DNA of 64,000 bases from contig NZ_AYKH01000012.1 of the NCBI RefSeq assembly GCF_003788635.1, positions 248,001 through 312,000 on the forward strand. The letters run 5' to 3'. This document shows, in pieces, positions 1-64,000 of this stretch. Numbering within the stretch: the stretch's first letter is position 1; each line of letters opens with the position of its first letter. Source of the stretch: Salinisphaera orenii subsp. orenii MK-B5 (lineage in GTDB: Bacteria > Pseudomonadota > Gammaproteobacteria > Nevskiales > Salinisphaeraceae). The translations under genes and the position numbers were made by a program. Below the pieces are notes generated by a model. That model was not told the DNA's origin. It worked only from the letters and a program-made list of their open reading frames with translations, and did no database searches.

Positions 1-1501
1 CCGGTGCGTAGACATCCCGCGTCGCTTCCATGCCGGCAGTCAGCGAGTCGCTGTTCTCGGTCCAGCCGCCGCCGAGCGCCTTGAAAAGATTGGCGGTGGC
101 GGTGAAGCGATCGCGGATCGCCTCGGCCAGGTCGAGCTGGCTGGAGAACAGCTGACGCTGGGCGTCGAGCACGTCGAAATAGGCCGTGCGCCCGACGTCA
201 TAGCGGATCTGGGCCAGCTCCAGCGTCTCGCGATAGGCCGCGACCTGACGCTGAACCGCCTCGAGCCTCTCGTTGGTCAGATTGATCGCGACCAGGGCAT
301 CGCGGGTCTCGGCGAATGCCTGGCGCAGCGTCTGGCGGTACTGGATCTCGGCCTGTTGGCGCTGGGCCAGCGCAGTATCGTAGTTGGCCTGGCGCCGGCC
401 GAAGTCGAGGATCGGCGCGGTGATGGCGCCGGACACACTCTGGGTCTCGGCGATCGGCTCGAAGAGATTGTCGATATCCAGCGCTTCGGTACCGATCATT
501 GCCGACAGGTTGAAGGTCGGGAAGAAGCGGGCCTTGGCCACGCCCACGTTGGCGTTGGCCGCGATCAGCGAGGCTTCGGCCGCGCGCACGTCCGGCCGGC
601 GCTCGACCAGCAGCGACGGCATGACCACCGGCAGCTCGTCCGGCAGGTGAACATCCTCGAAGCTGCCCGGTTCGATATCGGCATCCTGCATGATCTCGCG
701 TGGCGACTGGCCGGTGAGGATGGCCAGCGACGAACGCAGTTCGCTGGCCTGTCGCTGCAGCGGCGCCAGCTGAGCGCGCGCGCTTTCCAGAAGCGAGCGT
801 GTCTGCAGCAGGGTCAGCTTGTCGATGGCGCCCAGATCGTAGCGCTGCTGATCGAGCTCCAGACCGCGCTCACGCGTCTGGATGGTCTCGCGGGTCACGC
901 GGATCTGGCGCTCCAGCGCGCGCAGCGACATATAGTTCGTCGCAACGTCGCTGACCACGCCGAGACGGATCGAGTCCTTGGTGTAGGCCGAAGACAGCAG
1001 CTGTGCGCGGGCCGATTCGCTGGCACGGCGCAGCCCGCCGAAGACGTCGAGCTCGTAGCTGAGCGTGGCGGCCACTGAGTAGTAGTCGTAGCGCCGGCCG
1101 CCGGCCGAGGCGGATCCTGAACCGCCACTCGACCCGCTCGCCGACGAGCCACCCCCACCCGACGTGGCCAGACTGGCCTTTTCGCGGGCGGCCTGGGCCT
1201 GGCCCTCGATAGTCGGGAACAGGTCGGCCTCGGCCAGCCCGAGCTGGGCCCGCGCCTCACGCAGCCGCGACGCCTGCAGTGCGATGTCGAGATTGTCGTC
1301 CAGCGCCTTGTCGATGAGCTCGTTGAGCACCGGGTCGCGGTAGCGCGTCCACCAGTACGCCATCGCGTCCTCCTGGGCGTCGCCGAGCAGGGTGGCGTCG
1401 AGCGCCGACTCCGGCAGTTCGAGATCCGGACGCTCATAGTCCGGTCCGACGGTGCAGGCCGACAGGCCCGCCACCGCGATCAACAGCGCGAACTTACGCA
1501 T
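1..1501 (-). CDS. RND efflux outer-membrane factor, NodT/OprM family (3' end cut by window edge)
   Basis: Outer-membrane channel that completes the tripartite pump encoded upstream. The ATG overlaps the pump's stop codon by 8 bases, so the two are translationally coupled. The N-terminus is a lipoprotein signal with lipobox LSAC (Cys at residue 16), followed by VGPDYERP, typical of OprM/NodT. Two repeats follow with the usual long helices and the R-P-D-V-R-A-A-E motif. About 500 codons are present, close to the full family length, so only the extreme C-terminus should lie outside. A Gly/Ser-rich insertion (positions about 1110-1170) precedes a RRYDYYS segment and is probably surface-exposed. 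The family is certain; the substrate is unknown. Confidence 0.93.
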   Translation of the reverse strand, partial: MRKFALLIAVAGLSACTVGPDYERPDLELPESALDATLLGDAQEDAMAYWWTRYRDPVLNELIDKALDDNLDIALQASRLREARAQLGLAEADLFPTIEGQAQAAREKASLATSGGGGSSASGSSGGSGSASAGGRRYDYYSVAATLSYELDVFGGLRRASESARAQLLSSAYTKDSIRLGVVSDVATNYMSLRALERQIRVTRETIQTRERGLELDQQRYDLGAIDKLTLLQTRSLLESARAQLAPLQRQASELRSSLAILTGQSPREIMQDADIEPGSFEDVHLPDELPVVMPSLLVERRPDVRAAEASLIAANANVGVAKARFFPTFNLSAMIGTEALDIDNLFEPIAETQSVSGAITAPILDFGRRQANYDTALAQRQQAEIQYRQTLRQAFAETRDALVAINLTNERLEAVQRQVAAYRETLELAQIRYDVGRTAYFDVLDAQRQLFSSQLDLAEAIRDRFTATANLFKALGGGWTENSDSLTAGMEATRDVYAP

Positions 1502-4500
1502 CGTTTTGGTGCTCATGGCTTTTCTTGCCGCCCAGCAAGCGACTGACTTTACTGGAACCGCGCTCGACGAGATCGTAGAACAACGGCACGAAGAGGATGG
1601 CGAAGAACGTCGCCGCCAGCATACCGCCGATCACCGCGGTGCCGATGGCGACGCGGCTGTTGGCCGACGCACCCGAAGCCAGCGCCAGCGGCACACAGCC
1701 CAGAGTGAACGCCAGCGACGTCATCACGATCGGCCGGAAACGCAGCTTCGCCGCCTCATACGCCGCGGCCGCGGGGGTCTTGCCCTGTTCGCGGCCGATG
1801 ACCGCAAACTCCACGATCAGAATCGCATTCTTCGCCGACAGGCCAATCAGCACGAGCAGACCCACCGAGAAATAGAGGTTGTTCTCGACGCCGCGCAGCC
1901 AAACGGCCACGAACGCGCCGAGCGCGGCGAACGGCACCGCCGTGATGACCGCGAGCGGCAGCGTCCATTTCTCATACTGCGCCGCCAGAATCAGGAAGAC
2001 CATGAGCATGCCGAACAGCACCGCAATGCCGCCCGAGCCCGCGGCCGTCTCTTCCTGATAGGCCGTGCCGGTGAAACTCAACTGGTAGTCGCTGCTGTCA
2101 AGCACATCGGCCACGACCTGTTGAATCGCCTGATTCGCCTGCCCCGAACTGAAGCCGGGCGCGGGCGAGCCCATGATCTTGGCCGCCGGGAAGATATTGA
2201 ACCGCTGGACCACGTCGGCCGCCAGCGTGCGCTCGGTGCTCACCAGCGAACTGACCGGAATCATCTCGCCGGTGCTCTCCGAACGCACGAACACGTCGGC
2301 CAGATCCTCCGGCTTCTCGCGATAGTCGGCATCCGACTGGATGTTGACCTGCCAGTTGCGACCCAGATACGTGAACTGATTGACATACAGCGAGCCGAAC
2401 GTCGCCTGCAACGTGGCGAACAGCTGATCGATCGGTACGCCCAGCGACTTGGCCTTCTCGCGGTCCACGTCGAGACGATAGCGCGGCACGTCGGTGGTCA
2501 GGGTCGTACGCACCTGAGACAGCTCCGGCCGCTGGTTGGCCTCGGCCACGACCTTGCCGGCCGCCTCCCGGATCTCGTTGAAATCCGCGCCGGTCAGGCT
2601 CTGCAGATAGCCCTCGAAGCCCCCTGTCGTCGACAGGCCGATGATGGGCGGCGGATTGAAGGCGATGATCTGCGCCTCGGGGATCTGCGCGCCGATCGCC
2701 ATCTCCCGCTGGACGAGCGAGAAGGAGTCCTGGCCCTCGCCGGTTCGTTCATCCCAGTCCTTGAGCGTCAGAAAGGCGATGCCGGCGTAGGTCCGCCGTG
2801 CGCTGGCCAGGAAATCGTAACCGGCCACGCCGACCACGTCCGCCACTGCGGGCATGGCTTCCATGCTCTTTTCGATGACGTCGGCCCGGACTTCCTCGGT
2901 GCGCTGCAGCGAGGCCGCCGGCGGCAGCTTGTAGGTGGTGAAGATATAGCCCTGATCTTCTTGAGGCACCAAGCCACCCGGAACCTGCTGGGAGACGAAC
3001 CAGGTCGCGGCGAGCACGCCGACGAACAGTATCAGGCCCAGCACCACCCGGCGCAGGAGCAGATCCACGCCCCAGAGATAGGCGCCGGTCGCCTTGTCGA
3101 ACATGGCGTTGAACTTGCGGAAGAACCAGTTCGGCTGCTTCTCGCGCGGCTTGAGGAAGACCGCACACAACGCCGGCGTCAGCGTCAGGGCGACCAGACC
3201 GGAGATGCCCACGGACACGGCGATGGTGATCGCGAACTGCCGATACATCTGACCGGACAGGCCGCCGAGAAAGCCCACCGGCACGAACACCGCGGACAGC
3301 ACCAGCACCACGGCGATGACGGGGCCGCTGACCTCCTCCATGGCCTTGAGGGCGGCCTCCTTGGGCGGCTTGCCCTCCTCGGTCATGATGCGTTCGACGT
3401 TCTCAATCACGATGATCGCGTCGTCGACCACGATGCCGATGGCGAGAATGAGTCCGAACAGCGTCAGCAGGTTGATCGAGAAACCGAGGGCGAACATACC
3501 CGCGAAGGTGCCGATCACCGACACCGGTATCGCCAGCAGCGGTATCAGCGTGGCCCGCCAGTTCTGCAGGAACAGGAACACCACCAGCACGACGAGGATG
3601 ATCGCCTCGATGAAGGTGTGCTCCACGTCCTTGATCGAGGCGTCGACAAACTTCGTGGTGTCGAACGGGATCTCGTACTCGAGTCCGTCGGGCAGATTGG
3701 CCCCGAGCTCTTCCATCCGCGTACGGATACGCTCGACGGTGGCCAGTGAGTTCGCTCCGGGTGAGAGATAGACGGCGAACGGTACCGCCGGGTTCCCCGA
3801 GAACGAGCCGCTCGTGCCGTAGCTCTGCGCGCCGAGCTCGACGCGCGCGACGTCCTCGAGACGCAGAATCTGGCCGTTTTCCTGGCTGCGCAGGATGATC
3901 TGCTCGAACTGCTCCGGCGTGGAGAAACGACCTTCCGTGCTCGCGGTGTAGGTGAACTCGATCTCGTTCGGATTGGGCATGCTGCCGAAGCTGCCGGCCG
4001 CGAACTGCGAGTTCTGCTCACGCAGCGCCGACTGCACGTCGGTCGGTGTGAGCTCATAGCGGGCCATCTTGTTCGGATCCAGCCAGATCCGCATCGAGTA
4101 GTCCTGGCTGCCGAACAGACGCGCATCACCTACACCCTCGACGCGCTTGAGCTGGTCAATGACGTTGATCAGCGCGTAGTTGCTGATGTAAGTGGTGTCG
4201 TAGCTCTGATTCGGCGAAAACAGCGTGAGCACGGTCAGGATGTTGCTCGAACGCTTGTTCACCTGCACACCGGTATCGCGCACCGTCTGCGGCAGCTGCG
4301 AGGTGGCCGCCTGGACGCGATTGTTGACGTTGATGGTGTTCTGATCGGGATCGGTGCCGATAGCGAACGTCACCGAAATCTGAAGCGTGCCCGCGTCCGA
4401 GGACGTCGAGGTCATGTAGAGCATGTCCTGGACGCCGTTGATCTCCTGTTCGAGCGGCGCCGCCACGGTCTCGGCGATGTCCTCGGCGCTGGCGCCGGGA

Positions 4501-4649
4501 TAGTTCGCCTGCACCACTACTTCGGGTGGCACGACATCCGGATACTGCGAGATCGGCAGCCCCTGCATGGCCAGCAGGCCCGCCAGTGTGATGATGATCG
4601 ACAGGACGGTCGAGAAGACCGGCCGGTGAATGAAGAAACGCGAGATCAT
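1494..4649 (-). CDS. RND multidrug efflux pump, HAE1 (AcrB/MexB) family
   Basis: Inner-membrane proton-driven drug exporter of 1051 residues, the normal length for HAE1 pumps. The start MISRFFIHRPVFS is the classic first transmembrane segment. The TM4 signature IGIVVDDAIIVIENVER carries the two proton-relay aspartates, and TM10 carries the lysine in GLSAKNAILIVEF. The large periplasmic loops are in their expected places, and the C-terminus ends in a short charged tail. The adaptor stop lies only two bases upstream of the start, so all three pump genes form one operon. Closest in type to AcrB/MexB/TtgB; substrate range cannot be read from sequence. Confidence 0.96.
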   Translation of the reverse strand: MISRFFIHRPVFSTVLSIIITLAGLLAMQGLPISQYPDVVPPEVVVQANYPGASAEDIAETVAAPLEQEINGVQDMLYMTSTSSDAGTLQISVTFAIGTDPDQNTINVNNRVQAATSQLPQTVRDTGVQVNKRSSNILTVLTLFSPNQSYDTTYISNYALINVIDQLKRVEGVGDARLFGSQDYSMRIWLDPNKMARYELTPTDVQSALREQNSQFAAGSFGSMPNPNEIEFTYTASTEGRFSTPEQFEQIILRSQENGQILRLEDVARVELGAQSYGTSGSFSGNPAVPFAVYLSPGANSLATVERIRTRMEELGANLPDGLEYEIPFDTTKFVDASIKDVEHTFIEAIILVVLVVFLFLQNWRATLIPLLAIPVSVIGTFAGMFALGFSINLLTLFGLILAIGIVVDDAIIVIENVERIMTEEGKPPKEAALKAMEEVSGPVIAVVLVLSAVFVPVGFLGGLSGQMYRQFAITIAVSVGISGLVALTLTPALCAVFLKPREKQPNWFFRKFNAMFDKATGAYLWGVDLLLRRVVLGLILFVGVLAATWFVSQQVPGGLVPQEDQGYIFTTYKLPPAASLQRTEEVRADVIEKSMEAMPAVADVVGVAGYDFLASARRTYAGIAFLTLKDWDERTGEGQDSFSLVQREMAIGAQIPEAQIIAFNPPPIIGLSTTGGFEGYLQSLTGADFNEIREAAGKVVAEANQRPELSQVRTTLTTDVPRYRLDVDREKAKSLGVPIDQLFATLQATFGSLYVNQFTYLGRNWQVNIQSDADYREKPEDLADVFVRSESTGEMIPVSSLVSTERTLAADVVQRFNIFPAAKIMGSPAPGFSSGQANQAIQQVVADVLDSSDYQLSFTGTAYQEETAAGSGGIAVLFGMLMVFLILAAQYEKWTLPLAVITAVPFAALGAFVAVWLRGVENNLYFSVGLLVLIGLSAKNAILIVEFAVIGREQGKTPAAAAYEAAKLRFRPIVMTSLAFTLGCVPLALASGASANSRVAIGTAVIGGMLAATFFAILFVPLFYDLVERGSSKVSRLLGGKKSHEHQNDA

Positions 4650-4651
4650 GG

Positions 4652-6001
4652 TTAGCGGTTCCGCTGGCCGTTCACGGCATAGGTATCGTCATGCACGACC
4701 GCGGTCAGCGGCTCACGCGGGGTCAGACGCAGCGCCGGCAGGTCGGCCGCCGCCAGCCCGCCGTCATCGTCTTCCGAGCCGGCGCGGCCCATGCCTGAAC
4801 CGCCGCCACCGCCCCGCGTGCCCTCTTCGCTGCCGCCCGAGCCGTCAGACTTGACCTTGACCGGCGCATCCGGAGTGACCTGGCCGAGCCCGGACGTGAT
4901 AACCCGATCCCCCGCGGACAGCCCGTCGTTGATGAGCCGGCCTTCCTCGACCGTCGGCCCGAGATCGACGTCCACGGCCTTCGCCTTGCCGTCGGCGACG
5001 ACATAGACCTGAGTGCCCTGATTGCCGTCGGACACGGCCTGTTCGGGCACCACGATGCCGTTCTCGCGCGTTTCCAGGCGAATGCGGGCGCGCACGTAGC
5101 GTCCGGGCATGAGACCGTTGTCGGGGTTGTCCACCGTAGCGCGCAGCTGCACCGTGCCGGTGTCCGGATTGATGGTGCTCTGCGTGAAGTCGACGACGCC
5201 CTTGACCGGGAACTCCGAACCATCGGGCAGGATGATCGTGGCCTCCCGGGTCTTGTCGTTGGTGGTCTCGTCACCCATTGCCGAGAGCGCTTTGCCCCGT
5301 GCAATGGCATCATTCTCGGGCAGCGCGAACAGCACCTTGACGGGGTCGAGCTGCGTGATCGTGGTCAGGCGCGTACCGTTGGAGACCAGCGCGCCCTCGT
5401 CGATCTCGCGCAGGCTGGTCACACCGGTCAGCGGCGCGTTCACCGTGGTGTAGCCGAGATCGATCTCGGCGCTGTCCAGATTGGCCTGGGCCTGATCGAC
5501 CGCAGCGCGCGCAGTCTCGAGCTCGGAGAGTGCCTGATCGCGCTCCGCTTCGCTGATCGCATCCGCCTCGTACAGCTGGCGCGTGCGCGACCACTGGCGC
5601 TGGGCCTGGTTCAGGCTCGCCCGGGCGCTGCCGAGTTCGGCCTTGCGCTGATTCACGGTCGCCTGGAACGGCTTGGGATCGATGTTGTAGAGCAGGTCAC
5701 CCTTCTCGACGATCTGCCCCTCCGTGTAGTGCCGCTCCAGCAGCACGCCCTCGACGCGGGCCAACACCTGGACCGTACGCTGCCCCTCGACGCGGCCGGG
5801 GTATTCGGAGAATACGCTGACGCGGTGCGGGTCGACGCTCATCACGTCCACGGGTATCGGCGGCCGCTGTTGCTGGCCGCCGCCCTGCTGGGCCTGCGAC
5901 TCCTCACCGCCGCAGGCCGCAAGGCCCAGAGCAACCATGGCGGCCCCGGCAAGACGCAGGAACCGTGCCCGCCCCGCAGGCATCGACAGAAAATCGTGCA
6001 T
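4652..6001 (-). CDS. RND efflux periplasmic adaptor (membrane fusion protein, AcrA/MexA type)
   Basis: Links the pump to the outer-membrane factor. I start it at the ATG at 6001, giving 449 residues: a lipoprotein signal follows directly (LGLAAC, Cys30) and the frame upstream of 6001 runs through the operator and into the divergent regulator gene. Visible parts are the lipoyl/biotinyl half motif LARVEGVLLERHYTEGQ, the alpha-helical hairpin with many Gln/Arg/Ala residues, the second lipoyl half, and the beta-barrel. The C-terminus is an unusual Gly- and Asp-rich tail, probably disordered. First gene of the pump operon, transcribed away from the TetR gene across an AcrR-like operator. Confidence 0.93.
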   Translation of the reverse strand: MHDFLSMPAGRARFLRLAGAAMVALGLAACGGEESQAQQGGGQQQRPPIPVDVMSVDPHRVSVFSEYPGRVEGQRTVQVLARVEGVLLERHYTEGQIVEKGDLLYNIDPKPFQATVNQRKAELGSARASLNQAQRQWSRTRQLYEADAISEAERDQALSELETARAAVDQAQANLDSAEIDLGYTTVNAPLTGVTSLREIDEGALVSNGTRLTTITQLDPVKVLFALPENDAIARGKALSAMGDETTNDKTREATIILPDGSEFPVKGVVDFTQSTINPDTGTVQLRATVDNPDNGLMPGRYVRARIRLETRENGIVVPEQAVSDGNQGTQVYVVADGKAKAVDVDLGPTVEEGRLINDGLSAGDRVITSGLGQVTPDAPVKVKSDGSGGSEEGTRGGGGGSGMGRAGSEDDDGGLAAADLPALRLTPREPLTAVVHDDTYAVNGQRNR

Positions 6002-6050
6002 GATAAAGAGACCCCGATCCGCAGGAGCTGGTGACGATAGCACGGCATGA

Positions 6051-6074
6051 TACATACATTCGCGTATGTATGTA
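6051..6074. promoter_or_regulatory. AcrR/TtgR-type operator between pump operon and its repressor
   Basis: A 24-bp near-perfect palindrome: left arm TACATACAT, core TCGCGT, right arm ATGTATGTA, symmetric at all but one base pair. Its arms match, from memory, the 24-bp inverted repeat recognised by E. coli AcrR. It sits between the adaptor start (6001) and the TetR start (6126), so one repressor could control both directions. Seen directly; binding is inferred. Confidence 0.85.
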
Positions 6075-6125
6075 AGAGGGTTCTGCGCTATCCTGTGTGC
6101 ATTAACAGCCGCGGATGACGGAGCC

Positions 6126-6782
6126 ATGGCACGCAAGACCAAGAGCGAATCGGCGCAGACGCGCGAACGCATTCTCGACGCCGCCGAAGTCGAGATGGAG
6201 GCGCGCGGCGTGTCGCAGACCTCGCTCGAGCGCATCGCCAAGCGCGCCGCGGTCACGCGCGGTGCCATTTACTGGCATTTTTCGGACAAGAGCGCCCTGC
6301 TGCAGGCGATGATCTCGCGCACGGCGCTGCCGCTGCGGGACCTGCGTCAATGTCTGAGCCAGCACATCCCCGGCGACGAGCCGCTGCGGCTGCTCCGGGA
6401 GATGCTGCTGCACGGCCTCCATCGGCTCGCCGGCGATCAGAAGCATCGGCGCGTCTGCCACATCATTCTGCATCGCTGCGAGATCACCGCCCAGGGCCAT
6501 CCGGCCGAGGCCCTGCTCTCGGCGATGTTCGAGGAATCGCGCGAGGTGCTGCTGTCGCTCTGCCGTGAGGTAGAGCGTCTCGGCCAGCTGCGCTCCGGGC
6601 TGACCGTCGACGCCGCCACCGACGTGCTGATGGCGTTCATGTGCGGCAATTATGAATGCACGCTGCGTCATCCGGGACTCTACGAGGTCGACCGCGACTG
6701 GGATGCGATCGTGGACAGCGTACTCTTCGGCCTGTTCGATACGACCGTGATCACACCATGCTCCGACCTGGCCGCGGATTGA
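6126..6782 (+). CDS. TetR-family repressor of the RND pump (AcrR/TtgR-like)
   Basis: Local repressor of 218 residues. The TetR DNA-binding domain is clear at the N-terminus: ARKTKSESAQTRERILDAAE, then the recognition helix region VTRGAIYWHFSDKSALL, which is nearly invariant in AcrR/TtgR/MexR-type TetR proteins. The rest is the helical ligand pocket. I chose the ATG at 6126, although an in-frame ATG exists at 6066: 6066 lies inside the operator palindrome, and the 6126 start gives the usual N-terminus. Divergent from the pump operon, so it probably represses the pump and itself and is released by drugs or bile-like ligands. Confidence 0.93.
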   Translation: MARKTKSESAQTRERILDAAEVEMEARGVSQTSLERIAKRAAVTRGAIYWHFSDKSALLQAMISRTALPLRDLRQCLSQHIPGDEPLRLLREMLLHGLHRLAGDQKHRRVCHIILHRCEITAQGHPAEALLSAMFEESREVLLSLCREVERLGQLRSGLTVDAATDVLMAFMCGNYECTLRHPGLYEVDRDWDAIVDSVLFGLFDTTVITPCSDLAAD

Positions 6783-7064
6783 ACCGCACGACTCCTGGAG
6801 AATCGGCGCGCATCCGTGCCCTGTTGCTCGCCTGGGCCATGCCCGCGGCGCATTCGGAGAGGCACGCATGATTCCGGAAAACGATCCGCCCCGGTCGCCA
6901 CGACGCGTGCCTGACGTTTCGGATCGACCGGCGCCCGTCCACCCGGGCCAGTAGCAATGCGCAGGCGCGGCGCTAACGCGCTGCCATGCGGGCCCGAATG
7001 ACGGCGATGCCGACGCAGCAGCCGATGATCGGCGCTCAGGGGCCCGATCGGAGGTCGTCCGGGA
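6783..7064. other. Intergenic region, no confident gene
   Basis: 282 bases between the TetR gene and the convergent sanA-like gene. A 27-codon frame from ATG 6868 with a purine-rich stretch before it is possible, but it is Pro/Arg-rich and matches nothing I know. No clear terminator hairpin with a T-tract was seen. Confidence 0.4.
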
Positions 7065-7883
7065 TCACAACCGATCGAAGGTGATCGGCACCGTGGCGCG
7101 AAGCGGCACCCTGGCCACGGGGCGTTGCCGTGCCGCGAGCCAGGGCGGCAACCACGGCTTCGCGGGCACCCGCTCGGGACGATCGAGATGAATGGGCCTC
7201 GGTACACCGTAGAAACGGGGTCGCGTGAACAGCACGAACAGATCCGCGACCGCCTTGACCCGTGCCAGGTATTCGCGCGCCTCGGTGCGCAGCGGCTGGC
7301 GTCGGTCCTCCTCCGGCCGAATGTAGGCCACGGCGTCGAGACCCTGGTGACGGGCTATGAACAGCGCCCGGTAGGCATGGAAACGCTGCGAAATCACCAC
7401 GAACCGATCGAGCCCGAAGATGCGATTCGCACGCAGTATTGAATCCAGCGTACGAAATCCGGCGAAGTCGAGCGTGATCGCCGCGTCCGGCACGCCGAGA
7501 CGCCGCAGCGCCTGGTACATCTTGCGCGGCTCGTTGTAGGTCCGGTCGGGATTGGCACCCGAGACCAGCAGGTGCCGCACCTTGCCGGCCGCGTAAAGCT
7601 CCGCGGCGGCCAGCATGCGGTGCCGGAAAAGCAGGTTGCGGTTGCCGGAGCGGGTGTAGGGGCTGGTGCCCAGCACCACGCCCACATCGTGCGTAGCCAG
7701 CCGGCCGATGTCGTCGATCAGACGATCACGCGTCGCGCCGACCACCCAGCCATTGATCGCCAGCATCGTCAGCAGGCTGCAGCCGAGCGCGGTCAACGCG
7801 CCGCGAACGAGCCGCGCGGCATTCGCGCGCCCGGCCCACGACGGCCGTCCCGCGCCCGCGGACATAGCGGAATTGTCAGCCAT
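7065..7883 (-). CDS. SanA/YdcF-like envelope protein (DUF218)
   Basis: Membrane-anchored protein of 272 residues. After one N-terminal transmembrane segment (about residues 25-50, LTALGCSLLTMLAINGWVV) comes the DUF218 signature GVVLGTSPYTRSGNRN, then FRHRMLAAAELYAAGKVRHLLVSG, the pattern of E. coli SanA. SanA affects envelope permeability to vancomycin at high temperature, but the biochemical role of the family is unclear. GAGG lies before the ATG at 7883. An extra Pro/Arg-rich C-terminal tail (last about 40 residues) exceeds typical SanA (about 240 residues). It follows the VWA gene by 75 bases on the same strand. Confidence 0.85.
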   Translation of the reverse strand: MADNSAMSAGAGRPSWAGRANAARLVRGALTALGCSLLTMLAINGWVVGATRDRLIDDIGRLATHDVGVVLGTSPYTRSGNRNLLFRHRMLAAAELYAAGKVRHLLVSGANPDRTYNEPRKMYQALRRLGVPDAAITLDFAGFRTLDSILRANRIFGLDRFVVISQRFHAYRALFIARHQGLDAVAYIRPEEDRRQPLRTEAREYLARVKAVADLFVLFTRPRFYGVPRPIHLDRPERVPAKPWLPPWLAARQRPVARVPLRATVPITFDRL

Positions 7884-7958
7884 GGACCTCGAAATCGGCG
7901 TGAAGCCAGCGCGGACGAAATCCTACCAGCCCGGTCGCGAAAAAACCCCCGGCGCGAT

Positions 7959-9137
7959 TCAGTCGGCCAGCTGCGCGATCGCCGCGTCGAGGCCGTCGAG
8001 CGTCATTGGATACATGCGATCGGCCATGAGCTCGCGCGTCATCTGGATCGAGGGGGTGTAGTCCCAGCGCTGCTCGGGCTCCGGGTTCAACCACACCGCG
8101 TCCGGAAAACTCTGCAGCAGCCGATCGAGCCAGACGGCGCCGGCTTCGGCGTTCCAGTGCTCCACCGAGCCGCCGGGGTAGGCGATCTCGTAGGGACTCA
8201 TGGTCGCGTCACCCACGAAGATCGCCTTGTAGTCGTCGGGATAGGTGTGACAGATGTCCCAGGTCGGAAAGACCTCGCTGCGGCGACGCCGGTTGTCGCG
8301 CCACATGCCCTCGTAGGGGAAGTTGTGGAAGTAGAAGTATTCCAGATGCTTGAACTCGGCGCGCGCGGCCGAGAACAGGCTCTCGCAGGTCGCCACGTGA
8401 TCGTCCATCGATCCGCCGACGTCGAAGAAGATCAACAGCTTGACGGCGTTGTGGCGCTCCGGCCGCATGTGCAGATCGAGATGGCCCGCGTTCTTGGCCG
8501 TCGCCCGGATGGTGCGGTCCATATCGAGCTCTTCGTCCGCCCCTTCGCGGGCGAAGCGACGCAGCTTGCGCAGCGCCATCTTGATGTTGCGGGTGCCGAT
8601 CTCCTGACTGCCGTCCAGGTTCGCGAATTCGCGCTTGTCCCAGACCTTGACCGCACGCCGATGGCGCGAGCCGTCCTGACCGATGCGGATGCCTTCGGGG
8701 TTGAAGCCATAGGCACCGAACGGCGACGTACCCGCCGTGCCGATCCACTTGCTGCCGCCTTCGTGACGCTCGCCCTGCTCTTCGAGGCGCTTCCTGAGCG
8801 TTTCCATGAGCTTGTCCCAGCCGCCCATGGCTTCGATCTGGGCCTTCTGCTCGTCGGAGAGCTCGAGCTGCTTCATCTTCTCGAGCCATTCGTCCGGGAT
8901 ATCGGTGGTCAGGTCCTCGGTGGCAGCCTGGATACCGTCGAAGTAATGGCCGAAGACCTGGTCGAAACGGTCGAACTTGGTCTCGTCCTTGATCAGCGTC
9001 GCGCGCGAGAGATAGTAGAAGTTCTCCACGCTCATGCCGCCGACGTGCTGCTCCAGCGCCTCGAGCAGGGTCATGTATTCGGTGACCGACGGCTTGAGGC
9101 CGGCCTCGCGCAGTTCGTAGAAGAATTCGATCAGCAT
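7959..9137 (-). CDS. VWA-domain protein, CoxE-like, partner of the MoxR ATPase
   Basis: A 392-residue protein. The N-terminal half is helical (EFFYELREAGLKPSVTEYMTLLEAL, a hallmark of this subfamily). The C-terminal half is a von Willebrand A domain with a MIDAS-type DVGGSM, where family members usually have DxGxS. MoxR-VWA pairs are thought to act as metal-insertion or assembly chaperones. The gene is 43 bases downstream of moxR on the same strand. No obvious client enzyme lies beside the pair; the upstream neighbours are glycolytic genes. Function inferred from family and pairing. Confidence 0.88.
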   Translation of the reverse strand: MLIEFFYELREAGLKPSVTEYMTLLEALEQHVGGMSVENFYYLSRATLIKDETKFDRFDQVFGHYFDGIQAATEDLTTDIPDEWLEKMKQLELSDEQKAQIEAMGGWDKLMETLRKRLEEQGERHEGGSKWIGTAGTSPFGAYGFNPEGIRIGQDGSRHRRAVKVWDKREFANLDGSQEIGTRNIKMALRKLRRFAREGADEELDMDRTIRATAKNAGHLDLHMRPERHNAVKLLIFFDVGGSMDDHVATCESLFSAARAEFKHLEYFYFHNFPYEGMWRDNRRRRSEVFPTWDICHTYPDDYKAIFVGDATMSPYEIAYPGGSVEHWNAEAGAVWLDRLLQSFPDAVWLNPEPEQRWDYTPSIQMTRELMADRMYPMTLDGLDAAIAQLAD

Positions 9138-9180
9138 GGCGGACGCCGTGCGGCAGACGGAGAAGCGATGACGCGGCCGA

Positions 9181-10026
9181 CTAGCCGCGCCGGGTCATGA
9201 ACGCGAGCCGCTCGAAAAGGTGCACGTCCTGCTCGTTCTTGAGCAGCGCGCCGTGCAGCGGCGGCAGGGCGTCCTTGGCATTCCGGCTGTGCAGCGCCTC
9301 GGCCGGGATATCCTCGGCCAGCAGCAGCTTGAGCCAGTCCAGCAGCTCGGAGGTCGAGGGCTTCTTCTTGATGCCGGGCACCTCGCGCACGTCGAAGAAC
9401 AGGTCCAGGGCGTCGGCGAGCAGATTCTTCTTGATGTCCGGAAAGTGCACGTCGACGATCTCGCGCATCGTGTCCTTGTCCGGAAACGCGATGAAGTGGA
9501 AGAAACAGCGGCGCAGGAAGGCGTCCGGCAGTTCCTTCTCGTTGTTCGAAGTGATGATGATGATCGGCCGATGGGTGGCTTCGATCGTCTGGTGCGTCTC
9601 GTAGACGTCGAAGGCCATGCGGTCGATCTCGCGCAGCAGATCGTTGGGGAACTCGATATCGGCCTTGTCGATCTCGTCGATCAGCAGCACCGGCTGGGTG
9701 TCGCAGGTGAAGCATTCCCACAGCGGCCCGGGCACGATGTAGTTGGCGATGTCGTGGACCTTCTCGTCACCGAGCTGCGAATCGCGCAGGCGCGAGACCG
9801 CGTCATACTCGTACAGGCCCTGCTGCGCCTTGGTCGTCGACTTGATGTGCCACTGGTAGAAGGGCTTGTCGAGCGCGGCCGCCACTTCCTCGGCGAGCAG
9901 GGTCTTGCCGGTACCCGGCTCCCCCTTGATCAGCAGCGGACGGGCCAGCGTGGCCGCGGCGTTGACGGCGAGCTTGAGATCATCCGTGGCGACGTAGCGC
10001 TCGGTACCGGTGAATTGCGTAGTCAT
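9181..10026 (-). CDS. MoxR-family AAA+ ATPase
   Basis: An ATPase of 281 residues. Walker A is GEPGTGKT at residues 35-42, Walker B is VLLIDEIDKAD, sensor 1 is IIITSNNEKELPDAFLRRC with the arginine finger nearby. These mark the MoxR branch of AAA+ proteins, which normally work with a VWA protein, encoded here directly downstream. I start at ATG 10026 (MTTQFTGTE), the family-typical start; upstream in-frame sequence overlaps phosphoglycerate kinase and is not coding. The 71-base gap to pgk suggests co-transcription with the glycolytic genes. Confidence 0.93.
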   Translation of the reverse strand: MTTQFTGTERYVATDDLKLAVNAAATLARPLLIKGEPGTGKTLLAEEVAAALDKPFYQWHIKSTTKAQQGLYEYDAVSRLRDSQLGDEKVHDIANYIVPGPLWECFTCDTQPVLLIDEIDKADIEFPNDLLREIDRMAFDVYETHQTIEATHRPIIIITSNNEKELPDAFLRRCFFHFIAFPDKDTMREIVDVHFPDIKKNLLADALDLFFDVREVPGIKKKPSTSELLDWLKLLLAEDIPAEALHSRNAKDALPPLHGALLKNEQDVHLFERLAFMTRRG

Positions 10027-10097
10027 AGGCCTGACGATTGTCGAAAAACATGCGGGCCCGACCGTCCCACCGGCACCGACGCGCCGAAGACGTCGTC

Positions 10098-11288
10098 TCA
10101 GCCGGTGAACTCGCGGGCCCGCTCCTCGAGAACGGCGATGGCCGGCAGCGTCTTGCCCTCGAGAAACTCGAGGAACGCGCCGCCGCCGGTCGAGATATAG
10201 GATACCTGATCCTCGATCCGGTATTTCTCGATCGCGGCCAGCGTATCGCCGCCGCCGGCGATCGAAAAGGCCGAACTGCGGGCGATCGCCCGGGCCAGCA
10301 CGTGGGTGCCGCCACCGAACTGATCGATCTCGAACACCCCGACCGGCCCGTTCCAGACGATGGTTGCGGCGTTGACCAGGATATCGGCGAAGGCATCCCG
10401 GGTCTTCGGCCCGACATCGAGAATCATCTCGTCGGACTCGAGTTCGCCGACCGGGCGCACCTCCGGATGCGCCTCCGGGGAAAGCTCGGTCGCGGCCACC
10501 ACGTCCACCGGCAGCGGGATGTTGCCACCCCGCGACTGGATCTCGCGATTGATCAGGCGCGCCGCGCCCACGAGATCGGGTTCGTGCAGCGACGCACCGA
10601 CGTCGTAGCCTTCGGCGGCCAGGAAGGTGTTGGCGATGCCGCCGCCCACGATCAGCTGATCGGCGACATTGGCCAGGCTCTCCAGCAGCTCGAGCTTGCT
10701 CGATACCTTGGAGCCGCCGACGATCACCACCAGCGGGCGCTTCGGATCGAGCATCGCGGCCCGCAGCGACTCCACTTCGGCCGCGAGCAGCGGCCCGGCA
10801 CAGGCCACCGGGGCGTAGCGGGCCACGCCCTCGGTCGAGGCCTGGGCCCGGTGCGCCGTGCCGAACGCGTCCATCACGAAGACATCGCAGAGTGCCGCCA
10901 TCCGTCGCGACAGGGTCTCGTCGTTGGCCTTCTCGCCGACGTTGAAGCGGACGTTCTCGCACATGACGATCTCGCCCTCGCCGACGTCCACGCCGTCGAG
11001 CCAGTCACCGACCAGACGCACCTCCTGGCGCAGCAGCTCGGAGAGATACTCCGCCACCGGTGCGAGGCTGTGCTCGCTGTCCGGCTCGCCCTCCTTCGGA
11101 CGCCCGAGGTGCGACATGACCATGACCCGCGCGCCCGCGGCCAGCGCGGCCTTGAGCGTGGGTACGGACGCCTTGAGACGGCCGGCGGAACTGACCTCGC
11201 CGCCCACAAACGGGACGTTGAGATCCTGCCGGATCAGCACCCGCTTGCCGCGAAGATCCACGTCTTCCATCTTCAGCATCGCAGCCAT
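10098..11288 (-). CDS. pgk: Phosphoglycerate kinase
   Basis: Cytosolic glycolytic and gluconeogenic enzyme that interconverts 1,3-bisphosphoglycerate plus ADP and 3-phosphoglycerate plus ATP. 396 residues from the chosen start. The N-terminal [12 protein letters not shown], then SHLGRPK, CENVRFN and the C-terminal nucleotide-binding segment [13 protein letters not shown] with [14 protein letters not shown] are all canonical. I prefer ATG 11288, preceded by GAGGAAAG, over the upstream ATG at 11306, which has no ribosome site. It follows gap by about 36 bases, forming tkt-gap-pgk. Confidence 0.97.
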
Positions 11289-11324
11289 GTCGCTTTCCTC
11301 GGTCATTGTTGTTGTACGTCCGTT

Positions 11325-12332
11325 CTAGCCGGCCTTGGCCAGCGCCAGCGCGGTGTCGAGCATGCGATTGGAAAAGCCCCACTCGTTGTCGTACCACGAG
11401 CAGACCTTGATCAGCTTGCCGCCGGCGACCTTGGTCAGCGGCGCATCCACCGTCGAGGACACCGTGGTGTGGTTGAAGTCCTGGGAGACGAGCTCCGCCT
11501 CGCTGTAGGCGAGCACGCCCTTGAGCGGCCCTTCGGCGGCCTGCTTCAACACGGCGTTGACCTCGTCGACCGAGGTCTCCTTCGACACCTGGGCGGTCAG
11601 GTCCACGAACGAGACGTTGATCGTGGGCACGCGCACGGCGAAGCCGTCGAGCTTGCCGTTGAGCTCGGGCAGCACCAGGCCCACCGCCTTGGCCGCGCCG
11701 GTCTGGGTCGGGATCATGTTCTGAGTCGCACTGCGGGCCCGACGCAGATCCTTGTGATAGACGTCCGACAGCACTTGGTCGTTGGTGTACGAGTGGATCG
11801 TGTTCATCAGCCCATACTCGAGCCCGAAGGCGTCGTGCAGCGGCTTGACCAGCGGCGCCAGGCAATTGGTCGTGCAGGAGGCGTTGGAGATGACCTTGTC
11901 GTTCGCGTCGATCGACGCGTGGTTGACGCCGTAGACGATGGTCTTGATGTCGCCGGCCGGCGCCGAGATCAGCACCTTCTTCGCGCCGCCCTTCAGATGG
12001 GCGCTGGCCTTCTCCTCGCTGGCGAACAGGCCGGTGCACTCGAGCACGATGTCCACGCCGAGATCGCCCCAGGGCAGATCGGCCGGATTGCGCTCGGCCA
12101 GCACCTTGATCCGGTGGCCGTCGATCACGAGGTCATCGCCCTCGACCGAGACTTCGCCCGGAAAGCGGCCGTGCGCGGTGTCGTACTGGGTCAGATGGGC
12201 GTTGGTGCTCGCATCCCCGAGATCGTTGATCGCCACGATCTCCATGTCGTTCTGGTGCGCGCCTTCATAAAGCGCACGCAGCACGTTGCGCCCGATGCGA
12301 CCGTAACCGTTGATCCCGACTTTGACTGCCAT
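11325..12332 (-). CDS. gap: Type I glyceraldehyde-3-phosphate dehydrogenase
   Basis: Oxidises glyceraldehyde-3-phosphate with NAD(P) and phosphate to 1,3-bisphosphoglycerate. 335 residues, standard for the class. The Rossmann start [17 protein letters not shown], the catalytic SNASCTTN (Cys153) and the C-terminal [12 protein letters not shown] are present. ATG 12332 is preceded by GAGGTG; a GTG six bases earlier is the alternative. It lies between tkt and pgk. Cofactor choice is not settled: residue pattern IND after the second strand suggests NAD. Confidence 0.97.
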
Positions 12333-12375
12333 ATTCACCTCTGGACTGGAACAGGATTAAAGAATGGCCCGGGCG

Positions 12376-14379
12376 CTAGCCCCGGACCTGCTCGCGAAGC
12401 GCTTCGGCCACCGCATCCGCGGTCAGGCCGAAGTGTCTGTAGACCTCGTCCCCGGGGGCCGAGGCACCGAAATCGTCCACGCCGATCACGCGCCCGTTGG
12501 CGCCCACGAGCCGATACCAGGGATCGGACACGCCGGCCTCGACGGCCACCCGCGCGGTGACCTCCGCCGGCAGCACCGAGGCGCGATACGCCGCGCTCTG
12601 GGCGTTGAACAGCTCCAGGCACGGCATGGACACCACGCGAACGGCGATGCCCTCGCCCTCGAGCGTCCGGGCCGCCGTGACCGCGAGTTCGAGCTCCGAG
12701 CCGGTGGCGATGACCAGTGCCTCGGCCGCGTCGGCCGGCTCGCGCAGCACATAGCCGCCGCGTGCGATCGCGGCCAGCTGGTCGGCATCGCGGTCCTGGT
12801 GATCGACATCCTGGCGCGAGAGCGCGAGCGCGGTGGGGCCGTTGGCGCGCTCGATCGCGGCCTGCCAGGCCACGGCGACCTCGACGTCGTCACCCGGGCG
12901 CCAGACGTGCAGATTCGGGATCAGCCGCAGGCTGGCCACATGCTCGACGGCCTGGTGCGTCGGACCGTCCTCGCCGAGGCCGATGGAATCGTGCGTATAG
13001 ACCAGAATGTTGCGCGAGCGCATGAGCGCGGCCATGCGCACGGCGTTGCGGGCGTAGTCGGAAAAGGTCAGGAACGTACCGCCGAAGGGCGTGAAACCGC
13101 CGTGCAGGCTCATGCCGTTGGTGATGGCGGTCATGGCGAACTCGCGCACGCCGTAGTACAGATAGTTGCCACTGAAATCCCCCGCCGCGATCGGCTTGTG
13201 GCCGTCGAAATCCGTGCCGTTGGAGCCGGACAGGTCGGCCGAGCCGCCGAACAGTTCGGGCAGCCCGGCCGCATAGGCGCCGATGGTGGCCTTCGACGAC
13301 TTGCGGGTGGCGGTGCGCTTGCCGCCGGACTGGGTGTGTTCGATGAACTCGCGGCACAGCGCCGACCAGTTGCGCGGCATCTGACCGGCCATCCGACGCG
13401 AGAACTCGGCCGCGTCCTCGGGGTATTTCTCGGCATAGGTCTTGTGTGTGGCCAGCCAGTCGCGCTCGGCATCGGCGCCGGCCTGGCGCTTGTCCCAGGC
13501 GGAGTAGATCTCGTCCGGGATCGCGAAGCGGGTCTCGTCGGACCAGCCCAGCTCGGCGCGCGCGGCGGCGATCTCGTCGTCGCCCAGCGCCGCGCCGTGC
13601 ACGCCGGCCGTGCCCTGCATGCTGGGCGCGCCCCAGCCGATGACCGTGCGGCAGCAGATCAGCGTCGGCCGCGTCGTCTCCTTCTTGGCCGTCTCGATCG
13701 CGGTGTTGATCTCCTCCGGATCGTGGCCGTCGACCTTGCGCACCACCTGCCAGCCATAGGCCTCGAAGCGGGCCGGCACGTCCTCGGTGAACCAGCCGCG
13801 TGTCTCGCCGTCGATGGAGATGCCGTTGTCGTCATAGAACACGATCAGCTTGCCCAGGCCGAGCGTGCCGGCCAGCGAGCAGGCTTCGTGCGATATGCCC
13901 TCCATCAAGCAGCCGTCACCCGCGAAACACCAGGTGTGGTGATCGACCAGCGTCGCATCGCCCTTGTTGAAACGACTCGCCAGCGCGGCCTCGGCGAGCG
14001 CCATACCGACGGCGTTGGCCAGCCCCTGGCCGAGCGGCCCGGTGGTCGTCTCCACGCCGGGCGTCATGAAATTCTCGGGATGCCCCGGCGTCTTCGAATG
14101 GAGCTGGCGGAAGCGCTTGATGTCGTCCAGTGACAACTCGTAGCCGGTCAGATGAAGCGCCGCGTACTGCAGCATCGACCCGTGGCCGTTGGACAGCAGG
14201 AAGCGATCGCGGTCGACCCAGTCCGGGTTGCCCGGATTCATCCGCAGATGGTCGTTGAACAACACTTCGGCGATATCGGCCATGCCCATGGGCATGCCCG
14301 GATGGCCGGAGTTGGCCTGCTGGACGGCGTCCATGGCCAGGATACGGATGGCATTGGCGAGATCACGACGGGCGGGCAT
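12376..14379 (-). CDS. tkt: Transketolase
   Basis: Thiamine-diphosphate enzyme of the pentose phosphate pathway that moves two-carbon units between sugar phosphates. 667 residues, full length. It begins [25 protein letters not shown], carries the TPP motif [18 protein letters not shown], and has the pyrimidine-domain segment [16 protein letters not shown] 14379 has an excellent GGAGG site and matches the family start; the open frame continues upstream but is not conserved in character. First gene of the tkt-gap-pgk run. Gene order of this kind is common in gammaproteobacteria, where pyk and fba often follow; here moxR follows instead. Confidence 0.97.
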
Positions 14380-14920
14380 CGCTATCCTCCGGCGCAGCTT
14401 GACAAAGGCCGGCCATTGTCTACCAAAGGGCGCCCCCCGGCAATATGAATGATCGGTCCGCGACCCGAGCGGCCATTGGGTTTCGAGCGCATCGCCGCCG
14501 GCGCGGATCGGCCATCGCTCGCGCCACACCCTGCGGAATCATGTATTTAAATTTGTTTTCGATGCACTCGAAACGATAAGACAAACGAATGCCGAACGAA
14601 AAATAAAAGTAATCGTTATCAAATATTTGGGATATTTTTCCCATTGTATGAACCGAGGAATGAATAACCGGGGTTATCGATGCCTTGAAAAGCCTGCGTT
14701 CGAACGCGTGTGGGTCGCCTTGCGCTCGTGCTAGCGTCGATTCGAGCCGATATCCGGATTACCCACCCCTGACACCACAGGCTGCGGTAGCCGGGCAGCG
14801 GCGGACACCAAGAGCACCGACAGACAACTGGCATATCCCGACGTGCACGACGCCTGACGCGACTCGATAACGCTGCGGCAGGCGGCGGCTCGTCACTCAC
14901 GAGATCCGGAGGGGGTCGTC
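14380..14920. other. Long AT-rich intergenic region between divergent tkt and ferritin-like gene
   Basis: 541 bases with no credible gene. The stretch 14540-14660 is strikingly AT-rich against a GC-rich background (runs such as TGTATTTAAATTTG and AAAAATAAAAG). It should hold promoters for both flanking genes. It also contains a Fur-box-like sequence listed separately. No tRNA or repeat was recognised. Confidence 0.6.
14602..14620. promoter_or_regulatory. Possible Fur box
   Basis: AATAAAAGTAATCGTTATC agrees with the classical 19-bp Fur consensus at 14 of 19 positions by my count, with the right half (AATCGTTATC) nearly perfect. It lies 223 bases upstream of tkt and 301 upstream of the ferritin-like gene. 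AT-rich context raises the chance of a fortuitous match. Confidence 0.35.
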
Positions 14921-15961
14921 ATGACCGACGAGACAGACCAGGCCACGAAACACATCATCAGCGCCCGGACCGGGCGGCCGATCAGTTCATCGCGTCGCCG
15001 ATTCCTGGCCAACACCGGCATGTTCTCGGCCGGACTGGTCGGCAGTTCGCTGCTGGCCGCCTGCAGCGACGATCACGACGGCGTCGCCATCGGCCAGGAG
15101 GACGACGCGGTCGTCATCGACGGGCCCGGCGATCAGGCGGTGCTGAACTTCGCGCTGAACCTCGAGTACCTCGAAGCGGAGTTCTATCTGCGGGCGGTCA
15201 CCGGCATGGGTCTGGGCGACGACAGCATCGACGGCAACGGCACGCCGGGCGATGTCGTGGGCGGCCGCCAGGTCGATTTCAGCGGCGAACCGCTGATCGG
15301 CCGCTATGCCGCCGAGATCGCGGCCGACGAACGCGATCACGTGCAGTTCCTGCGCGGTGCGCTCGGCGGCGGCGCGGTCGCACGGCCCCGCATCAACTTC
15401 ACCGACGCCTTCAACGCCGCGGGCATGGCCGCGCTCGGCATCGAATTCGATCCGTTCGCCAATCCGCTGAATTTCCTCATCGGCGCGTTCATCTTCGAGG
15501 ACGTCGGCGTCAGCGCCTACAAGGGCGGCGCGCAGTTCATCCGCAACCGCGATTTCCTCACCGCCGCCGCAGGCCTGCTCGGCGTCGAGGCCTACCACGC
15601 CGGGCTGGTGCGCACAGTACTCACCGCCCGCATGGATGAGACCGTGGCGGGCAACGTGACCGTCGAGGACGTGATCAACATGATCTCCGGCGCACGCGAC
15701 AGCCTCGACGGCGATGACGACATCGACCAGGGCATCTCCACCACCACCGTCTCGCTCAACGGCAACGACTACAACGCGACGAACATCGTGCCCACCGACG
15801 GCAACGGTCTGGCCTTCAGTCGCACACCGCAGCAGGTCCACAACATCGTCTACCTCACGCCCGAGGAAGCCGGCATGGGCGGCTTTTTCCCCAACGGCAC
15901 GAACGGCACGCTCACGCGCAGCGGCGACCAGCTCGGCACCGTGGACTCGTCGGACGACTAG
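14921..15961 (+). CDS. Tat-exported ferritin-like lipoprotein (PF13668, PCC13-62-like)
   Basis: Exported protein of 346 residues. The signal has a twin-arginine motif (SSRRRFLA, residues 23-30) and a lipobox LLAAC with Cys48, so it should be exported folded and lipid-anchored. The mature part is a ferritin-like four-helix domain: NLEYLEAEFYLRA, then ADERDHVQFLRGA, FIFEDVGVSAYKG and GVEAYHAGLVRTVL, providing the Glu/His set expected of a di-metal site. Related to Ferritin_2 proteins named after plant desiccation protein PCC13-62; their chemistry is not established. GGAGG precedes the ATG. A terminator-like hairpin follows. Confidence 0.88.
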   Translation: MTDETDQATKHIISARTGRPISSSRRRFLANTGMFSAGLVGSSLLAACSDDHDGVAIGQEDDAVVIDGPGDQAVLNFALNLEYLEAEFYLRAVTGMGLGDDSIDGNGTPGDVVGGRQVDFSGEPLIGRYAAEIAADERDHVQFLRGALGGGAVARPRINFTDAFNAAGMAALGIEFDPFANPLNFLIGAFIFEDVGVSAYKGGAQFIRNRDFLTAAAGLLGVEAYHAGLVRTVLTARMDETVAGNVTVEDVINMISGARDSLDGDDDIDQGISTTTVSLNGNDYNATNIVPTDGNGLAFSRTPQQVHNIVYLTPEEAGMGGFFPNGTNGTLTRSGDQLGTVDSSDD

Positions 15962-15973
15962 GATCGACGCGGT

Positions 15974-16002
15974 TCGGCCCGGCCCTTTGCAGGCCGGGCC
16001 GA
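15974..16002. terminator. Strong GC hairpin after ferritin-like gene (terminator-like)
   Basis: An 11-bp perfect stem, TCGGCCCGGCC pairing with GGCCGGGCCGA, with a 7-base loop, begins 13 bases after the stop codon. No T-tract follows on either strand, so it may need Rho or act mainly as an mRNA 3' stabiliser. Confidence 0.55.
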
Positions 16003-16272
16003 GCTGCGACACGGCTAACCGACGGATCCCGGACGACCGGCCGCAGCGTCCCCGTTCGGGAACCCGTCATCCAAGTTCCGCGAACCGGTGTTGCCGAGAC
16101 GTCCGGCGTGCGGCATCCGAGGGCGGCAAAGCAAGGTCGGCGCGGGCCGCGGCGGTTTCGATTGGTCGGCACCAACCCCGCCCCGGCACCTCCATTCGTC
16201 ATCCGCGGGCCGCCGGAACCGCCGGTGCGTCGCGTCAGGCGGCCGTGTCGGCACCGCCGCCGGCCGGAGGCG
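16003..16272. other. Intergenic spacer between convergent genes
   Basis: With the preceding hairpin this makes a 311-base gap between convergent genes. The sequence is GC-rich and I see no gene, repeat or second terminator in it. Confidence 0.5.
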
Positions 16273-17430
16273 TCAACCGTTGGCCGGCAGCCGCGCCAGC
16301 CGGGCCGCAGCGGCCTCGAGCGTCGCGTCGCGCTTGGCGAAACACAGCCGCAGCAGCCGATCGTCCGGCGGCGATTCATAGAACGGCGACAGCGGCACGC
16401 CAACGACGCCCGCCTCACGCACGAGCCATTGACAGAAGCAGGCATCGTCGACATCGCGCACGTCCCGATAGTCCACGAGCTGGAAATAGCCGCCGGGCAC
16501 GTCCAGCAGCCGCAGCGGCGTGGCGGCCAGCAGCTCGCGGAAGCGATCGCGCCGGGCCTGGTAGAACACGGCCAGCCCGCGGTGATGCTCGGGCTCGAAC
16601 GCCAGCATCTCGGCGAGGGCGTGCTGGGCGGGGGCGAAACTCGCGAACGTCAGGTACTGGTGGATTCGACGCAATTCGGCCGTGAGCGCCGGCGGGGCCA
16701 CGCAGTAGCCGATCTTCCAGCCGGTGCAGTGATAGGTCTTGCCGAAGGAGCCGATCACGAAGCTGCGCTCGACCAGTTCCGAGTGCCGCGACACGCTCTG
16801 GTGGATCGCGCCGTCGAAGACCATGTGCTCATAGACCTCGTCCGACAGCAGCACGATCTCGGTATCGCGCAGCAACCCGGCGAGCGCCTCGAGGTCCGCC
16901 GCGGACAATACCGCGCCGGTCGGGTTGTGCGGCGTATTGACGATCAGCATCCGGGTACGCGGTGTGATCGCGTCGGCCAATCGCTGCCAGTCGATCGCGA
17001 ACGACGGCGGTGACAGCGGCACGTGCACCGCCCGCGCGTTCTGGAGCGCGATCGCGGGGCCGTAGCAGTCGTAGGCCGGATCGAGCACGATCACCTCGTC
17101 GCCGGCGCGAACCACGGCGGCGATGGCTGCGAAGATCGCCTCGGTCGCGCCGGAGGTCACCGTGATCTCGGTCGCCGGGTCGGCCGCGCGCCCGTCGCGT
17201 GCCGCGGTCTGGGCCGCGATCTGTTCGCGCAGCGCCGCCACGCCGATGCCGGGCGGGTACTGGTTATGGCCGTCGGCGACCGCCCGCGCCAGCGCCTCCG
17301 TCAGCCGGGCCGGCGGCGGGAAGTCGGGAAACCCCTGCCCCAGATTCACGGCCTCGTGGGTTCGCGCCAGCTCGGTCATGACGCTGAATATGGTGGTGCC
17401 CACACCCGGCAGCTTGCTCTCGATCGGCAT
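16273..17430 (-). CDS. Class I PLP aminotransferase, YbdL-like (methionine/aromatic aminotransferase)
   Basis: A fold-type I aminotransferase of 385 residues. The N-terminus KLPGVGTTIFSVMTELARTHEAVNLGQGFPDF and later NTPHNPTGAVLS, SDEVYEHMVFDG and SFGKTYHCTGWKIGY (PLP-binding Lys in FGKT) match E. coli YbdL and kynurenine aminotransferase relatives. YbdL prefers methionine, Phe and His as donors. ATG 17430 has GGGGGA six bases upstream; a GTG one codon earlier is possible. Its promoter region backs onto that of ribB. Substrate is inferred from family only. Confidence 0.9.
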   Translation of the reverse strand: MPIESKLPGVGTTIFSVMTELARTHEAVNLGQGFPDFPPPARLTEALARAVADGHNQYPPGIGVAALREQIAAQTAARDGRAADPATEITVTSGATEAIFAAIAAVVRAGDEVIVLDPAYDCYGPAIALQNARAVHVPLSPPSFAIDWQRLADAITPRTRMLIVNTPHNPTGAVLSAADLEALAGLLRDTEIVLLSDEVYEHMVFDGAIHQSVSRHSELVERSFVIGSFGKTYHCTGWKIGYCVAPPALTAELRRIHQYLTFASFAPAQHALAEMLAFEPEHHRGLAVFYQARRDRFRELLAATPLRLLDVPGGYFQLVDYRDVRDVDDACFCQWLVREAGVVGVPLSPFYESPPDDRLLRLCFAKRDATLEAAAARLARLPANG

Positions 17431-17495
17431 CACATTCCCCCTGCATGTCCAGGCGGCATGCTAGCAGCCGCCTGTCGCTCGACCCGGCCATCGGC

Positions 17496-17501
17496 TATAA
17501 T
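17496..17501 (+). promoter_or_regulatory. -10 element of the ribB riboswitch promoter
   Basis: A perfect TATAAT lies 10 bases upstream of the riboswitch start. No good -35 hexamer is seen 16-18 bases upstream (region TGTCGC). Transcription would begin near 17508. Confidence 0.6.
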
Positions 17502-17510
17502 CGCGCTCGT

Positions 17511-17648
17511 CTTCAGGGCGGGGTGCGATTCCCCACCGGCGGTATGTCGTTGTTCGACGAGCCCGCGAGCGCTTCGAGGTTCCCTCGAGGGTCAGCAGAT
17601 CTGGTGCGATGCCAGAGCCGACGGTCACAGTCCGGATGAAAGAAGACC
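17511..17648 (+). ncRNA. FMN riboswitch (RFN element)
   Basis: Cis-acting RNA that senses flavin mononucleotide. The conserved strings are all present in order: CTTCAGGGCGGGGTGCGATT, CCCCACCGGCGGT, GAGCCCGCGAGCG, GGTCAGCAGATCTGGTG, GCCAGAGCCGACGGTCACAG and TCCGGATGAAGAAG. The 5' CTTC pairs with the terminal GAAG to close the multi-stem junction. It sits just upstream of ribB, the same arrangement as in E. coli and many other proteobacteria. Confidence 0.98.
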
Positions 17649-17686
17649 TGCGCGCCTGCGCGACGCACACGCGGCACGGCCTGCCC

Positions 17687-17720
17687 TGAAACGTTGACTC
17701 TTTCGCCCGAGGACGTTTCA
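17687..17720 (+). promoter_or_regulatory. Start-codon hairpin, likely expression platform of the FMN riboswitch
   Basis: TGAAACGT (17687-17694) is perfectly complementary to ACGTTTCA (17713-17720). The 3' arm covers the spacer and the first base of the ribB ATG, and the purine-rich ribosome site GAGG (17709-17712) ends at the base of the loop. Forming this stem should hide the start codon, which suggests translational control. Seen in sequence; the switch mechanism is inferred. Confidence 0.6.
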
Positions 17721-18361
17721 TGCCATCGATCGACCCCCAGGATCATCCCCGACTCGCCGCTGCCGTGGCCGCGTTCCGCGACGGCCGGCCCGTGCTGCTG
17801 CTCGACGACGCCGACCGCGAGAACGAGGCCGACATCGTCGCGCCCGCGGAAACCCTGCAACACGACAGCATGGTCCGCATGATCCGCAACGGCAGCGGCA
17901 TCGTGTGTCTCTGCCTGGCCGGCGCCTACGTGGACGAGCTCGGCCTGGCGCCGATGGTGCGCGACAACCGTGCCCGCCATCGCACCGGCTTCACCGTCTC
18001 GATCGAGGCCGCCGACGGCGTGACCACCGGCGTATCCGCCGCGGATCGCGTGACCACCATCCGCGCCGCACTGGACTCGCTCGAGGGTCGCCGCCGCATC
18101 GTCAGCCCCGGGCATGTGTTCCCGCTGCGTGCCCGCGACGGCGGCGTGCTCGAGCGCCGCGGCCATACCGAAGGGTCGGTCGACCTCGCCGTGCTCGCCG
18201 GGCTGAAACCCGCCGCCGTGCTCTGCGAACTGATGAACGACGACGGCACGATGGCCGGCAACGCCGACATCGACCGATACGCCCGCGCAAGCGGCATGCC
18301 CGTGCTCACCATCGAGGAGATCGCCGCATGGCGGTCGGCCCACGCGGCATGCTGTGCGTGA
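17720..18361 (+). CDS. ribB: 3,4-dihydroxy-2-butanone 4-phosphate synthase
   Basis: Makes the four-carbon precursor of riboflavin from ribulose 5-phosphate. 213 residues, so it is the stand-alone RibB rather than a RibBA fusion. Diagnostic motifs are [14 protein letters not shown] (metal-binding Glu/Asp), [20 protein letters not shown] and [12 protein letters not shown] with [11 protein letters not shown]. Preceded by an FMN riboswitch and a start-codon hairpin, so flavin-repressed expression is likely. The other rib genes are not in the window. Confidence 0.98.
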
Positions 18362-18409
18362 GGGCCCGCCGCGGATGACGTCGTTGACCCGGCGGGCTAT
18401 TCTTTCCTC

Positions 18410-19201
18410 ATGAGTTCTGCACCCACGCCGTCCGAAACCGCCGACACGCCGGCGCCCCAGGAATTCTCCATCGACGCGCTCGCCCGCGAGACCGGCACCA
18501 CCGTGCGCAATATCCGCGCCTACCAGGATCGCGGCCTACTGCCGCCACCGGAGCGCCGGGGCCGCAAGGGCATCTACAACGACGCCCATTTCTCGCGCCT
18601 GCGCATCATCAATCGGCTGCTCGAACGCGGCTACACCCTGGCCAACATCGGGGAGTTGATCGAGAGCTGGGAGCGCGGCAACGACATCGGCCATCTGCTG
18701 GGCCTGGAGACGGCCGTGGCCAGTCCCTGGTCGGACGAAGTCCCGGACTACGTCACCATGGCCGAGCTGCTGCGCAAGTTCAGCGGCAACTTCTCGCGCA
18801 GCGCCCTGAGACGGGCGGTCGAACTCGACATCATCCGTCCCGAAGGCATGCGCTACCGCGTGCCGAGCCCGCGCATGCTGCATGCCGGCGCGGAACTCGT
18901 CGCCGCGGGCATACCGCTGGAGGACATGCTGGAAGTGGTCGCCTATCTGCGCAGCAACGTCGAGCAGGCAGCCGACGAGATGGTCAGACTGGTCGCCAAG
19001 CACGTGTTCGACCGCTACGGCGAGGGCCAGCTACCGCCGGCCAACGACATGCCCGCCCTGGCCGATCTGATCTGGCGTTTCCGTCCGCTGGTGGAGATGG
19101 CCGTGCTGCCCGAGGTCGCCCGCGCCATGGCCAAGGCCGCCGATCAGCACCTCGGGGATCGTCTGGCGCTGCTGATGGAACACCGACACGACCCGCGCTA
19201 G
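18410..19201 (+). CDS. MerR-family transcriptional regulator
   Basis: A regulator of 263 residues. The MerR winged helix is at residues about 20-95: FSIDALARETGTTVRNIRAYQDRGLLPPPERRGRKGIYNDAHFSRLRIINRLLERGYTL in composition, followed by an uncharacterised helical C-terminal half (MAELLRKFSG onward). It lacks metal-binding cysteines, so it probably senses an organic ligand or acts in development. The stop codon TAG is part of the target duplication of the IS481-type element; insertion left the protein intact. Before the insertion it lay about 400 bases upstream of the alpha/beta hydrolase cluster and may regulate it (inference). Confidence 0.85.
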   Translation: MSSAPTPSETADTPAPQEFSIDALARETGTTVRNIRAYQDRGLLPPPERRGRKGIYNDAHFSRLRIINRLLERGYTLANIGELIESWERGNDIGHLLGLETAVASPWSDEVPDYVTMAELLRKFSGNFSRSALRRAVELDIIRPEGMRYRVPSPRMLHAGAELVAAGIPLEDMLEVVAYLRSNVEQAADEMVRLVAKHVFDRYGEGQLPPANDMPALADLIWRFRPLVEMAVLPEVARAMAKAADQHLGDRLALLMEHRHDPR

Positions 19202-19202
19202 G
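19197..19202. repeat. Target-site duplication, left copy
   Basis: GCTAGG, repeated exactly at 20236-20241 on the other side of the IS. It fits the NCTAGN target preference reported for IS481 of Bordetella. Confidence 0.85.
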
Positions 19203-20148
19203 TGTGTAAACCCACCACATTGTTCACGGATAGCCGCAATCGGCTGATCGGTGGTTGATGGTTCAGGCTGGTATGGGGTCGATGCCAGTTGTAGTCGTGG
19301 AGCCAGTACGGCAGAAAGGCCGCGCGCTCGTCGGCGTTCTGATACACATGTGCATACGCCCATTCATGTAGTGCCGTCTGGATCCAGCGCTCGGCCTTGC
19401 CGTTGGTCCGCGGCCGGTACGGCCGCGTGCGCTTGTGTTTGAGCCCGAGTTGGCGGCAGGTCTTGGCAAATCGACGGGATCGATAACAGGCGCCGTTGTC
19501 GGTCAGCACCGCTTTGAACCGGACGCCCAGGCGCCGGTAGTAACGCAGCGCGGCGATCAACGCCCGGACGGCGCTAGCGCCGGTTTCGTCCGGCCAGATC
19601 GTCGCGTGGGCCACCCGACTGTGATCATCGATGGCCATATGGACATAGTCCCAGCCCGCGCCACGCGACTTACCGCGCCGGTCGCCGGTCACGCGATGGC
19701 CGGGCCGCGCAAAACGATTCACTTTCTTGATATCCAGGTGCAGCAGATCACCCGGTGCGACGTGTTCGTAGCGGCGAGCCGCTCGCGAGGGCTCAAGCGC
19801 CGACAACCGATTCAAGCCGGCGCGTTGAAGCACGCGGGCAACCGTCGCGCGGGGCACGCCGGTCTGGCGCACGATCGCGCGTTACATCAGCCGTTGTCGG
19901 CGCAGTCGAATGATGCGCGCTCGCTGCGCGGTTGAGATCTGGTGCGGGCATCGATGGGGCCGACAACTTCGATCGGACAAGCCGGCCCCGCCTTCGCGCC
20001 GATAGCGATCCAGCCACTTGTAGACCGTGCGCGGACTCACGGCCATGGCCTGGGCCACGTCGATGGGCCGCAGCCCGTGCTCGATCACACGACGAACCAA
20101 CACCTGTCGACTGTGAACGGTGAGTCGCGCATTCTTGTGCGTGTTCAT
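19198..20148 (-). pseudogene. IS481-family transposase with an in-frame nonsense codon
   Basis: A DDE/RNase H-type transposase read on the minus strand. The first 88 codons give the helix-turn-helix part (VIEHGLRPIDVAQAMAVSPRTVYKW, then GLSDRSCRPHR). A TAA at 19884-19882 then interrupts the frame. Reading resumes in the same frame (RQTGVPRATVARVLQRAGL) into the catalytic domain, with acidic residues in LHLDIKK, LTDNGACY and NGKAERWIQT. No frameshift is needed, so a single substitution could have caused the stop. The final stop codon TAG lies outside the element, in the flanking target duplication. An internal ATG at 19872 could start a truncated protein without the DNA-binding part. Confidence 0.9.
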
Positions 20149-20235
20149 CCGGGTCGCTCCTTACGTCTGACGGATTTGAGCACCCATCAGCTTCAGGGCA
20201 CGCGGCTCGGATGAACAATCTACTGAGAGGTCACA
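19203..20235 (-). mobile_element. IS481-family insertion sequence, 1033 bp, transposase interrupted
   Basis: Bounded by 24-bp imperfect inverted repeats at 19203-19226 and 20212-20235 that begin TGTG and share the inner ATTGTTCA; by my count 16 of 24 positions match. Both ends are flanked by the direct repeat GCTAGG. It carries one transposase reading frame on the minus strand. Boundaries rest on agreement between repeats, duplication and the transposase end. Insertion was at the stop codon of the MerR gene. Confidence 0.9.
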
Positions 20236-20241
20236 GCTAGG
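20236..20241. repeat. Target-site duplication, right copy
   Basis: GCTAGG, the partner of 19197-19202. Confidence 0.85.
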
Positions 20242-20599
20242 CCCCGTTTCGCTCGCACGCCGCGTTCAAGGCCGCCAATCGTATCCGCGAGGACGCAAGC
20301 CGCCGGCTCTGGGCGTGCCACGACCCAGGCTTGCAAAGCCGCCGGTCGCCCACGGTTATTGCAGGGCCGCCCCGAGCCTTCGGGACCAGCGTCCATGAGA
20401 GCGACAAGGTGCAGTCCAGCGTTACGGCAGGGTTGCACAGCGTTACCGCACGACACCTCGCCTTGCGGCAGGCCAGCGCTTGGCACGGACGCGTGCGAGA
20501 TGGCTGCACGCCCCGGACGTCGTCAGTTTGTAATACCCTGATTTCAGCGACTTGGAAGAATAGCGCCGAGTAAGTTGCGGCACCGCGTCATTTGTGACA
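20242..20599. other. Intergenic region upstream of the alpha/beta hydrolase cluster
   Basis: About 360 bases between the IS and the hydrolase gene. No convincing gene: the short frames on either strand lack family features and ribosome sites. It should contain the original downstream region of the MerR gene and the cluster promoter. Nothing else recognised. Confidence 0.5.
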
Positions 20600-20628
20600 T
20601 CGTTTGATGTAACGATTACATCAAACGA
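20600..20628. promoter_or_regulatory. Perfect 13-bp palindrome, probable operator of the hydrolase cluster
   Basis: TCGTTTGATGTAA, three-base spacer CGA, then its exact complement TTACATCAAACGA. It ends four bases before the hydrolase ATG. A 26-base perfect dyad is far beyond chance. A bound protein would block transcription or translation start. The binding protein is unknown; the MerR regulator upstream and the TetR protein downstream are candidates. Confidence 0.8.
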
Positions 20629-20632
20629 AGAA

Positions 20633-21610
20633 ATGCCGAATACGCTCAGCCGCTCGAACAGCGAACGGAACACGCGTCGCGCCACCGTCCGGAGCAACGG
20701 CGTCGACCTCGCCGTGTTCGCGCGCGGCGAGCCCGACCGCCCCACGCTGGTGTTCGTGCACGGCTATCCGGACACCCACGCGGTCTGGAACCGCGTGATC
20801 GACCGCCTCGCCGAGGACTTCCACTGCGTCAGCTTCGACGTGCGCGGCGCCGGGGCCTCGGCGCGGCCGCGCCCCACCCGCGCCTATCGACTGTCACGCC
20901 TGGCCGCCGACCTGATCGCCGTGATCGACTGGGCCAGCCCCGACGCGCCGGTCCACCTCGTCGGCCACGACTGGGGCTCGATCCAGAGCTGGGAGGTCGT
21001 CACCGCCCCGGCGTTCGCAGGTCGGCTCGCCGGTTTCACCTCGATTTCCGGTCCCTGCCTCGATCACGCCAGCCACTGGCTGCGCGCGCAGCGGCGGTCG
21101 GATCCGTCGGGGCTGCAGCGCCAACTCCGCAAGTCGTGGTACATCGCGGCCCTGCACGTTCCGCTGCTGCCGCAACTGGCGTGGCACGGGCCGCTCGGCG
21201 CGCGCTGGCCGCACACGCTCGCCGCGCTGGAGGGCGAGCGCCTGCCCACGAGCGCCACCCTGGCACGCGACGGCGCCCACGGCGCAAAGCTCTATCGCGC
21301 CAACATGCTGCCCCGACTCATGCGCCCGCGCGATCGCCGCGCGCGCTGCCCGGTGCAGATCGTCGTACCGCAACGCGACGCCTTTGTCGGGCCAGGTTTT
21401 GTAGACGATCTCGGGCGCTGGGTGGCCGACCTCGAGGTCGTGCGCATCGACGCCGCGCACTGGGCGATCCAGACCCATCCGGACACCGTCGCCGATCATT
21501 GCCGTGCGTTCGCTCGAGGCCATATCGCCGCGCCCTCGGAACCGGCCCCGCAGACGGGCCCTACGCGGCCCCCCCCCGCCCATCGAAACCAGGAGGCATC
21601 CCATGGATGA
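20633..21610 (+). CDS. Alpha/beta hydrolase, epoxide-hydrolase/dehalogenase-like
   Basis: A soluble hydrolase of 325 residues from ATG 20633 (a GTG at 20594 would start inside or before the operator). Motifs: oxyanion segment VFVHGYPDTH, nucleophile elbow GHDWGS with Asp as nucleophile, which points to the epoxide hydrolase or haloalkane dehalogenase branch, acid near QRDAFV and the catalytic His in DAAHWAIQTHP. The stop overlaps the next gene by eight bases, so the two are coupled. Together with the PF10118 proteins and the SDR it resembles clusters for oxidised lipid or cyclic ketone breakdown. Substrate unknown. Confidence 0.85.
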   Translation: MPNTLSRSNSERNTRRATVRSNGVDLAVFARGEPDRPTLVFVHGYPDTHAVWNRVIDRLAEDFHCVSFDVRGAGASARPRPTRAYRLSRLAADLIAVIDWASPDAPVHLVGHDWGSIQSWEVVTAPAFAGRLAGFTSISGPCLDHASHWLRAQRRSDPSGLQRQLRKSWYIAALHVPLLPQLAWHGPLGARWPHTLAALEGERLPTSATLARDGAHGAKLYRANMLPRLMRPRDRRARCPVQIVVPQRDAFVGPGFVDDLGRWVADLEVVRIDAAHWAIQTHPDTVADHCRAFARGHIAAPSEPAPQTGPTRPPPAHRNQEASHG

Positions 21611-22501
21611 CGCGACCATCGAGCCGGCCCCGCATGCCGACGGCTACAGCGGCCCGGTCATGCCCGAGCGGCGCGACCTGCGTTTCTGCCGCCGGGCGAT
21701 CGTATCTGCGACTGGCACCAGGCCGGGCCGAACGTGACCCAGTTCATGAACGCGCTCTCGCTGTTCTTTCCGGCCGGCGAGCGCATGTTCATCGACGCCG
21801 TACGCGCCTATCGCGACGAGATTCCGGACCCCGACCTGCGCAAGGCGGCCACCGCGTTCATCGGCCAGGAAGCGATGCATTCGCGCGAGCATATCGAATA
21901 CAACCAGCTCATGGACGCGGCCGGCCTGCCGGCCAGCGAGCTGGATGCCCAGGTCTGGGCGCATACCGAGTACGTGAAGAAGCACAGCAGCAAGGTCACG
22001 CCGCTGCTGATGACCATCGCGCTCGAGCATTTCACCGCGCTCATGGGCGACACCCTGCTGCGCCATCCCGAACAGATGGCCGGTTCGCAGGAAGACTACG
22101 AGCGCATGTGGCGCTGGCACGCGCTCGAGGAAGTCGAACACAAGGCCGTGGCGTTTGATGTCTACGAAAAATGCGTCGGCCGCGGGCCCAAAGCCTACGC
22201 CATGCGCAGCGCGATCATGCTCACGACCACGGCCACGTTCTGGCCGCACGTGATGATGTTCTATCGCCGCCTGGCCGCCGCCGACCCGGCCTGTCGCGAG
22301 GCCGGCTGGCGCGGGCACCTGCATCTGGCGAATTTCATGCTCGGCAAACCCGGCTATCTGCGCAGGCTGCTGCCCGAGTATCTCGCCTACTTCAGATACA
22401 GCTTCCATCCGTGGCAGCAGAACAACGCGGATCTGCTGGCCGAGATCGACGAACTCGTCGACGACGCCGAAGCCGCCTACGCCGAACACAAGGCCGCCTG
22501 A
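21603..22501 (+). pseudogene. PF10118 metal-dependent hydrolase-like gene, copy 1, with a one-base deletion
   Basis: It starts at ATG 21603 after AGGAGG and reads MDDATIEPAPHADGYSGPVM then PERRDLRF, as in copy 2. At 21686/21687 one G is missing compared with the copy-2 sequence (TTCGTGCCGCCGGG there, TTCTGCCGCCGGG here). The original frame then ends at 21737, while the correct one continues from VTQFMNALSLFFPAGERMF to the end at 22501. Restoring the base would give 299 residues collinear with copy 2. The downstream frame is intact and well conserved, including GQEAMHSREHIEYN and WRWHALEEVEHKAVAFDVYEK. Sequencing error or a very recent mutation; a GTG at 21734 could start a shortened protein. 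Confidence 0.85.
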
Positions 22502-22561
22502 GCCGAAGGACGGTCTATCCACGAAATCTCCGCGACCCCGAATCCACCCCAGGAGGATGAC

Positions 22562-23479
22562 ATGAGCAAGAACGCATCCGATGTCGCCAAGAAGACCCCC
22601 CACGCCGAGCGCGAGATTCCGCACAGCGACAGCGTGAACGTGATGCCCGAGCGGCGCGATCTGCACTTCGTGCCGCCGGGCGAGCGTATCTGCGACTGGC
22701 ACAAGGAAGGCCCGAACGTCACTCAGTTCATGAACGCCCTGTCGCTGCTGTTCCCCGCCGGCGAGCGCATGTTCATCGACGCGATCCGCAGCTATCGCGA
22801 CGAGATTCCCGATCCGGATCTCAAGAAGGCCGCGACCGCCTTCATCGGCCAGGAGGCGATGCATTCGCGCGAGCACATCGAGTACAACGAGCTGATGGAA
22901 AACGCCGGCCTGCCGGCCCACAAGCTCGACGCCTTCACTTGGCGCCTGCTCGACTGGATCAAGCAGAACACGCCGAAGTCCATGCCGCTGGCCGCCACGA
23001 TTGCCCTCGAGCACTACACGGCTCTCATGGGCGATATGCTGCTGCGCTACCCGGAGATGATGCACGGCTCGCAGGAGGACTTCGAACGCATGTGGCGCTG
23101 GCATGCACTCGAGGAAGTCGAGCACAAGGCCGTCGCCTACGACGTCTACGAGAAATGCATCGGCCGAGGGCCGCGGAACTGGGCCGAACGCACCCTGGCG
23201 ATGACGCTGGCCACGGCCATATTCTGGCCGGTGTTGATGAGCTTCTACTGGCAGATGAGCCGGGCCGACGAGAACTGCCGCAAACAGGGCTGGCGCGGCC
23301 ATCTCAAGCTCGCCAACTTCATGCTGGGCAAACCCGGTTTCATCCGGCGCATGATTCCTGAGTGGCTGTCCTACTTCCAGTACAGCTTCCATCCGTGGCA
23401 GCAGAACAACGCTCATCTGCTGGCCGAACTGGACGAACTGGTCGACGACGCCGAGGCCGCCTACGCCACCCATCACTGA
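22562..23479 (+). CDS. PF10118 metal-dependent hydrolase-like protein, copy 2
   Basis: An intact 305-residue member of a family annotated only as predicted metal-dependent hydrolase. His/Glu clusters typical of a di-iron four-helix protein are visible: GQEAMHSREHIEYNELM, ALEHYTALMGD and WRWHALEEVEHKAVAYDVYEKC. No signal peptide; a hydrophobic stretch (TLATAIFWPVLMSFYW) may contact membrane. Preceded by AGGAGG and 60 bases after copy 1, of which it is a tandem duplicate with only moderate divergence. Often found near alpha/beta hydrolases, SDRs and monooxygenases; reaction unknown. Confidence 0.85.
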   Translation: MSKNASDVAKKTPHAEREIPHSDSVNVMPERRDLHFVPPGERICDWHKEGPNVTQFMNALSLLFPAGERMFIDAIRSYRDEIPDPDLKKAATAFIGQEAMHSREHIEYNELMENAGLPAHKLDAFTWRLLDWIKQNTPKSMPLAATIALEHYTALMGDMLLRYPEMMHGSQEDFERMWRWHALEEVEHKAVAYDVYEKCIGRGPRNWAERTLAMTLATAIFWPVLMSFYWQMSRADENCRKQGWRGHLKLANFMLGKPGFIRRMIPEWLSYFQYSFHPWQQNNAHLLAELDELVDDAEAAYATHH

Positions 23480-23529
23480 CGCGCGTCTCCGCCGCGGCGG
23501 TCGCGATCGACCGCCGCCCGGAGCGGCCG

Positions 23530-24186
23530 TCAGGGCGTCTCGCCGGCGAACCGGCGCGCCACCGCCACGTACAGGGCCAGGCTCGACTCCACGACCACCT
23601 CGAGCGGATCGTGATAATCGTTGAGCGTCCAGTACATGGCGATATGGATGGTCGAGCCCACCAGTCCGGTGTAGATGATGCCGGTATCGGTGTCGCGGCC
23701 GTGCTGCAGTGGAAAGATGGTGCTGACCAGCTCCTGCAGCATGCGGGTGAAGTTGTGCGTGGTCGCCCGGTAGAGGCGATCGATCTCGCCACTGATGCCG
23801 AAGATCTCGATCAGCAGGATCCGGGCCGTGCCCGGCTCGGCCTGCATCGTCTCGAAGAACACCCGAAGGCCCGCGCGGGCGGCGGCCTCCGGCTCGCGCG
23901 GGGCGGCATCGATGGCGGCGACGACGTCATCCTGCAGCCGGCCGACGAGCGTCTTGTAGACCTCGGCGAACAGGGCTTCGCTGCTACCGAAGGACTCGTA
24001 GAAATAGCGCTCGGTCAGACCGGCCTCACGACACAGCGCCTTGACCGTCGCCGCGCGATAGCCCTCGCGCCCGAACACGGCGATGCCGGCGTCCACGAAC
24101 TGCGCACGACGCCGGCGTCGACGCTCGTCCAGCGTACGGCCGGCGTAGGCGCGCCCACCGGTGCTCGAATCGCGGCTACTGCTCAT
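23530..24186 (-). CDS. TetR-family regulator
   Basis: A 218-residue repressor with the TetR helix-turn-helix at residues about 25-70 (GYRAATVKALCREAGLTERYFYESFGSSEALFAEV). The C-terminal domain ends IAMYWTLNDYHDPLEVVVESSLALYVAVARRF, as in a TetR subgroup with lipid-like ligands. Divergent from the SDR gene across a 114-base gap containing a dyad, so it probably controls the SDR and itself. It is convergent with PF10118 copy 2. Confidence 0.88.
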   Translation of the reverse strand: MSSSRDSSTGGRAYAGRTLDERRRRRRAQFVDAGIAVFGREGYRAATVKALCREAGLTERYFYESFGSSEALFAEVYKTLVGRLQDDVVAAIDAAPREPEAAARAGLRVFFETMQAEPGTARILLIEIFGISGEIDRLYRATTHNFTRMLQELVSTIFPLQHGRDTDTGIIYTGLVGSTIHIAMYWTLNDYHDPLEVVVESSLALYVAVARRFAGETP

Positions 24187-24195
24187 GGCCTCATG

Positions 24196-24215
24196 TTGAC
24201 ATGAAATATTGTCAA
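24196..24215. promoter_or_regulatory. Dyad between TetR and SDR genes, probable TetR operator
   Basis: TTGACATGAAATATTGTCAA has 6-bp perfect arms TTGACA and TGTCAA with an AT-rich centre. It starts nine bases upstream of the TetR ATG, within the divergent spacer. The left arm also equals a perfect -35 hexamer for the SDR direction. Confidence 0.6.
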
Positions 24216-24300
24216 AAGTAATTTGAAACTATACGTTGTCACTTTCGCGCGTCGAGCATTCCCCGCCACTGCGGCCACACCGGCATTCGAGGACGGACCC

Positions 24301-25122
24301 ATGAAGACACTCAAGTCACGCATCGTCGTCATCACCGGCGCCGGTTCCGGCATCGGGCGCAGCCTCGCGCTCGAGGGCGCGCGGCGCGGGGCGCGGCTGG
24401 CGCTGTGCGACGTCAACGACACCGGCCTGGCCGAGACAGCCGCCGCCTGTGACGGAGCCGAGGTGCTCACCGCCCACGTGGACGTGGCCGATCGCGGCGC
24501 CGTCGAAGTGTTTCGCGACCAGGTGGCCACGCGCTTCGGCGGCGTCGATGTCGTGATCAACAACGCCGGCGTCGCCCATGCCCAGACCATCGAGGACAGT
24601 CGCTACGACGACTTCGAGTGGATCATGGGCATCAATTTCTGGGGCGTGGTCCACGGTACCAAGGCCTTCCTGCCACTGCTGCGCGAGCGCGACAGCGCCG
24701 CCCTCATCAACGTCTCCAGCGTGTTCGGCATCATCAGCGTGCCCACCCAGGGCACCTACAATGCCAGCAAGTTCGCGGTGCGCGGCTTCACCGAGGCGCT
24801 GCGCCACGAGATGGCTGGCAGCAATATCCATGTGATGTGCGTGCATCCGGGCGGCATCCGGACGAACATCGCCCGCACCGCCCGCTTCTACGTCGGGCCG
24901 GACGGCGGCACGGACCATGATCGGGCGACGGGTTTTTTCGATCGCATCGCCCGCACCACGCCGGACCAGGCGGCGGCCAAGATTCTCAAGGATCTGGCCC
25001 GCCGGCGCGGCCGCTGCCTGATCGGCGCCGACGCCGTGGCACTCGCAGCCGTCGCCCGCGCCGCGCCGGAACGCTACTGGTCGATCCTGTCCCGACTGAT
25101 GCCGAAATCGCGGGCCGCCTGA
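24301..25122 (+). CDS. Short-chain dehydrogenase/reductase
   Basis: Classical SDR of 273 residues. The NAD(P) motif TGAGSGIG is at residues about 12-19, NNAGV follows, then the catalytic Ser in NVSSVFG and Tyr/Lys in TYNASK. GAGGACG precedes ATG 24301; the frame extends upstream but has no such site. The C-terminal GRCLIGADAVALAAVARAAPERYWSILSRL is typical of SDRs found next to Baeyer-Villiger-type monooxygenases and alpha/beta hydrolases. Likely controlled by the divergent TetR. Substrate unknown. Confidence 0.9.
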   Translation: MKTLKSRIVVITGAGSGIGRSLALEGARRGARLALCDVNDTGLAETAAACDGAEVLTAHVDVADRGAVEVFRDQVATRFGGVDVVINNAGVAHAQTIEDSRYDDFEWIMGINFWGVVHGTKAFLPLLRERDSAALINVSSVFGIISVPTQGTYNASKFAVRGFTEALRHEMAGSNIHVMCVHPGGIRTNIARTARFYVGPDGGTDHDRATGFFDRIARTTPDQAAAKILKDLARRRGRCLIGADAVALAAVARAAPERYWSILSRLMPKSRAA

Positions 25123-25147
25123 GTCAGGCCACCCGCGAGCCTTTCCG

Positions 25148-25711
25148 TCAGGCGGCTTTCCACTTGATGCTGCAGCCCTGGCTGGGCACCTGCACGTCGG
25201 CCGGGATCATGTCGCCGTCGAGCAGCGCATCGAGCGAGGCGCGCAGATCGGCCCCGGTGACCGGGGTGCCGCTCTTGGGCCGGGATTCGTCGAACTGCCC
25301 ACGGTAGGCGCACCGGCCGTCGGCGTCGAAGACGAACAGGTCCGGCGTGCAGACCGCGTCGTAGGCCTTGGCCACGGCCTGGCTCTCGTCGTAGAGATAG
25401 GGAAAGATGAAGCCCTTCTCGTCGGCGAAGCGGGCCATGTGCTCCGGCCCGTCCTCGGGACGCTCGCTGACGTCGTTCGAGGAGATGGCGACGAAACCGA
25501 TGCCCTGCGGCTGGTAGCGCTCGGCCACCTTCACGATCTCGTCGATGATGTGGATCACGTAGGGACAGTGGTTGCAGATGAACAGCACCACGGTGCCGTT
25601 CTCACCGGCGACATCGGCAAACGTCGTGGTCTGGCCGGAAACCGTGTCCGGCAGGGCGAAATCGGGCGCCGGCGTGCCCAGCGGCATCATGGTTGAGTCG
25701 GTCAGCGACAT
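25148..25711 (-). CDS. Thioredoxin-like (AhpC/TSA-type redoxin) protein
   Basis: A cytosolic thioredoxin-fold protein of 187 residues. The redox motif is FICNHCPYV, a CxxC form common in an unnamed peroxiredoxin-like group, followed by GFVAISSNDVSERPEDGPEHM, the TlpA/redoxin pattern, and the cis-Pro region VCTPDLFVFD. I start at ATG 25711 (MSLTDSTM) with AAGGAA upstream. The C-terminal GCSIKWK is conserved in this group. It lies tail-to-tail with the SDR gene. Physiological partner unknown. Confidence 0.88.
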   Translation of the reverse strand: MSLTDSTMMPLGTPAPDFALPDTVSGQTTTFADVAGENGTVVLFICNHCPYVIHIIDEIVKVAERYQPQGIGFVAISSNDVSERPEDGPEHMARFADEKGFIFPYLYDESQAVAKAYDAVCTPDLFVFDADGRCAYRGQFDESRPKSGTPVTGADLRASLDALLDGDMIPADVQVPSQGCSIKWKAA

Positions 25712-25779
25712 GGTCGGTTCCTTGTCTGGTTGGATCGCATGCAGTCTAGCCGCTCGCCGGAACGGGCCCAACCCCGCCT

Positions 25780-26967
25780 TCAGCGGCGACCCAGCCAGTG
25801 CGCGTTGTCCGCTCCCAGAGCCGGGGGCGCACCGAGCGCGGCGCGGGCGCCCCCGTCGAAACGCAGCGGGCATCCGACCGCACCATCCTCGACGAGGCCG
25901 CGCGCACGGACGTGCGCCTGAGCCAGCGCCTCGTCCAGAGTGAGCACCGGCGTGGTACAGGCATCCGCATCCGCCAGCAGCGCCACCCACGCGTCCCGCG
26001 GGCGGGTGCGAAACAAGGCCGCAAGCCCCCAGTGCAACGGCCGCGTGGCAATACGGGCACGCCGAGGATCGGCCAGGGCGTCACGCATGCGGGCTCGCCA
26101 ACCGCCGAGGCGCCCGGCTGTGGCCTGCCGACTGGATCCTCCCCCTCCTGTCGATGCCCCGCGCCGGCCGCCGCCAAACCCCGGCGGCGCCACCCGGGCG
26201 AGCAGCCGGCCGAAGAACTTCGGCTCCAGCGCGCCGACCGCCAGATAACGCCCGTCGCGGCATTTGTAGACCCGGTAGTTCGGCAGCGCGCCGGTGAGCA
26301 TATCGGCGCCGCGCGGCTGGGTCACGCCGAGACCGTTGAGCGTGGCCATGGCCACCGGCTGCAGCGCCAGCGAGCCGTCGAGCATGGCCGCATCCACGAA
26401 GGCGCCCTGCCCGCTCGCGCGCGCGCCGATCACCGCTGCCAGCACGCCCACCGCACAGGTGAGCGCACCGCCGGCCAGATCCGCGATCTGTACGTTCGAG
26501 ATCGCCGGCGCGCCGCCGGCCGTGCCGTTCTGGTCGAGCACGCCGGCCAGCGCCAGATAGTTGAGATCGTGGCCGGCGGCGTCGGCGAGCGGCCCGGTCT
26601 GGCCGTAGCCGGTCAGCGCGGCATAGACGAGCCGCGGGTTGATCGCCTTGAGCGTGTCGTAACCGCAGCCCAGGCGCTCCATCACGCCGGGGCGAAAGGA
26701 TTCGATCACCACATCGGCGTCCGCGACGAGCACCTTGAACGCGGCCAGGTCTTCGGCCACGCGCAGATCGAGCGTCACCGACGCCTTGCCGCGATTGACC
26801 TGTTCGAACAGCGCCGGCGACAGGCTGCGGGCGTAATCGCCGCCGTCGGGGTCCTCGATCTTGATCACCTCGGCGCCCATCTGGGCGAGCAGCTGGGTGG
26901 CGTGCGGGCCGGGCAGCAGACGCGTGAGATCGAGCACGCGCACGCCTTTGAGCAGAGAGTTCGTCAT
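25780..26967 (-). CDS. CaiB/BaiF-type (family III) CoA-transferase or acyl-CoA racemase
   Basis: A 395-residue family III CoA-transferase. It begins LKGVRVLDLTRLLPGPHATQLLAQMGAEVIKIEDPDGGDYAR; the catalytic Asp is in NVQIADLAGGALT, about residue 169. Order and motifs fit alpha-methylacyl-CoA racemase-like members, which help degrade branched acids, consistent with the fad operon next door. The stretch at 26105-26210 (Gly/Ser/Arg-rich in this frame, containing GGGGSSRQA) does not look like the family and lies over a G-rich run, so a pair of compensating indels is possible. Otherwise full length. Confidence 0.85.
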   Translation of the reverse strand: MTNSLLKGVRVLDLTRLLPGPHATQLLAQMGAEVIKIEDPDGGDYARSLSPALFEQVNRGKASVTLDLRVAEDLAAFKVLVADADVVIESFRPGVMERLGCGYDTLKAINPRLVYAALTGYGQTGPLADAAGHDLNYLALAGVLDQNGTAGGAPAISNVQIADLAGGALTCAVGVLAAVIGARASGQGAFVDAAMLDGSLALQPVAMATLNGLGVTQPRGADMLTGALPNYRVYKCRDGRYLAVGALEPKFFGRLLARVAPPGFGGGRRGASTGGGGSSRQATAGRLGGWRARMRDALADPRRARIATRPLHWGLAALFRTRPRDAWVALLADADACTTPVLTLDEALAQAHVRARGLVEDGAVGCPLRFDGGARAALGAPPALGADNAHWLGRR

Positions 26968-27212
26968 GGCCTGTTCCGAAATCTAAGAAATGAGTGCCCT
27001 GATGACTACTCGGCCACGCCGATTGAGGCAGCCATTTTCCATACGCCGCGCGCTTGCCGGCCTGCGGTCTGGCCCACCGGACGTTCGAACACCGATCGGC
27101 CGACTAGGCCAAACCTCATCCGCTACGATCGTAGCCGCGCAACCCGCTTTGAGGATCGAGCCGCACGAGTCTACGAAACCCGCGGCCGAACCCCATGGCC
27201 CTTTCGCGTCGA
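26968..27212. other. Intergenic spacer, no gene seen
   Basis: 245 bases between the CoA-transferase start and the fadE stop. Moderately AT-richer than its surroundings, so it probably holds the CoA-transferase promoter. No gene or repeat recognised. Confidence 0.5.
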
Positions 27213-29459
27213 TCAAGCCGCGTCTCGACGGCTGGCCTCGGACGGCGCGACCGCACGGGCGAAGAAGTCCGACTCGCTGAAGACATCGACCTCGATCGCG
27301 GCCAGGCGTGCCCCACGCGCCGCGCTCAGGCGCTCAGCCTCGTCGGCCTCGATCACGCCGGCTTCGCGTGCGGCCTGTGCCAGCGCGTCGGGTTCGCCCG
27401 CCGGCAGCTCGCCCGCTTTCTGTTCGGCCTTGATGCGCTCGACGATCGGCGCCGTGTCGGCCACGCGATGAAAGGCGTCGAATAGCCGGCCCACGCCCGA
27501 ATCGGGGTTCTCGGGCATGAAGATATCGGCGTTAAGCCGCGCGCTCTGGGCATCGATACGCTGCGACACCGCGGCGGCGGCCATCGCCATGCGGTCGTCC
27601 GGCAGACGCGCCAGCCGGTTGACCCGCAGAATTGGCAGGAATACACCGCGCAGCAGCTTGCCGAGCGGGCCGTCGAAGTTCTCGTAGATGCCCTCGAAAG
27701 CCTCCTGCACCTTCGCCAGGCTCAAGCGCAGCGCGTAATCAACGAGCACGCGATCCTCGCGCGGCCGGCCCTCGGCCTCGAAGCGGCGCAGCGTCGAAAA
27801 GCCCATCAGCATCCACGCCAGCGCATCGGCATAGCGGCCGGTCAGGTTGCCGCGCATCTTGAGCCGGCCGCCGACGAAGAACAGCGCCAGATCCGTGAAC
27901 AGGGCAAAACGCGACGCCGCCCATCCGAGTTTCCTGTAATAGCGTTTCGTGGCCGCGTCCACATCGGGCACCCGCACGAAGGCGCCGCGCGTCAGCCCGT
28001 GTCCGACCGTGCGGCCCAGATTGGCGAGGAAATGCCCGATCCAGCCCCGCATGCCTTTCGAGAACGCGCGGGCGTCGTCGTTTTCAACCGCATGGACTAC
28101 GTCGAGCGCATGCGGATGGCAGCGGATCGCGCCCTGGCCGAAAACCATGAGCGTGCGCGTCATGATGTTCGCACCCTCCACGGTGATCGCCACCGGCGCG
28201 CTGCAATAGCCGCGGCCGATGATGTTGTTCGGCCCCTGCATCACGCCGGCGCCCGAGAACACATCCATGGCATCGGTGGCGGACTGGCGCGCCAGTTCCG
28301 TGGTGTAAGCCTTCATCACCCCCGACACCACTGGCGGGTTGATGCCGTCATCCACCGCCGTGCAGCCGAACACGCGCGCGCCCTCGGTCATATAGGCGAG
28401 CGCGTTGAGACGGCCGATCGGCGTGGCCACGCCTTCCATGCGCCCGATCGGCAGGCCGAACTGCTGGCGCACCATCGAATAGGCGCCGGTGGCCGCGGCC
28501 ACGGTACGAATGCCGCCCACCGCGGTCGCCGGCAACGAGACCATGCGCCCGCCGGCCAGGCTTTCCATGAGCATGCGCCAGCCGCCGCCGGCCTGGTCGC
28601 GCCCACCGAGGATGTTGTCGGCCGACACGACCACGTCTTCGCCCATCAGCGGGCCGTTCGGGAACGCCTCGCCGATCGGCTCGTGGCGATCGCCCTGGAT
28701 GAGCCCCGGCGTGCCGCCGTGGATCAGCACCACGGTGATGCCCGGCGCTTCGCCCTGGCCGAGCAGATTGTCCGGGTCGCGCAGCCGACAGGCCAGCGAG
28801 ATGAGATTGGCCACCGGCCCGAGCGTGATATAGCGCTTGCGGAAATTCAGCCGCAGCCTGATCTCGTCGTCGGCATCGCGAAACGCCTCGGCGTCGGCGG
28901 TGAGCGACGCCGCGTCCGAGCCGGCGGTGGGCTCGGTCAGGCCGAAGCACGGCAGGTATTCACCCCGGGCCAGGCGCGGCAGGTAGTGATCCTGCTGTGC
29001 CTCGGTGCCGTATTCGACCAGCAACTCGGCCGCGCCGAGGGTGTTCGGAATCACCACATAGGCGGACAGGATGCCCGAATGCGGCGTGACCTTGGCCATG
29101 ATCGCCGAGCGCGCGAGCGTGGAGAATTCCTTGCCGCCGTAGGCCCTGGGGATGATCAGCCCGAAGAATCCGGCCTCGGCCATGAATTCGATGATGTGGT
29201 CCGGCACGCGCCGCGTGAGTGCGATCTCGTTGCAGTCGGCGCGCGAGAGCAGTTCTTCGACCGGCCCGTCCATGAACGCCTGCTCCTCGGCGGAGAGGCG
29301 GCCGTAGCGCGCATCGAGCATCGCGGCGAAATCAGGTTTGCCCGAAAAGAACTGACCGTCGACCCAGACATTGCCGGCCTCAAGGGCCTGGCGTTCGGTA
29401 TCGGAAATGCGCGGCAGGACATCGTTGGCCTGCATCCAGTGCATGAGCGCGGTGAACAT
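27213..29459 (-). CDS. fadE: Acyl-CoA dehydrogenase, FadE-like
   Basis: FAD enzyme for the first step of beta-oxidation, acyl-CoA to trans-2-enoyl-CoA. 748 residues, the long bacterial FadE form with a C-terminal extension (DUF1974-type). Evidence: FGLIIPRAYGGKEFSTLARSAI, PCFGLTEPTAGSDAAS (FAD/substrate), TAVGGIRTVAAATGAYSMVRQQFGLPIG, and VFSGAGVMQGPNNIIGRGY with EGANIMTRTLMVFGQGAIRCHP. GGAGG precedes the ATG. Last gene of the fadI-fadJ-fadE run. High confidence in family; chain-length range unknown. Confidence 0.95.
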   Translation of the reverse strand: MFTALMHWMQANDVLPRISDTERQALEAGNVWVDGQFFSGKPDFAAMLDARYGRLSAEEQAFMDGPVEELLSRADCNEIALTRRVPDHIIEFMAEAGFFGLIIPRAYGGKEFSTLARSAIMAKVTPHSGILSAYVVIPNTLGAAELLVEYGTEAQQDHYLPRLARGEYLPCFGLTEPTAGSDAASLTADAEAFRDADDEIRLRLNFRKRYITLGPVANLISLACRLRDPDNLLGQGEAPGITVVLIHGGTPGLIQGDRHEPIGEAFPNGPLMGEDVVVSADNILGGRDQAGGGWRMLMESLAGGRMVSLPATAVGGIRTVAAATGAYSMVRQQFGLPIGRMEGVATPIGRLNALAYMTEGARVFGCTAVDDGINPPVVSGVMKAYTTELARQSATDAMDVFSGAGVMQGPNNIIGRGYCSAPVAITVEGANIMTRTLMVFGQGAIRCHPHALDVVHAVENDDARAFSKGMRGWIGHFLANLGRTVGHGLTRGAFVRVPDVDAATKRYYRKLGWAASRFALFTDLALFFVGGRLKMRGNLTGRYADALAWMLMGFSTLRRFEAEGRPREDRVLVDYALRLSLAKVQEAFEGIYENFDGPLGKLLRGVFLPILRVNRLARLPDDRMAMAAAAVSQRIDAQSARLNADIFMPENPDSGVGRLFDAFHRVADTAPIVERIKAEQKAGELPAGEPDALAQAAREAGVIEADEAERLSAARGARLAAIEVDVFSESDFFARAVAPSEASRRDAA

Positions 29460-29516
29460 GACGAGCCTCCGGGCTGGGCGTCGGGCCGCCGCCGGCGGTT
29501 GCCGGCGATGAGCGGC

Positions 29517-31808
29517 TCAGGAATAGAATCGGCCGTGCGACGCCGAGCGCGCGCTCGCCATCGTCTTGAGGATCGGCGCCGGTTCGAAGCGAGGGCCGTG
29601 GCGCTCGACCAGCGCATGCAGCCGGTCGACGAAACGCGCAACGCCCACGGCGTCGATATAACGAAACGGCCCGCCGGTGAACGGCAGAAAGCCCAGCCCG
29701 AAGACGGCGCCGATATCGCCGTGCATGGGCTCACGGATGACGCGCTCGGACAGGCAATGCGCGGCCTCGTTGGCGAAGGCCAGCGTGCAGCGCTCGACGA
29801 TCTCGGCCGCATCCGGCGCGCGCCCGCCATCGCGCTGCTGTGCGAGCAGCCGTTCGAGATCGGCATTGGCGGGCCGCTTCTCGCCTTTCTTCGTCTTCGC
29901 GGTGTAGTCGTAGAAGCCCTTGCCGGACTTGCGTCCCAGATGACCGGCCTCGATCATCCTCTGCGAGGCGTCGGGTGCGCTCATGCGCTCGCCGAAGGCG
30001 GCCTCCAGGATCGGGCCGACCTTCACGCCCACGTCCACGCCCACTTCGTCGCGCAACGTCATCGGCCCCACGGGAAAACCGTGGTCGGTCAGCGCCTGGT
30101 CGATCTGGCGCACACCGGCGCCCTCCGACAGCAGGCGCGCGGCCTCGTTGAGATACGGCGAGAGCACGCGCGTGGTATAGAAACCGGGGCCGTCGCCGAC
30201 CACGATCACGGTCTTGCCCTGGGCCTTGCCGAAGGCCACCGCGGTGGCGATCGTCTTCTTCGACGTCTGTTCGGTGGCGATGATCTCGAGCAAGGGCATC
30301 TTCTCGACCGGCGAGAAGTAGTGCAGCCCGATCACGTTCTCGGGGCGCTTCGCCTGCGCGGCGATCTCGGCGATCGGCAAAGAGGACGTGTTGGTCGCGA
30401 AGATGCAGTCGGTATTCGCGCATGCGTCCGCCGCGGCCTCGACGTCGGCGAGCATGGCCCGCTTGAGATCGAGATCCTCGAAGACCGCTTCGACGACGAG
30501 TTCGCAGGCGCCGATGCCGCTGTAGTCGGTCGTGCCCGTGACCTGGTGCAGGCAGCGATCCGCCTGCGCCCGTGTCATCGCCTTCTTGGCCACACGCCGG
30601 GCATAGAACTGCTGGACGTGATCGAGCCCGCGGGCGAGACCGTCATCGCTGACGTCCTTGAGGCGTACCGGCAAGCCGGCCTTGTCGATGGTCACGGTCG
30701 CGATGCCCGCGCCCATCAGCCCCGCACCGAGGACGCCGACGCGGCGCACGGCGCGGGCCTTGACGTTGCGGGCCACGAACGTCGTCCTCTTGAGGGCTTC
30801 GGTCGCGTGGTAGACATGGCGCAGCGACTGCGACTCCGGCGTCATCGCCAGCTCGCCGAACGCCTTCGCCTCGGCGTCGAAGCCGGCCTGTACACCGCGG
30901 GCGAAACCGGTCGCGACCACGTCGATGATGCGCTCCGGCGCCGGGTAATTGCCGCGCGTTTTCGAGCGCGTGCGTTTGCGCGCCTGAGCGAACAGCAGAC
31001 GGCGGCCGAGCGTCGTGTCCTCCAGCGCGGCGTGGGTCAGGCCGTTCACGCCGGCGCCGATGCGCGCGCGTGCCCGCCCGAACAGCGACGCGCTGCCGGT
31101 GAGCGAGCGTTTGCCGGCGAAGCGCGCCTGGCGGATCGCCTCGTCGCGCAGCGCCTCGGGCGCGACCACCGTGTCCACGATGCCGCACGCCTTCGCCTGG
31201 GCCGGGCGCAGCTTGCGACCGGTGAGCATGAGATCCAGCGCCGCCTGGATGCCGACCAGGCGCGGCAGGCGCTGGGTGCCGCCGGCCGCCGGCAGCAGGC
31301 CGAGCATCACCTCGGGCAGCCCGAGCGTGGTCGCCGCCGTATCCGCGGCGATGCGCACGTCGCAGGCCAGAGCCAACTCCAGACCGCCGCCGAGACAGGC
31401 CCCCTCGATCGCGGCCACCACCGGCACGTGCAGCTTCGAGAGCCGGCGAAAGCCCGCCTGGCCCTGCTTCGAGAGCGCCTCGACATCGGCCGCGCTCTTC
31501 TGCGCATCGAGCATGTCGATATCGGCGCCGGCCATGAAAGAGCCCGGCCTGGCGGAAACCAGCACCACGCCGATGACCTCGGTGTCGTGCTCGAGCGATT
31601 CGAGCAGCGTCTCGAAGGCCGGCGCGAAGTCGGCCCTGAGGGTGTTCTGGGTCGCCCCCGGCACGGCGAATCGCACGACGGCGATGCCATCGTCGCGGCG
31701 CTCCACGGCGAACAGGTCGGCGTCGGCCGACGTGTGGGTGGGTGCGCCGGACGTGCGCGGGGCGGCTGCCGACGAGGGAGACGTCTTTTCAGCGCTTGCG
31801 TTGCTCAT
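29517..31808 (-). CDS. fadJ: Fatty acid oxidation complex subunit alpha, FadJ-like
   Basis: Multifunctional enzyme of 763 residues with an N-terminal enoyl-CoA hydratase and a C-terminal 3-hydroxyacyl-CoA dehydrogenase. The hydratase oxyanion and Glu region is [22 protein letters not shown] with [20 protein letters not shown]. The NAD-binding start is [17 protein letters not shown], and the dehydrogenase has [17 protein letters not shown] and [19 protein letters not shown]. The first about 30 residues are Ser/Ala/Thr-rich linker. It lies 36 bases after fadI and 57 before fadE. Confidence 0.95.
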
Positions 31809-31844
31809 GGCTCGGCCTGCAGTGGATTCGAAGGGGAAGGCGCT

Positions 31845-33179
31845 TCAGTCACGCTCGAGGATCATCGCGGCGCCGATGCCGCCGGCCGCACAGGCGGTGG
31901 TCATCGCCAGTCCGCCGCCGCGGCGCTCGAGCTCGTGCGCGGTCTGAATGAGGATGCGGGCCCCGGTGGCACCGAAGGGATGTCCGAAGGCGATAGAGCC
32001 GCCGTTCACGTTGAGGATGTCGCGCTCGATCGTGTCCAGCGGCCTGTGGCCGGTGGTCTCGGGCAGATAGGTCTTCGATTCCATGCCGCGGATGTTGGCC
32101 TCGACCTGGGCGGCGAAGGCCTCGTGCATGTCGATGAGCGTGAGGTCGGACAGCGCGAGACCGGCACGCTCGAGCGCCACCGGGGCGGCCATCACCGGGC
32201 CCATCAGCAGGTCGCGCTCGGGCGTCTTGGCCGCAAAGGCGTAGCTGCGGATATAGGCCAGCGGCTCATAGCCCAGCGCCTTGGCGCGCGCCTCGCTCAT
32301 CAGCAGCATCGCCGCCGCGCCGTCGGTCAGCGGGCTGGCGTTGGCGGCGGTCACGCTACCGTTGCGCTTGTCGAAGACGGGCCTGAGCTTATCGTAGCCG
32401 GCGCGCTCGCTGTTCGTTCGCACCAGATTGTCGTCGTTGACGGGCACGGTCTTGCCGTTCGCGTTCACGAACGCGGTCATGCGCTGTGCGTCCATACGGC
32501 CGTCCGAGAGCGCGGCGGCGGCGTTCACATGCGAGGCGTGGGCGATATCGTCCTGCTCGGCGCGGGTCACGCCCCAGGTCTTGGCCATCTGCTCCGCCGA
32601 CTCGCCCATCGTCTTGCCGGTCGAGTATTCGGTGATTGAGGGCGTGCGCGGCAGCAGGTCCCTCGGCCGCAACCGCGAGAGGATGCGCAGCCGGTCGGTG
32701 TGGGACCTGGCCTGCGAGGCATCGCGCAGCGCGTCCGACAGGCGCTTGGACAACGGGACCGCGATATCCGAGGTCGAATCCGTGCCGCCCGTCATCACGA
32801 CGTCCGCGTGGCCGAGCGCGATCGCTTCGGCGCCGCTGGCCGCGGTCTGGAAACTCGTCGCACAGGCTCGAGTGATCGAATAGGCGTCGGTGCGCGGGTC
32901 CATGCCCGAGGCCAGCACGATCTCGCGGGCGATGAACGGCGCCTCCGGCTTCATGATCGTCATGCCGAAGATCGCCTGCTCGACATCGGCCGCGGCGAGC
33001 CCGGTCCGGGCCAGCACCTCCGCGGCGGCCATCGCCCCCAGGTCGACGGCATCGGCATCACGAAACGCGGTGGCGATACGCGCGAACGGCGTGCGCACCC
33101 CGGCCACGATGGCGATCCGCCCGTGCGGGCCGGACAGCGGATTCGGAGCGGGGTGTGAAGCGGCACCTGCCTGGGTCAT
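31845..33179 (-). CDS. fadI: 3-ketoacyl-CoA thiolase, FadI-like
   Basis: Acetyl-CoA C-acyltransferase that cleaves 3-ketoacyl-CoA, the last step of each beta-oxidation cycle. 444 residues from ATG 33179 (GAGAGG upstream). The active Cys is in [15 protein letters not shown], the second catalytic region is [20 protein letters not shown] (His), and the second Cys is in [15 protein letters not shown]. First gene of the operon. A dyad and a decayed TetR gene lie in the upstream region, so the operon may have lost its own repressor. Confidence 0.96.
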
Positions 33180-33212
33180 GGCGATCGACCTCTCGATCTC
33201 ACAAAACAATAT

Positions 33213-33226
33213 GTAATCCGTATTAC
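33213..33226. promoter_or_regulatory. Dyad in the fadI promoter region
   Basis: GTAATCCGTATTAC has 5-bp perfect arms with a 4-base centre, set in locally AT-rich DNA 34 bases upstream of the fadI ATG. A likely operator, possibly for the decayed TetR protein encoded divergently. The short arms make chance occurrence possible. Confidence 0.45.
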
Positions 33227-33344
33227 GCCTGACCTTCTCGGGCCACGCCGCTACGTGGCTGTTGACGCTATTTCTTATCAGTGCTCAATGTCAATAAAAA
33301 GAAAATAATACTTTTTGACTTGAACGCAATCCGGAATACACGCC

Positions 33345-33957
33345 GTGGCAGGTTCAACAGGGCCGGAATTCCGGCGCGCGCCGCACACTCTTGCCGGCGC
33401 ATCGAAGGCGCGGCGCCACGTTGTTCGCGCAGCGACCGTCGCGTCGGGTGCGCTTGGATTAAATCGAATGCGAGGCCCGCTCCTCACTAAAGACGATCTA
33501 TCGGCATTACGGCGACAAGCGCGGGCGGCTCGACGCCTGCGTGCTGGACCGGGCCCATCGACTCGCCACTCGCATGAACGATGACCTGGTCGGCATCGAG
33601 ATCTATGAAGGATCGCCTGCAAAGGGGGCCGAGTCGTACTCCACTAGTTCGCGCAGGTCGCGAGCATGAGCCTGGCCTCGTTATATCCCGACGACATCTG
33701 ACACAGCGTCACCGACGACCGGCGACGGCTCATCGGCCTGTTCCCGCAAATTCTCGCGGAGGGCCGCGAACGGGGCGTGCTCAATGATCGGGTCATCGAG
33801 GAGTCCTGCTGGACTAGTTCTGCGGCGCGCTCGTCCGACTCATCCGGATGCACTCGCTGCGCACCGGGGAACGCCGCTCAAGGCGCAGACGAGGGTGCTT
33901 TTCAAGATGCTCTGGCGCGCGATGGCCCGCCCCGCCGAGACCGCGCAATCGCAGTAG
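33345..33957 (+). pseudogene. Decayed TetR-family regulator gene facing the fad operon
   Basis: Pieces of one TetR protein can be read in order but in different frames and through stops. From about 33418: ATLFAQRPSRRVRLD, stop, IECEARSSLKTIYRHYGDK (HTH; TIYRHYGDK is diagnostic), then RGRLDACVLDRAHRLATRMNDDLVGIEIYEG. Further on: SMSLASLYPDDI, stop, [34 protein letters not shown]. After a frameshift near 33812 come [18 protein letters not shown] and, after another shift, [20 protein letters not shown], ending at TAG 33955. At least two stops and two shifts make it non-functional. The 5' limit is approximate. Confidence 0.85.
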
Positions 33958-34010
33958 CCATCGGGCCTGCCGCCGTCATCGGCGACGGCAGAACGCGACC
34001 GGGTTCGACC

Positions 34011-34028
34011 CCGGACATGCAAGTCCGG
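34011..34028. promoter_or_regulatory. Dyad upstream of metK, overlapping a second hairpin
   Basis: CCGGAC, six-base spacer ATGCAA, GTCCGG. It overlaps the metK -35 region. A second possible stem (CCGGG at 33999-34003 with CCCGG at 34010-34014) shares its left arm, so only one can form. Either an operator or an RNA structure if transcription starts further upstream. Confidence 0.45.
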
Positions 34029-34039
34029 CGCGTCTTACG

Positions 34040-34045
34040 TATACT
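34040..34045 (+). promoter_or_regulatory. Probable -10 box of metK
   Basis: TATACT, 34 bases before the metK ATG. No good -35 at 16-18 bases upstream, which would fall in the dyad, so an activator or the dyad itself may matter. Confidence 0.45.
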
Positions 34046-34079
34046 GCCATCCGTTCATCCGGATAGGGAGATATTGCCA

Positions 34080-35255
34080 ATGAGTCGCTACTTGTTCACG
34101 TCGGAATCCGTCACCGGCGGTCATCCCGACAAACTGTCCGACCAGGTGTCGGATGCGATTCTCGACGCCTACCTCGAGCAGGACCCGACCGCCAAGGTCG
34201 CCTGCGAGACAGCCTGCAAGACCGGCTTCGTCATGGTCTTCGGCGAGATCAAGACCGACGAGAGCAAGAAGGTCAACGTACCGGTCGAGAAGATCGTGCG
34301 CGATACCGTGCGCGACATCGGCTACACGGACTCGGACATGGGGTTTGACGCCGACACCTGTGCGGTCATGAATGTCCTCGGCGAGCAGTCGGCGGACATC
34401 AACCAGGGCGTCGACCGCGGCGACCCCAAGGAACAGGGCGCCGGCGACCAGGGCCTGATGTTCGGCTACGCCTGTGACGAGACGGACGTGCTCATGCCCG
34501 CCCCGATCACCTATGCCCACCGGCTGGTGCGCAAGCAGGCCGAGCTGATGAAGTCCGGCAAGCTGGACTGGCTGCGCCCGGACGCCAAATCCCAGGTGAC
34601 CTTCGAGTACGAGAACGGCAAGCCGGCCGCGATCAACGCCGTCGTGCTGTCGACCCAGCACGATCCCGAGATCAGCCAGGCGGACCTCAAGGACGCCGTT
34701 CAGGAAGAGATCATCAAGCCGGTGATCGGCGACTGGCTGACCGACAACCCGACGGTCCACATCAACCCGACCGGCAAGTTCGAAGTCGGCGGCCCGCTGG
34801 GCGATGCCGGTCTGACCGGCCGCAAGATCATCGTCGACACCTATGGCGGCATGGCCCGTCACGGCGGCGGTGCCTTCTCCGGCAAGGACCCGTCCAAGGT
34901 CGACCGTTCCGCGGCCTACGCCGCGCGCTACGTCGCCAAGAACGTGGTCGCCGCGGGCCTGGCCTCGAAGTGCGAAGTCGCGCTGTCGTACGCCATCGGC
35001 GTGGCCGAGCCGACCTCGATCTGGGTCGAGACCTTCGGTACCGGCAAGGTCGACGACGAGAAGCTCACCAAGCTCATCCGCGATCACTTCGATCTGCGCC
35101 CCTACGGCATCCTGACGATGCTCGAGCTGCAGCGTGCGATCTACTACCCGACCGCCGCCTACGGGCACTTCGGTCGCGAGGACGTCGACCTGCCCTGGGA
35201 GCGCACCGACAAGGCCGAGGCGCTGGCCAAGGACGCCGGCCTGCAGGCGGCCTGA
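34080..35255 (+). CDS. metK: S-adenosylmethionine synthetase
   Basis: Makes S-adenosylmethionine from methionine and ATP. 391 residues, normal length. Start [32 protein letters not shown]; the hexapeptide [10 protein letters not shown] and the P-loop-like [22 protein letters not shown] are canonical. GGGAG lies before the ATG at 34080. The frame is open upstream, but that part belongs to the decayed TetR gene. Followed after 94 bases by ahcY and then metF, so the activated-methyl cycle is encoded together. I looked for a SAM riboswitch upstream and did not see one. Confidence 0.98.
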
Positions 35256-35273
35256 AGCGCCGCCCTATCCCAG

Positions 35274-35302
35274 CCGCCGGTAGCCGGCGGGCCTGTCGGC
35301 CC
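35274..35302 (+). promoter_or_regulatory. Two overlapping hairpins in the metK-ahcY spacer
   Basis: Stem CCGCCGG/CCGGCGG (35274-35280 with 35284-35290) and stem GGGCC/GGCCC (35289-35293 with 35298-35302) share two bases, so they exclude each other. No T-tract. Could be a processing site or a control element for ahcY. The spacer does not show the SAH-riboswitch consensus as I remember it. Confidence 0.35.
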
Positions 35303-35349
35303 GTCGCGCACCGCGGCCGCTTTCCGATTTCACCAGGAGACAGACCAAC

Positions 35350-36771
<1,422 letters not shown>

Positions 36772-36814
36772 GGCGGGCAGCCGGCCGCTTTCGGCCGACA
36801 TTCGGCACGCGAAA

Positions 36815-36842
36815 CCGGCCCGCCACGTGCGGGCCGGCTTTT
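36815..36842 (+). terminator. Rho-independent terminator after ahcY
   Basis: Perfect 9-bp stem CCGGCCCGC/GCGGGCCGG with loop CACGT, followed by CTTTT. It sits 44 bases after the ahcY stop and 48 before the metF ATG, so metF is probably at least partly independent, or the structure attenuates read-through. Confidence 0.85.
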
Positions 36843-36889
36843 ATGCACTGTCTTCGCGTTCACTCGGTTCAACGCTTCGGTACACGCTT

Positions 36890-37768
36890 ATGACGAACGC
36901 ATCCCAGAGTTCCTACAGCATCGAATTCTTTCCGCCCAAGGGCCCGAAGGGCGAGGCCCGGCTCGACGACGCCCGGGCCCGGCTCGCCGAACTCGGCCCG
37001 GCCTTCTTCTCGGTGACCTTCGGCGCCGGCGGCACCACGCGCTCGGGCACCCTCAAGACGGTCAAGCGCTGCATGGAGACCACCGGTATCCCGGCGGCCC
37101 CCCATCTGTCCTGCGTCGAGGGCACGCGCGAGAGCATCGGCGAGTTCCTCGACAACTACAAGGCGGCGGGGGTGGATCGCATCGTCGCCCTGCGCGGTGA
37201 CCTGCCCGAGGGCATGGACCGGCCCGCCGGCGAATTCGCCTACGCCAACGAACTGGTCGAGTTCATCCGCGAGCGCCACGGCGACGACTTTCACATCGAA
37301 GTCGGCTGCTATCCGGAATATCATCCGCAGGCGCCCTCGCCGGCCGCCGACGTCGACAACTTCGTGCGCAAGGTCAAGGCCGGCGCCGATTCGGCGATGA
37401 CCCAGTATTTCTACAACGCCGACGCCTACTTCAACTTCTGCGACGAAGCCGCAGCCAAGGGCGTCGACATCCCGATCGTGCCGGGCATCATGCCGATCAC
37501 CAACTTCGAGCAGGTCTCGCGCTTTTCGGCCATGTGCGGCGCCGACATTCCGCGCTGGATCCGTCAGAAGATGGAATCCTACGGCGACGATCTGGAATCG
37601 GTGCAGGCCTTCGGCCAGGATCTGGTCGCGCGCCTGTGCGAACGTCTACTCGCCGGCGGCGCGCCCGGTCTGCATTTCTACAGCCTCAACAAGGCCGACC
37701 CGACCTGCTGGCTCTGGCGCGAACTGGGGCTGCCCACCCAGGACACCGCGAGCGCGGCCAACGGCTGA
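36890..37768 (+). CDS. metF: 5,10-methylenetetrahydrofolate reductase
   Basis: FAD enzyme that makes 5-methyl-THF, the methyl donor for methionine synthesis. 292 residues from ATG 36890, in line with E. coli MetF (296). Motifs: SIEFFPPKGPKGE near the start, VTFGAGGTTR, HLSCVEGTRE, ALRGDLPEGM, and MTQYFYNADAYFNF with the following PGIMPITNF. The in-frame GTG upstream lies within the terminator, so it was rejected. No strong ribosome site. Grouped with metK and ahcY in one functional set. Confidence 0.97.
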   Translation: MTNASQSSYSIEFFPPKGPKGEARLDDARARLAELGPAFFSVTFGAGGTTRSGTLKTVKRCMETTGIPAAPHLSCVEGTRESIGEFLDNYKAAGVDRIVALRGDLPEGMDRPAGEFAYANELVEFIRERHGDDFHIEVGCYPEYHPQAPSPAADVDNFVRKVKAGADSAMTQYFYNADAYFNFCDEAAAKGVDIPIVPGIMPITNFEQVSRFSAMCGADIPRWIRQKMESYGDDLESVQAFGQDLVARLCERLLAGGAPGLHFYSLNKADPTCWLWRELGLPTQDTASAANG

Positions 37769-37809
37769 CAACCGCCGGACGCAGCGCGCATCGGGTGGAG
37801 TACCCGTCA

Positions 37810-37836
37810 GGCCGACGATTCATCGTCGGCCTTTTT
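37810..37836 (+). terminator. Rho-independent terminator after metF
   Basis: A 10-bp perfect inverted repeat GGCCGACGAT/ATCGTCGGCC around TC, followed by TTTTT. It lies 41 bases past the metF stop. The reverse orientation lacks an equally good T-tract, so it mainly serves metF. Confidence 0.92.
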
Positions 37837-37852
37837 CGTGGGGACAGCCGCT

Positions 37853-38350
37853 TCAGAGCTCGTTGAACATGTCCCGCATGGCGTCGTTGTACTTCGCCGT
37901 GAGCCGCGCGAACTCGCGGCGATCGGCCTCGCTCCAGTCACGAAACGCGCTCTCCACGCGATCGAGCCGACGCTGGCGGGTGCGGTTCGCGGCCTCTCGG
38001 CCCGCCTCGGTGATGGTGACGAAACCACCGCGGCGGTCGTCCGGATTGTCCAGCTTGTCGACGAAACCGGCCTGCTTCATGGCCGCGACCTGACGCGTGA
38101 CCGTCGAGGCGTCGAGATTGACCTGGGCGGCGAGCGTGCCCACCGACTGGCGGTCCTCCCGCTCGAGCAGGATCAACAGAAGATAATGGGCCCGCTCGAG
38201 GCCGAAATCGAAGCGGCGACGTGCGGCCTCGAGCCGACGCACCAGGAAGGCGAGCTCGAATTCGAGCGCCTGAACGGAGGGACAGGTGGTCGGCAGGTGA
38301 TGGCTTTGCGGTTTGTCCTGCGCCGGCGTGCTGCGAGTCATGGGTGTCAT
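37853..38350 (-). CDS. MarR-family transcriptional regulator
   Basis: A 165-residue winged-helix regulator. The MarR core is clear: VGTLAAQVNLDASTVTRQVAAMKQAGFVDKLDNPDDRRGGFVTITEAG, with the DxRxx wing, and helices on each side for dimerisation. An extra N-terminal stretch of about 25 residues is polar; the true start may be the ATG at 38341. Divergent from the 2-hydroxyacid dehydrogenase gene about 200 bases away. A CAGATATCTG palindrome at 38396-38405 in the spacer could be its operator. Ligand unknown. Confidence 0.88.
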   Translation of the reverse strand: MTPMTRSTPAQDKPQSHHLPTTCPSVQALEFELAFLVRRLEAARRRFDFGLERAHYLLLILLEREDRQSVGTLAAQVNLDASTVTRQVAAMKQAGFVDKLDNPDDRRGGFVTITEAGREAANRTRQRRLDRVESAFRDWSEADRREFARLTAKYNDAMRDMFNEL

Positions 38351-38395
38351 CCACTCGGGTTCGGTTGAGTTTCGAAAACGGATCCCGTTGTTCCA

Positions 38396-38405
38396 CAGAT
38401 ATCTG
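38396..38405. promoter_or_regulatory. Small palindrome, possible MarR operator
   Basis: CAGATATCTG is a perfect 10-bp palindrome, 46 bases upstream of the MarR start. Short, so chance is possible. Confidence 0.3.
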
Positions 38406-38551
38406 CAGGATACACGAATGACTGGCGATGTAACCCCTTCGCGTCCCCCTCGTCATTCGGACGCCGCAGCAGCCGAAAGGTTCACCCACGGTATCGGCAC
38501 TGCGGGCGCTCGGTTAACCTTGCGCATTATATCGCCATTGCGGGAGAAATG

Positions 38552-39505
38552 ATGCGCGGCTGCTTTCTCGATGCCGGCTCCATGGGCGACGCCCTGGACT
38601 GGACGGCTCTGACCGATACGCTCGACGACTGGACCTGGCATCACAACACCGAGCCCGCGGAGGTCGGCGAGCGCCTGCGCGGCGTGGACGTCGCCGTCAC
38701 CAACAAGGTGGTGCTGGATGCCGGAACCATCGCCGCTGCGGACGCCCTCAAGCTCATCTGCGTGGCCGCGACGGGCGTCAACAACGTCGATCTGCAGGCC
38801 GCCGCCGATCACGGGATCCCGGTACTCAACGTCTCGGGCTACGGCACCCCCGCGGTTTCCCAGCACGTGCTCGCCCTGATGCTCGGCCACGCCACCCGCT
38901 GGGCCGCCTACGATGCCGCAGTGAAGCGCGGCGCCTGGGCCCAGAGCGAATTCTTCTGCTTCCTCGACTATCCCATCGAGGAACTCGACGGCCAGACGCT
39001 CGGCATCGTCGGCCACGGCGAACTCGGCGGCGCCGTGGCCCGGCTGGCCGAAGCCTTCGGCATGACCGTGCTCGTATCCGAACGGCCGGGTGCCGACGAC
39101 GTTCGCCCCGGTCGCGTCGCCTTCGACGACGTGCTCACGCGCGCCGATTTCATCAGCCTGCACTGCCCGCTGACCCCCGAGACCGAGCATCTGATCGACG
39201 CCGCGGCACTGGCGCGGATGAAATCCAACGCGTTCCTGATCAACACCGCCCGCGGCGGGATCGTGGACGCCAGCGCGCTGATCGCGGCCCTGCGCGAAGG
39301 CCGGATCGCGGGCGCGGCGCTGGATGTCCTCGACCAAGAACCGCCGCCGGCGGATCATCCCCTGCTCGATCCGAGCATCCCGAACCTGGTGGTCACGCCG
39401 CACAGCGCCTGGGCCAGCCGCGGCGCGCGCCAGCGCCTGCTGAACCAGATCGCGGCCAACGTGCGGGCATTCCGGGCGGGCGACACCGACCACCGGGTGA
39501 ACTAG
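38552..39505 (+). CDS. D-2-hydroxyacid dehydrogenase, glycerate/hydroxypyruvate reductase-like
   Basis: NAD(P)-dependent enzyme of 317 residues. NTARGGIVD (Arg), the Glu in LDQEPP and the His in TPHSAW give the catalytic triad of the family; LGIVGHGELGGAVARLAEAFGM is the nucleotide-binding motif, with GHGELG in place of the usual GxGxxG. The sequence YGTPAVSQHVLALMLGHATR fits glycerate dehydrogenases of the HprA type. ATG 38552 gives better spacing to GGGAG than the ATG directly before it. Its TAG stop overlaps the stop of the convergent methyltransferase at a shared CTAG. Substrate is inferred. Confidence 0.88.
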   Translation: MRGCFLDAGSMGDALDWTALTDTLDDWTWHHNTEPAEVGERLRGVDVAVTNKVVLDAGTIAAADALKLICVAATGVNNVDLQAAADHGIPVLNVSGYGTPAVSQHVLALMLGHATRWAAYDAAVKRGAWAQSEFFCFLDYPIEELDGQTLGIVGHGELGGAVARLAEAFGMTVLVSERPGADDVRPGRVAFDDVLTRADFISLHCPLTPETEHLIDAAALARMKSNAFLINTARGGIVDASALIAALREGRIAGAALDVLDQEPPPADHPLLDPSIPNLVVTPHSAWASRGARQRLLNQIAANVRAFRAGDTDHRVN

Positions 39506-40104
39506 CGCGAACGACGACGCCAGATCACCAGCCGATTGTTCGCCGGCATCGGCCGGACGTCGGCCGGGTCGAGCCCGTGCCGCCCCGCCAGCGCGTCCAA
39601 ATCGTCCAGGCGCCGCAGCCCCATGGCGGGGTCGCGGGCGCGCAGGGCCGCGTCGAAACGGGCATTGCTCTCGGTCAGGGCCGCCTCGGGCTCGATGAAC
39701 GGCCCATAGAGACACAGCAGCCCGGCCGCGTTCAGACACGCCCCGGCGCCGGCGAACAGCGCGCCGACGGCGTCCCAATCCATGATGTGGGCGACGTTGG
39801 CGCCGAACACCGCGTCGAAGCGCGCGGCCGGCCACGCCCCCCGGACATCGAGCGCCAGCGGCGCCGGCAGCCGCGTCATGTCGGCTTCGACCAGCGCCGC
39901 GACCAGCCGCCGATGATGCGCCGGGGCCTCGCTCGTCTGCCAGATGACCTGCGGCAGGCGGTGGATCGCCTCGAAGGCATGCGTGCCATCGCCCGCGCCC
40001 ACTTCGAGCACCCGGCGCGCATCGACCAGCCACGGCGCCAGCGCGTCGAAGATCGGCTGCTTGTTGCGCTCGGCCGCGCTGTCGTCGCCGATGCGCGTGC
40101 TCAT
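39502..40104 (-). CDS. Class I SAM-dependent methyltransferase, DUF938 family
   Basis: A 200-residue protein of the DUF938 family. The start SAERNKQPIFDALAPWL (AERN motif), VLEVGAGDGTHAFEA (SAM-binding motif I), GANVAHIMDWDAV and LYGPFIEPE are characteristic. The substrate is not known for the family. It overlaps the upstream O-methyltransferase by the usual ATGA, so the two methyltransferases are an operon. Converges on the hydroxyacid dehydrogenase with a 4-bp overlap. Confidence 0.88.
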   Translation of the reverse strand: MSTRIGDDSAAERNKQPIFDALAPWLVDARRVLEVGAGDGTHAFEAIHRLPQVIWQTSEAPAHHRRLVAALVEADMTRLPAPLALDVRGAWPAARFDAVFGANVAHIMDWDAVGALFAGAGACLNAAGLLCLYGPFIEPEAALTESNARFDAALRARDPAMGLRRLDDLDALAGRHGLDPADVRPMPANNRLVIWRRRSR

Positions 40105-40745
40105 CGCTTGCGCGCCAGGGTCAGGCCGTCACCGATCGGCACGAGGCTGAGATCCACGCGCTCGTCGTCGCGCAGCCGCCGGTTGAACGCGCGAATGGCC
40201 TCGGTGTCCGCGCTCGCGTCGTCGGGATCGATCACCCGGCCGTGCCAGAGCGTGTTGTCGGCGATCACCAGCCCGCCCGGGGCGAGCAGCGCCAGCGCGC
40301 GCTCGTAATAGTCCAGATAGCCGGTCTTGTCGGCATCGATGAACACGAAGTCGTGGCGGCCGGCCATGCCCGCGGCGATCTCGGCGTCGAGCGTGGCCAT
40401 CGCCGGGCCGATACGCAGGTCGATACGGTCGGCCACGCCCGCCCGCGCCCAGTCCGCTCGGGCGCGCTGGGTGATCTCGGCGTCGCTGTCACAGGCGATC
40501 AGACAGCCGTCGGGCGGCAGCGCCTCGGCGATCCAGAGGCTCGAGTAGCCCGCGAACACGCCGATCTCGATGCCGCGACGGGCGCCCATCAGCCGCAGCA
40601 GCAGCGCGATCAGCTGCCCCTGCTCGGGATCGATCTGCAGGCCGGCGTCGTCGCGGCTGGCGGTCACACGCCGGTTGTCGGCCATGACCGCGGTCTCGCG
40701 ACTGCTGATATGGCGAAGATAGGTGACCAGCTCCGCGTCGTACAT
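40101..40745 (-). CDS. O-methyltransferase, caffeoyl-CoA/catechol type
   Basis: Class I O-methyltransferase of 214 residues. GIEIGVFAGYSSLWIAEALPPDG is motif I, ACDSDAEITQRAR follows, and DFVFIDADKTGYLDYYERALALLAPGGLVIADNTLWHG carries the metal-binding aspartates (DADK, DN). I start at ATG 40745 with GAGGTG upstream; a longer open frame exists but reads into the cpdA gene on the other strand. Small bacterial members act on catechols or unknown compounds; a methyltransferase role is sure, the target is not. Confidence 0.9.
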   Translation of the reverse strand: MYDAELVTYLRHISSRETAVMADNRRVTASRDDAGLQIDPEQGQLIALLLRLMGARRGIEIGVFAGYSSLWIAEALPPDGCLIACDSDAEITQRARADWARAGVADRIDLRIGPAMATLDAEIAAGMAGRHDFVFIDADKTGYLDYYERALALLAPGGLVIADNTLWHGRVIDPDDASADTEAIRAFNRRLRDDERVDLSLVPIGDGLTLARKR

Positions 40746-40834
40746 GACACACCTCGCTCTCGGGGGCCGAAACCAGGGCTGCGTCGGCCGAACCGTGGCA
40801 GCATACCGCCGTCCTCCGTCGGCACGAAATCGCC

Positions 40835-41602
40835 ATGGCCGCGCTCGAGATTCTGCACCTGACCGATCCCCATCTGCTGGCGGCAGCGCACGCGCGGCTG
40901 CACGGCTGGCAGGTCGAGACGAGCTTCGGCGCGGTGCTGGCCGACGCCCTCCGCCGTTACCCGAACTGCGCCGCCCTTGTCCTGGGCGGCGATCTGGTCG
41001 ACGACGAGAGCGTGGCCGGCTATCAGCGTCTCGACGCACGCCTGCGCGCACTCGGCCGACCGGTGCTGGCGATGGCCGGCAACCATGACGACCCGGCGCG
41101 CATGCAGCGACATCTCGCCGCGGCCACCGTGCACGGCGTGCTGGATATCGGCGACTGGCGGTTGGTCGCCCTGGACAGTCACCAGCCGGGCACCGCGTCC
41201 GGGCACCTCGGCGAACGACGGATCGAAGCACTGGCGCAGACGCTCGGCGCCTGCCCCCACCGCCCGACGCTCGTGTTCGTTCATCACCCGCCGGCTGCGG
41301 TCGGCAGTGCCTGGGTCGACGCCATCGGCCTGGACGACGGCGCGGCCCTGCGGACTTGCCTGGCCGCGCAGCCGCAGGTTCGGGCCGTGGTCTGTGGGCA
41401 CGCCCATCAGGACGCGCGTATCGATTGCGGCGGTTTCGATTGCCTCGTCACACCCTCGACCATGCGCCAGTTCCTGCCGGGAGCGACGGATTTCGGTCTC
41501 GATCCGAAGCGCGGGCCCGGCTATCGCTGTATCGAGCTGGACGACCACGGCCGCTGGTGCACCCGCGTCCACCGGGTCGCGGTCGCGGACGCCTGTGGAT
41601 AA
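40835..41602 (+). CDS. Metallophosphoesterase, CpdA-like (cAMP phosphodiesterase family)
   Basis: Calcineurin-type phosphoesterase of 255 residues. All metal-ligand motifs occur in order: LTDPHL, GGDLVDDES, AGNHDDPARM, VFVHHPPAAVG and CGHAHQDA. The overall order and length match CpdA, which degrades 3',5'-cAMP, and the family is also annotated as Icc. Whether cAMP is the substrate is inferred. Its last codons lie inside a perfect DnaA box (41594-41602), the first of the origin-like region. Confidence 0.88.
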   Translation: MAALEILHLTDPHLLAAAHARLHGWQVETSFGAVLADALRRYPNCAALVLGGDLVDDESVAGYQRLDARLRALGRPVLAMAGNHDDPARMQRHLAAATVHGVLDIGDWRLVALDSHQPGTASGHLGERRIEALAQTLGACPHRPTLVFVHHPPAAVGSAWVDAIGLDDGAALRTCLAAQPQVRAVVCGHAHQDARIDCGGFDCLVTPSTMRQFLPGATDFGLDPKRGPGYRCIELDDHGRWCTRVHRVAVADACG

Positions 41603-42071
41603 ATCCGGGGATAGTTTGTGCGTCCGCTCGTGACGCCCAGCGTCAGTTCGGCCTAAATATCTCGGGACGTCCCGCCTTCCAACCATTAATTGTTTATTTT
41701 CAGAATCCTACGAGATGACAAAAAAAGGCAGTCGTGTGCTTAACAAAGCCTCTGTTCAGCGACAACCCCGTTGACATTGTGCATAACCGCTGGGCCGCTA
41801 AAGACACTCGTTGAGCTATACGCGCTAACCGCTTGAGCGCAAACGCTAAACGAAGAGAATTCACAAAACCTGTGGATAACTCTGTGGAAACGCGTCGAAC
41901 GAAGCGCGTCATCGGGCATGTGATCAGGGATTTGCGCAAACCGGCGATTTTGTAACCAGTCCGACACACCGATTTAAAATCAGAAGTTTATCCAATAATC
42001 GAGGGTGCGATATCGAGAACCGGAAAAAATCCGCGACCGATCGCCATCGCCCGGACGTGCATTGTGCATAA
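41594..42071. other. Origin-like DnaA-box cluster
   Basis: Four sites match TTATNCACA perfectly, all on the minus strand (TGTGNATAA on plus): 41594-41602, 41778-41786, 41871-41879, 42063-42071. Two more match at 8 of 9 in the same orientation: 41735-41743 and 41883-41891. An IHF-like site (AATCAGAAGTTTA, 41978-41990) lies beside a TTATCC half box, and AT-rich stretches occur at 41679-41700 and 41971-42000. Between the cpdA stop and the thiD start (41603-42109) no gene is seen. The box count is seen; an origin or DnaA-binding role is inferred. Confidence 0.65.
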
Positions 42072-42109
42072 CGTCCGGAAAACGGCCGCCCGGTGTTAGA
42101 CTCGCGGCC

Positions 42110-42883
42110 ATGACGCGCCCCAATATCCTGGTCATCGCAGGTCACGACCCGAGCGGCGGTGCCGGCATCCAGGCCGACATCGAATCCGCGGCCGCCAATG
42201 GTGCCCACGCCGCCACCGTGGTCACGCTACTGACCTGTCAGGACACCACCAACGTGTACGGCGTGTCGCCGGTCGAGATCGGTTTCTTCCGCCGCTGTCT
42301 GGATACCGCGATCGCCGACATGTCGTTCGGCGCGATCAAGATCGGGGTGGTTGCGGACGTCGCGCAGGTCGCGGCCATCGCCGAACTCGTGCAGGCGCGT
42401 CCCGACATTCCGCTGGTGGTCGATCCGGTGCTGCGCGCGGCCGGCGGCGGCACACTCGCCGGCGATGCGGTCGGCCAGGCGTTGCGCGATCAGCTGTTCG
42501 CCCATGCCACGGTGATCACCCCCAACGCCGCCGAGGCACGGCTGCTCTGCGACGGCGAATCCGAGCTGGCGCGCTGCGGCGAGCGCCTGTCGCGCCCCGG
42601 CGGCCATGCGCTGATCACCGGCGGCGACGAAGACGGCGCGGCTGTGGTCAACCGCGGATTCGTCGCCGGGCGCCTGGCCCACACCTACGAGTGGCCGCGC
42701 GTGCCGGGCGTCTTTCACGGCTCGGGCTGCACGCTCGCCAGCGCGATCGCGGCGCGCCTGGCCTGCGGTGACGCCACCGAGCGCGCGCTCGCCCAGGCCC
42801 AGGACTACACCTGGCGTGCGATCGAACACGGCTTCGCCGCCGGCCGCGGCCAGCGGATACCGGATCGCCGACCCCTGCCATGA
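42110..42883 (+). CDS. thiD: Hydroxymethylpyrimidine/phosphomethylpyrimidine kinase
   Basis: Ribokinase-like enzyme of thiamine synthesis that phosphorylates HMP twice. 257 residues. Start [22 protein letters not shown] is the family hallmark, followed by [32 protein letters not shown] and the anion-hole [16 protein letters not shown]. Its stop overlaps thiE by ATGA, so thiD-thiE-hemL are coupled. The ATG at 42110 is preferred; no strong ribosome site was seen, and in-frame sequence upstream lies in the DnaA-box region. Confidence 0.95.
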
Positions 42884-43539
42884 GCGCGCCGCACGGTGTC
42901 TATGCCATCTACGACCGCACCACCCTGGCCGACGACGCGCTCGATCGGGTCGACGCCGTGCTCGCCCACGGCGCCCGGTGGCTGCAGTATCGCGACAAGC
43001 GGCCACAGGCACCGGACAAGGCGCTGATCGCCGCCCTGGCCGCGCGTACGCGCGCGCACGACGCGCGCCTGATCATCAACGACGACTGGCGGCTGGCCGC
43101 GGCCTGCGGTGCCGACGGCGTTCATCTCGGCCAGAGCGACGGCAGCATCGCCGCCGCCCGCGCGGGCCTCGGCCCGGAGGCGATCATCGGCGTGAGCTGC
43201 TCGGGCGAGCTCGAGCGCGCGCGGCGGGGCGTCGCCGAAGGCGCGAGCTATGTCAGCTTCGGCCGTTTCTTCGCATCGCGGACCAAGCCCGACGCGCCGC
43301 CGGCCGATCCGGCCGTGCTCGGCGCTGCGCGCGCGCTCGGCGTGCCGGTGGTCGCCATCGGCGGCATCGACGCCCACAATGCGCCACGTCTGATCGCGGC
43401 CGGCGCGGATCTCGTCGCCGTCGCCGGCGCCCTGTTCGCGGCCGCCGACAGCGCCGCGGCCACGCGCGAGCTGGCCGCCGCCGTGGCCGCGGCCCGACGA
43501 TCTTCGGATATTCATCTGCTTCAGGAGTCTCGATCATGA
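42880..43539 (+). CDS. thiE: Thiamine-phosphate synthase
   Basis: Joins HMP diphosphate and thiazole phosphate. 219 residues, TIM barrel. [35 protein letters not shown] and the phosphate-binding [26 protein letters not shown] are standard, as is [14 protein letters not shown]. Overlaps thiD upstream and hemL downstream by four bases each, so translation is coupled through all three. Gene grouping of thiD, thiE and hemL is known in gammaproteobacteria. Confidence 0.97.
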
Positions 43540-44852
43540 GCGAACCCGCAGCCCGTCCCGGCCCGCGCTCGGCGGCCCTGTTCGAGCGCGCACGGCGCTT
43601 CACCCCCGGCGGCGTCAACTCGCCGGCGCGCACCTTCGACGGGGTCGGCGGCGGCGCCCCGGCCTTCATCGATCGTGCCAGCGGCGCGCGCATCCACGAC
43701 GTCGACGGCAACGCCTATGTCGACTACGTCGGTTCGTTCGGGCCCATGATCCTCGGCCACGCCGACCCGGCGGTGATCGAGGCGGTCCAGAAGCAAGCGG
43801 CCAAGGGCCTGTCCTTCGGCGCGCCCACCGGGCTGGAGGTCGAACTCGCCGAGCTGATCTGCGACATGGTCGACTCGATCGAGTCGGTGCGCATGGTCAA
43901 CTCCGGCACCGAGGCGGCGATGACCGCCATCCGGCTAGCGCGGGGCCATACCGGCCGCAACAAGATCCTCAAGTTCGCGGGCAACTACCACGGCCACGTC
44001 GACGCCCTGCTGGTCAACGCCGGCTCGGGCGCCCTCACCCTCGGCATTCCGGGCTCCCCGGGCGTGCCGCAGTCGGTGGTCGACGACACACTGGTGGCGA
44101 CCTACAACGACCTGGACTCGGTGGCCGAGGCCTTCGCCGCCCACGGCGACGAGATCGCGGCCGTCATGGTCGAACCGGTGGCGGGCAACATGAACTGCGT
44201 GCCGCCGGTCGAGGGCTTTCTCGAGGGCCTGCGCGCGCTCTGCGACGACCACGGGGCGCTGTTGGTCTTCGATGAGGTGATGACGGGCTTCCGGGTGCAC
44301 CCGGCCTGCGCCCAGGCCCACTTCGGCGTGACCCCCGACGTGACCGCGCTCGGCAAGATCGTGGGCGGCGGCATGCCGGTCGGTGCGGTCGGCGCCTCGC
44401 GCCGGGTGATGGAGACGCTGGCCCCGACCGGGCCGGTCTACCAGGCCGGCACGCTGTCCGGCCATCCGCTGGGCATGGCCGCCGGCATCGCCACGCTGAG
44501 CCAGATTCGCGGCGGCGCGGTGCACGCCGCGATCGAGCCCCGGCTGGACGCGCTCGTCTCGGGCCTCGAGGCGCGCGCCCGCCGCCACGGCGTGCCGCTG
44601 ACCGTACAGCGGGCCGGCGCGATGTTCGGGCTGTTCTTCACCGACGCGTCGCGGGTGACCCGCTTCGACGAGGTCGCGGCCTGCGACGGCGCCGCCTTCC
44701 GGCGATTCTTCCACGCCATGCTCGACCACGGGGTCTATCTCGCGCCGTCGCCGTTCGAGGCGGCCTTCATCTCCCGCGCCCACGACGAGGAGGCCATCGA
44801 GGAGACGCTGAACGCGGCGGACGCCGCGTTCGCCGCCGTCGCCCGCGGCTGA
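43536..44852 (+). CDS. hemL: Glutamate-1-semialdehyde 2,1-aminomutase
   Basis: PLP enzyme that forms 5-aminolevulinate, the first committed tetrapyrrole precursor in the C5 pathway. 438 residues. Motifs: [59 protein letters not shown] and [16 protein letters not shown] (PLP Lys in GKIVGGG). AGGAG lies upstream of the ATG. Coupled to thiE. No anomaly seen. Confidence 0.98.
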
Positions 44853-44867
44853 TCGCCCACCGCGCGC

Positions 44868-46907
44868 GTGGGTCACGGCCTGCTCGAGGCACTGCTGGGG
44901 TGGGTCCAGGCCCACCCGCTGGCGGCGCTCGCGCTCGTGTTCGCGGTCGCGCTCGGGGAATCGCTGTTCCTGTTCGGGCTGCTGATCCCCGGCGCGCTGT
45001 TCATGTTCGCCTTCGGCGCGCTCATCGGCGCCGACGCCCTGCCACTGGCGGCCACCTTCGCCGCCGCGATGCTGGGCACGCTGGTCGGCGACGGTGCGAG
45101 CTACGCGCTCGGCCGCCGCTACCGCGGCCGCCTGCAGGCGCTGCCCGGCTTCGCCCGGGCGCCGACACTGGTGGCCCGGGGCCAGTCGTTTCTGGCCACG
45201 CACGGCGGCAAGGCGATCGTGCTGGGCCGGCTCATCGGTGCGCTGCGCCCGATCGTGCCCACCGTGGCGGGTGCAGCCGGGCTGTCGGTCACACGATTCG
45301 CGATCATGGACGTGATCGCCACGCTGGTCTGGGCGCCCTGCTACATCCTGCCCGGCGTGGTCTTCGGCGCCTCGCTGGAGCTCGCCGCCCAGGTCGCGAC
45401 CCGACTGGCGGTGCTGCTGGTGGTGGTCGCGAGCATCGTATGGCTGGCGGTGGCCGCCGCCCGCTTCACGCTCGCAGCCGGCCGGGTGCTGACCCGACGT
45501 TATGCCGAACGCCTGCTCGCCTGGAGCGGTCGCCATCGACGGCTGGGCATCCTCGGCCGCGCGCTCGCGGACCCGCGTCAGCCCGAACTGCCGGCGCTGG
45601 CGATTCTCGCGGCCCTGGTCATGGCCGCGACCGCGTTGCTCTACTGCGCGGTCTGGGGCTGGCCGCAGCCGGTCTATCCCGGCCGCTTCGACGCGCTGGC
45701 CTTCTACGTCACCCAGAGCCTGCACACGCCGATCTCCGACGGGATCGCACGCGTGCTCGCCGAGATCGGCTCGCCGCTGATCTATCTGCCGTTCGCGGCG
45801 GTCATCGGCGCCCTGCTGGCGCTGATGGGCAACTGGCGCGCGGCCGGACACTGGGCGGCGGCGATCGGCTTTTCGGCCCTGGCGACGGTGCTGCTGCGCT
45901 GGTGGCTGGCGATTCCGGGCCCCGGCGCGCTGCTGCACGGCCGCGCCCCCGATCCGCTGTTTCTGGCCGGCGGCGGCCAGGATCTGATCCTGTGCGCCAC
46001 CGTGTACGGGCTGGCCGGCATGGTGCTGGCCTCGCGCCAGCCGGCCGGCGCCCGGCCCTACTATTACGCGGTCACGATCGCCGGCGTCGTGCTGATCGCG
46101 CTCGCGCGGCTGTATCTCGGTCTGGACTGGGCGAGCGATCTGCTCATCGGCCTGCCGGTCGCCTTCGTCTGGCTGAACCTGCTCATGCTCTGCTATCGGC
46201 GCCAGCGGCCGCGACCGGTACGCGGCCGGCCGGTATTCATGGTTCTGGCGGGCTGTCTGGTGATCGCCGCGCTGCTGACGCTGCTGCCTCAGCGGCCTCT
46301 GCCGGAGGCCGCCGGCGCGCAGCCGGCCAGGCCGCTCGCCGACTGGGCCGATGACGGCCACCGTGTGCTGGATGCGCGCATCCGCGACATCGCCGGGCGA
46401 CCGAGCGCGCCGCTCAACGTCCAGGCCGTCGGCGACGCCCACGCGCTGATCGCGACGCTCGCGCGGGCCGGCTGGCATCCGCCGCCGGGCCTGGACGCTG
46501 GCCAGCCGCTGCGCTGGCTCGCACCGGACGTCGACATCGAAACGCTGGCGGTACTCCCGCGCATCCACGACGGGCGCCGCGCCGGCATCACTCTCGTGCA
46601 CGCCATGCCCGCAGACGAGACGAGTCGGCGCAGCGTGCTGCGGCTCTGGCGCAGCGGCGCCTTCACCGCCGACCGGCATCGGCCGATCTGGGTCGGGATG
46701 GTCGATCACCAGCGCGTGGAACGCCGCCTGAGTCTGATCGCCACGGCGGCGGATCAGCGCAGCCACGCGCGGGCGCTGGCCGATCTCGAACGCACGCTCG
46801 CGGCGGCCGGCATCGGACATCGCCGGGTCGCGGGCATCGGCGGCACCACACAGCTGCTGCTCTGGTCCCCGGTGCCCGGCGTCGATGCTAAAGTAGCGCC
46901 GGACTAG
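44868..46907 (+). CDS. DedA-PAP2-LssY fusion membrane protein with an eroded PAP2 active site
   Basis: A 679-residue inner-membrane protein starting at GTG 44868. Residues 1-200 are DedA (SNARE-associated) domain: FAVALGESLFLFGLLIPGALFMF and GRLIGALRPIVPTVAGAAGLS. Residues about 230-450 are PAP2-like membrane helices, but the active motifs are altered: at the PSGH position I read AGGGQD, and the third motif reads ARLYLGLDWASD, with Asp in place of the catalytic His and Ala for Ser. Residues about 500-679 match the LssY C-terminal domain. The family is known as bifunctional DedA/PAP2; here phosphatase activity is doubtful. Role unknown, perhaps lipid transport or scramblase. Confidence 0.85.
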   Translation: MGHGLLEALLGWVQAHPLAALALVFAVALGESLFLFGLLIPGALFMFAFGALIGADALPLAATFAAAMLGTLVGDGASYALGRRYRGRLQALPGFARAPTLVARGQSFLATHGGKAIVLGRLIGALRPIVPTVAGAAGLSVTRFAIMDVIATLVWAPCYILPGVVFGASLELAAQVATRLAVLLVVVASIVWLAVAAARFTLAAGRVLTRRYAERLLAWSGRHRRLGILGRALADPRQPELPALAILAALVMAATALLYCAVWGWPQPVYPGRFDALAFYVTQSLHTPISDGIARVLAEIGSPLIYLPFAAVIGALLALMGNWRAAGHWAAAIGFSALATVLLRWWLAIPGPGALLHGRAPDPLFLAGGGQDLILCATVYGLAGMVLASRQPAGARPYYYAVTIAGVVLIALARLYLGLDWASDLLIGLPVAFVWLNLLMLCYRRQRPRPVRGRPVFMVLAGCLVIAALLTLLPQRPLPEAAGAQPARPLADWADDGHRVLDARIRDIAGRPSAPLNVQAVGDAHALIATLARAGWHPPPGLDAGQPLRWLAPDVDIETLAVLPRIHDGRRAGITLVHAMPADETSRRSVLRLWRSGAFTADRHRPIWVGMVDHQRVERRLSLIATAADQRSHARALADLERTLAAAGIGHRRVAGIGGTTQLLLWSPVPGVDAKVAPD

Positions 46908-46977
46908 CCGGCCGACCGCTGCGCGGCGCCGGCCCCTCCAGATCGTTCATCGTTCGCGCGGACGCGCCGTTACGCCT

Positions 46978-47940
<963 letters not shown>

Positions 47941-47959
47941 CGCGCACACCGGCCCGCGC

Positions 47960-48625
47960 ATGACCGATATCGTCGCCTTCAATCACGTCGTCAAGCGCTA
48001 TCCCGGCGGCAAGATGGCGCTCGACGGCGTGTCGCTGCGCCTCGCGCGCGGCGAGATGGCGTTTCTCACCGGCCATTCCGGCGCCGGCAAGTCGACGCTG
48101 ATGAAACTCATCGGCCTGATCGAACGGCCGACCCGGGGCCAGGTGGTCATCAACGGCACCGATCTGGCCACGGTCCGGCGGCGCCAGATTCCGCGCTACC
48201 GCCAGCGGCTGGGGCTGATCTTCCAGAGCTACAATCTGCTGTTCGACCGCACCGTGTTCGACAACGTCGCCCTGCCGCTGGTGATCCGCGGCCTGGGCCA
48301 CGCCGACATCGCCCGCCGCGTGCGCGCCGCTCTCGACACCGTCGGTCTGCTGTCACACGAACGCAAGTTCCCGGTGACCCTGTCCGGCGGCGAGCAGCAG
48401 CGGGTGGGCATCGCCCGCGCGGTGGTCGATCGCCCCTATCTGCTGCTGGCCGACGAGCCCACGGGCAATCTCGACCCGGCGCTGTCGGCCGACATCATGC
48501 GGCTGTTCACCCGCCTCAACGAGACCGGCACGAGCATCATGATCGCCACGCACGCCATCGATCTGGTCCAGCGCATGGGCCATCGCCGGATCGCGCTCGA
48601 TCACGGCCATCTGGAGGCCGGCTAG
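47960..48625 (+). CDS. ftsE: Cell division ATP-binding protein FtsE
   Basis: ATPase of the FtsEX complex, which activates periplasmic murein hydrolases at the septum. 221 residues. Walker A is GHSGAGKST, the signature is LSGGEQQRVGIARA and Walker B is LLLADEPTGNLD. Only 19 bases after ftsY, two bases before ftsX. No anomaly. Confidence 0.97.
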   Translation: MTDIVAFNHVVKRYPGGKMALDGVSLRLARGEMAFLTGHSGAGKSTLMKLIGLIERPTRGQVVINGTDLATVRRRQIPRYRQRLGLIFQSYNLLFDRTVFDNVALPLVIRGLGHADIARRVRAALDTVGLLSHERKFPVTLSGGEQQRVGIARAVVDRPYLLLADEPTGNLDPALSADIMRLFTRLNETGTSIMIATHAIDLVQRMGHRRIALDHGHLEAG

Positions 48626-48627
48626 GC

Positions 48628-49614
48628 ATGGCCGAACAGCGCCGCGGCCGCGACGGACGCCGGCCGTCCCAGCGCCAGCGCATACCCACCCTGGCCGCGC
48701 CGGCCCAGGGCTGGCTGGGCGCGCACGCCCGCTGTCTCATCGAGGCGCTGGGGCGCATGCACCGGCGCTGGGTCGCGAGCCTGCTCACCGTGTTCGTGAT
48801 CGGCATCACGCTCGCCCTGCCGACCGGACTGTACGTGCTGGTCAAGAATCTCGACACGCTCTCGACCAGCTGGCAGGGCACGGTCCAGGCCTCGCTGTAT
48901 CTCGACGACGACGTGAGCGTGGAGCGCGGGCGCACGCTCGCGCGCCGGCTCGATGCCCGCGATACGATCGACGGTGCCGAATACGTCTCCGCCGAAGAGG
49001 GCCTCGAGACGTTTCGCGAGGCCTCGGGCTTCGGCGACGCGCTCGACGCGCTGCCGTCCAACCCCCTGCCCGCGGTGGTCGTGGTCACGCCCGACGCGGA
49101 CATGACCCGGGCCGCGGTGGGCGAGCTCGTCGACACGCTGCGCGGCGAGACCGGCGTGGCCCGGGCCGAGCTGGACCAGGCCTGGCTGGAGCGTCTGTTC
49201 GCCATCCTCTCGCTGATCGAGCGCGCGGCCTGGGTGATCGGGCTGCTGCTGTCGGCAGCGGTGGTGTTCATCGTCGGCAACACCATCCGGCTGGACATCG
49301 AGAACCGGCGCGAGGAGATCGAGGTCATGAAACTGCTGGGCGCCTCCGACGCCTTCATCCGCAGGCCGTTCCTCTACAGCGGCGTCTGGTACGGCCTGTC
49401 CGGGGCGGTGGTGGCGCTGATCCTGCTCGGCGGATGCTTCGTGGCGCTGGCCGGGCCGCTCGGCACGCTGACGCGCTCCTACGACGGCGCGCTCGATCTG
49501 GTCGGCCTCGGCTGGAGCGGCGGGTTCGCCCTGCTGGCGACCGGCATCGCGCTGGGCTGGTGCGGCTGCGCGCTGACCGTGAACCGGCGACTCGCGGACA
49601 TCGAACCACGATAG
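48628..49614 (+). CDS. ftsX: Cell division protein FtsX
   Basis: Membrane subunit of FtsEX, 328 residues with four transmembrane segments: one near residue 60 (LLTVFVIGITLALPTGLYVLV), then a periplasmic loop, and three in the C-terminal half including AAWVIGLLLSAAVVFIVGNTIRLDIENRREEIEVMKLLGASDAFIRRPFLYSG, the characteristic FtsX stretch. The N-terminal basic tail (about 25 residues) is long. GGAGG lies before the ATG. Confidence 0.96.
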   Translation: MAEQRRGRDGRRPSQRQRIPTLAAPAQGWLGAHARCLIEALGRMHRRWVASLLTVFVIGITLALPTGLYVLVKNLDTLSTSWQGTVQASLYLDDDVSVERGRTLARRLDARDTIDGAEYVSAEEGLETFREASGFGDALDALPSNPLPAVVVVTPDADMTRAAVGELVDTLRGETGVARAELDQAWLERLFAILSLIERAAWVIGLLLSAAVVFIVGNTIRLDIENRREEIEVMKLLGASDAFIRRPFLYSGVWYGLSGAVVALILLGGCFVALAGPLGTLTRSYDGALDLVGLGWSGGFALLATGIALGWCGCALTVNRRLADIEPR

Positions 49615-49688
49615 CGGGAACCAAACGTCGCGCCGCCTGTCTTTGGGATATTACTATTGGACTGCAGCCCCACTCCGGCGTTATTTGA

Positions 49689-49694
49689 TAGAAT
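49689..49694 (+). promoter_or_regulatory. Possible -10 element of rpoH
   Basis: TAGAAT, 36 bases before the rpoH start. The nearest -35-like TTGGAC is too far (26 bases), so this is only a weak candidate. The AT-rich spacer after ftsX supports a promoter somewhere here. Confidence 0.3.
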
Positions 49695-49730
49695 GACGCC
49701 ATAGGCAAAAGTCCGAAGGAGGCTTTGCAC

Positions 49731-50606
<876 letters not shown>

Positions 50607-50637
50607 GGCGACCCGACGCCCCCGCTCGGCGGCGGCC

Positions 50638-52245
50638 ATGCCTCCCGACACGACGCGGCGGCGTCTGCTGGTGTCGACCGCGACACTTGCCGGCGCCTCG
50701 GCGCTGGGCGGCTGGCACTGGCCGTTGCATGCGGCCCCGCCCGATGATCGTCGCTTTACCTTCGAGCATCTGATCGCACACGCGCGTGGACTCGCGGATC
50801 GACCCTACGATTCACCCGAGTCGCGGCACGCCGCACTGCTCGATGAGCTCGGCTACGACACCTTCATGGGGATCCATGCCGACCGCGAGCACTCGCTGTG
50901 GCACGGCGCGGACCTGCCGGTGACGGTGGAGTTCTTCCAACTCGACCAGAGCGCACGGGTGCCGGTAACGCTGCACGTCGTCGACACCGACGGCCGCGCA
51001 CGCCGGCTCGACTATCGGCCGTCGCTGTTCCGCTACGACGATCCCGAGCTGGAACAGCGGCTGCCGGCCGATCTCGGCTTCGCCGGTTTTCGCGTGCGCG
51101 ATGCGACCGGCGACCGCCGCGAATGGTGCGCTTTCAAGGGCGCGAGCTATTTCCGCAGCTCCGGCGCGCTCGACCAGTACGGCCTGTCCGCCCGCGGCGT
51201 CGCGGTCGACACCGGCTACGGCGCCGAGGAATCCTTTCCGCACTTCACCGCCTACTGGCTCCTGCGCCCGGCCCCGGAGGATACGACGCTCACCGTGTGC
51301 GCCCTGCTCGAGGGAGAGGATCTGACCGGCGCCTATCGTTTCGAAATCGGCGAGCGCGGCGCGGTGATTGAGGTCGAATCGCATCTGTTTCAGCGCCACG
51401 GCATCCGGCGGCTGGGCATCGCCCCGATGACGAGCATGTTCTGGTTCAGCGAGACCAACGCCCGGCGCGGCACCGACTGGCGTCCGGAACTGCACGACAG
51501 CGACGGTCTCGCCATGATCACCGGGCGCGGCGAACACCTCTGGCGGGCACTGGACAATCCGCCGCGGACCCACTACAGCGCCTTCGGCGACACCGATCCG
51601 CGCGCCTTCGGCCTGCTCCAGCGCGACCGGGACTTCGACCACTATCAGGACGCAGCGGTCCATTACGAACGCCGCCCGAGCCTGTGGGTGACCCCCCGCG
51701 GCGACTGGGGCCCGGGGCATGTCGGGCTGCTCGAACTGCCCACCGCCGAGGAGGTGTACGACAACATCAACGCCTTCTGGGTGCCCGAGGGCAGCGACCA
51801 CGCGGACGCCCGCTGGCGCTTCGATTATCGGCTCGACTGGCGGGACCGCTCAGCGCCCGCGTCCGGACGCGCGCAGGTGGTGGCGACCCGAACCGGCCGG
51901 GCCGGCGACCCGGGCAGCTACGACGACCAGTCGGTGCTGGCTCGCAAGTTCGTGATCGATTTCGAAGGCGGCGCGCTGCCTCGACTCGCCGACGATACGG
52001 CCCTCGATGTCCGGGCCAGCGCCAGTCACGGCGATATCGTCAATCCCTATGCCCGTCGTGTCGCCGGCACGCCGCGCTGGCGCGCGTTCTTCGACTGGAG
52101 CGGCGCGCTGCCGCCGGCGGACGAACCGGTCGAGCTGCGCTGCGTGCTCGCCCACAGCGACCGGCTGCTGACCGAAACCTGGCTGTTCGCCTATTTTCCA
52201 CAAGCGCTGCCGACCCAGATCTTTCACCCGGAGGAAAACGCCTAG
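50638..52245 (+). CDS. Periplasmic glucan biosynthesis protein OpgD/OpgG family
   Basis: Exported protein of 535 residues in the MdoG/MdoD family, which shapes osmoregulated periplasmic glucans. The N-terminus has a twin-arginine signal (TRRRLLVSTATLAGASALGG), which matches OpgD (Tat) rather than OpgG (Sec). FEHLIAHARGLADRPY, NGDFFQLD-like FFQLDQS, YFRSSGALDQYGLSARGVAVDTG and WVTPRGDWGPGHVGLLELPT are conserved. No opgH glucosyltransferase lies next to it, although it usually does. Start ATG 50638 follows rpoH by 31 bases. Confidence 0.93.
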   Translation: MPPDTTRRRLLVSTATLAGASALGGWHWPLHAAPPDDRRFTFEHLIAHARGLADRPYDSPESRHAALLDELGYDTFMGIHADREHSLWHGADLPVTVEFFQLDQSARVPVTLHVVDTDGRARRLDYRPSLFRYDDPELEQRLPADLGFAGFRVRDATGDRREWCAFKGASYFRSSGALDQYGLSARGVAVDTGYGAEESFPHFTAYWLLRPAPEDTTLTVCALLEGEDLTGAYRFEIGERGAVIEVESHLFQRHGIRRLGIAPMTSMFWFSETNARRGTDWRPELHDSDGLAMITGRGEHLWRALDNPPRTHYSAFGDTDPRAFGLLQRDRDFDHYQDAAVHYERRPSLWVTPRGDWGPGHVGLLELPTAEEVYDNINAFWVPEGSDHADARWRFDYRLDWRDRSAPASGRAQVVATRTGRAGDPGSYDDQSVLARKFVIDFEGGALPRLADDTALDVRASASHGDIVNPYARRVAGTPRWRAFFDWSGALPPADEPVELRCVLAHSDRLLTETWLFAYFPQALPTQIFHPEENA

Positions 52246-52459
52246 GCCGGCACGCGCGACGTCTCCGCGGCGACGGCCTCTGCCTATCGGCCCGCGCCAT
52301 GGCCCAACCCGTCGCGCCGGGCTCGGAAGGCGCCTGCCTGCCGGGCGTGCGTCCGGCGCGTGGGACCCGCGGGCCGGCTCACGCCGTCTCGTGCTGCGGG
52401 CCCTGCCCGCGCCCGCCGCACGTTCGGGAAACGGGGGATCGGATGCCGAACCGCGTGAT
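52246..52459. other. Intergenic region between convergent opgD-like gene and mscK
   Basis: 214 bases, no recognisable gene. A frame containing MAQPVAPGSEG runs through it but has no ribosome site or known homology. I do not see an opgH start. Confidence 0.4.
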
Positions 52460-55400
52460 CTAACGCCCGTCGGCGGGTGCCGGAGCGTCGTCGTCCCGGC
52501 CCGTGCGAGCCCCGCCGGGCCCGGCCTCGCGGCCGAAGCGCTCGAAGGACGAATCCATCGAACGCAGGTGCAGATCCCGCTGCGGGAAGGACACGGTCAC
52601 GCGGTTGTCGGCGAAGGCCGCGTGAATCCGCTTGTAGAGCGCATGCTGGAGCGGCAGCAGATTGTAGAGGTCGTGATAGAACACCCGCGCCTCGTAGGTC
52701 ATCGTGCCGTCGTCATAACCCACGAGAAAGACCGAGGGTGCCGGCTCCTCCAGAGCCACCGGCTCGGCCTCGATGGCCTCGGAGATCAGACGTTCGACGA
52801 GTTCGGTGTCCGTATCCAGCGGCAGCTGCACGCGCAGGATCAGCCGCGTGATGTCGTCGGTGAGCGTCCAGTTGATCACGGTCTCGGTGATGAAGGTCTT
52901 GTTGGGGATGACCACTTCCTTGTTGTCCCAGTCGGTGACCGTGGTCGCACGGATGCGGATGCGCGAAACCGTGCCGGTGAGCGTGCCGACCGTGACCGTG
53001 TCACCGACCCGCACCGGACGCTCGAACAGGATCACGATGCCGGAGACGAAGTTGGCGAAGATCTCCTGCAGCCCGAAACCCAGACCGACGCCGACGGCGG
53101 CGACGAGCCACTGGATCGACGACCAACGCAGCCCGATCAGGCTGACCGCCACCAGCAGGCCGACGATAACGATGGCGTACTGGAACAGCGTGGCCATCGC
53201 ATAGCGGCTGCCGGCGTCCATCGAGAACCGGCGCAGGATCGTGATCTCGAGGAACCCCGGCAGGTTGCGCCCCGCGAGCGCGGTGATCACCCCCACCGCG
53301 AGCGCCAGCATCAGAGCGCCGAGGGTGACGTTCATGAGCTGGTTCTGGCCTTCGATCTCGGTGCTGTACTGCCAGAGCGTGACGTTATCCAGCAGCTGCA
53401 GCGCCGGCAGCGTATCCGACCAGATCAGCCACAGGCCGCCACCGATGATCAGCGTGATCACCACCTTGATGAGTCCGCGCGTCTGTTCGCTGATCTGGAG
53501 CAGATCGATCTCGAGCGTGTCCAGATTCTCCGGCGCGCCCTCGCCGGCCGCGGCCGCGGCTTCGCGCGCGGCGCGGGCCTCGCGCGCCTCCTCGCGCTTG
53601 CGCAGGGCGCGGGTGAGTGCCAGCCGGCGCTCGGCCACGGTCAGCCAGCGCACGATCAGGCTGTAGAGGATGAGACAGCCCGACAGCAGCGCCGCCGAAT
53701 AGAAGAAACGGGTCTGCAACTGCAGCGCCGTGTAGTAATAGCCCCAGAGCGCCATTCCCGACAGCAGCAGCGGCACCCCCACCGCCAGCGGCAGCCACAG
53801 ATAGCCCAGCCGCCAGTGGTCGTCGCTGCTGTCGGCCAGGTTGGAGATCGCCCCACGGGTGGGATGCAGCAGCCGCCAGGAGAACGCCGCGATCATCAGC
53901 GAGCTGAACACGAACGCGGCCAGCCCGAGCGTCTCGCGCCTGCCGTCCTCGTTGATCGACTCGGTGAGCGCCAGCACCAGGGTCGGCAACACCAGGACGG
54001 CCAGCAGCCAGCGCAGATTCCGATGCAGACCGCGGCGAGCCGCCTCGTCCCAGAGAAAATGCCGCTCGGCCAGGCCGTTGGCCCGGCACACCTGGGCGAA
54101 GGGCTCGATGAACAGTACCAGCACGCCGAGCTGGATCGCGCTGTAGGCCACGGCCAGCGCATAGGGTGCCGGATCGCTGCCCTGACGGATGAACAAGCCC
54201 GTGGCGACCAGCAGCAGCGCGGCCGGCAGCGACAGCAGCAGCGTGATCAGCGTGGTGCGCAGCGTCACCCAGAAGGTATCGCGCCGCACGTTGCCGACCG
54301 GTTCTGCGAGCCGTTTGAGCCGTGCGCGCAGCGTCCGCTGCACACTGAGCATGGCGGCGACGATGAGCGCGGCGAGCAGCGCCGCGAGCGGCTCGTTGCT
54401 CGCGCCCGAGACGAAGGCCGCCACCGCGCTGTTCCAGCCGTCGGGATCAAACACCCAGGGCAGATCGCGGGCGACCGCGGCCGGCCAGTCCAGACCCACG
54501 CGGTCGAACGACGGCAGCCAGAACAGACGCTCGTCGAGCAGTCGCTCGAAGGCGCCCAGCGTTTCCTCGTACTGTTCCCCGAGCGAGCGCAGATCCCGCC
54601 CGATGTCGATGTAGCGGCCCTCCGCGTCGACCAGGAGATCGAGCACATCGCGGCGCTGTTCCAGGAGGTTGATCAGTGACCGGCGCTGGCTGTCGTTGAG
54701 CGCATCCGGTCCGTCGACCAGCGCATCCGCGCGCGAGGCGAGATCATCGAGCTCCACCCGCGCCTGCTGGAGCTGAAAGCGCTGGAGTTCGGCCGAGGCG
54801 ATATCAGGCGCCCGACTTCCCGTACCGGGCACCGCCGCGAATTCGGGCGAGCTCAGGTCCCGCTTCTGCGAGCGCAGGACATCGCCGAGGGCCACCGACG
54901 TGCCGCCGATCTCGAGCTGACGCTGGACCAGATTCAGGCGCCGCTCGAGATCCTCGACATCGCTGCGGCGTTCCACCTGGCGTGAGGCCAGACGCTCGCT
55001 GTCGGCGGTGACTTCGGCCAGCTCCCGTGACAGTTCCAGATTGCGCTGGGCCGCGTCGGCGAGCGGCCGGGCGGCGCCGCGAAGCTCGGTGAGCGTGTCC
55101 TGGCTCTGCTCGCGCAGCGTTTTGGCGGTGTCGTTCTGACGCTGCGCCAGCGCCAGCTGGAGCGTGGCGAGCGCCTGCGTGTCGCGGGACAGCCGCGCTT
55201 CGGCCAGTGTGCGCTGTGCCTCGACCAGGCGTTCGCGGGCATCCAGGCCGGACAGCTCCTGCTGGAGGCGCTCGATCTCGGCGGTCAGGGCTTCGCGCCG
55301 GGCGGACAGCTGGCTGCGCTCGGCCTCGTTGAGCGCGCTGGCGCCGGGCTCGTCGCTCGACGACGATGCGACCGACGTATCCAGGGATTGCAGCGCATTG

Positions 55401-55936
55401 CGTGCCTCGGCCAGCTCCCGGCGCGCGGCGTCCGGGCGCTGGGCGAGACGGGTCAGCTGATCGCGCAGATCGGACAGGCGGGCCTGCGTCTCGCCGAGCC
55501 GGGTATCGAGCTCGTCGGCCCGTGTCGACAGCTTCGAGGTGGCGACCTCCTCCAGTGCGTCCCGGCTGGGCGCGGCCTCGATCGCTCGCATCTGTTCGTT
55601 GATGCGTCGGATCTCGGCCGGTGCTTCGGCCGCCTTCTTGCGCAGCGCTTCGGTCTGACGGCGATCGCTCTGGGCCGCCTCGAGCGCGGACACGGCCTGC
55701 TGGTAGGTCTCCAGCGCTTCATCGCGCAGCGCCGAGTCGACGTCGTCGCGCGCCTTCAACGCGCTGATGCGATCCTGGAGCTGGCCGAGCCGTTGGTCGA
55801 TGTCGACATCGGCATCCGTCGGCTGCTGGGCGTGGGCCACGACCATGCAGAGCAGCCAGCACAGCACGAACGCGACCGCACGCCCCACGCCTGCAGGGCG
55901 CGGCGCGGCCAGCCCCTGATGCCTCGTCAACCGCAT
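52460..55936 (-). CDS. MscK/KefA-type large mechanosensitive channel
   Basis: A 1158-residue envelope channel that opens under membrane tension. It has a signal peptide (AVAFVLCWLLCMVVAHAQ, ending about residue 37), then about 450 periplasmic residues of predicted coiled coil, rich in Ala, Arg, Glu and Gln (LGQLQDRISALKARDD onward). Multiple membrane helices lead to the MscS core: WSSIQWLVAAVGVGLGFGLQEIFANFVSGIVILFERPVRVGDTVTVGTLTG, with the Gly/Ala-rich pore helix. The C-terminal tail is short and charged. ATG 55936 chosen for the signal peptide. MscK and YbiO/MscM are the closest types; assignment between them is uncertain. Confidence 0.92.
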   Translation of the reverse strand: MRLTRHQGLAAPRPAGVGRAVAFVLCWLLCMVVAHAQQPTDADVDIDQRLGQLQDRISALKARDDVDSALRDEALETYQQAVSALEAAQSDRRQTEALRKKAAEAPAEIRRINEQMRAIEAAPSRDALEEVATSKLSTRADELDTRLGETQARLSDLRDQLTRLAQRPDAARRELAEARNALQSLDTSVASSSSDEPGASALNEAERSQLSARREALTAEIERLQQELSGLDARERLVEAQRTLAEARLSRDTQALATLQLALAQRQNDTAKTLREQSQDTLTELRGAARPLADAAQRNLELSRELAEVTADSERLASRQVERRSDVEDLERRLNLVQRQLEIGGTSVALGDVLRSQKRDLSSPEFAAVPGTGSRAPDIASAELQRFQLQQARVELDDLASRADALVDGPDALNDSQRRSLINLLEQRRDVLDLLVDAEGRYIDIGRDLRSLGEQYEETLGAFERLLDERLFWLPSFDRVGLDWPAAVARDLPWVFDPDGWNSAVAAFVSGASNEPLAALLAALIVAAMLSVQRTLRARLKRLAEPVGNVRRDTFWVTLRTTLITLLLSLPAALLLVATGLFIRQGSDPAPYALAVAYSAIQLGVLVLFIEPFAQVCRANGLAERHFLWDEAARRGLHRNLRWLLAVLVLPTLVLALTESINEDGRRETLGLAAFVFSSLMIAAFSWRLLHPTRGAISNLADSSDDHWRLGYLWLPLAVGVPLLLSGMALWGYYYTALQLQTRFFYSAALLSGCLILYSLIVRWLTVAERRLALTRALRKREEAREARAAREAAAAAGEGAPENLDTLEIDLLQISEQTRGLIKVVITLIIGGGLWLIWSDTLPALQLLDNVTLWQYSTEIEGQNQLMNVTLGALMLALAVGVITALAGRNLPGFLEITILRRFSMDAGSRYAMATLFQYAIVIVGLLVAVSLIGLRWSSIQWLVAAVGVGLGFGLQEIFANFVSGIVILFERPVRVGDTVTVGTLTGTVSRIRIRATTVTDWDNKEVVIPNKTFITETVINWTLTDDITRLILRVQLPLDTDTELVERLISEAIEAEPVALEEPAPSVFLVGYDDGTMTYEARVFYHDLYNLLPLQHALYKRIHAAFADNRVTVSFPQRDLHLRSMDSSFERFGREAGPGGARTGRDDDAPAPADGR

Positions 55937-56007
55937 GTCGCCCTTCGCTTTGGTTGCGCTGCCTGACAGCGGCCAGATTCTACCCCGCACGGGGGGCGCA
56001 CGGCGAG

Positions 56008-56319
56008 TCAGCGGCTCTCGTCATCGCCGCGCTTTTCGGCTCGCCGGCGCGCGCGGGCATCGTCGATGATCTCGAAGACATCGGTGCCGAACTCGCCGAG
56101 TTCGCGGTTCACACCCCGCACGACGTCATAGATCGTCGGTCGCGCGGGATCCGCCGACGCGGCGCGGTCCGCGGCGCCACCGGCGGAGCGGCCCCGCAGG
56201 CGGCCGGCCTGGCCGCCGACATAATCGCCGATCAGGCGATGGACGTTCTCGACCCGCGACGCGGCCGAATCGAAGGTCGACTCGGCCGAATCCTTGACGG
56301 TTTCAAGCAGCTTCAGCAT
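56008..56319 (-). CDS. Small hypothetical protein
   Basis: About 103 residues, not recognised. It reads MLKLLETVKDSAESTFDSAASRVENVH, then a Gly/Arg-rich middle, then YDVVRGVNRELGEFGTDVFEIIDDA with a basic end. Amphipathic, no signal peptide. It overlaps the desaturase gene by 17 bases if started at 56319 (more if from the upstream ATGs), which suggests coupling to desB. Charged-helix composition is compatible with a coiled-coil or membrane-associated regulator. Confidence 0.6.
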   Translation of the reverse strand: MLKLLETVKDSAESTFDSAASRVENVHRLIGDYVGGQAGRLRGRSAGGAADRAASADPARPTIYDVVRGVNRELGEFGTDVFEIIDDARARRRAEKRGDDESR

Positions 56320-57421
56320 AGACGGGCGCATCCACGGATGACTCATCGGCAAGCGTATTGCCTTTGCGCCGATGCGGCAACGACATGCGCAGGATGCGCT
56401 TGACCACGCCGCCGAACTGCTTGCTGAGCGGGCCGGTGTTGTAGTTCAGACCGTAGCGCTCGCAGATCGCCTGCACCCGCGGTGCGATCTCGCGATAGCG
56501 GTGCGAGGGCATGTCGGGGAACAGATGATGCTCGATCTGATAGCTCAGGTGGCCGCTGAGAATATGGAACGGCACCGAGCCGTCGAGATTGGACGAGCCG
56601 AGCAGCTGGCGCAGATACCATTGGCCACGGGCCTCGTCGCGCGTCTCCTCGACGTCGAACATCTCCACCTCGTCGGTGAAATGGCCGCAGAAGATGATCA
56701 TGAACGACCAGATGTTGCGGTTGAAGTTGGCCGCGAAGTTGCCCGAGATCACGAAGGGGGCCATCGGGCCCGCGAGCAGCGGGAAGGCCACGTAATCCTT
56801 GAACAGCTGATTGCGCACCTTGCCCCAGATGCCGCGCGCCTGCACGCCGACCTCGCTCCAGCTCTTGTCCTTGCCGATGCGCTCCCATTCCAGATCGTGC
56901 AGGGCCACGCCCCACTGGAAAAACGCCGCCAGCGTGAGGGCGATACCGGGCTGCACGAGAAAACGCGGCTCCCAGGCCTGGTCCTCGCTCATGCGCAGCA
57001 CCGAATAGCCCAGATCGCGGTCGAGATCGACGATGTTGGTGAAGGTGTGGTGCACGTAGTTGTGCGAATGCTTCCACTGATCCGACGGGCAGGTGTTGTC
57101 CCACTCGTAGGTACCCGAATCCAGGGCCGGATCGTTCATCCAGTCCCACTGGCCGTGCATGACGTTGTGCCCGATCTCCATGTTCTCGAGGATCTTGGAC
57201 AGCGACAGCAGGCCCACGCCGCCGAGCCACGCCGGCGGCAGGAAGCCGGCCATCAGCATCGCCCGCCCGACCACTTCGCTGTAGCGCTGGGTGGCGAGGA
57301 TATTGTGGATATAGCGGGCATCGCGCTCGCCGAGATCGTTCATGACCTCGTCGCGCACGGCATCGAGCTCGCGCCCGAATTCGGCGATGTCGGCTTCGCT
57401 CAGATGTGTCGGCTTACCCAT
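56303..57421 (-). CDS. desB: Fatty acid desaturase, DesB-like
   Basis: Membrane di-iron desaturase of 372 residues. The three histidine boxes are HNVMHGQWD, HSHNYVHHTF and QIEHHLFPDMPSHRY, with hydrophobic stretches between. It matches acyl-CoA delta-9-type desaturases such as P. aeruginosa DesB. The start MGKPTHLSEADIAEFG has GGGAG 11 bases upstream. It follows the oxidoreductase gene desC on the same strand by 68 bases, and the neighbouring TetR gene completes the known desT-desC-desB layout. Function by family and synteny. Confidence 0.93.
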   Translation of the reverse strand: MGKPTHLSEADIAEFGRELDAVRDEVMNDLGERDARYIHNILATQRYSEVVGRAMLMAGFLPPAWLGGVGLLSLSKILENMEIGHNVMHGQWDWMNDPALDSGTYEWDNTCPSDQWKHSHNYVHHTFTNIVDLDRDLGYSVLRMSEDQAWEPRFLVQPGIALTLAAFFQWGVALHDLEWERIGKDKSWSEVGVQARGIWGKVRNQLFKDYVAFPLLAGPMAPFVISGNFAANFNRNIWSFMIIFCGHFTDEVEMFDVEETRDEARGQWYLRQLLGSSNLDGSVPFHILSGHLSYQIEHHLFPDMPSHRYREIAPRVQAICERYGLNYNTGPLSKQFGGVVKRILRMSLPHRRKGNTLADESSVDAPVYAEAA

Positions 57422-57489
57422 GGTTCTTGACTCCCGGACGCGGTGGCGTCCTGTCGTGAATGGCGGTTCGAGCGCGCGTGAGGCGCGTT

Positions 57490-58551
57490 CTAGAGTTCGA
57501 CGGCCACGTCGCCGGCGGCGGCGTGGATACAAAGCTGTAGGTCGGTATCGCGCACGTCGCGTACGCGGTTGGTACGCAGATCGCGCACCGTGCCCTCGCT
57601 CACCCGGCACTTGCAGGCGTGGCAGATGCCCATGCGGCAGCCGTAGGCCGGCTTGAGGCCGGCGCCCTCGGCGACCTCGAGCAGCGAGCCGTTTTCGCCC
57701 GAGGCGGCGATATCGGATTTGACGAACTGTACGGCGCCTTCGCCGTGGGCGGCCTCGCGCCGGGTGGCGGCGAACTGCTCGCGGTGCAACGGCCGGTTCG
57801 AGCGCGCCCGGATGAGCGGCTCGGCCGCGTCCATGAAGCCCGCCGGCCCGCACAGCCAGGTCTCACGCTCGGCGAGGTCGGGCACCCGACCGTCCAGGGC
57901 GGCGGCGTCGATGCGGCCGCCGCCTCCGGCGGTGTAGACCGTTTCCACGCGCAGCCCCGGATGACGCGCGTCCAGCGCCGCCAGTTCGGCGGCGTAGATC
58001 ATGTCGGTCCGCGAACGCGCGTAGTGGACAAACACGACATCCTGCACGCGATCCCGCGCGAGCCAGTCGCGCAGCACCCCCATCACCGGCGTGATGCCGC
58101 TACCAGCGCTGATGAGCAGCGCACGTTCCGGCACCGACGGGCCGGGACAGAAATCGCCCTCGGCCGGGCTCAGATAGATCAGCTGACCGCGCTCGGCGTG
58201 ATCGACCAGAAAGTTGCTCACGCGACCGTCGCCGTTACGCTTGACCGTGACCTCGATCAGCGGATCGCCGGGCGCGCTGACGATGGAAAAGCAACGGCTG
58301 TGACGGACGCCGTCCAGATCCACGCCGAGCAAGAGGTGCTGGCCGGGCCGATGACCCGTCCAGTTGTCGTTGGGCTCGATGGTCAGGGTGACGCTGTCGG
58401 GCGTCTGGCGCGCGACGGCGCTGACCCGGCCGCGCGGCTCGCGCAGTGACAGCCGGCGATCGATCAGGGCCAGATAGTCGTCCACCGAGAGCGGGCTGGC
58501 GAGCGCGCCGACCAGCGGGCTGCCGAGCAGTTTCTTCACCACGGGTTTCAT
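57490..58551 (-). CDS. desC: Ferredoxin reductase-like oxidoreductase, DesC-like electron donor
   Basis: Flavin and iron-sulfur reductase of 353 residues that likely feeds electrons to the desaturase. FAD motif RHSRCFSIVSAP, NAD(P)-binding LISAGSGITPVMGVLRDWL, WLCGPAGFMDAAEPL, and a C-terminal plant-type [2Fe-2S] domain with CRMGICHACKC and a final Cys in LQLCIHAA. ATG 58551 is preceded by GGAGG. Its promoter contains two DesT-like repeats. Confidence 0.93.
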   Translation of the reverse strand: MKPVVKKLLGSPLVGALASPLSVDDYLALIDRRLSLREPRGRVSAVARQTPDSVTLTIEPNDNWTGHRPGQHLLLGVDLDGVRHSRCFSIVSAPGDPLIEVTVKRNGDGRVSNFLVDHAERGQLIYLSPAEGDFCPGPSVPERALLISAGSGITPVMGVLRDWLARDRVQDVVFVHYARSRTDMIYAAELAALDARHPGLRVETVYTAGGGGRIDAAALDGRVPDLAERETWLCGPAGFMDAAEPLIRARSNRPLHREQFAATRREAAHGEGAVQFVKSDIAASGENGSLLEVAEGAGLKPAYGCRMGICHACKCRVSEGTVRDLRTNRVRDVRDTDLQLCIHAAAGDVAVEL

Positions 58552-58569
58552 GACGGCTTCCTCCGGCAC

Positions 58570-58585
58570 GTGAACAGGTGTACAC
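58570..58585. promoter_or_regulatory. DesT-like operator half 1
   Basis: GTGAACAGGTGTACAC, an imperfect palindrome of 16 bp next to the -10 region of the desCB promoter. It resembles the partner repeat at 58608-58623. Confidence 0.65.
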
Positions 58586-58612
58586 TTTAGGTGCGGCGCA
58601 CCATTAAGTCAA
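58584..58612 (-). promoter_or_regulatory. Promoter of the desC-desB operon
   Basis: On the minus strand TTGACT (58612-58607) and TAAAGT (58589-58584) are separated by 17 bases, a normal spacing. The -35 lies inside the second operator repeat and the -10 adjoins the first, so a bound repressor would block polymerase. Confidence 0.6.
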
Positions 58613-58623
58613 CACTTGTTCAC
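58608..58623. promoter_or_regulatory. DesT-like operator half 2
   Basis: GTCAACACTTGTTCAC, a palindrome of 16 bp with two mismatched pairs. It overlaps the desCB -35 box and lies in the divergent spacer shared with the TetR gene. Confidence 0.65.
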
Positions 58624-58719
58624 AAAGAATCATGCCCCGTTGCCGGCCGCCGCTGCGGGCGCCTGTTTGCAACAGCGCCCGCAGCGGCTATGGTCGCCGG
58701 CTGATCCCGCGTTGAACCG

Positions 58720-59436
58720 ATGGCCGCACGACCGGACACGATGACCCGATCCGCCGACAATACGCCAGCCGGCGCGGCGCGTCGCACCGCCCCCCGCCGC
58801 GGTGAAGCGCGCGAGGCGCTGATGCAGGCCGCACTCGAGCTGGTCTCGACCGAAGCCAACTTCTCGGCGATATCGCTGCGCCGCATCGCGCGGCAGGCCG
58901 GCGTCGTGCCGACCGCGTTCTATCGTCATTTCGAGGATCTGGACGCGCTCGGCCTGACCCTGGTCGAAGAGACGTTCCGCGAGCTTCGCCGACTGCTCCA
59001 GGACGCGGACCTCAGCGCGCTGCCGCTCAAGGGGCTGACCCGCCATTCGGTCGAACTCTTCGCCCATCACGTGCGCGACAACCGCCTGCTGTTCCAGTTC
59101 GTGGTCAAGGAACGCTTCTCCGGCACCGCGCCGATGCGGGCGGCGATCCACGACGAGATCCGGGTGCTCACCCACGCGCTCGCGGCGATCTTCGCGCGTT
59201 TCGACGAGTTCTCGCACATCGCCGAGACCGATCTGCGCATGCTCTCGGATCTGGTGGTCAATACCGTGATCGCGCTTTCGGAACGCATCCTCGAGGTGGC
59301 GGCGAACCACCCGGAGGACACCGCGCTCATGCTCCGCGCCGAGAAACAGCTGCGGCTGATCTTCATGGGCGTGGGCCAATGGGAGAGCCGGCCCGAGGAC
59401 CGCGACGAGACCGATCGGCCCCGGGCTGACGGCTGA
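58720..59436 (+). CDS. desT: TetR-family regulator, DesT-like
   Basis: Repressor of 238 residues, or 231 if started at ATG 58741. The helix-turn-helix is RGEAREALMQAALELVSTEANFSAISLRRIARQAGVVPTAFYRHFEDLDALG. The rest fits the acyl-CoA-sensing DesT/FabR group. Divergent from desC-desB with a double operator between them, exactly as in Pseudomonas, where DesT adjusts unsaturated fatty acid synthesis to the acyl-CoA pool. Assignment rests on synteny, motif and operator. Confidence 0.85.
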   Translation: MAARPDTMTRSADNTPAGAARRTAPRRGEAREALMQAALELVSTEANFSAISLRRIARQAGVVPTAFYRHFEDLDALGLTLVEETFRELRRLLQDADLSALPLKGLTRHSVELFAHHVRDNRLLFQFVVKERFSGTAPMRAAIHDEIRVLTHALAAIFARFDEFSHIAETDLRMLSDLVVNTVIALSERILEVAANHPEDTALMLRAEKQLRLIFMGVGQWESRPEDRDETDRPRADG

Positions 59437-59541
59437 CGGCGGCTGACCGCTACCCTTTTATCGACAACGCCCAGCCCCGCGCTTCATCCGGATCTCGGGC
59501 CCGGCGCCGCGGGCTGCCGGGGCACCCGTTAACGCGAGGTG

Positions 59542-60108
59542 TCAGTCGCTTCCGGTCTCGTCCAGGCGCGACTGCACCCGATCGATGATCTCGGGCACGA
59601 GCGACAGGCCCCATTCGCGCCCCAGCGAGAGCGACTCGGTCAGCAGCTGCGGCGACACGCGCACCAGCTTCTGGCCGAGCGGCGACTGGTAGAACTCCAG
59701 CAGCCGCGACAGTTCGACGATGTTGAAGTGCCTGGAATAGACCGGGTAAAGCACGGAATACAGGGCGTCGCCGGATTCGATGCGATCGCGCACGACCGCG
59801 GCCGACTCCTCCCGGATCACCCGCATGGTCCGCGGGTCCAGCTGCGGCTGCACCAGCGCGACGGCGTTGGCGACGCGATCGATGAACTGGCGCGAGAACA
59901 CGCCTTCCACCTGCTCGGCGTCGGTGAGCTCGATCAGCTCACGGATGAGCGCTTCGCGGGACGCGTCCGGCGAAGCGGACCCCGAGGCGGGCCGCTCCTG
60001 TGCCGTCGCGAACCCGCCAACGCACAGCGCCAGCGCGACCAGCAGCGGCCGCGCGACGGCGAACAGCGGCCGGCGGCTAGGCCGGTTCGGGAGAGCCGAC
60101 GTTGTCAT
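59542..60108 (-). CDS. Exported DUF2059-like protein
   Basis: A 188-residue secreted protein. After a Sec signal (RPLFAVARPLLVALALCVGGFATAQ) comes a helical domain with REALIRELIELTDAEQVEGVF and the late motif LSRLLEFYQSPLGQKLVRVSPQLL, typical of DUF2059. Function unknown. Start ATG 60108 is just after the end of cysI's coding frame in the same direction and overlaps it by 32 bases; it may be co-transcribed with cysJ-cysI. Confidence 0.82.
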   Translation of the reverse strand: MTTSALPNRPSRRPLFAVARPLLVALALCVGGFATAQERPASGSASPDASREALIRELIELTDAEQVEGVFSRQFIDRVANAVALVQPQLDPRTMRVIREESAAVVRDRIESGDALYSVLYPVYSRHFNIVELSRLLEFYQSPLGQKLVRVSPQLLTESLSLGREWGLSLVPEIIDRVQSRLDETGSD

Positions 60109-61825
60109 GGAAGAAGCGCCCTTCGGTGGTTTCGGCAATGATACCCGTACGAACGACGAAATCGCCGAAGGACTCACCGTCGTCACGCTCTTCCGCGTAG
60201 CGCTCGATGATCGGCGTCAGTTCCGCCAGGATCTCGTCCTCGCCGATGTTCTCGCGATAGAGCTTGTTCAGGCGCGACCCGTCGTGGGCCGCGCCCAGAT
60301 ACAGGTTGTACTTGCCCGGCGCCTTGCCGACAAAGCCGATCTCGCCGAGAAACGGCCGCGCACAACCGTTGGGGCAGCCGGTCATGCGCACCACGATCGA
60401 GTCGTCGCTCAGGCCGGCGTCGGCCATGACGGCCTCGAACTTGGTGATCAGACTCGGCAGATAGCGCTCCGATTCGGCCATCGCCAGGCCGCAGGTCGGA
60501 AAGGCGACGCAGGCCATGGCGGAATGGCGCAGGGTCGAATAACGGCTGCCGTCGTCCAGACCATAGTGGGCGACGAGTTCCTCGATCGCCGGCTTGTCGG
60601 CCTCGTCGACGTCGGCAATGATCACGTTGTGATTGCCGGTCAGCCGAATGTGGCCCTTGTGGATCTTGGCCAGTTCACGCAGGCCGGTCATCAGCTTGTA
60701 GCCCGACGGGCCGGGATACTGGCCGCGATGGAAGCCGGCATCGTCGAAGTCGGCGATCCGACCGTTTTCGATGAACAGCGTCAGATGCCAGCGGCCGTCG
60801 TCGGACCGGCGCCAGCCGAGCGGATCACCGTTGCGGTCGAAACGATACTCGCGCGCCGGTTCGAGCCGGATCCCGGCGCGGGTATCGAGCTGTTCGTGGA
60901 TCCAGTCGATGCCGTGGTCATCGATGGTGTACTTGAAGCGCGCGTGCTTGCGGTTCTCGCGGTCGCCGTGATCGCGCTGGATCTTGACCAGTTCCTCGAC
61001 CACCGCGAGCGTCGCCTCGGGCGTGGCGAAGCCGATGACGCTGCCCAACCGCGGATAGGTCGCCGGCTCGCCGTGGGTCGAGCCCATGCCGCCGCCGATG
61101 GCGACGTTGAAGCCCACCAGTTCGCCGTTATCGACGATGGCGATCAGGCCGATGTCGTTGGCGAAGACGTCGACATCGTTCTCCGGCGGCACCGCGATCG
61201 CGATCTTGAACTTGCGCGGCAGATAGGAGGTGCCGTAGATGGGCTCGTGATCCTCGCCCGCCGCCGGCTGCTCCAGGAAGATCTCCTCGTAGGCGCGCGA
61301 TTTCCAGGCCAGATGCTCGGAGATGCGCTGCGACCAGTCGTGCACCTCGCGATGCACCGCCGACAGCTCGGGGTGGGCCCCGGCCATGACGTTACGATTG
61401 ACGTCGCCGCACGCCCCGCGGGCGTCGACACCGACCTGATAGGCCGCCTGCAGGAGAGGCCGCAGATGCTTCTTGAGCACGCCGTGGTACTGGAAGGTCT
61501 GGCGGGTGGTCAGCCGCAGGGTGCCGTTGGCGTACTTGTGGGCGAGCTCGTCGATGGCCAACCACTGTTCGCCGGTGACCACGCCGGCCGGCAGCCGCAG
61601 ACGCAGCATGAACTGGTAGTGCGGCTCCAGCTTGGAGGTCTTGCGCTCCGATCTGAGGTCGCGGTCGTCCTGCTGATAGAAGCCGTGGAACTTGGTCAGC
61701 TGGGTGTCGTCCTCGGCGATCGAGCCGGTCAGCTCGTCCGCCAGTCCGTCGGCGATCGTGCCGCGCAGATAGTTGCTGGCGAGCTTGATGTGCTCGACCG
61801 GGGACAGTTGCTTGTCGTCGCTCAT
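60077..61825 (-). CDS. cysI: Sulfite reductase hemoprotein subunit (beta)
   Basis: Siroheme and [4Fe-4S] enzyme that reduces sulfite to sulfide in assimilation. 582 residues. Ligand cysteines are in CVAFPTCGLAMAE and MTGCPNGCARPFLGEIGFVG, giving the expected C-x5-C and C-x3-C pairs. Other motifs are LRLTTRQTFQYHGVLKKHLR and GDVNRNVMAGAHPEL. Follows cysJ by 67 bases on the same strand. Confidence 0.97.
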   Translation of the reverse strand: MSDDKQLSPVEHIKLASNYLRGTIADGLADELTGSIAEDDTQLTKFHGFYQQDDRDLRSERKTSKLEPHYQFMLRLRLPAGVVTGEQWLAIDELAHKYANGTLRLTTRQTFQYHGVLKKHLRPLLQAAYQVGVDARGACGDVNRNVMAGAHPELSAVHREVHDWSQRISEHLAWKSRAYEEIFLEQPAAGEDHEPIYGTSYLPRKFKIAIAVPPENDVDVFANDIGLIAIVDNGELVGFNVAIGGGMGSTHGEPATYPRLGSVIGFATPEATLAVVEELVKIQRDHGDRENRKHARFKYTIDDHGIDWIHEQLDTRAGIRLEPAREYRFDRNGDPLGWRRSDDGRWHLTLFIENGRIADFDDAGFHRGQYPGPSGYKLMTGLRELAKIHKGHIRLTGNHNVIIADVDEADKPAIEELVAHYGLDDGSRYSTLRHSAMACVAFPTCGLAMAESERYLPSLITKFEAVMADAGLSDDSIVVRMTGCPNGCARPFLGEIGFVGKAPGKYNLYLGAAHDGSRLNKLYRENIGEDEILAELTPIIERYAEERDDGESFGDFVVRTGIIAETTEGRFFHDNVGSPEPA

Positions 61826-61892
61826 GGCTGAATACTCGAATCGGATGTCGCGCGGGCGCCTGTCTGCAAGATGGACCTGCTACGCGCCGGCT

Positions 61893-63740
61893 TCAATAGA
61901 CGTCGCGCTGATAACGCTTTTCCTTCTGCAACTGCTTGAGATAGCCCGCCGCGCCCTCGGCGTCCAGATCGCCGTGCTCGCCGATCAGATCGATGAGCGC
62001 ATCGTGGACGTCGCTGGCCATGGCGTTGGCATCACCGCAGACATAGACGGTGGCGCCGCGTTCGATCCAGGCGAACATCTGCTCGCCGGCCGCCCGGATC
62101 TTGTCCTGCACGTACGTCTTTTCCGCCTGATCGCGCGAGAACGCGACGTCCATGCGCGTCAGCAGGCCCTCGCGGCGCCAGCGCAGCCAGTCGGTCTGGT
62201 AGTAGAAATCGGTCAGAAAATGCTGGGCGCCGAAGAACAGCCAGTTGTCGCCGCTGGCCCCGCGCTCCTCGCGCTCCTCGAGAAACGCACGGAACGGCGC
62301 CACGCCGGTTCCGGGTCCGATCATGATGATGGGCGCGGCGTCGTCCGCGGGCAGCTTGAAGTTCTTGTTGCTGTCGATATAGACCGGCAGCTTGATGTCC
62401 TCGCTGCGATCGGCGAGCTGGATCGAGGCCACGCCGCTGCGCGGGCGGCCGTGCGCCTCGTAGCGCACCGCGGCCACGGTCAGATGCAGCTCGTCCGGAT
62501 TGGCGGCGTAGCTGGAGGCGATCGAATACAGCCGCGGCGGCAGCTTGCGCAGCAGACGCACGAAATCGGCGCCGGCCAGCCCCTCGATCGGATAGTCCTC
62601 GACCAGATCGACGATGAATCGGCCGTCCATGTATTCGGCGAGCGCGTCGCGCTGATCCTCGGCCAGCAGGGCGTCCAGCGCTTCGCTGCGCGCCTGCTCG
62701 GCGTATTTCTCGATGAACGGACGGGTCAGCGTCGTGATCTCGTACTGATGCGTGAGCGCATGTTCGAGACTGACCTCGCCGTCGACCCCGGTCACCGTCT
62801 CCTCAGGCGCGAGATTCAGCGCGGCGATCAGCTCTTCGACCACCGCCGGATCGTTTTCCGGAATGATGCCCAGCGAATCGCCCGGCTCCCAGACCAGCCC
62901 GGAGTCCTCGGTATCCAGCTCGATGTGGTGGACTTCCTTGTCCGAGCCGCGGCCGTTGAGAACGATGTTCTCCAGCACCTCGGCCGGATACGGGTTCTTG
63001 CGCGAATAGTTCGCGGCACTCGGCGCGGCCTCGGCGCCGGGCATGGCGGTCACGGTCGGATGCGGCTGCTCGCCGCCGCCGGTGCCGCCAAGCGCGTCAC
63101 CGAAGGTCTTGACGATATCGTCGATCCAGGCTTCGGCGGCGTCGTCGAAATCGACGTCCAGATCCACACGCTCGGCCATGCGCTTGCCGCCGAGCTTTTC
63201 CAGCTGCGCGTCGAAGTCCTTGCCCGTCTGGCAGAAATTGTCGTAGCTGGTATCGCCGAAGGCGAGCACGGAAAACCGCAGCCCGTCGAGTTTCGGCGCC
63301 TTCTTGCCGAACAGGAATTCGTGCAGCTCCTCGGCGTTGTCCGGCGGATCGCCCTCGCCGTGCGTGGACACGCACACAATCAGGTTCTGTTCTTTTTTCA
63401 GATCCTTGGGCTTGTAGTCGAGCATGTCGTGGACGGTGGCGTTCAGCCCCGCCGCCTCGGCGCGCTCGCGCAGCTGTTCGGCCACGTCCTCGGCGTTGCC
63501 GGTCTGCGAGCCATACAGGATCGTGAGCGGTTCGCTGGCCTCGGCCTGCGCCGCGGGGGCGGCCGCACTCTGGGCCGGCGGCGCGACCTCGCCGGTGGCG
63601 CTGTGCGCGTTGATGCCGGCGAGATAACCGCTGATCCACGTCACCTGCATCGGCGTGAGCGTGCCGATCAGTTCCGTGAGCTGCTGCGCCTGCTGCGCAT
63701 TCAGCGGACTCGTATGTTCTTGTATGGGGGCAGATTTCAT
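61893..63740 (-). CDS. cysJ: Sulfite reductase flavoprotein subunit (alpha)
   Basis: NADPH-dependent flavoprotein that supplies electrons to CysI. 615 residues from ATG 63740. The flavodoxin domain has LYGSQTGNAEDVAEQL, the FAD domain has RLYSIASSYA, and the NADPH part has IGPGTGVAPFRAFLEER and YVCGDANAMASDVHDAL; it ends in DVY. The longer open frame starting at 63806 was not chosen since MKSAPIQEHTSPL is more typical. The upstream region is AT-rich and should carry the operon promoter; CysB control is likely but not demonstrated. Confidence 0.97.
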   Translation of the reverse strand: MKSAPIQEHTSPLNAQQAQQLTELIGTLTPMQVTWISGYLAGINAHSATGEVAPPAQSAAAPAAQAEASEPLTILYGSQTGNAEDVAEQLRERAEAAGLNATVHDMLDYKPKDLKKEQNLIVCVSTHGEGDPPDNAEELHEFLFGKKAPKLDGLRFSVLAFGDTSYDNFCQTGKDFDAQLEKLGGKRMAERVDLDVDFDDAAEAWIDDIVKTFGDALGGTGGGEQPHPTVTAMPGAEAAPSAANYSRKNPYPAEVLENIVLNGRGSDKEVHHIELDTEDSGLVWEPGDSLGIIPENDPAVVEELIAALNLAPEETVTGVDGEVSLEHALTHQYEITTLTRPFIEKYAEQARSEALDALLAEDQRDALAEYMDGRFIVDLVEDYPIEGLAGADFVRLLRKLPPRLYSIASSYAANPDELHLTVAAVRYEAHGRPRSGVASIQLADRSEDIKLPVYIDSNKNFKLPADDAAPIIMIGPGTGVAPFRAFLEEREERGASGDNWLFFGAQHFLTDFYYQTDWLRWRREGLLTRMDVAFSRDQAEKTYVQDKIRAAGEQMFAWIERGATVYVCGDANAMASDVHDALIDLIGEHGDLDAEGAAGYLKQLQKEKRYQRDVY

Positions 63741-63945
63741 CGACAATCCGGGCTCGGGTCTGGTCGGGCGCCAGGAACGGTAGAGGCGCAGGGTATCGGC
63801 CGCCAACCAGCGTGAAAACGTCTATTTCTTTCTTTTCTTATAACGTCACGCGATATATGGCCGAGACATGAACGGCACGACGCGGCGGCGAGCGGGCGAT
63901 ATTATAACCGCATACGCGGCATTCGCACTCTGCTACCCTAATCTC
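63741..63945. other. Divergent promoter region of cysJI and an exported-protein gene
   Basis: 205 bases, AT-rich from about 63816 to 63860 (CTATTTCTTTCTTTTCTTAT). No gene seen. Likely holds the cysJ promoter and a CysB site, but I could not place either confidently. Confidence 0.5.
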
Positions 63946-64000
63946 ATGCAGCGTCTGTCCGTCTCCCTCGTCGTCCTGCTGCTGGTCCTGACGATGGCCG
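63946..64000 (+). CDS. Start of an exported protein (cut by window edge)
   Basis: From ATG 63946 reads MQRLSVSLVVLLLVLTMA, a signal-peptide-like run that continues past the window. Too short to identify. It is divergent from cysJ. Confidence 0.5.
   Translation, partial: MQRLSVSLVVLLLVLTMA

Follow-up and report, generated by a model that had tools for sequence, protein, structure and literature searches.

A DARS-type arrangement of DnaA boxes between cpdA-like and thiD-like genes, probably a DnaA-reactivating element

The window, the whole 64 kb stretch of DNA analyzed here, contains four perfect matches to the DnaA box TTATNCACA by exact search, at 41594, 41778, 41871 and 42063, all on the minus strand and grouped between a cpdA-like and a thiD-like gene. 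In 100 shuffles the motif occurred 0.16 times per window on average, at most twice and never four times; the cluster of four same-orientation boxes reported in the preliminary description is therefore real and lies beyond shuffle expectation. The whole assembly (3.67 Mb in 44 contigs) holds 16 perfect boxes, four of them at this site. Of two further boxes claimed to match in eight of nine letters, one could be located (TTAAGCACA at 41735, minus strand), but no second was found between the genes at one mismatch.

The left neighbor is a plus-strand ORF (40835–41602) that matches the profile model NF008359 with 178.9 bits (cut-off 225), and the right neighbor is a plus-strand ORF (42110–42883, for which we chose the ATG at 42110) that matches TIGR00097 with 176.8 bits (cut-off 204.95). 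The cpdA and thiD matches are strong yet fall under the curated cut-offs; rpoH passed its model, and the remaining genes were named by reading their translations, among which no mnmG was seen in the neighborhood of the site. The stretch had been described as gene-free, which holds between the two genes but not for the first box, whose letters (41594–41602) double as the final codons and stop of the cpdA-like ORF (TGT GGA TAA). On the right, plus-strand ORFs do continue for ~10 kb as stated, the last of them ending at 52245, beyond which comes a long ORF on the minus strand. Further into this side, positions 44001–46000 combine a strong AT skew (−0.242) with a high GC content (0.738), and their long antisense open frames resemble shadows of GC-rich genes.

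The right-hand half of the gap is built as a composite element (41857–42071). Its center is box II (TTATCCACA, 41871–41879, minus strand), a perfect match. Box I (GAATTCACA, 41857–41865, plus strand) opposes it and starts 14 bp ahead, whereas box III (41883–41891, minus strand, reading TGTGGAAAC on the plus strand) starts 12 bp past the start of box II; each of the two outer boxes carries two mismatches. Downstream, a Fis-like site (GGCGATTTTGTAACC, 41943–41957, no strand assigned) lies at +72 from box II with one mismatch to GnnYAnnnnnTRnnC, and the IHF-like site of the preliminary description is indeed present at +107 (AATCAGAAGTTTA, 41978–41990, plus strand), agreeing with WATCAANNNNTTR in 12 of 13 letters. 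The element ends in a distal DnaA box, TTATGCACA (42063–42071, minus strand), which is a perfect match, is oriented like box II and lies at +192, its end 38 bp before the thiD ATG. Scored as CACA-N5-TGTGGATA-N4-TGTG, the core pattern has this single match in its own assembly, even with two mismatches allowed. A homologue of the Fis gene was found in all 31 genomes searched, the source genome included.

The two remaining perfect boxes repeat part of this arrangement. A box II-like TTATCCACA (41594–41602, minus strand, the box that overlaps the cpdA end) is followed 184 bp on by a distal-like TTATGCACA (41778–41786, minus strand), the same kinds of box in the same order as box II and the distal box, and both are common to loci L083–L088 of the thiD sample described below. 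Another of these loci, L098, has a left copy with box II, box III-like letters, an IHF site at +107 (one mismatch) and a box at +189, and genome G020 carries two cores 353 bp apart. Since the window copy has neither a box I nor an IHF site within one mismatch, we rejected it as a second full DARS (DnaA-reactivating sequence); the left pair is most simply read as a probable partial tandem copy. Elsewhere in the genome, the start of a priA-like ORF carries another, weaker unit (contig C9, 74772–74955; L214:9772–9955). It consists of TGTGGATAA, an IHF site at +95 that fits the consensus perfectly and TGTGGATAA again at +175 (offsets counted by hand), lacks a good box I and is not detected by the core pattern even at two mismatches. 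Its spacings are closer to those of E. coli datA.

Three boxes, with box I opposed to boxes II and III and with starts 14 and 12 bp apart, make up the DARS core according to two reports (PMC4245941, PMC10380432). The window core (GAATTCACA, TGTGGATAA, TGTGGAAAC) shows these orientations, and its offsets are identical to those of both E. coli K-12 sites: DARS1 has TTATCCACT, TGTGGATAA and TGTGTATTA with starts 14 and 12 bp apart, and DARS2 has TTATTCACC, TGTGGATAG and TGTGAAGAA at equal offsets. The surroundings of the core are less uniform. DARS1, in the bioD–uvrB region, shares the three-box core and its offsets, and in its downstream ~200 bp no IHF site (one mismatch), perfect Fis site or perfect DnaA box was found. 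DARS2, in the rppH–mutH region, resembles the site more closely, as its core is followed within 200 bp downstream by IHF and Fis consensus sites and by one more DnaA box. However, in DARS2 the IHF sites (+79, +95) precede a perfect Fis site (+131), whereas here the Fis-like site at +72 precedes IHF, and the far box of DARS2 (+197) is on the plus strand, unlike the distal box of the window. DARS2 also has a dispensable site, FBS1, as an excerpt of PMC4245941 notes. The site is not a DARS2, because the order of IHF sites beside the core and an essential Fis site beyond them is not the order found here, and because the distal box is flipped.

The downstream half resembles datA rather than a DARS. 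E. coli datA has an IHF site flanked by boxes of one orientation (PMC10380432), an arrangement found here in box II, the IHF-like site and the distal box. Read on its other strand, datA (glyVXY–queG region) likewise shows an opposed box at one end, then a box, IHF and a further box, at about −12, 0, +93 and +162 by hand count. The site might then act as datA does, with IHF looping box II onto the distal box so that ATP-DnaA hydrolyses its ATP and DnaA activity falls after initiation. We regard this as unlikely, since the geometry is not that of datA: box I lies at −14 rather than −12, there is a box III where datA has no third core box at +12, and the spacings of 107 and 192 depart from about 93 and 162, a combination that fits the DARS core. 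Position also separates the two. In the congener G008, whose complete chromosome is one contig of 4.14 Mb, the distance from dnaA to the site is 0.49 of the half-chromosome, which places the site between origin and terminus, whereas datA lies at about 0.20 in E. coli. E. coli DARS sites are located between oriC and terC, as stated in PMC5742627. Judged by its sequence features, the site most likely works like a DARS; the order of its accessory sites sets it apart from DARS2, and one of its traits is that of datA.

Conservation was examined in 30 thiD loci of the order to which the organism belongs (L083–L112), which were found by thiD with no use of the boxes; L083 is the window itself and L084 is nearly identical to it. 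The core pattern is kept in 28 of the 30, the exact core being absent from L096 and L107. Among the 28 core-bearing loci, an IHF consensus with at most one mismatch occurs at +104 to +108 in 22, a Fis consensus at +71 to +73 in all 28 with at most one mismatch, and a perfect distal box in 26, at flank-site offsets picked after inspecting these thiD loci themselves. A Fis site would be expected of a DARS2; the one here is perfect in 12 of the 28 and has one mismatch in the window, and the source genome has a Fis gene. In terms of boxes, TTATCCACA followed by TTATNCACA 178–193 bp on is found upstream of thiD in most of the 30 loci. This pair is absent or incomplete in L090, L096, L103 and L107; in L098 only the left position carries it.

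Outside the order, the link to thiD disappears. We scanned up to 1.5 kb upstream of 80 named gammaproteobacterial thiD loci (less in six) and found the pair TTATCCACA...TTATGCACA in L003 and L004 only. These probably correspond to G011 and G010, both placed in the genus of the window, although L003 is titled Lysobacterales bacterium; L010, L035 and L080 have one or two boxes in other placements. We rejected a thiD-linked element in gammaproteobacteria at large on these loci, and take the thiD position to belong to this order.

The core itself reaches much further than its position at thiD. The pattern matches 57 of 85 genomes of the order and is missing from the other 28, and the reversed pattern gives two matches in all. 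With one letter freed, it matches 263 of 370 genomes of the class and 120 of 299 of the phylum, with one reversed-pattern match seen in each case. A family that we infer from its sequences to be Enterobacteriaceae (f170, 14 genomes) served as positive control: eight genomes have exactly two matches, in each case one DARS1-like and one DARS2-like, three have one match and three small genomes have none. Four of the eight share their DARS1 25-mer letter for letter with K-12. In another class of the same phylum, the core pattern occurs in 26 of 39 genomes of one family (f190) and in 5 of 5 of another (f194), whereas matches are few or absent in most of the remaining families outside the class.

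A part of these matches was read in its surroundings, namely 30 order loci and 30 class loci from the searches (one of each 30 too short) and 60 chosen pieces, 50 of them outside the order, which favor single-contig and multi-copy genomes. Together with the thiD loci this gave 57 order loci (52 after deduplication) and 89 class loci and second copies, with one of the two tandem G020 cores included in the counts. IHF lies at +104 to +108 in 36 of 52 order and 50 of 89 class loci, and a perfect Fis site at +71 to +73 in 31 of 52 and 32 of 89. The distal box at +186 to +194 (48 of 52 and 53 of 89) is, within the order, better conserved than either of the other two flank sites, a point in favor of the datA-like reading. 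In 200 single-letter shuffles of the same flanks, the count for a flank site never rose above 3. In the 50 pieces from outside the order, which were fetched after the offsets had been seen, IHF was found in 30, perfect Fis in 15 and the distal box in 36; IHF and the distal box occur together in 23 of them. A separate hand count over the search results puts the two together in at least 14 families outside the order. Seven of the 89 class loci have none of the three sites even within wider limits, and the layout is less well preserved in second copies within the order (IHF, perfect Fis and distal box in 4, 7 and 3 of 10).

The genes beside the element differ just as widely, and this bears on two other readings: that DnaA bound here acts chiefly on the transcription of thiD and the genes following it, or that the site does no more than titrate DnaA. 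In support of regulation, the distal box ends 38 bp ahead of the thiD ATG, and the element accompanies thiD within the order, where 28 of the 30 core loci L215–L244 match thiD too. However, the same spacing is found at other genes. Among 80 class loci outside the order, none matches thiD and 27 have a priA start nearby (within ~350 bp by coordinates), and further loci lie beside rsmA, aroE, hemW, cysK with ampD, and others. As for titration, the preliminary description had offered a DnaA-titration or control site as one of its readings. That reading is supported, and the core geometry, which is that of the DnaA-reactivating sequences of E. coli, sharpens it; plain titration would not require core, Fis, IHF and distal box to stand at set distances. 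Regulation of thiD or mere titration as the main role of the site appears improbable.

The features of the gap also bring an origin to mind, and oriC has DnaA boxes, an IHF-like site and AT-rich stretches in common with it. In G008, GC skew sampled in 40 pieces of 20 kb is negative in all pieces up to 1.35 Mb, +0.001 in the piece with dnaA (1.454 Mb), positive in all pieces from 1.55 to 3.42 Mb and negative again from 3.52 Mb. Both pieces adjoining the thiD site of this genome (0.434 Mb) are negative, and the skew minimum at dnaA is 1.02 Mb away. The contig that carries the window, C12, shows no sign switch, with 31 of 32 bins of 10 kb negative and one at 0.000 (~17 kb fall in no bin). The dnaA gene sits on another contig, C44. 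Skew along C44 is mainly negative at first and mainly positive later, and its minimum there is too broad to mark the place of dnaA. In the genomes that have both genes on one contig (G008, G014, G020 and G022), thiD and dnaA are 337 to 1020 kb apart. The preliminary description had proposed a chromosomal origin in an unusual place. Such an origin, or a second one, is favored by four of the assembly's 16 perfect boxes, the IHF-like site, the AT-rich stretches and the rightward genes, but is very improbable because of the GC skew and the place of dnaA, and the cpdA–thiD site is most likely no replication start.

Two observations on DnaA-domain sequences came from the same genomes. G008 has four weak DnaA-domain matches of equal score and frame length (247 aa; C1 600418, 2135519, 2595457 and 3834315), which are probably copies of one mobile-element ATPase gene. 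In the source genome, a short ORF end with a DnaA domain lies behind a permease-like gene (C12:193516–193944, L002); from its translation and a Bac_DnaA match of 37.7 bits, it is probably Hda.

Positions along the arm were compared in a few other genomes, chosen for having matches and with dnaA taken as the origin without recourse to skew. Of the seven single-contig genomes with two copies, five (G101, G114, G391, G173 and G448) have them at 0.08–0.25 and 0.57–0.75 of the half-chromosome, whereas in G152 both are near 0.7 and in G198 they are at 0.07 and 0.34. Two genomes of one genus, G321 (L290, C1:1420711) and G396 (L291, C1:611489), have a single core copy almost exactly opposite dnaA, at 1.0 of the half-chromosome, and a weaker distal box, TGTGGAAAA, at +192. 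Given so few, match-selected genomes and the assumed origin, arm position as a rule was set aside.

With its boxes, a spacing identical to the E. coli DARS core, conservation in the order and beyond, and absent origin signals, the segment 41857–42071 is probably a non-coding DARS-type element part-way along a replication arm. The two mismatches in each of boxes I and III and the one in each of the Fis-like and IHF-like sites count against this reading, as do the site order that departs from DARS2, the datA-like downstream half, the two thiD loci and 28 genomes of the order that lack the core, and the seven class loci with no flank site. How proteins bind the site, how nucleotides are exchanged and what IHF, Fis and the distal box do can be proposed from the sequence as follows. 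Boxes I and II stand head to head and would be occupied by ADP-DnaA, with box III assisting, and the facing AAA+ domains of the DnaA molecules on boxes I and II would promote release of ADP. Apo-DnaA would then leave and bind ATP, raising the level of ATP-DnaA before initiation at the real oriC near dnaA. By bending the DNA at +107, IHF may draw the Fis-like site and the distal box TTATGCACA towards the core, which would make the site switchable.

DARS-like sequences in many proteobacteria are already in print. Of the literature searched, seen mostly as titles and the starts of abstracts, none describes a core, Fis, IHF and same-orientation distal box in this arrangement. Sequences similar to DARS1 and DARS2 are said to be conserved in many proteobacterial species (PMC10380432, citing 2009 work), the DARS2 core with Fis is tied to gammaproteobacteria related to E. 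coli (PMC4245941), and DARS2 is described as conserved in both sequence and spacing among E. coli-proximal beta- or gammaproteobacteria (PMC5742627). Tentatively, and as a possibility that we rate as low, the class-wide unit of three-box core, Fis at +72, IHF at ~+107 and same-orientation distal box at ~+190 could be an ancestral DnaA switch in which the recharging DARS core is combined with the IHF-looped box pair of datA and which is perhaps made bidirectional by IHF and Fis. E. coli DARS1, DARS2 and datA would then be specialized, rearranged descendants of its copies.

DARS function has been studied in E. coli, and conserved IHF and Fis spacing has been described for its near relatives (PMC4245941 and PMC5742627, as far as their available text goes). 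A fixed-spacing version in many other gammaproteobacterial families, beside different genes and with the same internal geometry, would give a sequence handle on the control of the DnaA nucleotide state. Such a handle would serve bacteria whose replication timing is unstudied, and the loci would offer a natural set of cases for testing how the switch direction depends on IHF, Fis and box spacing.
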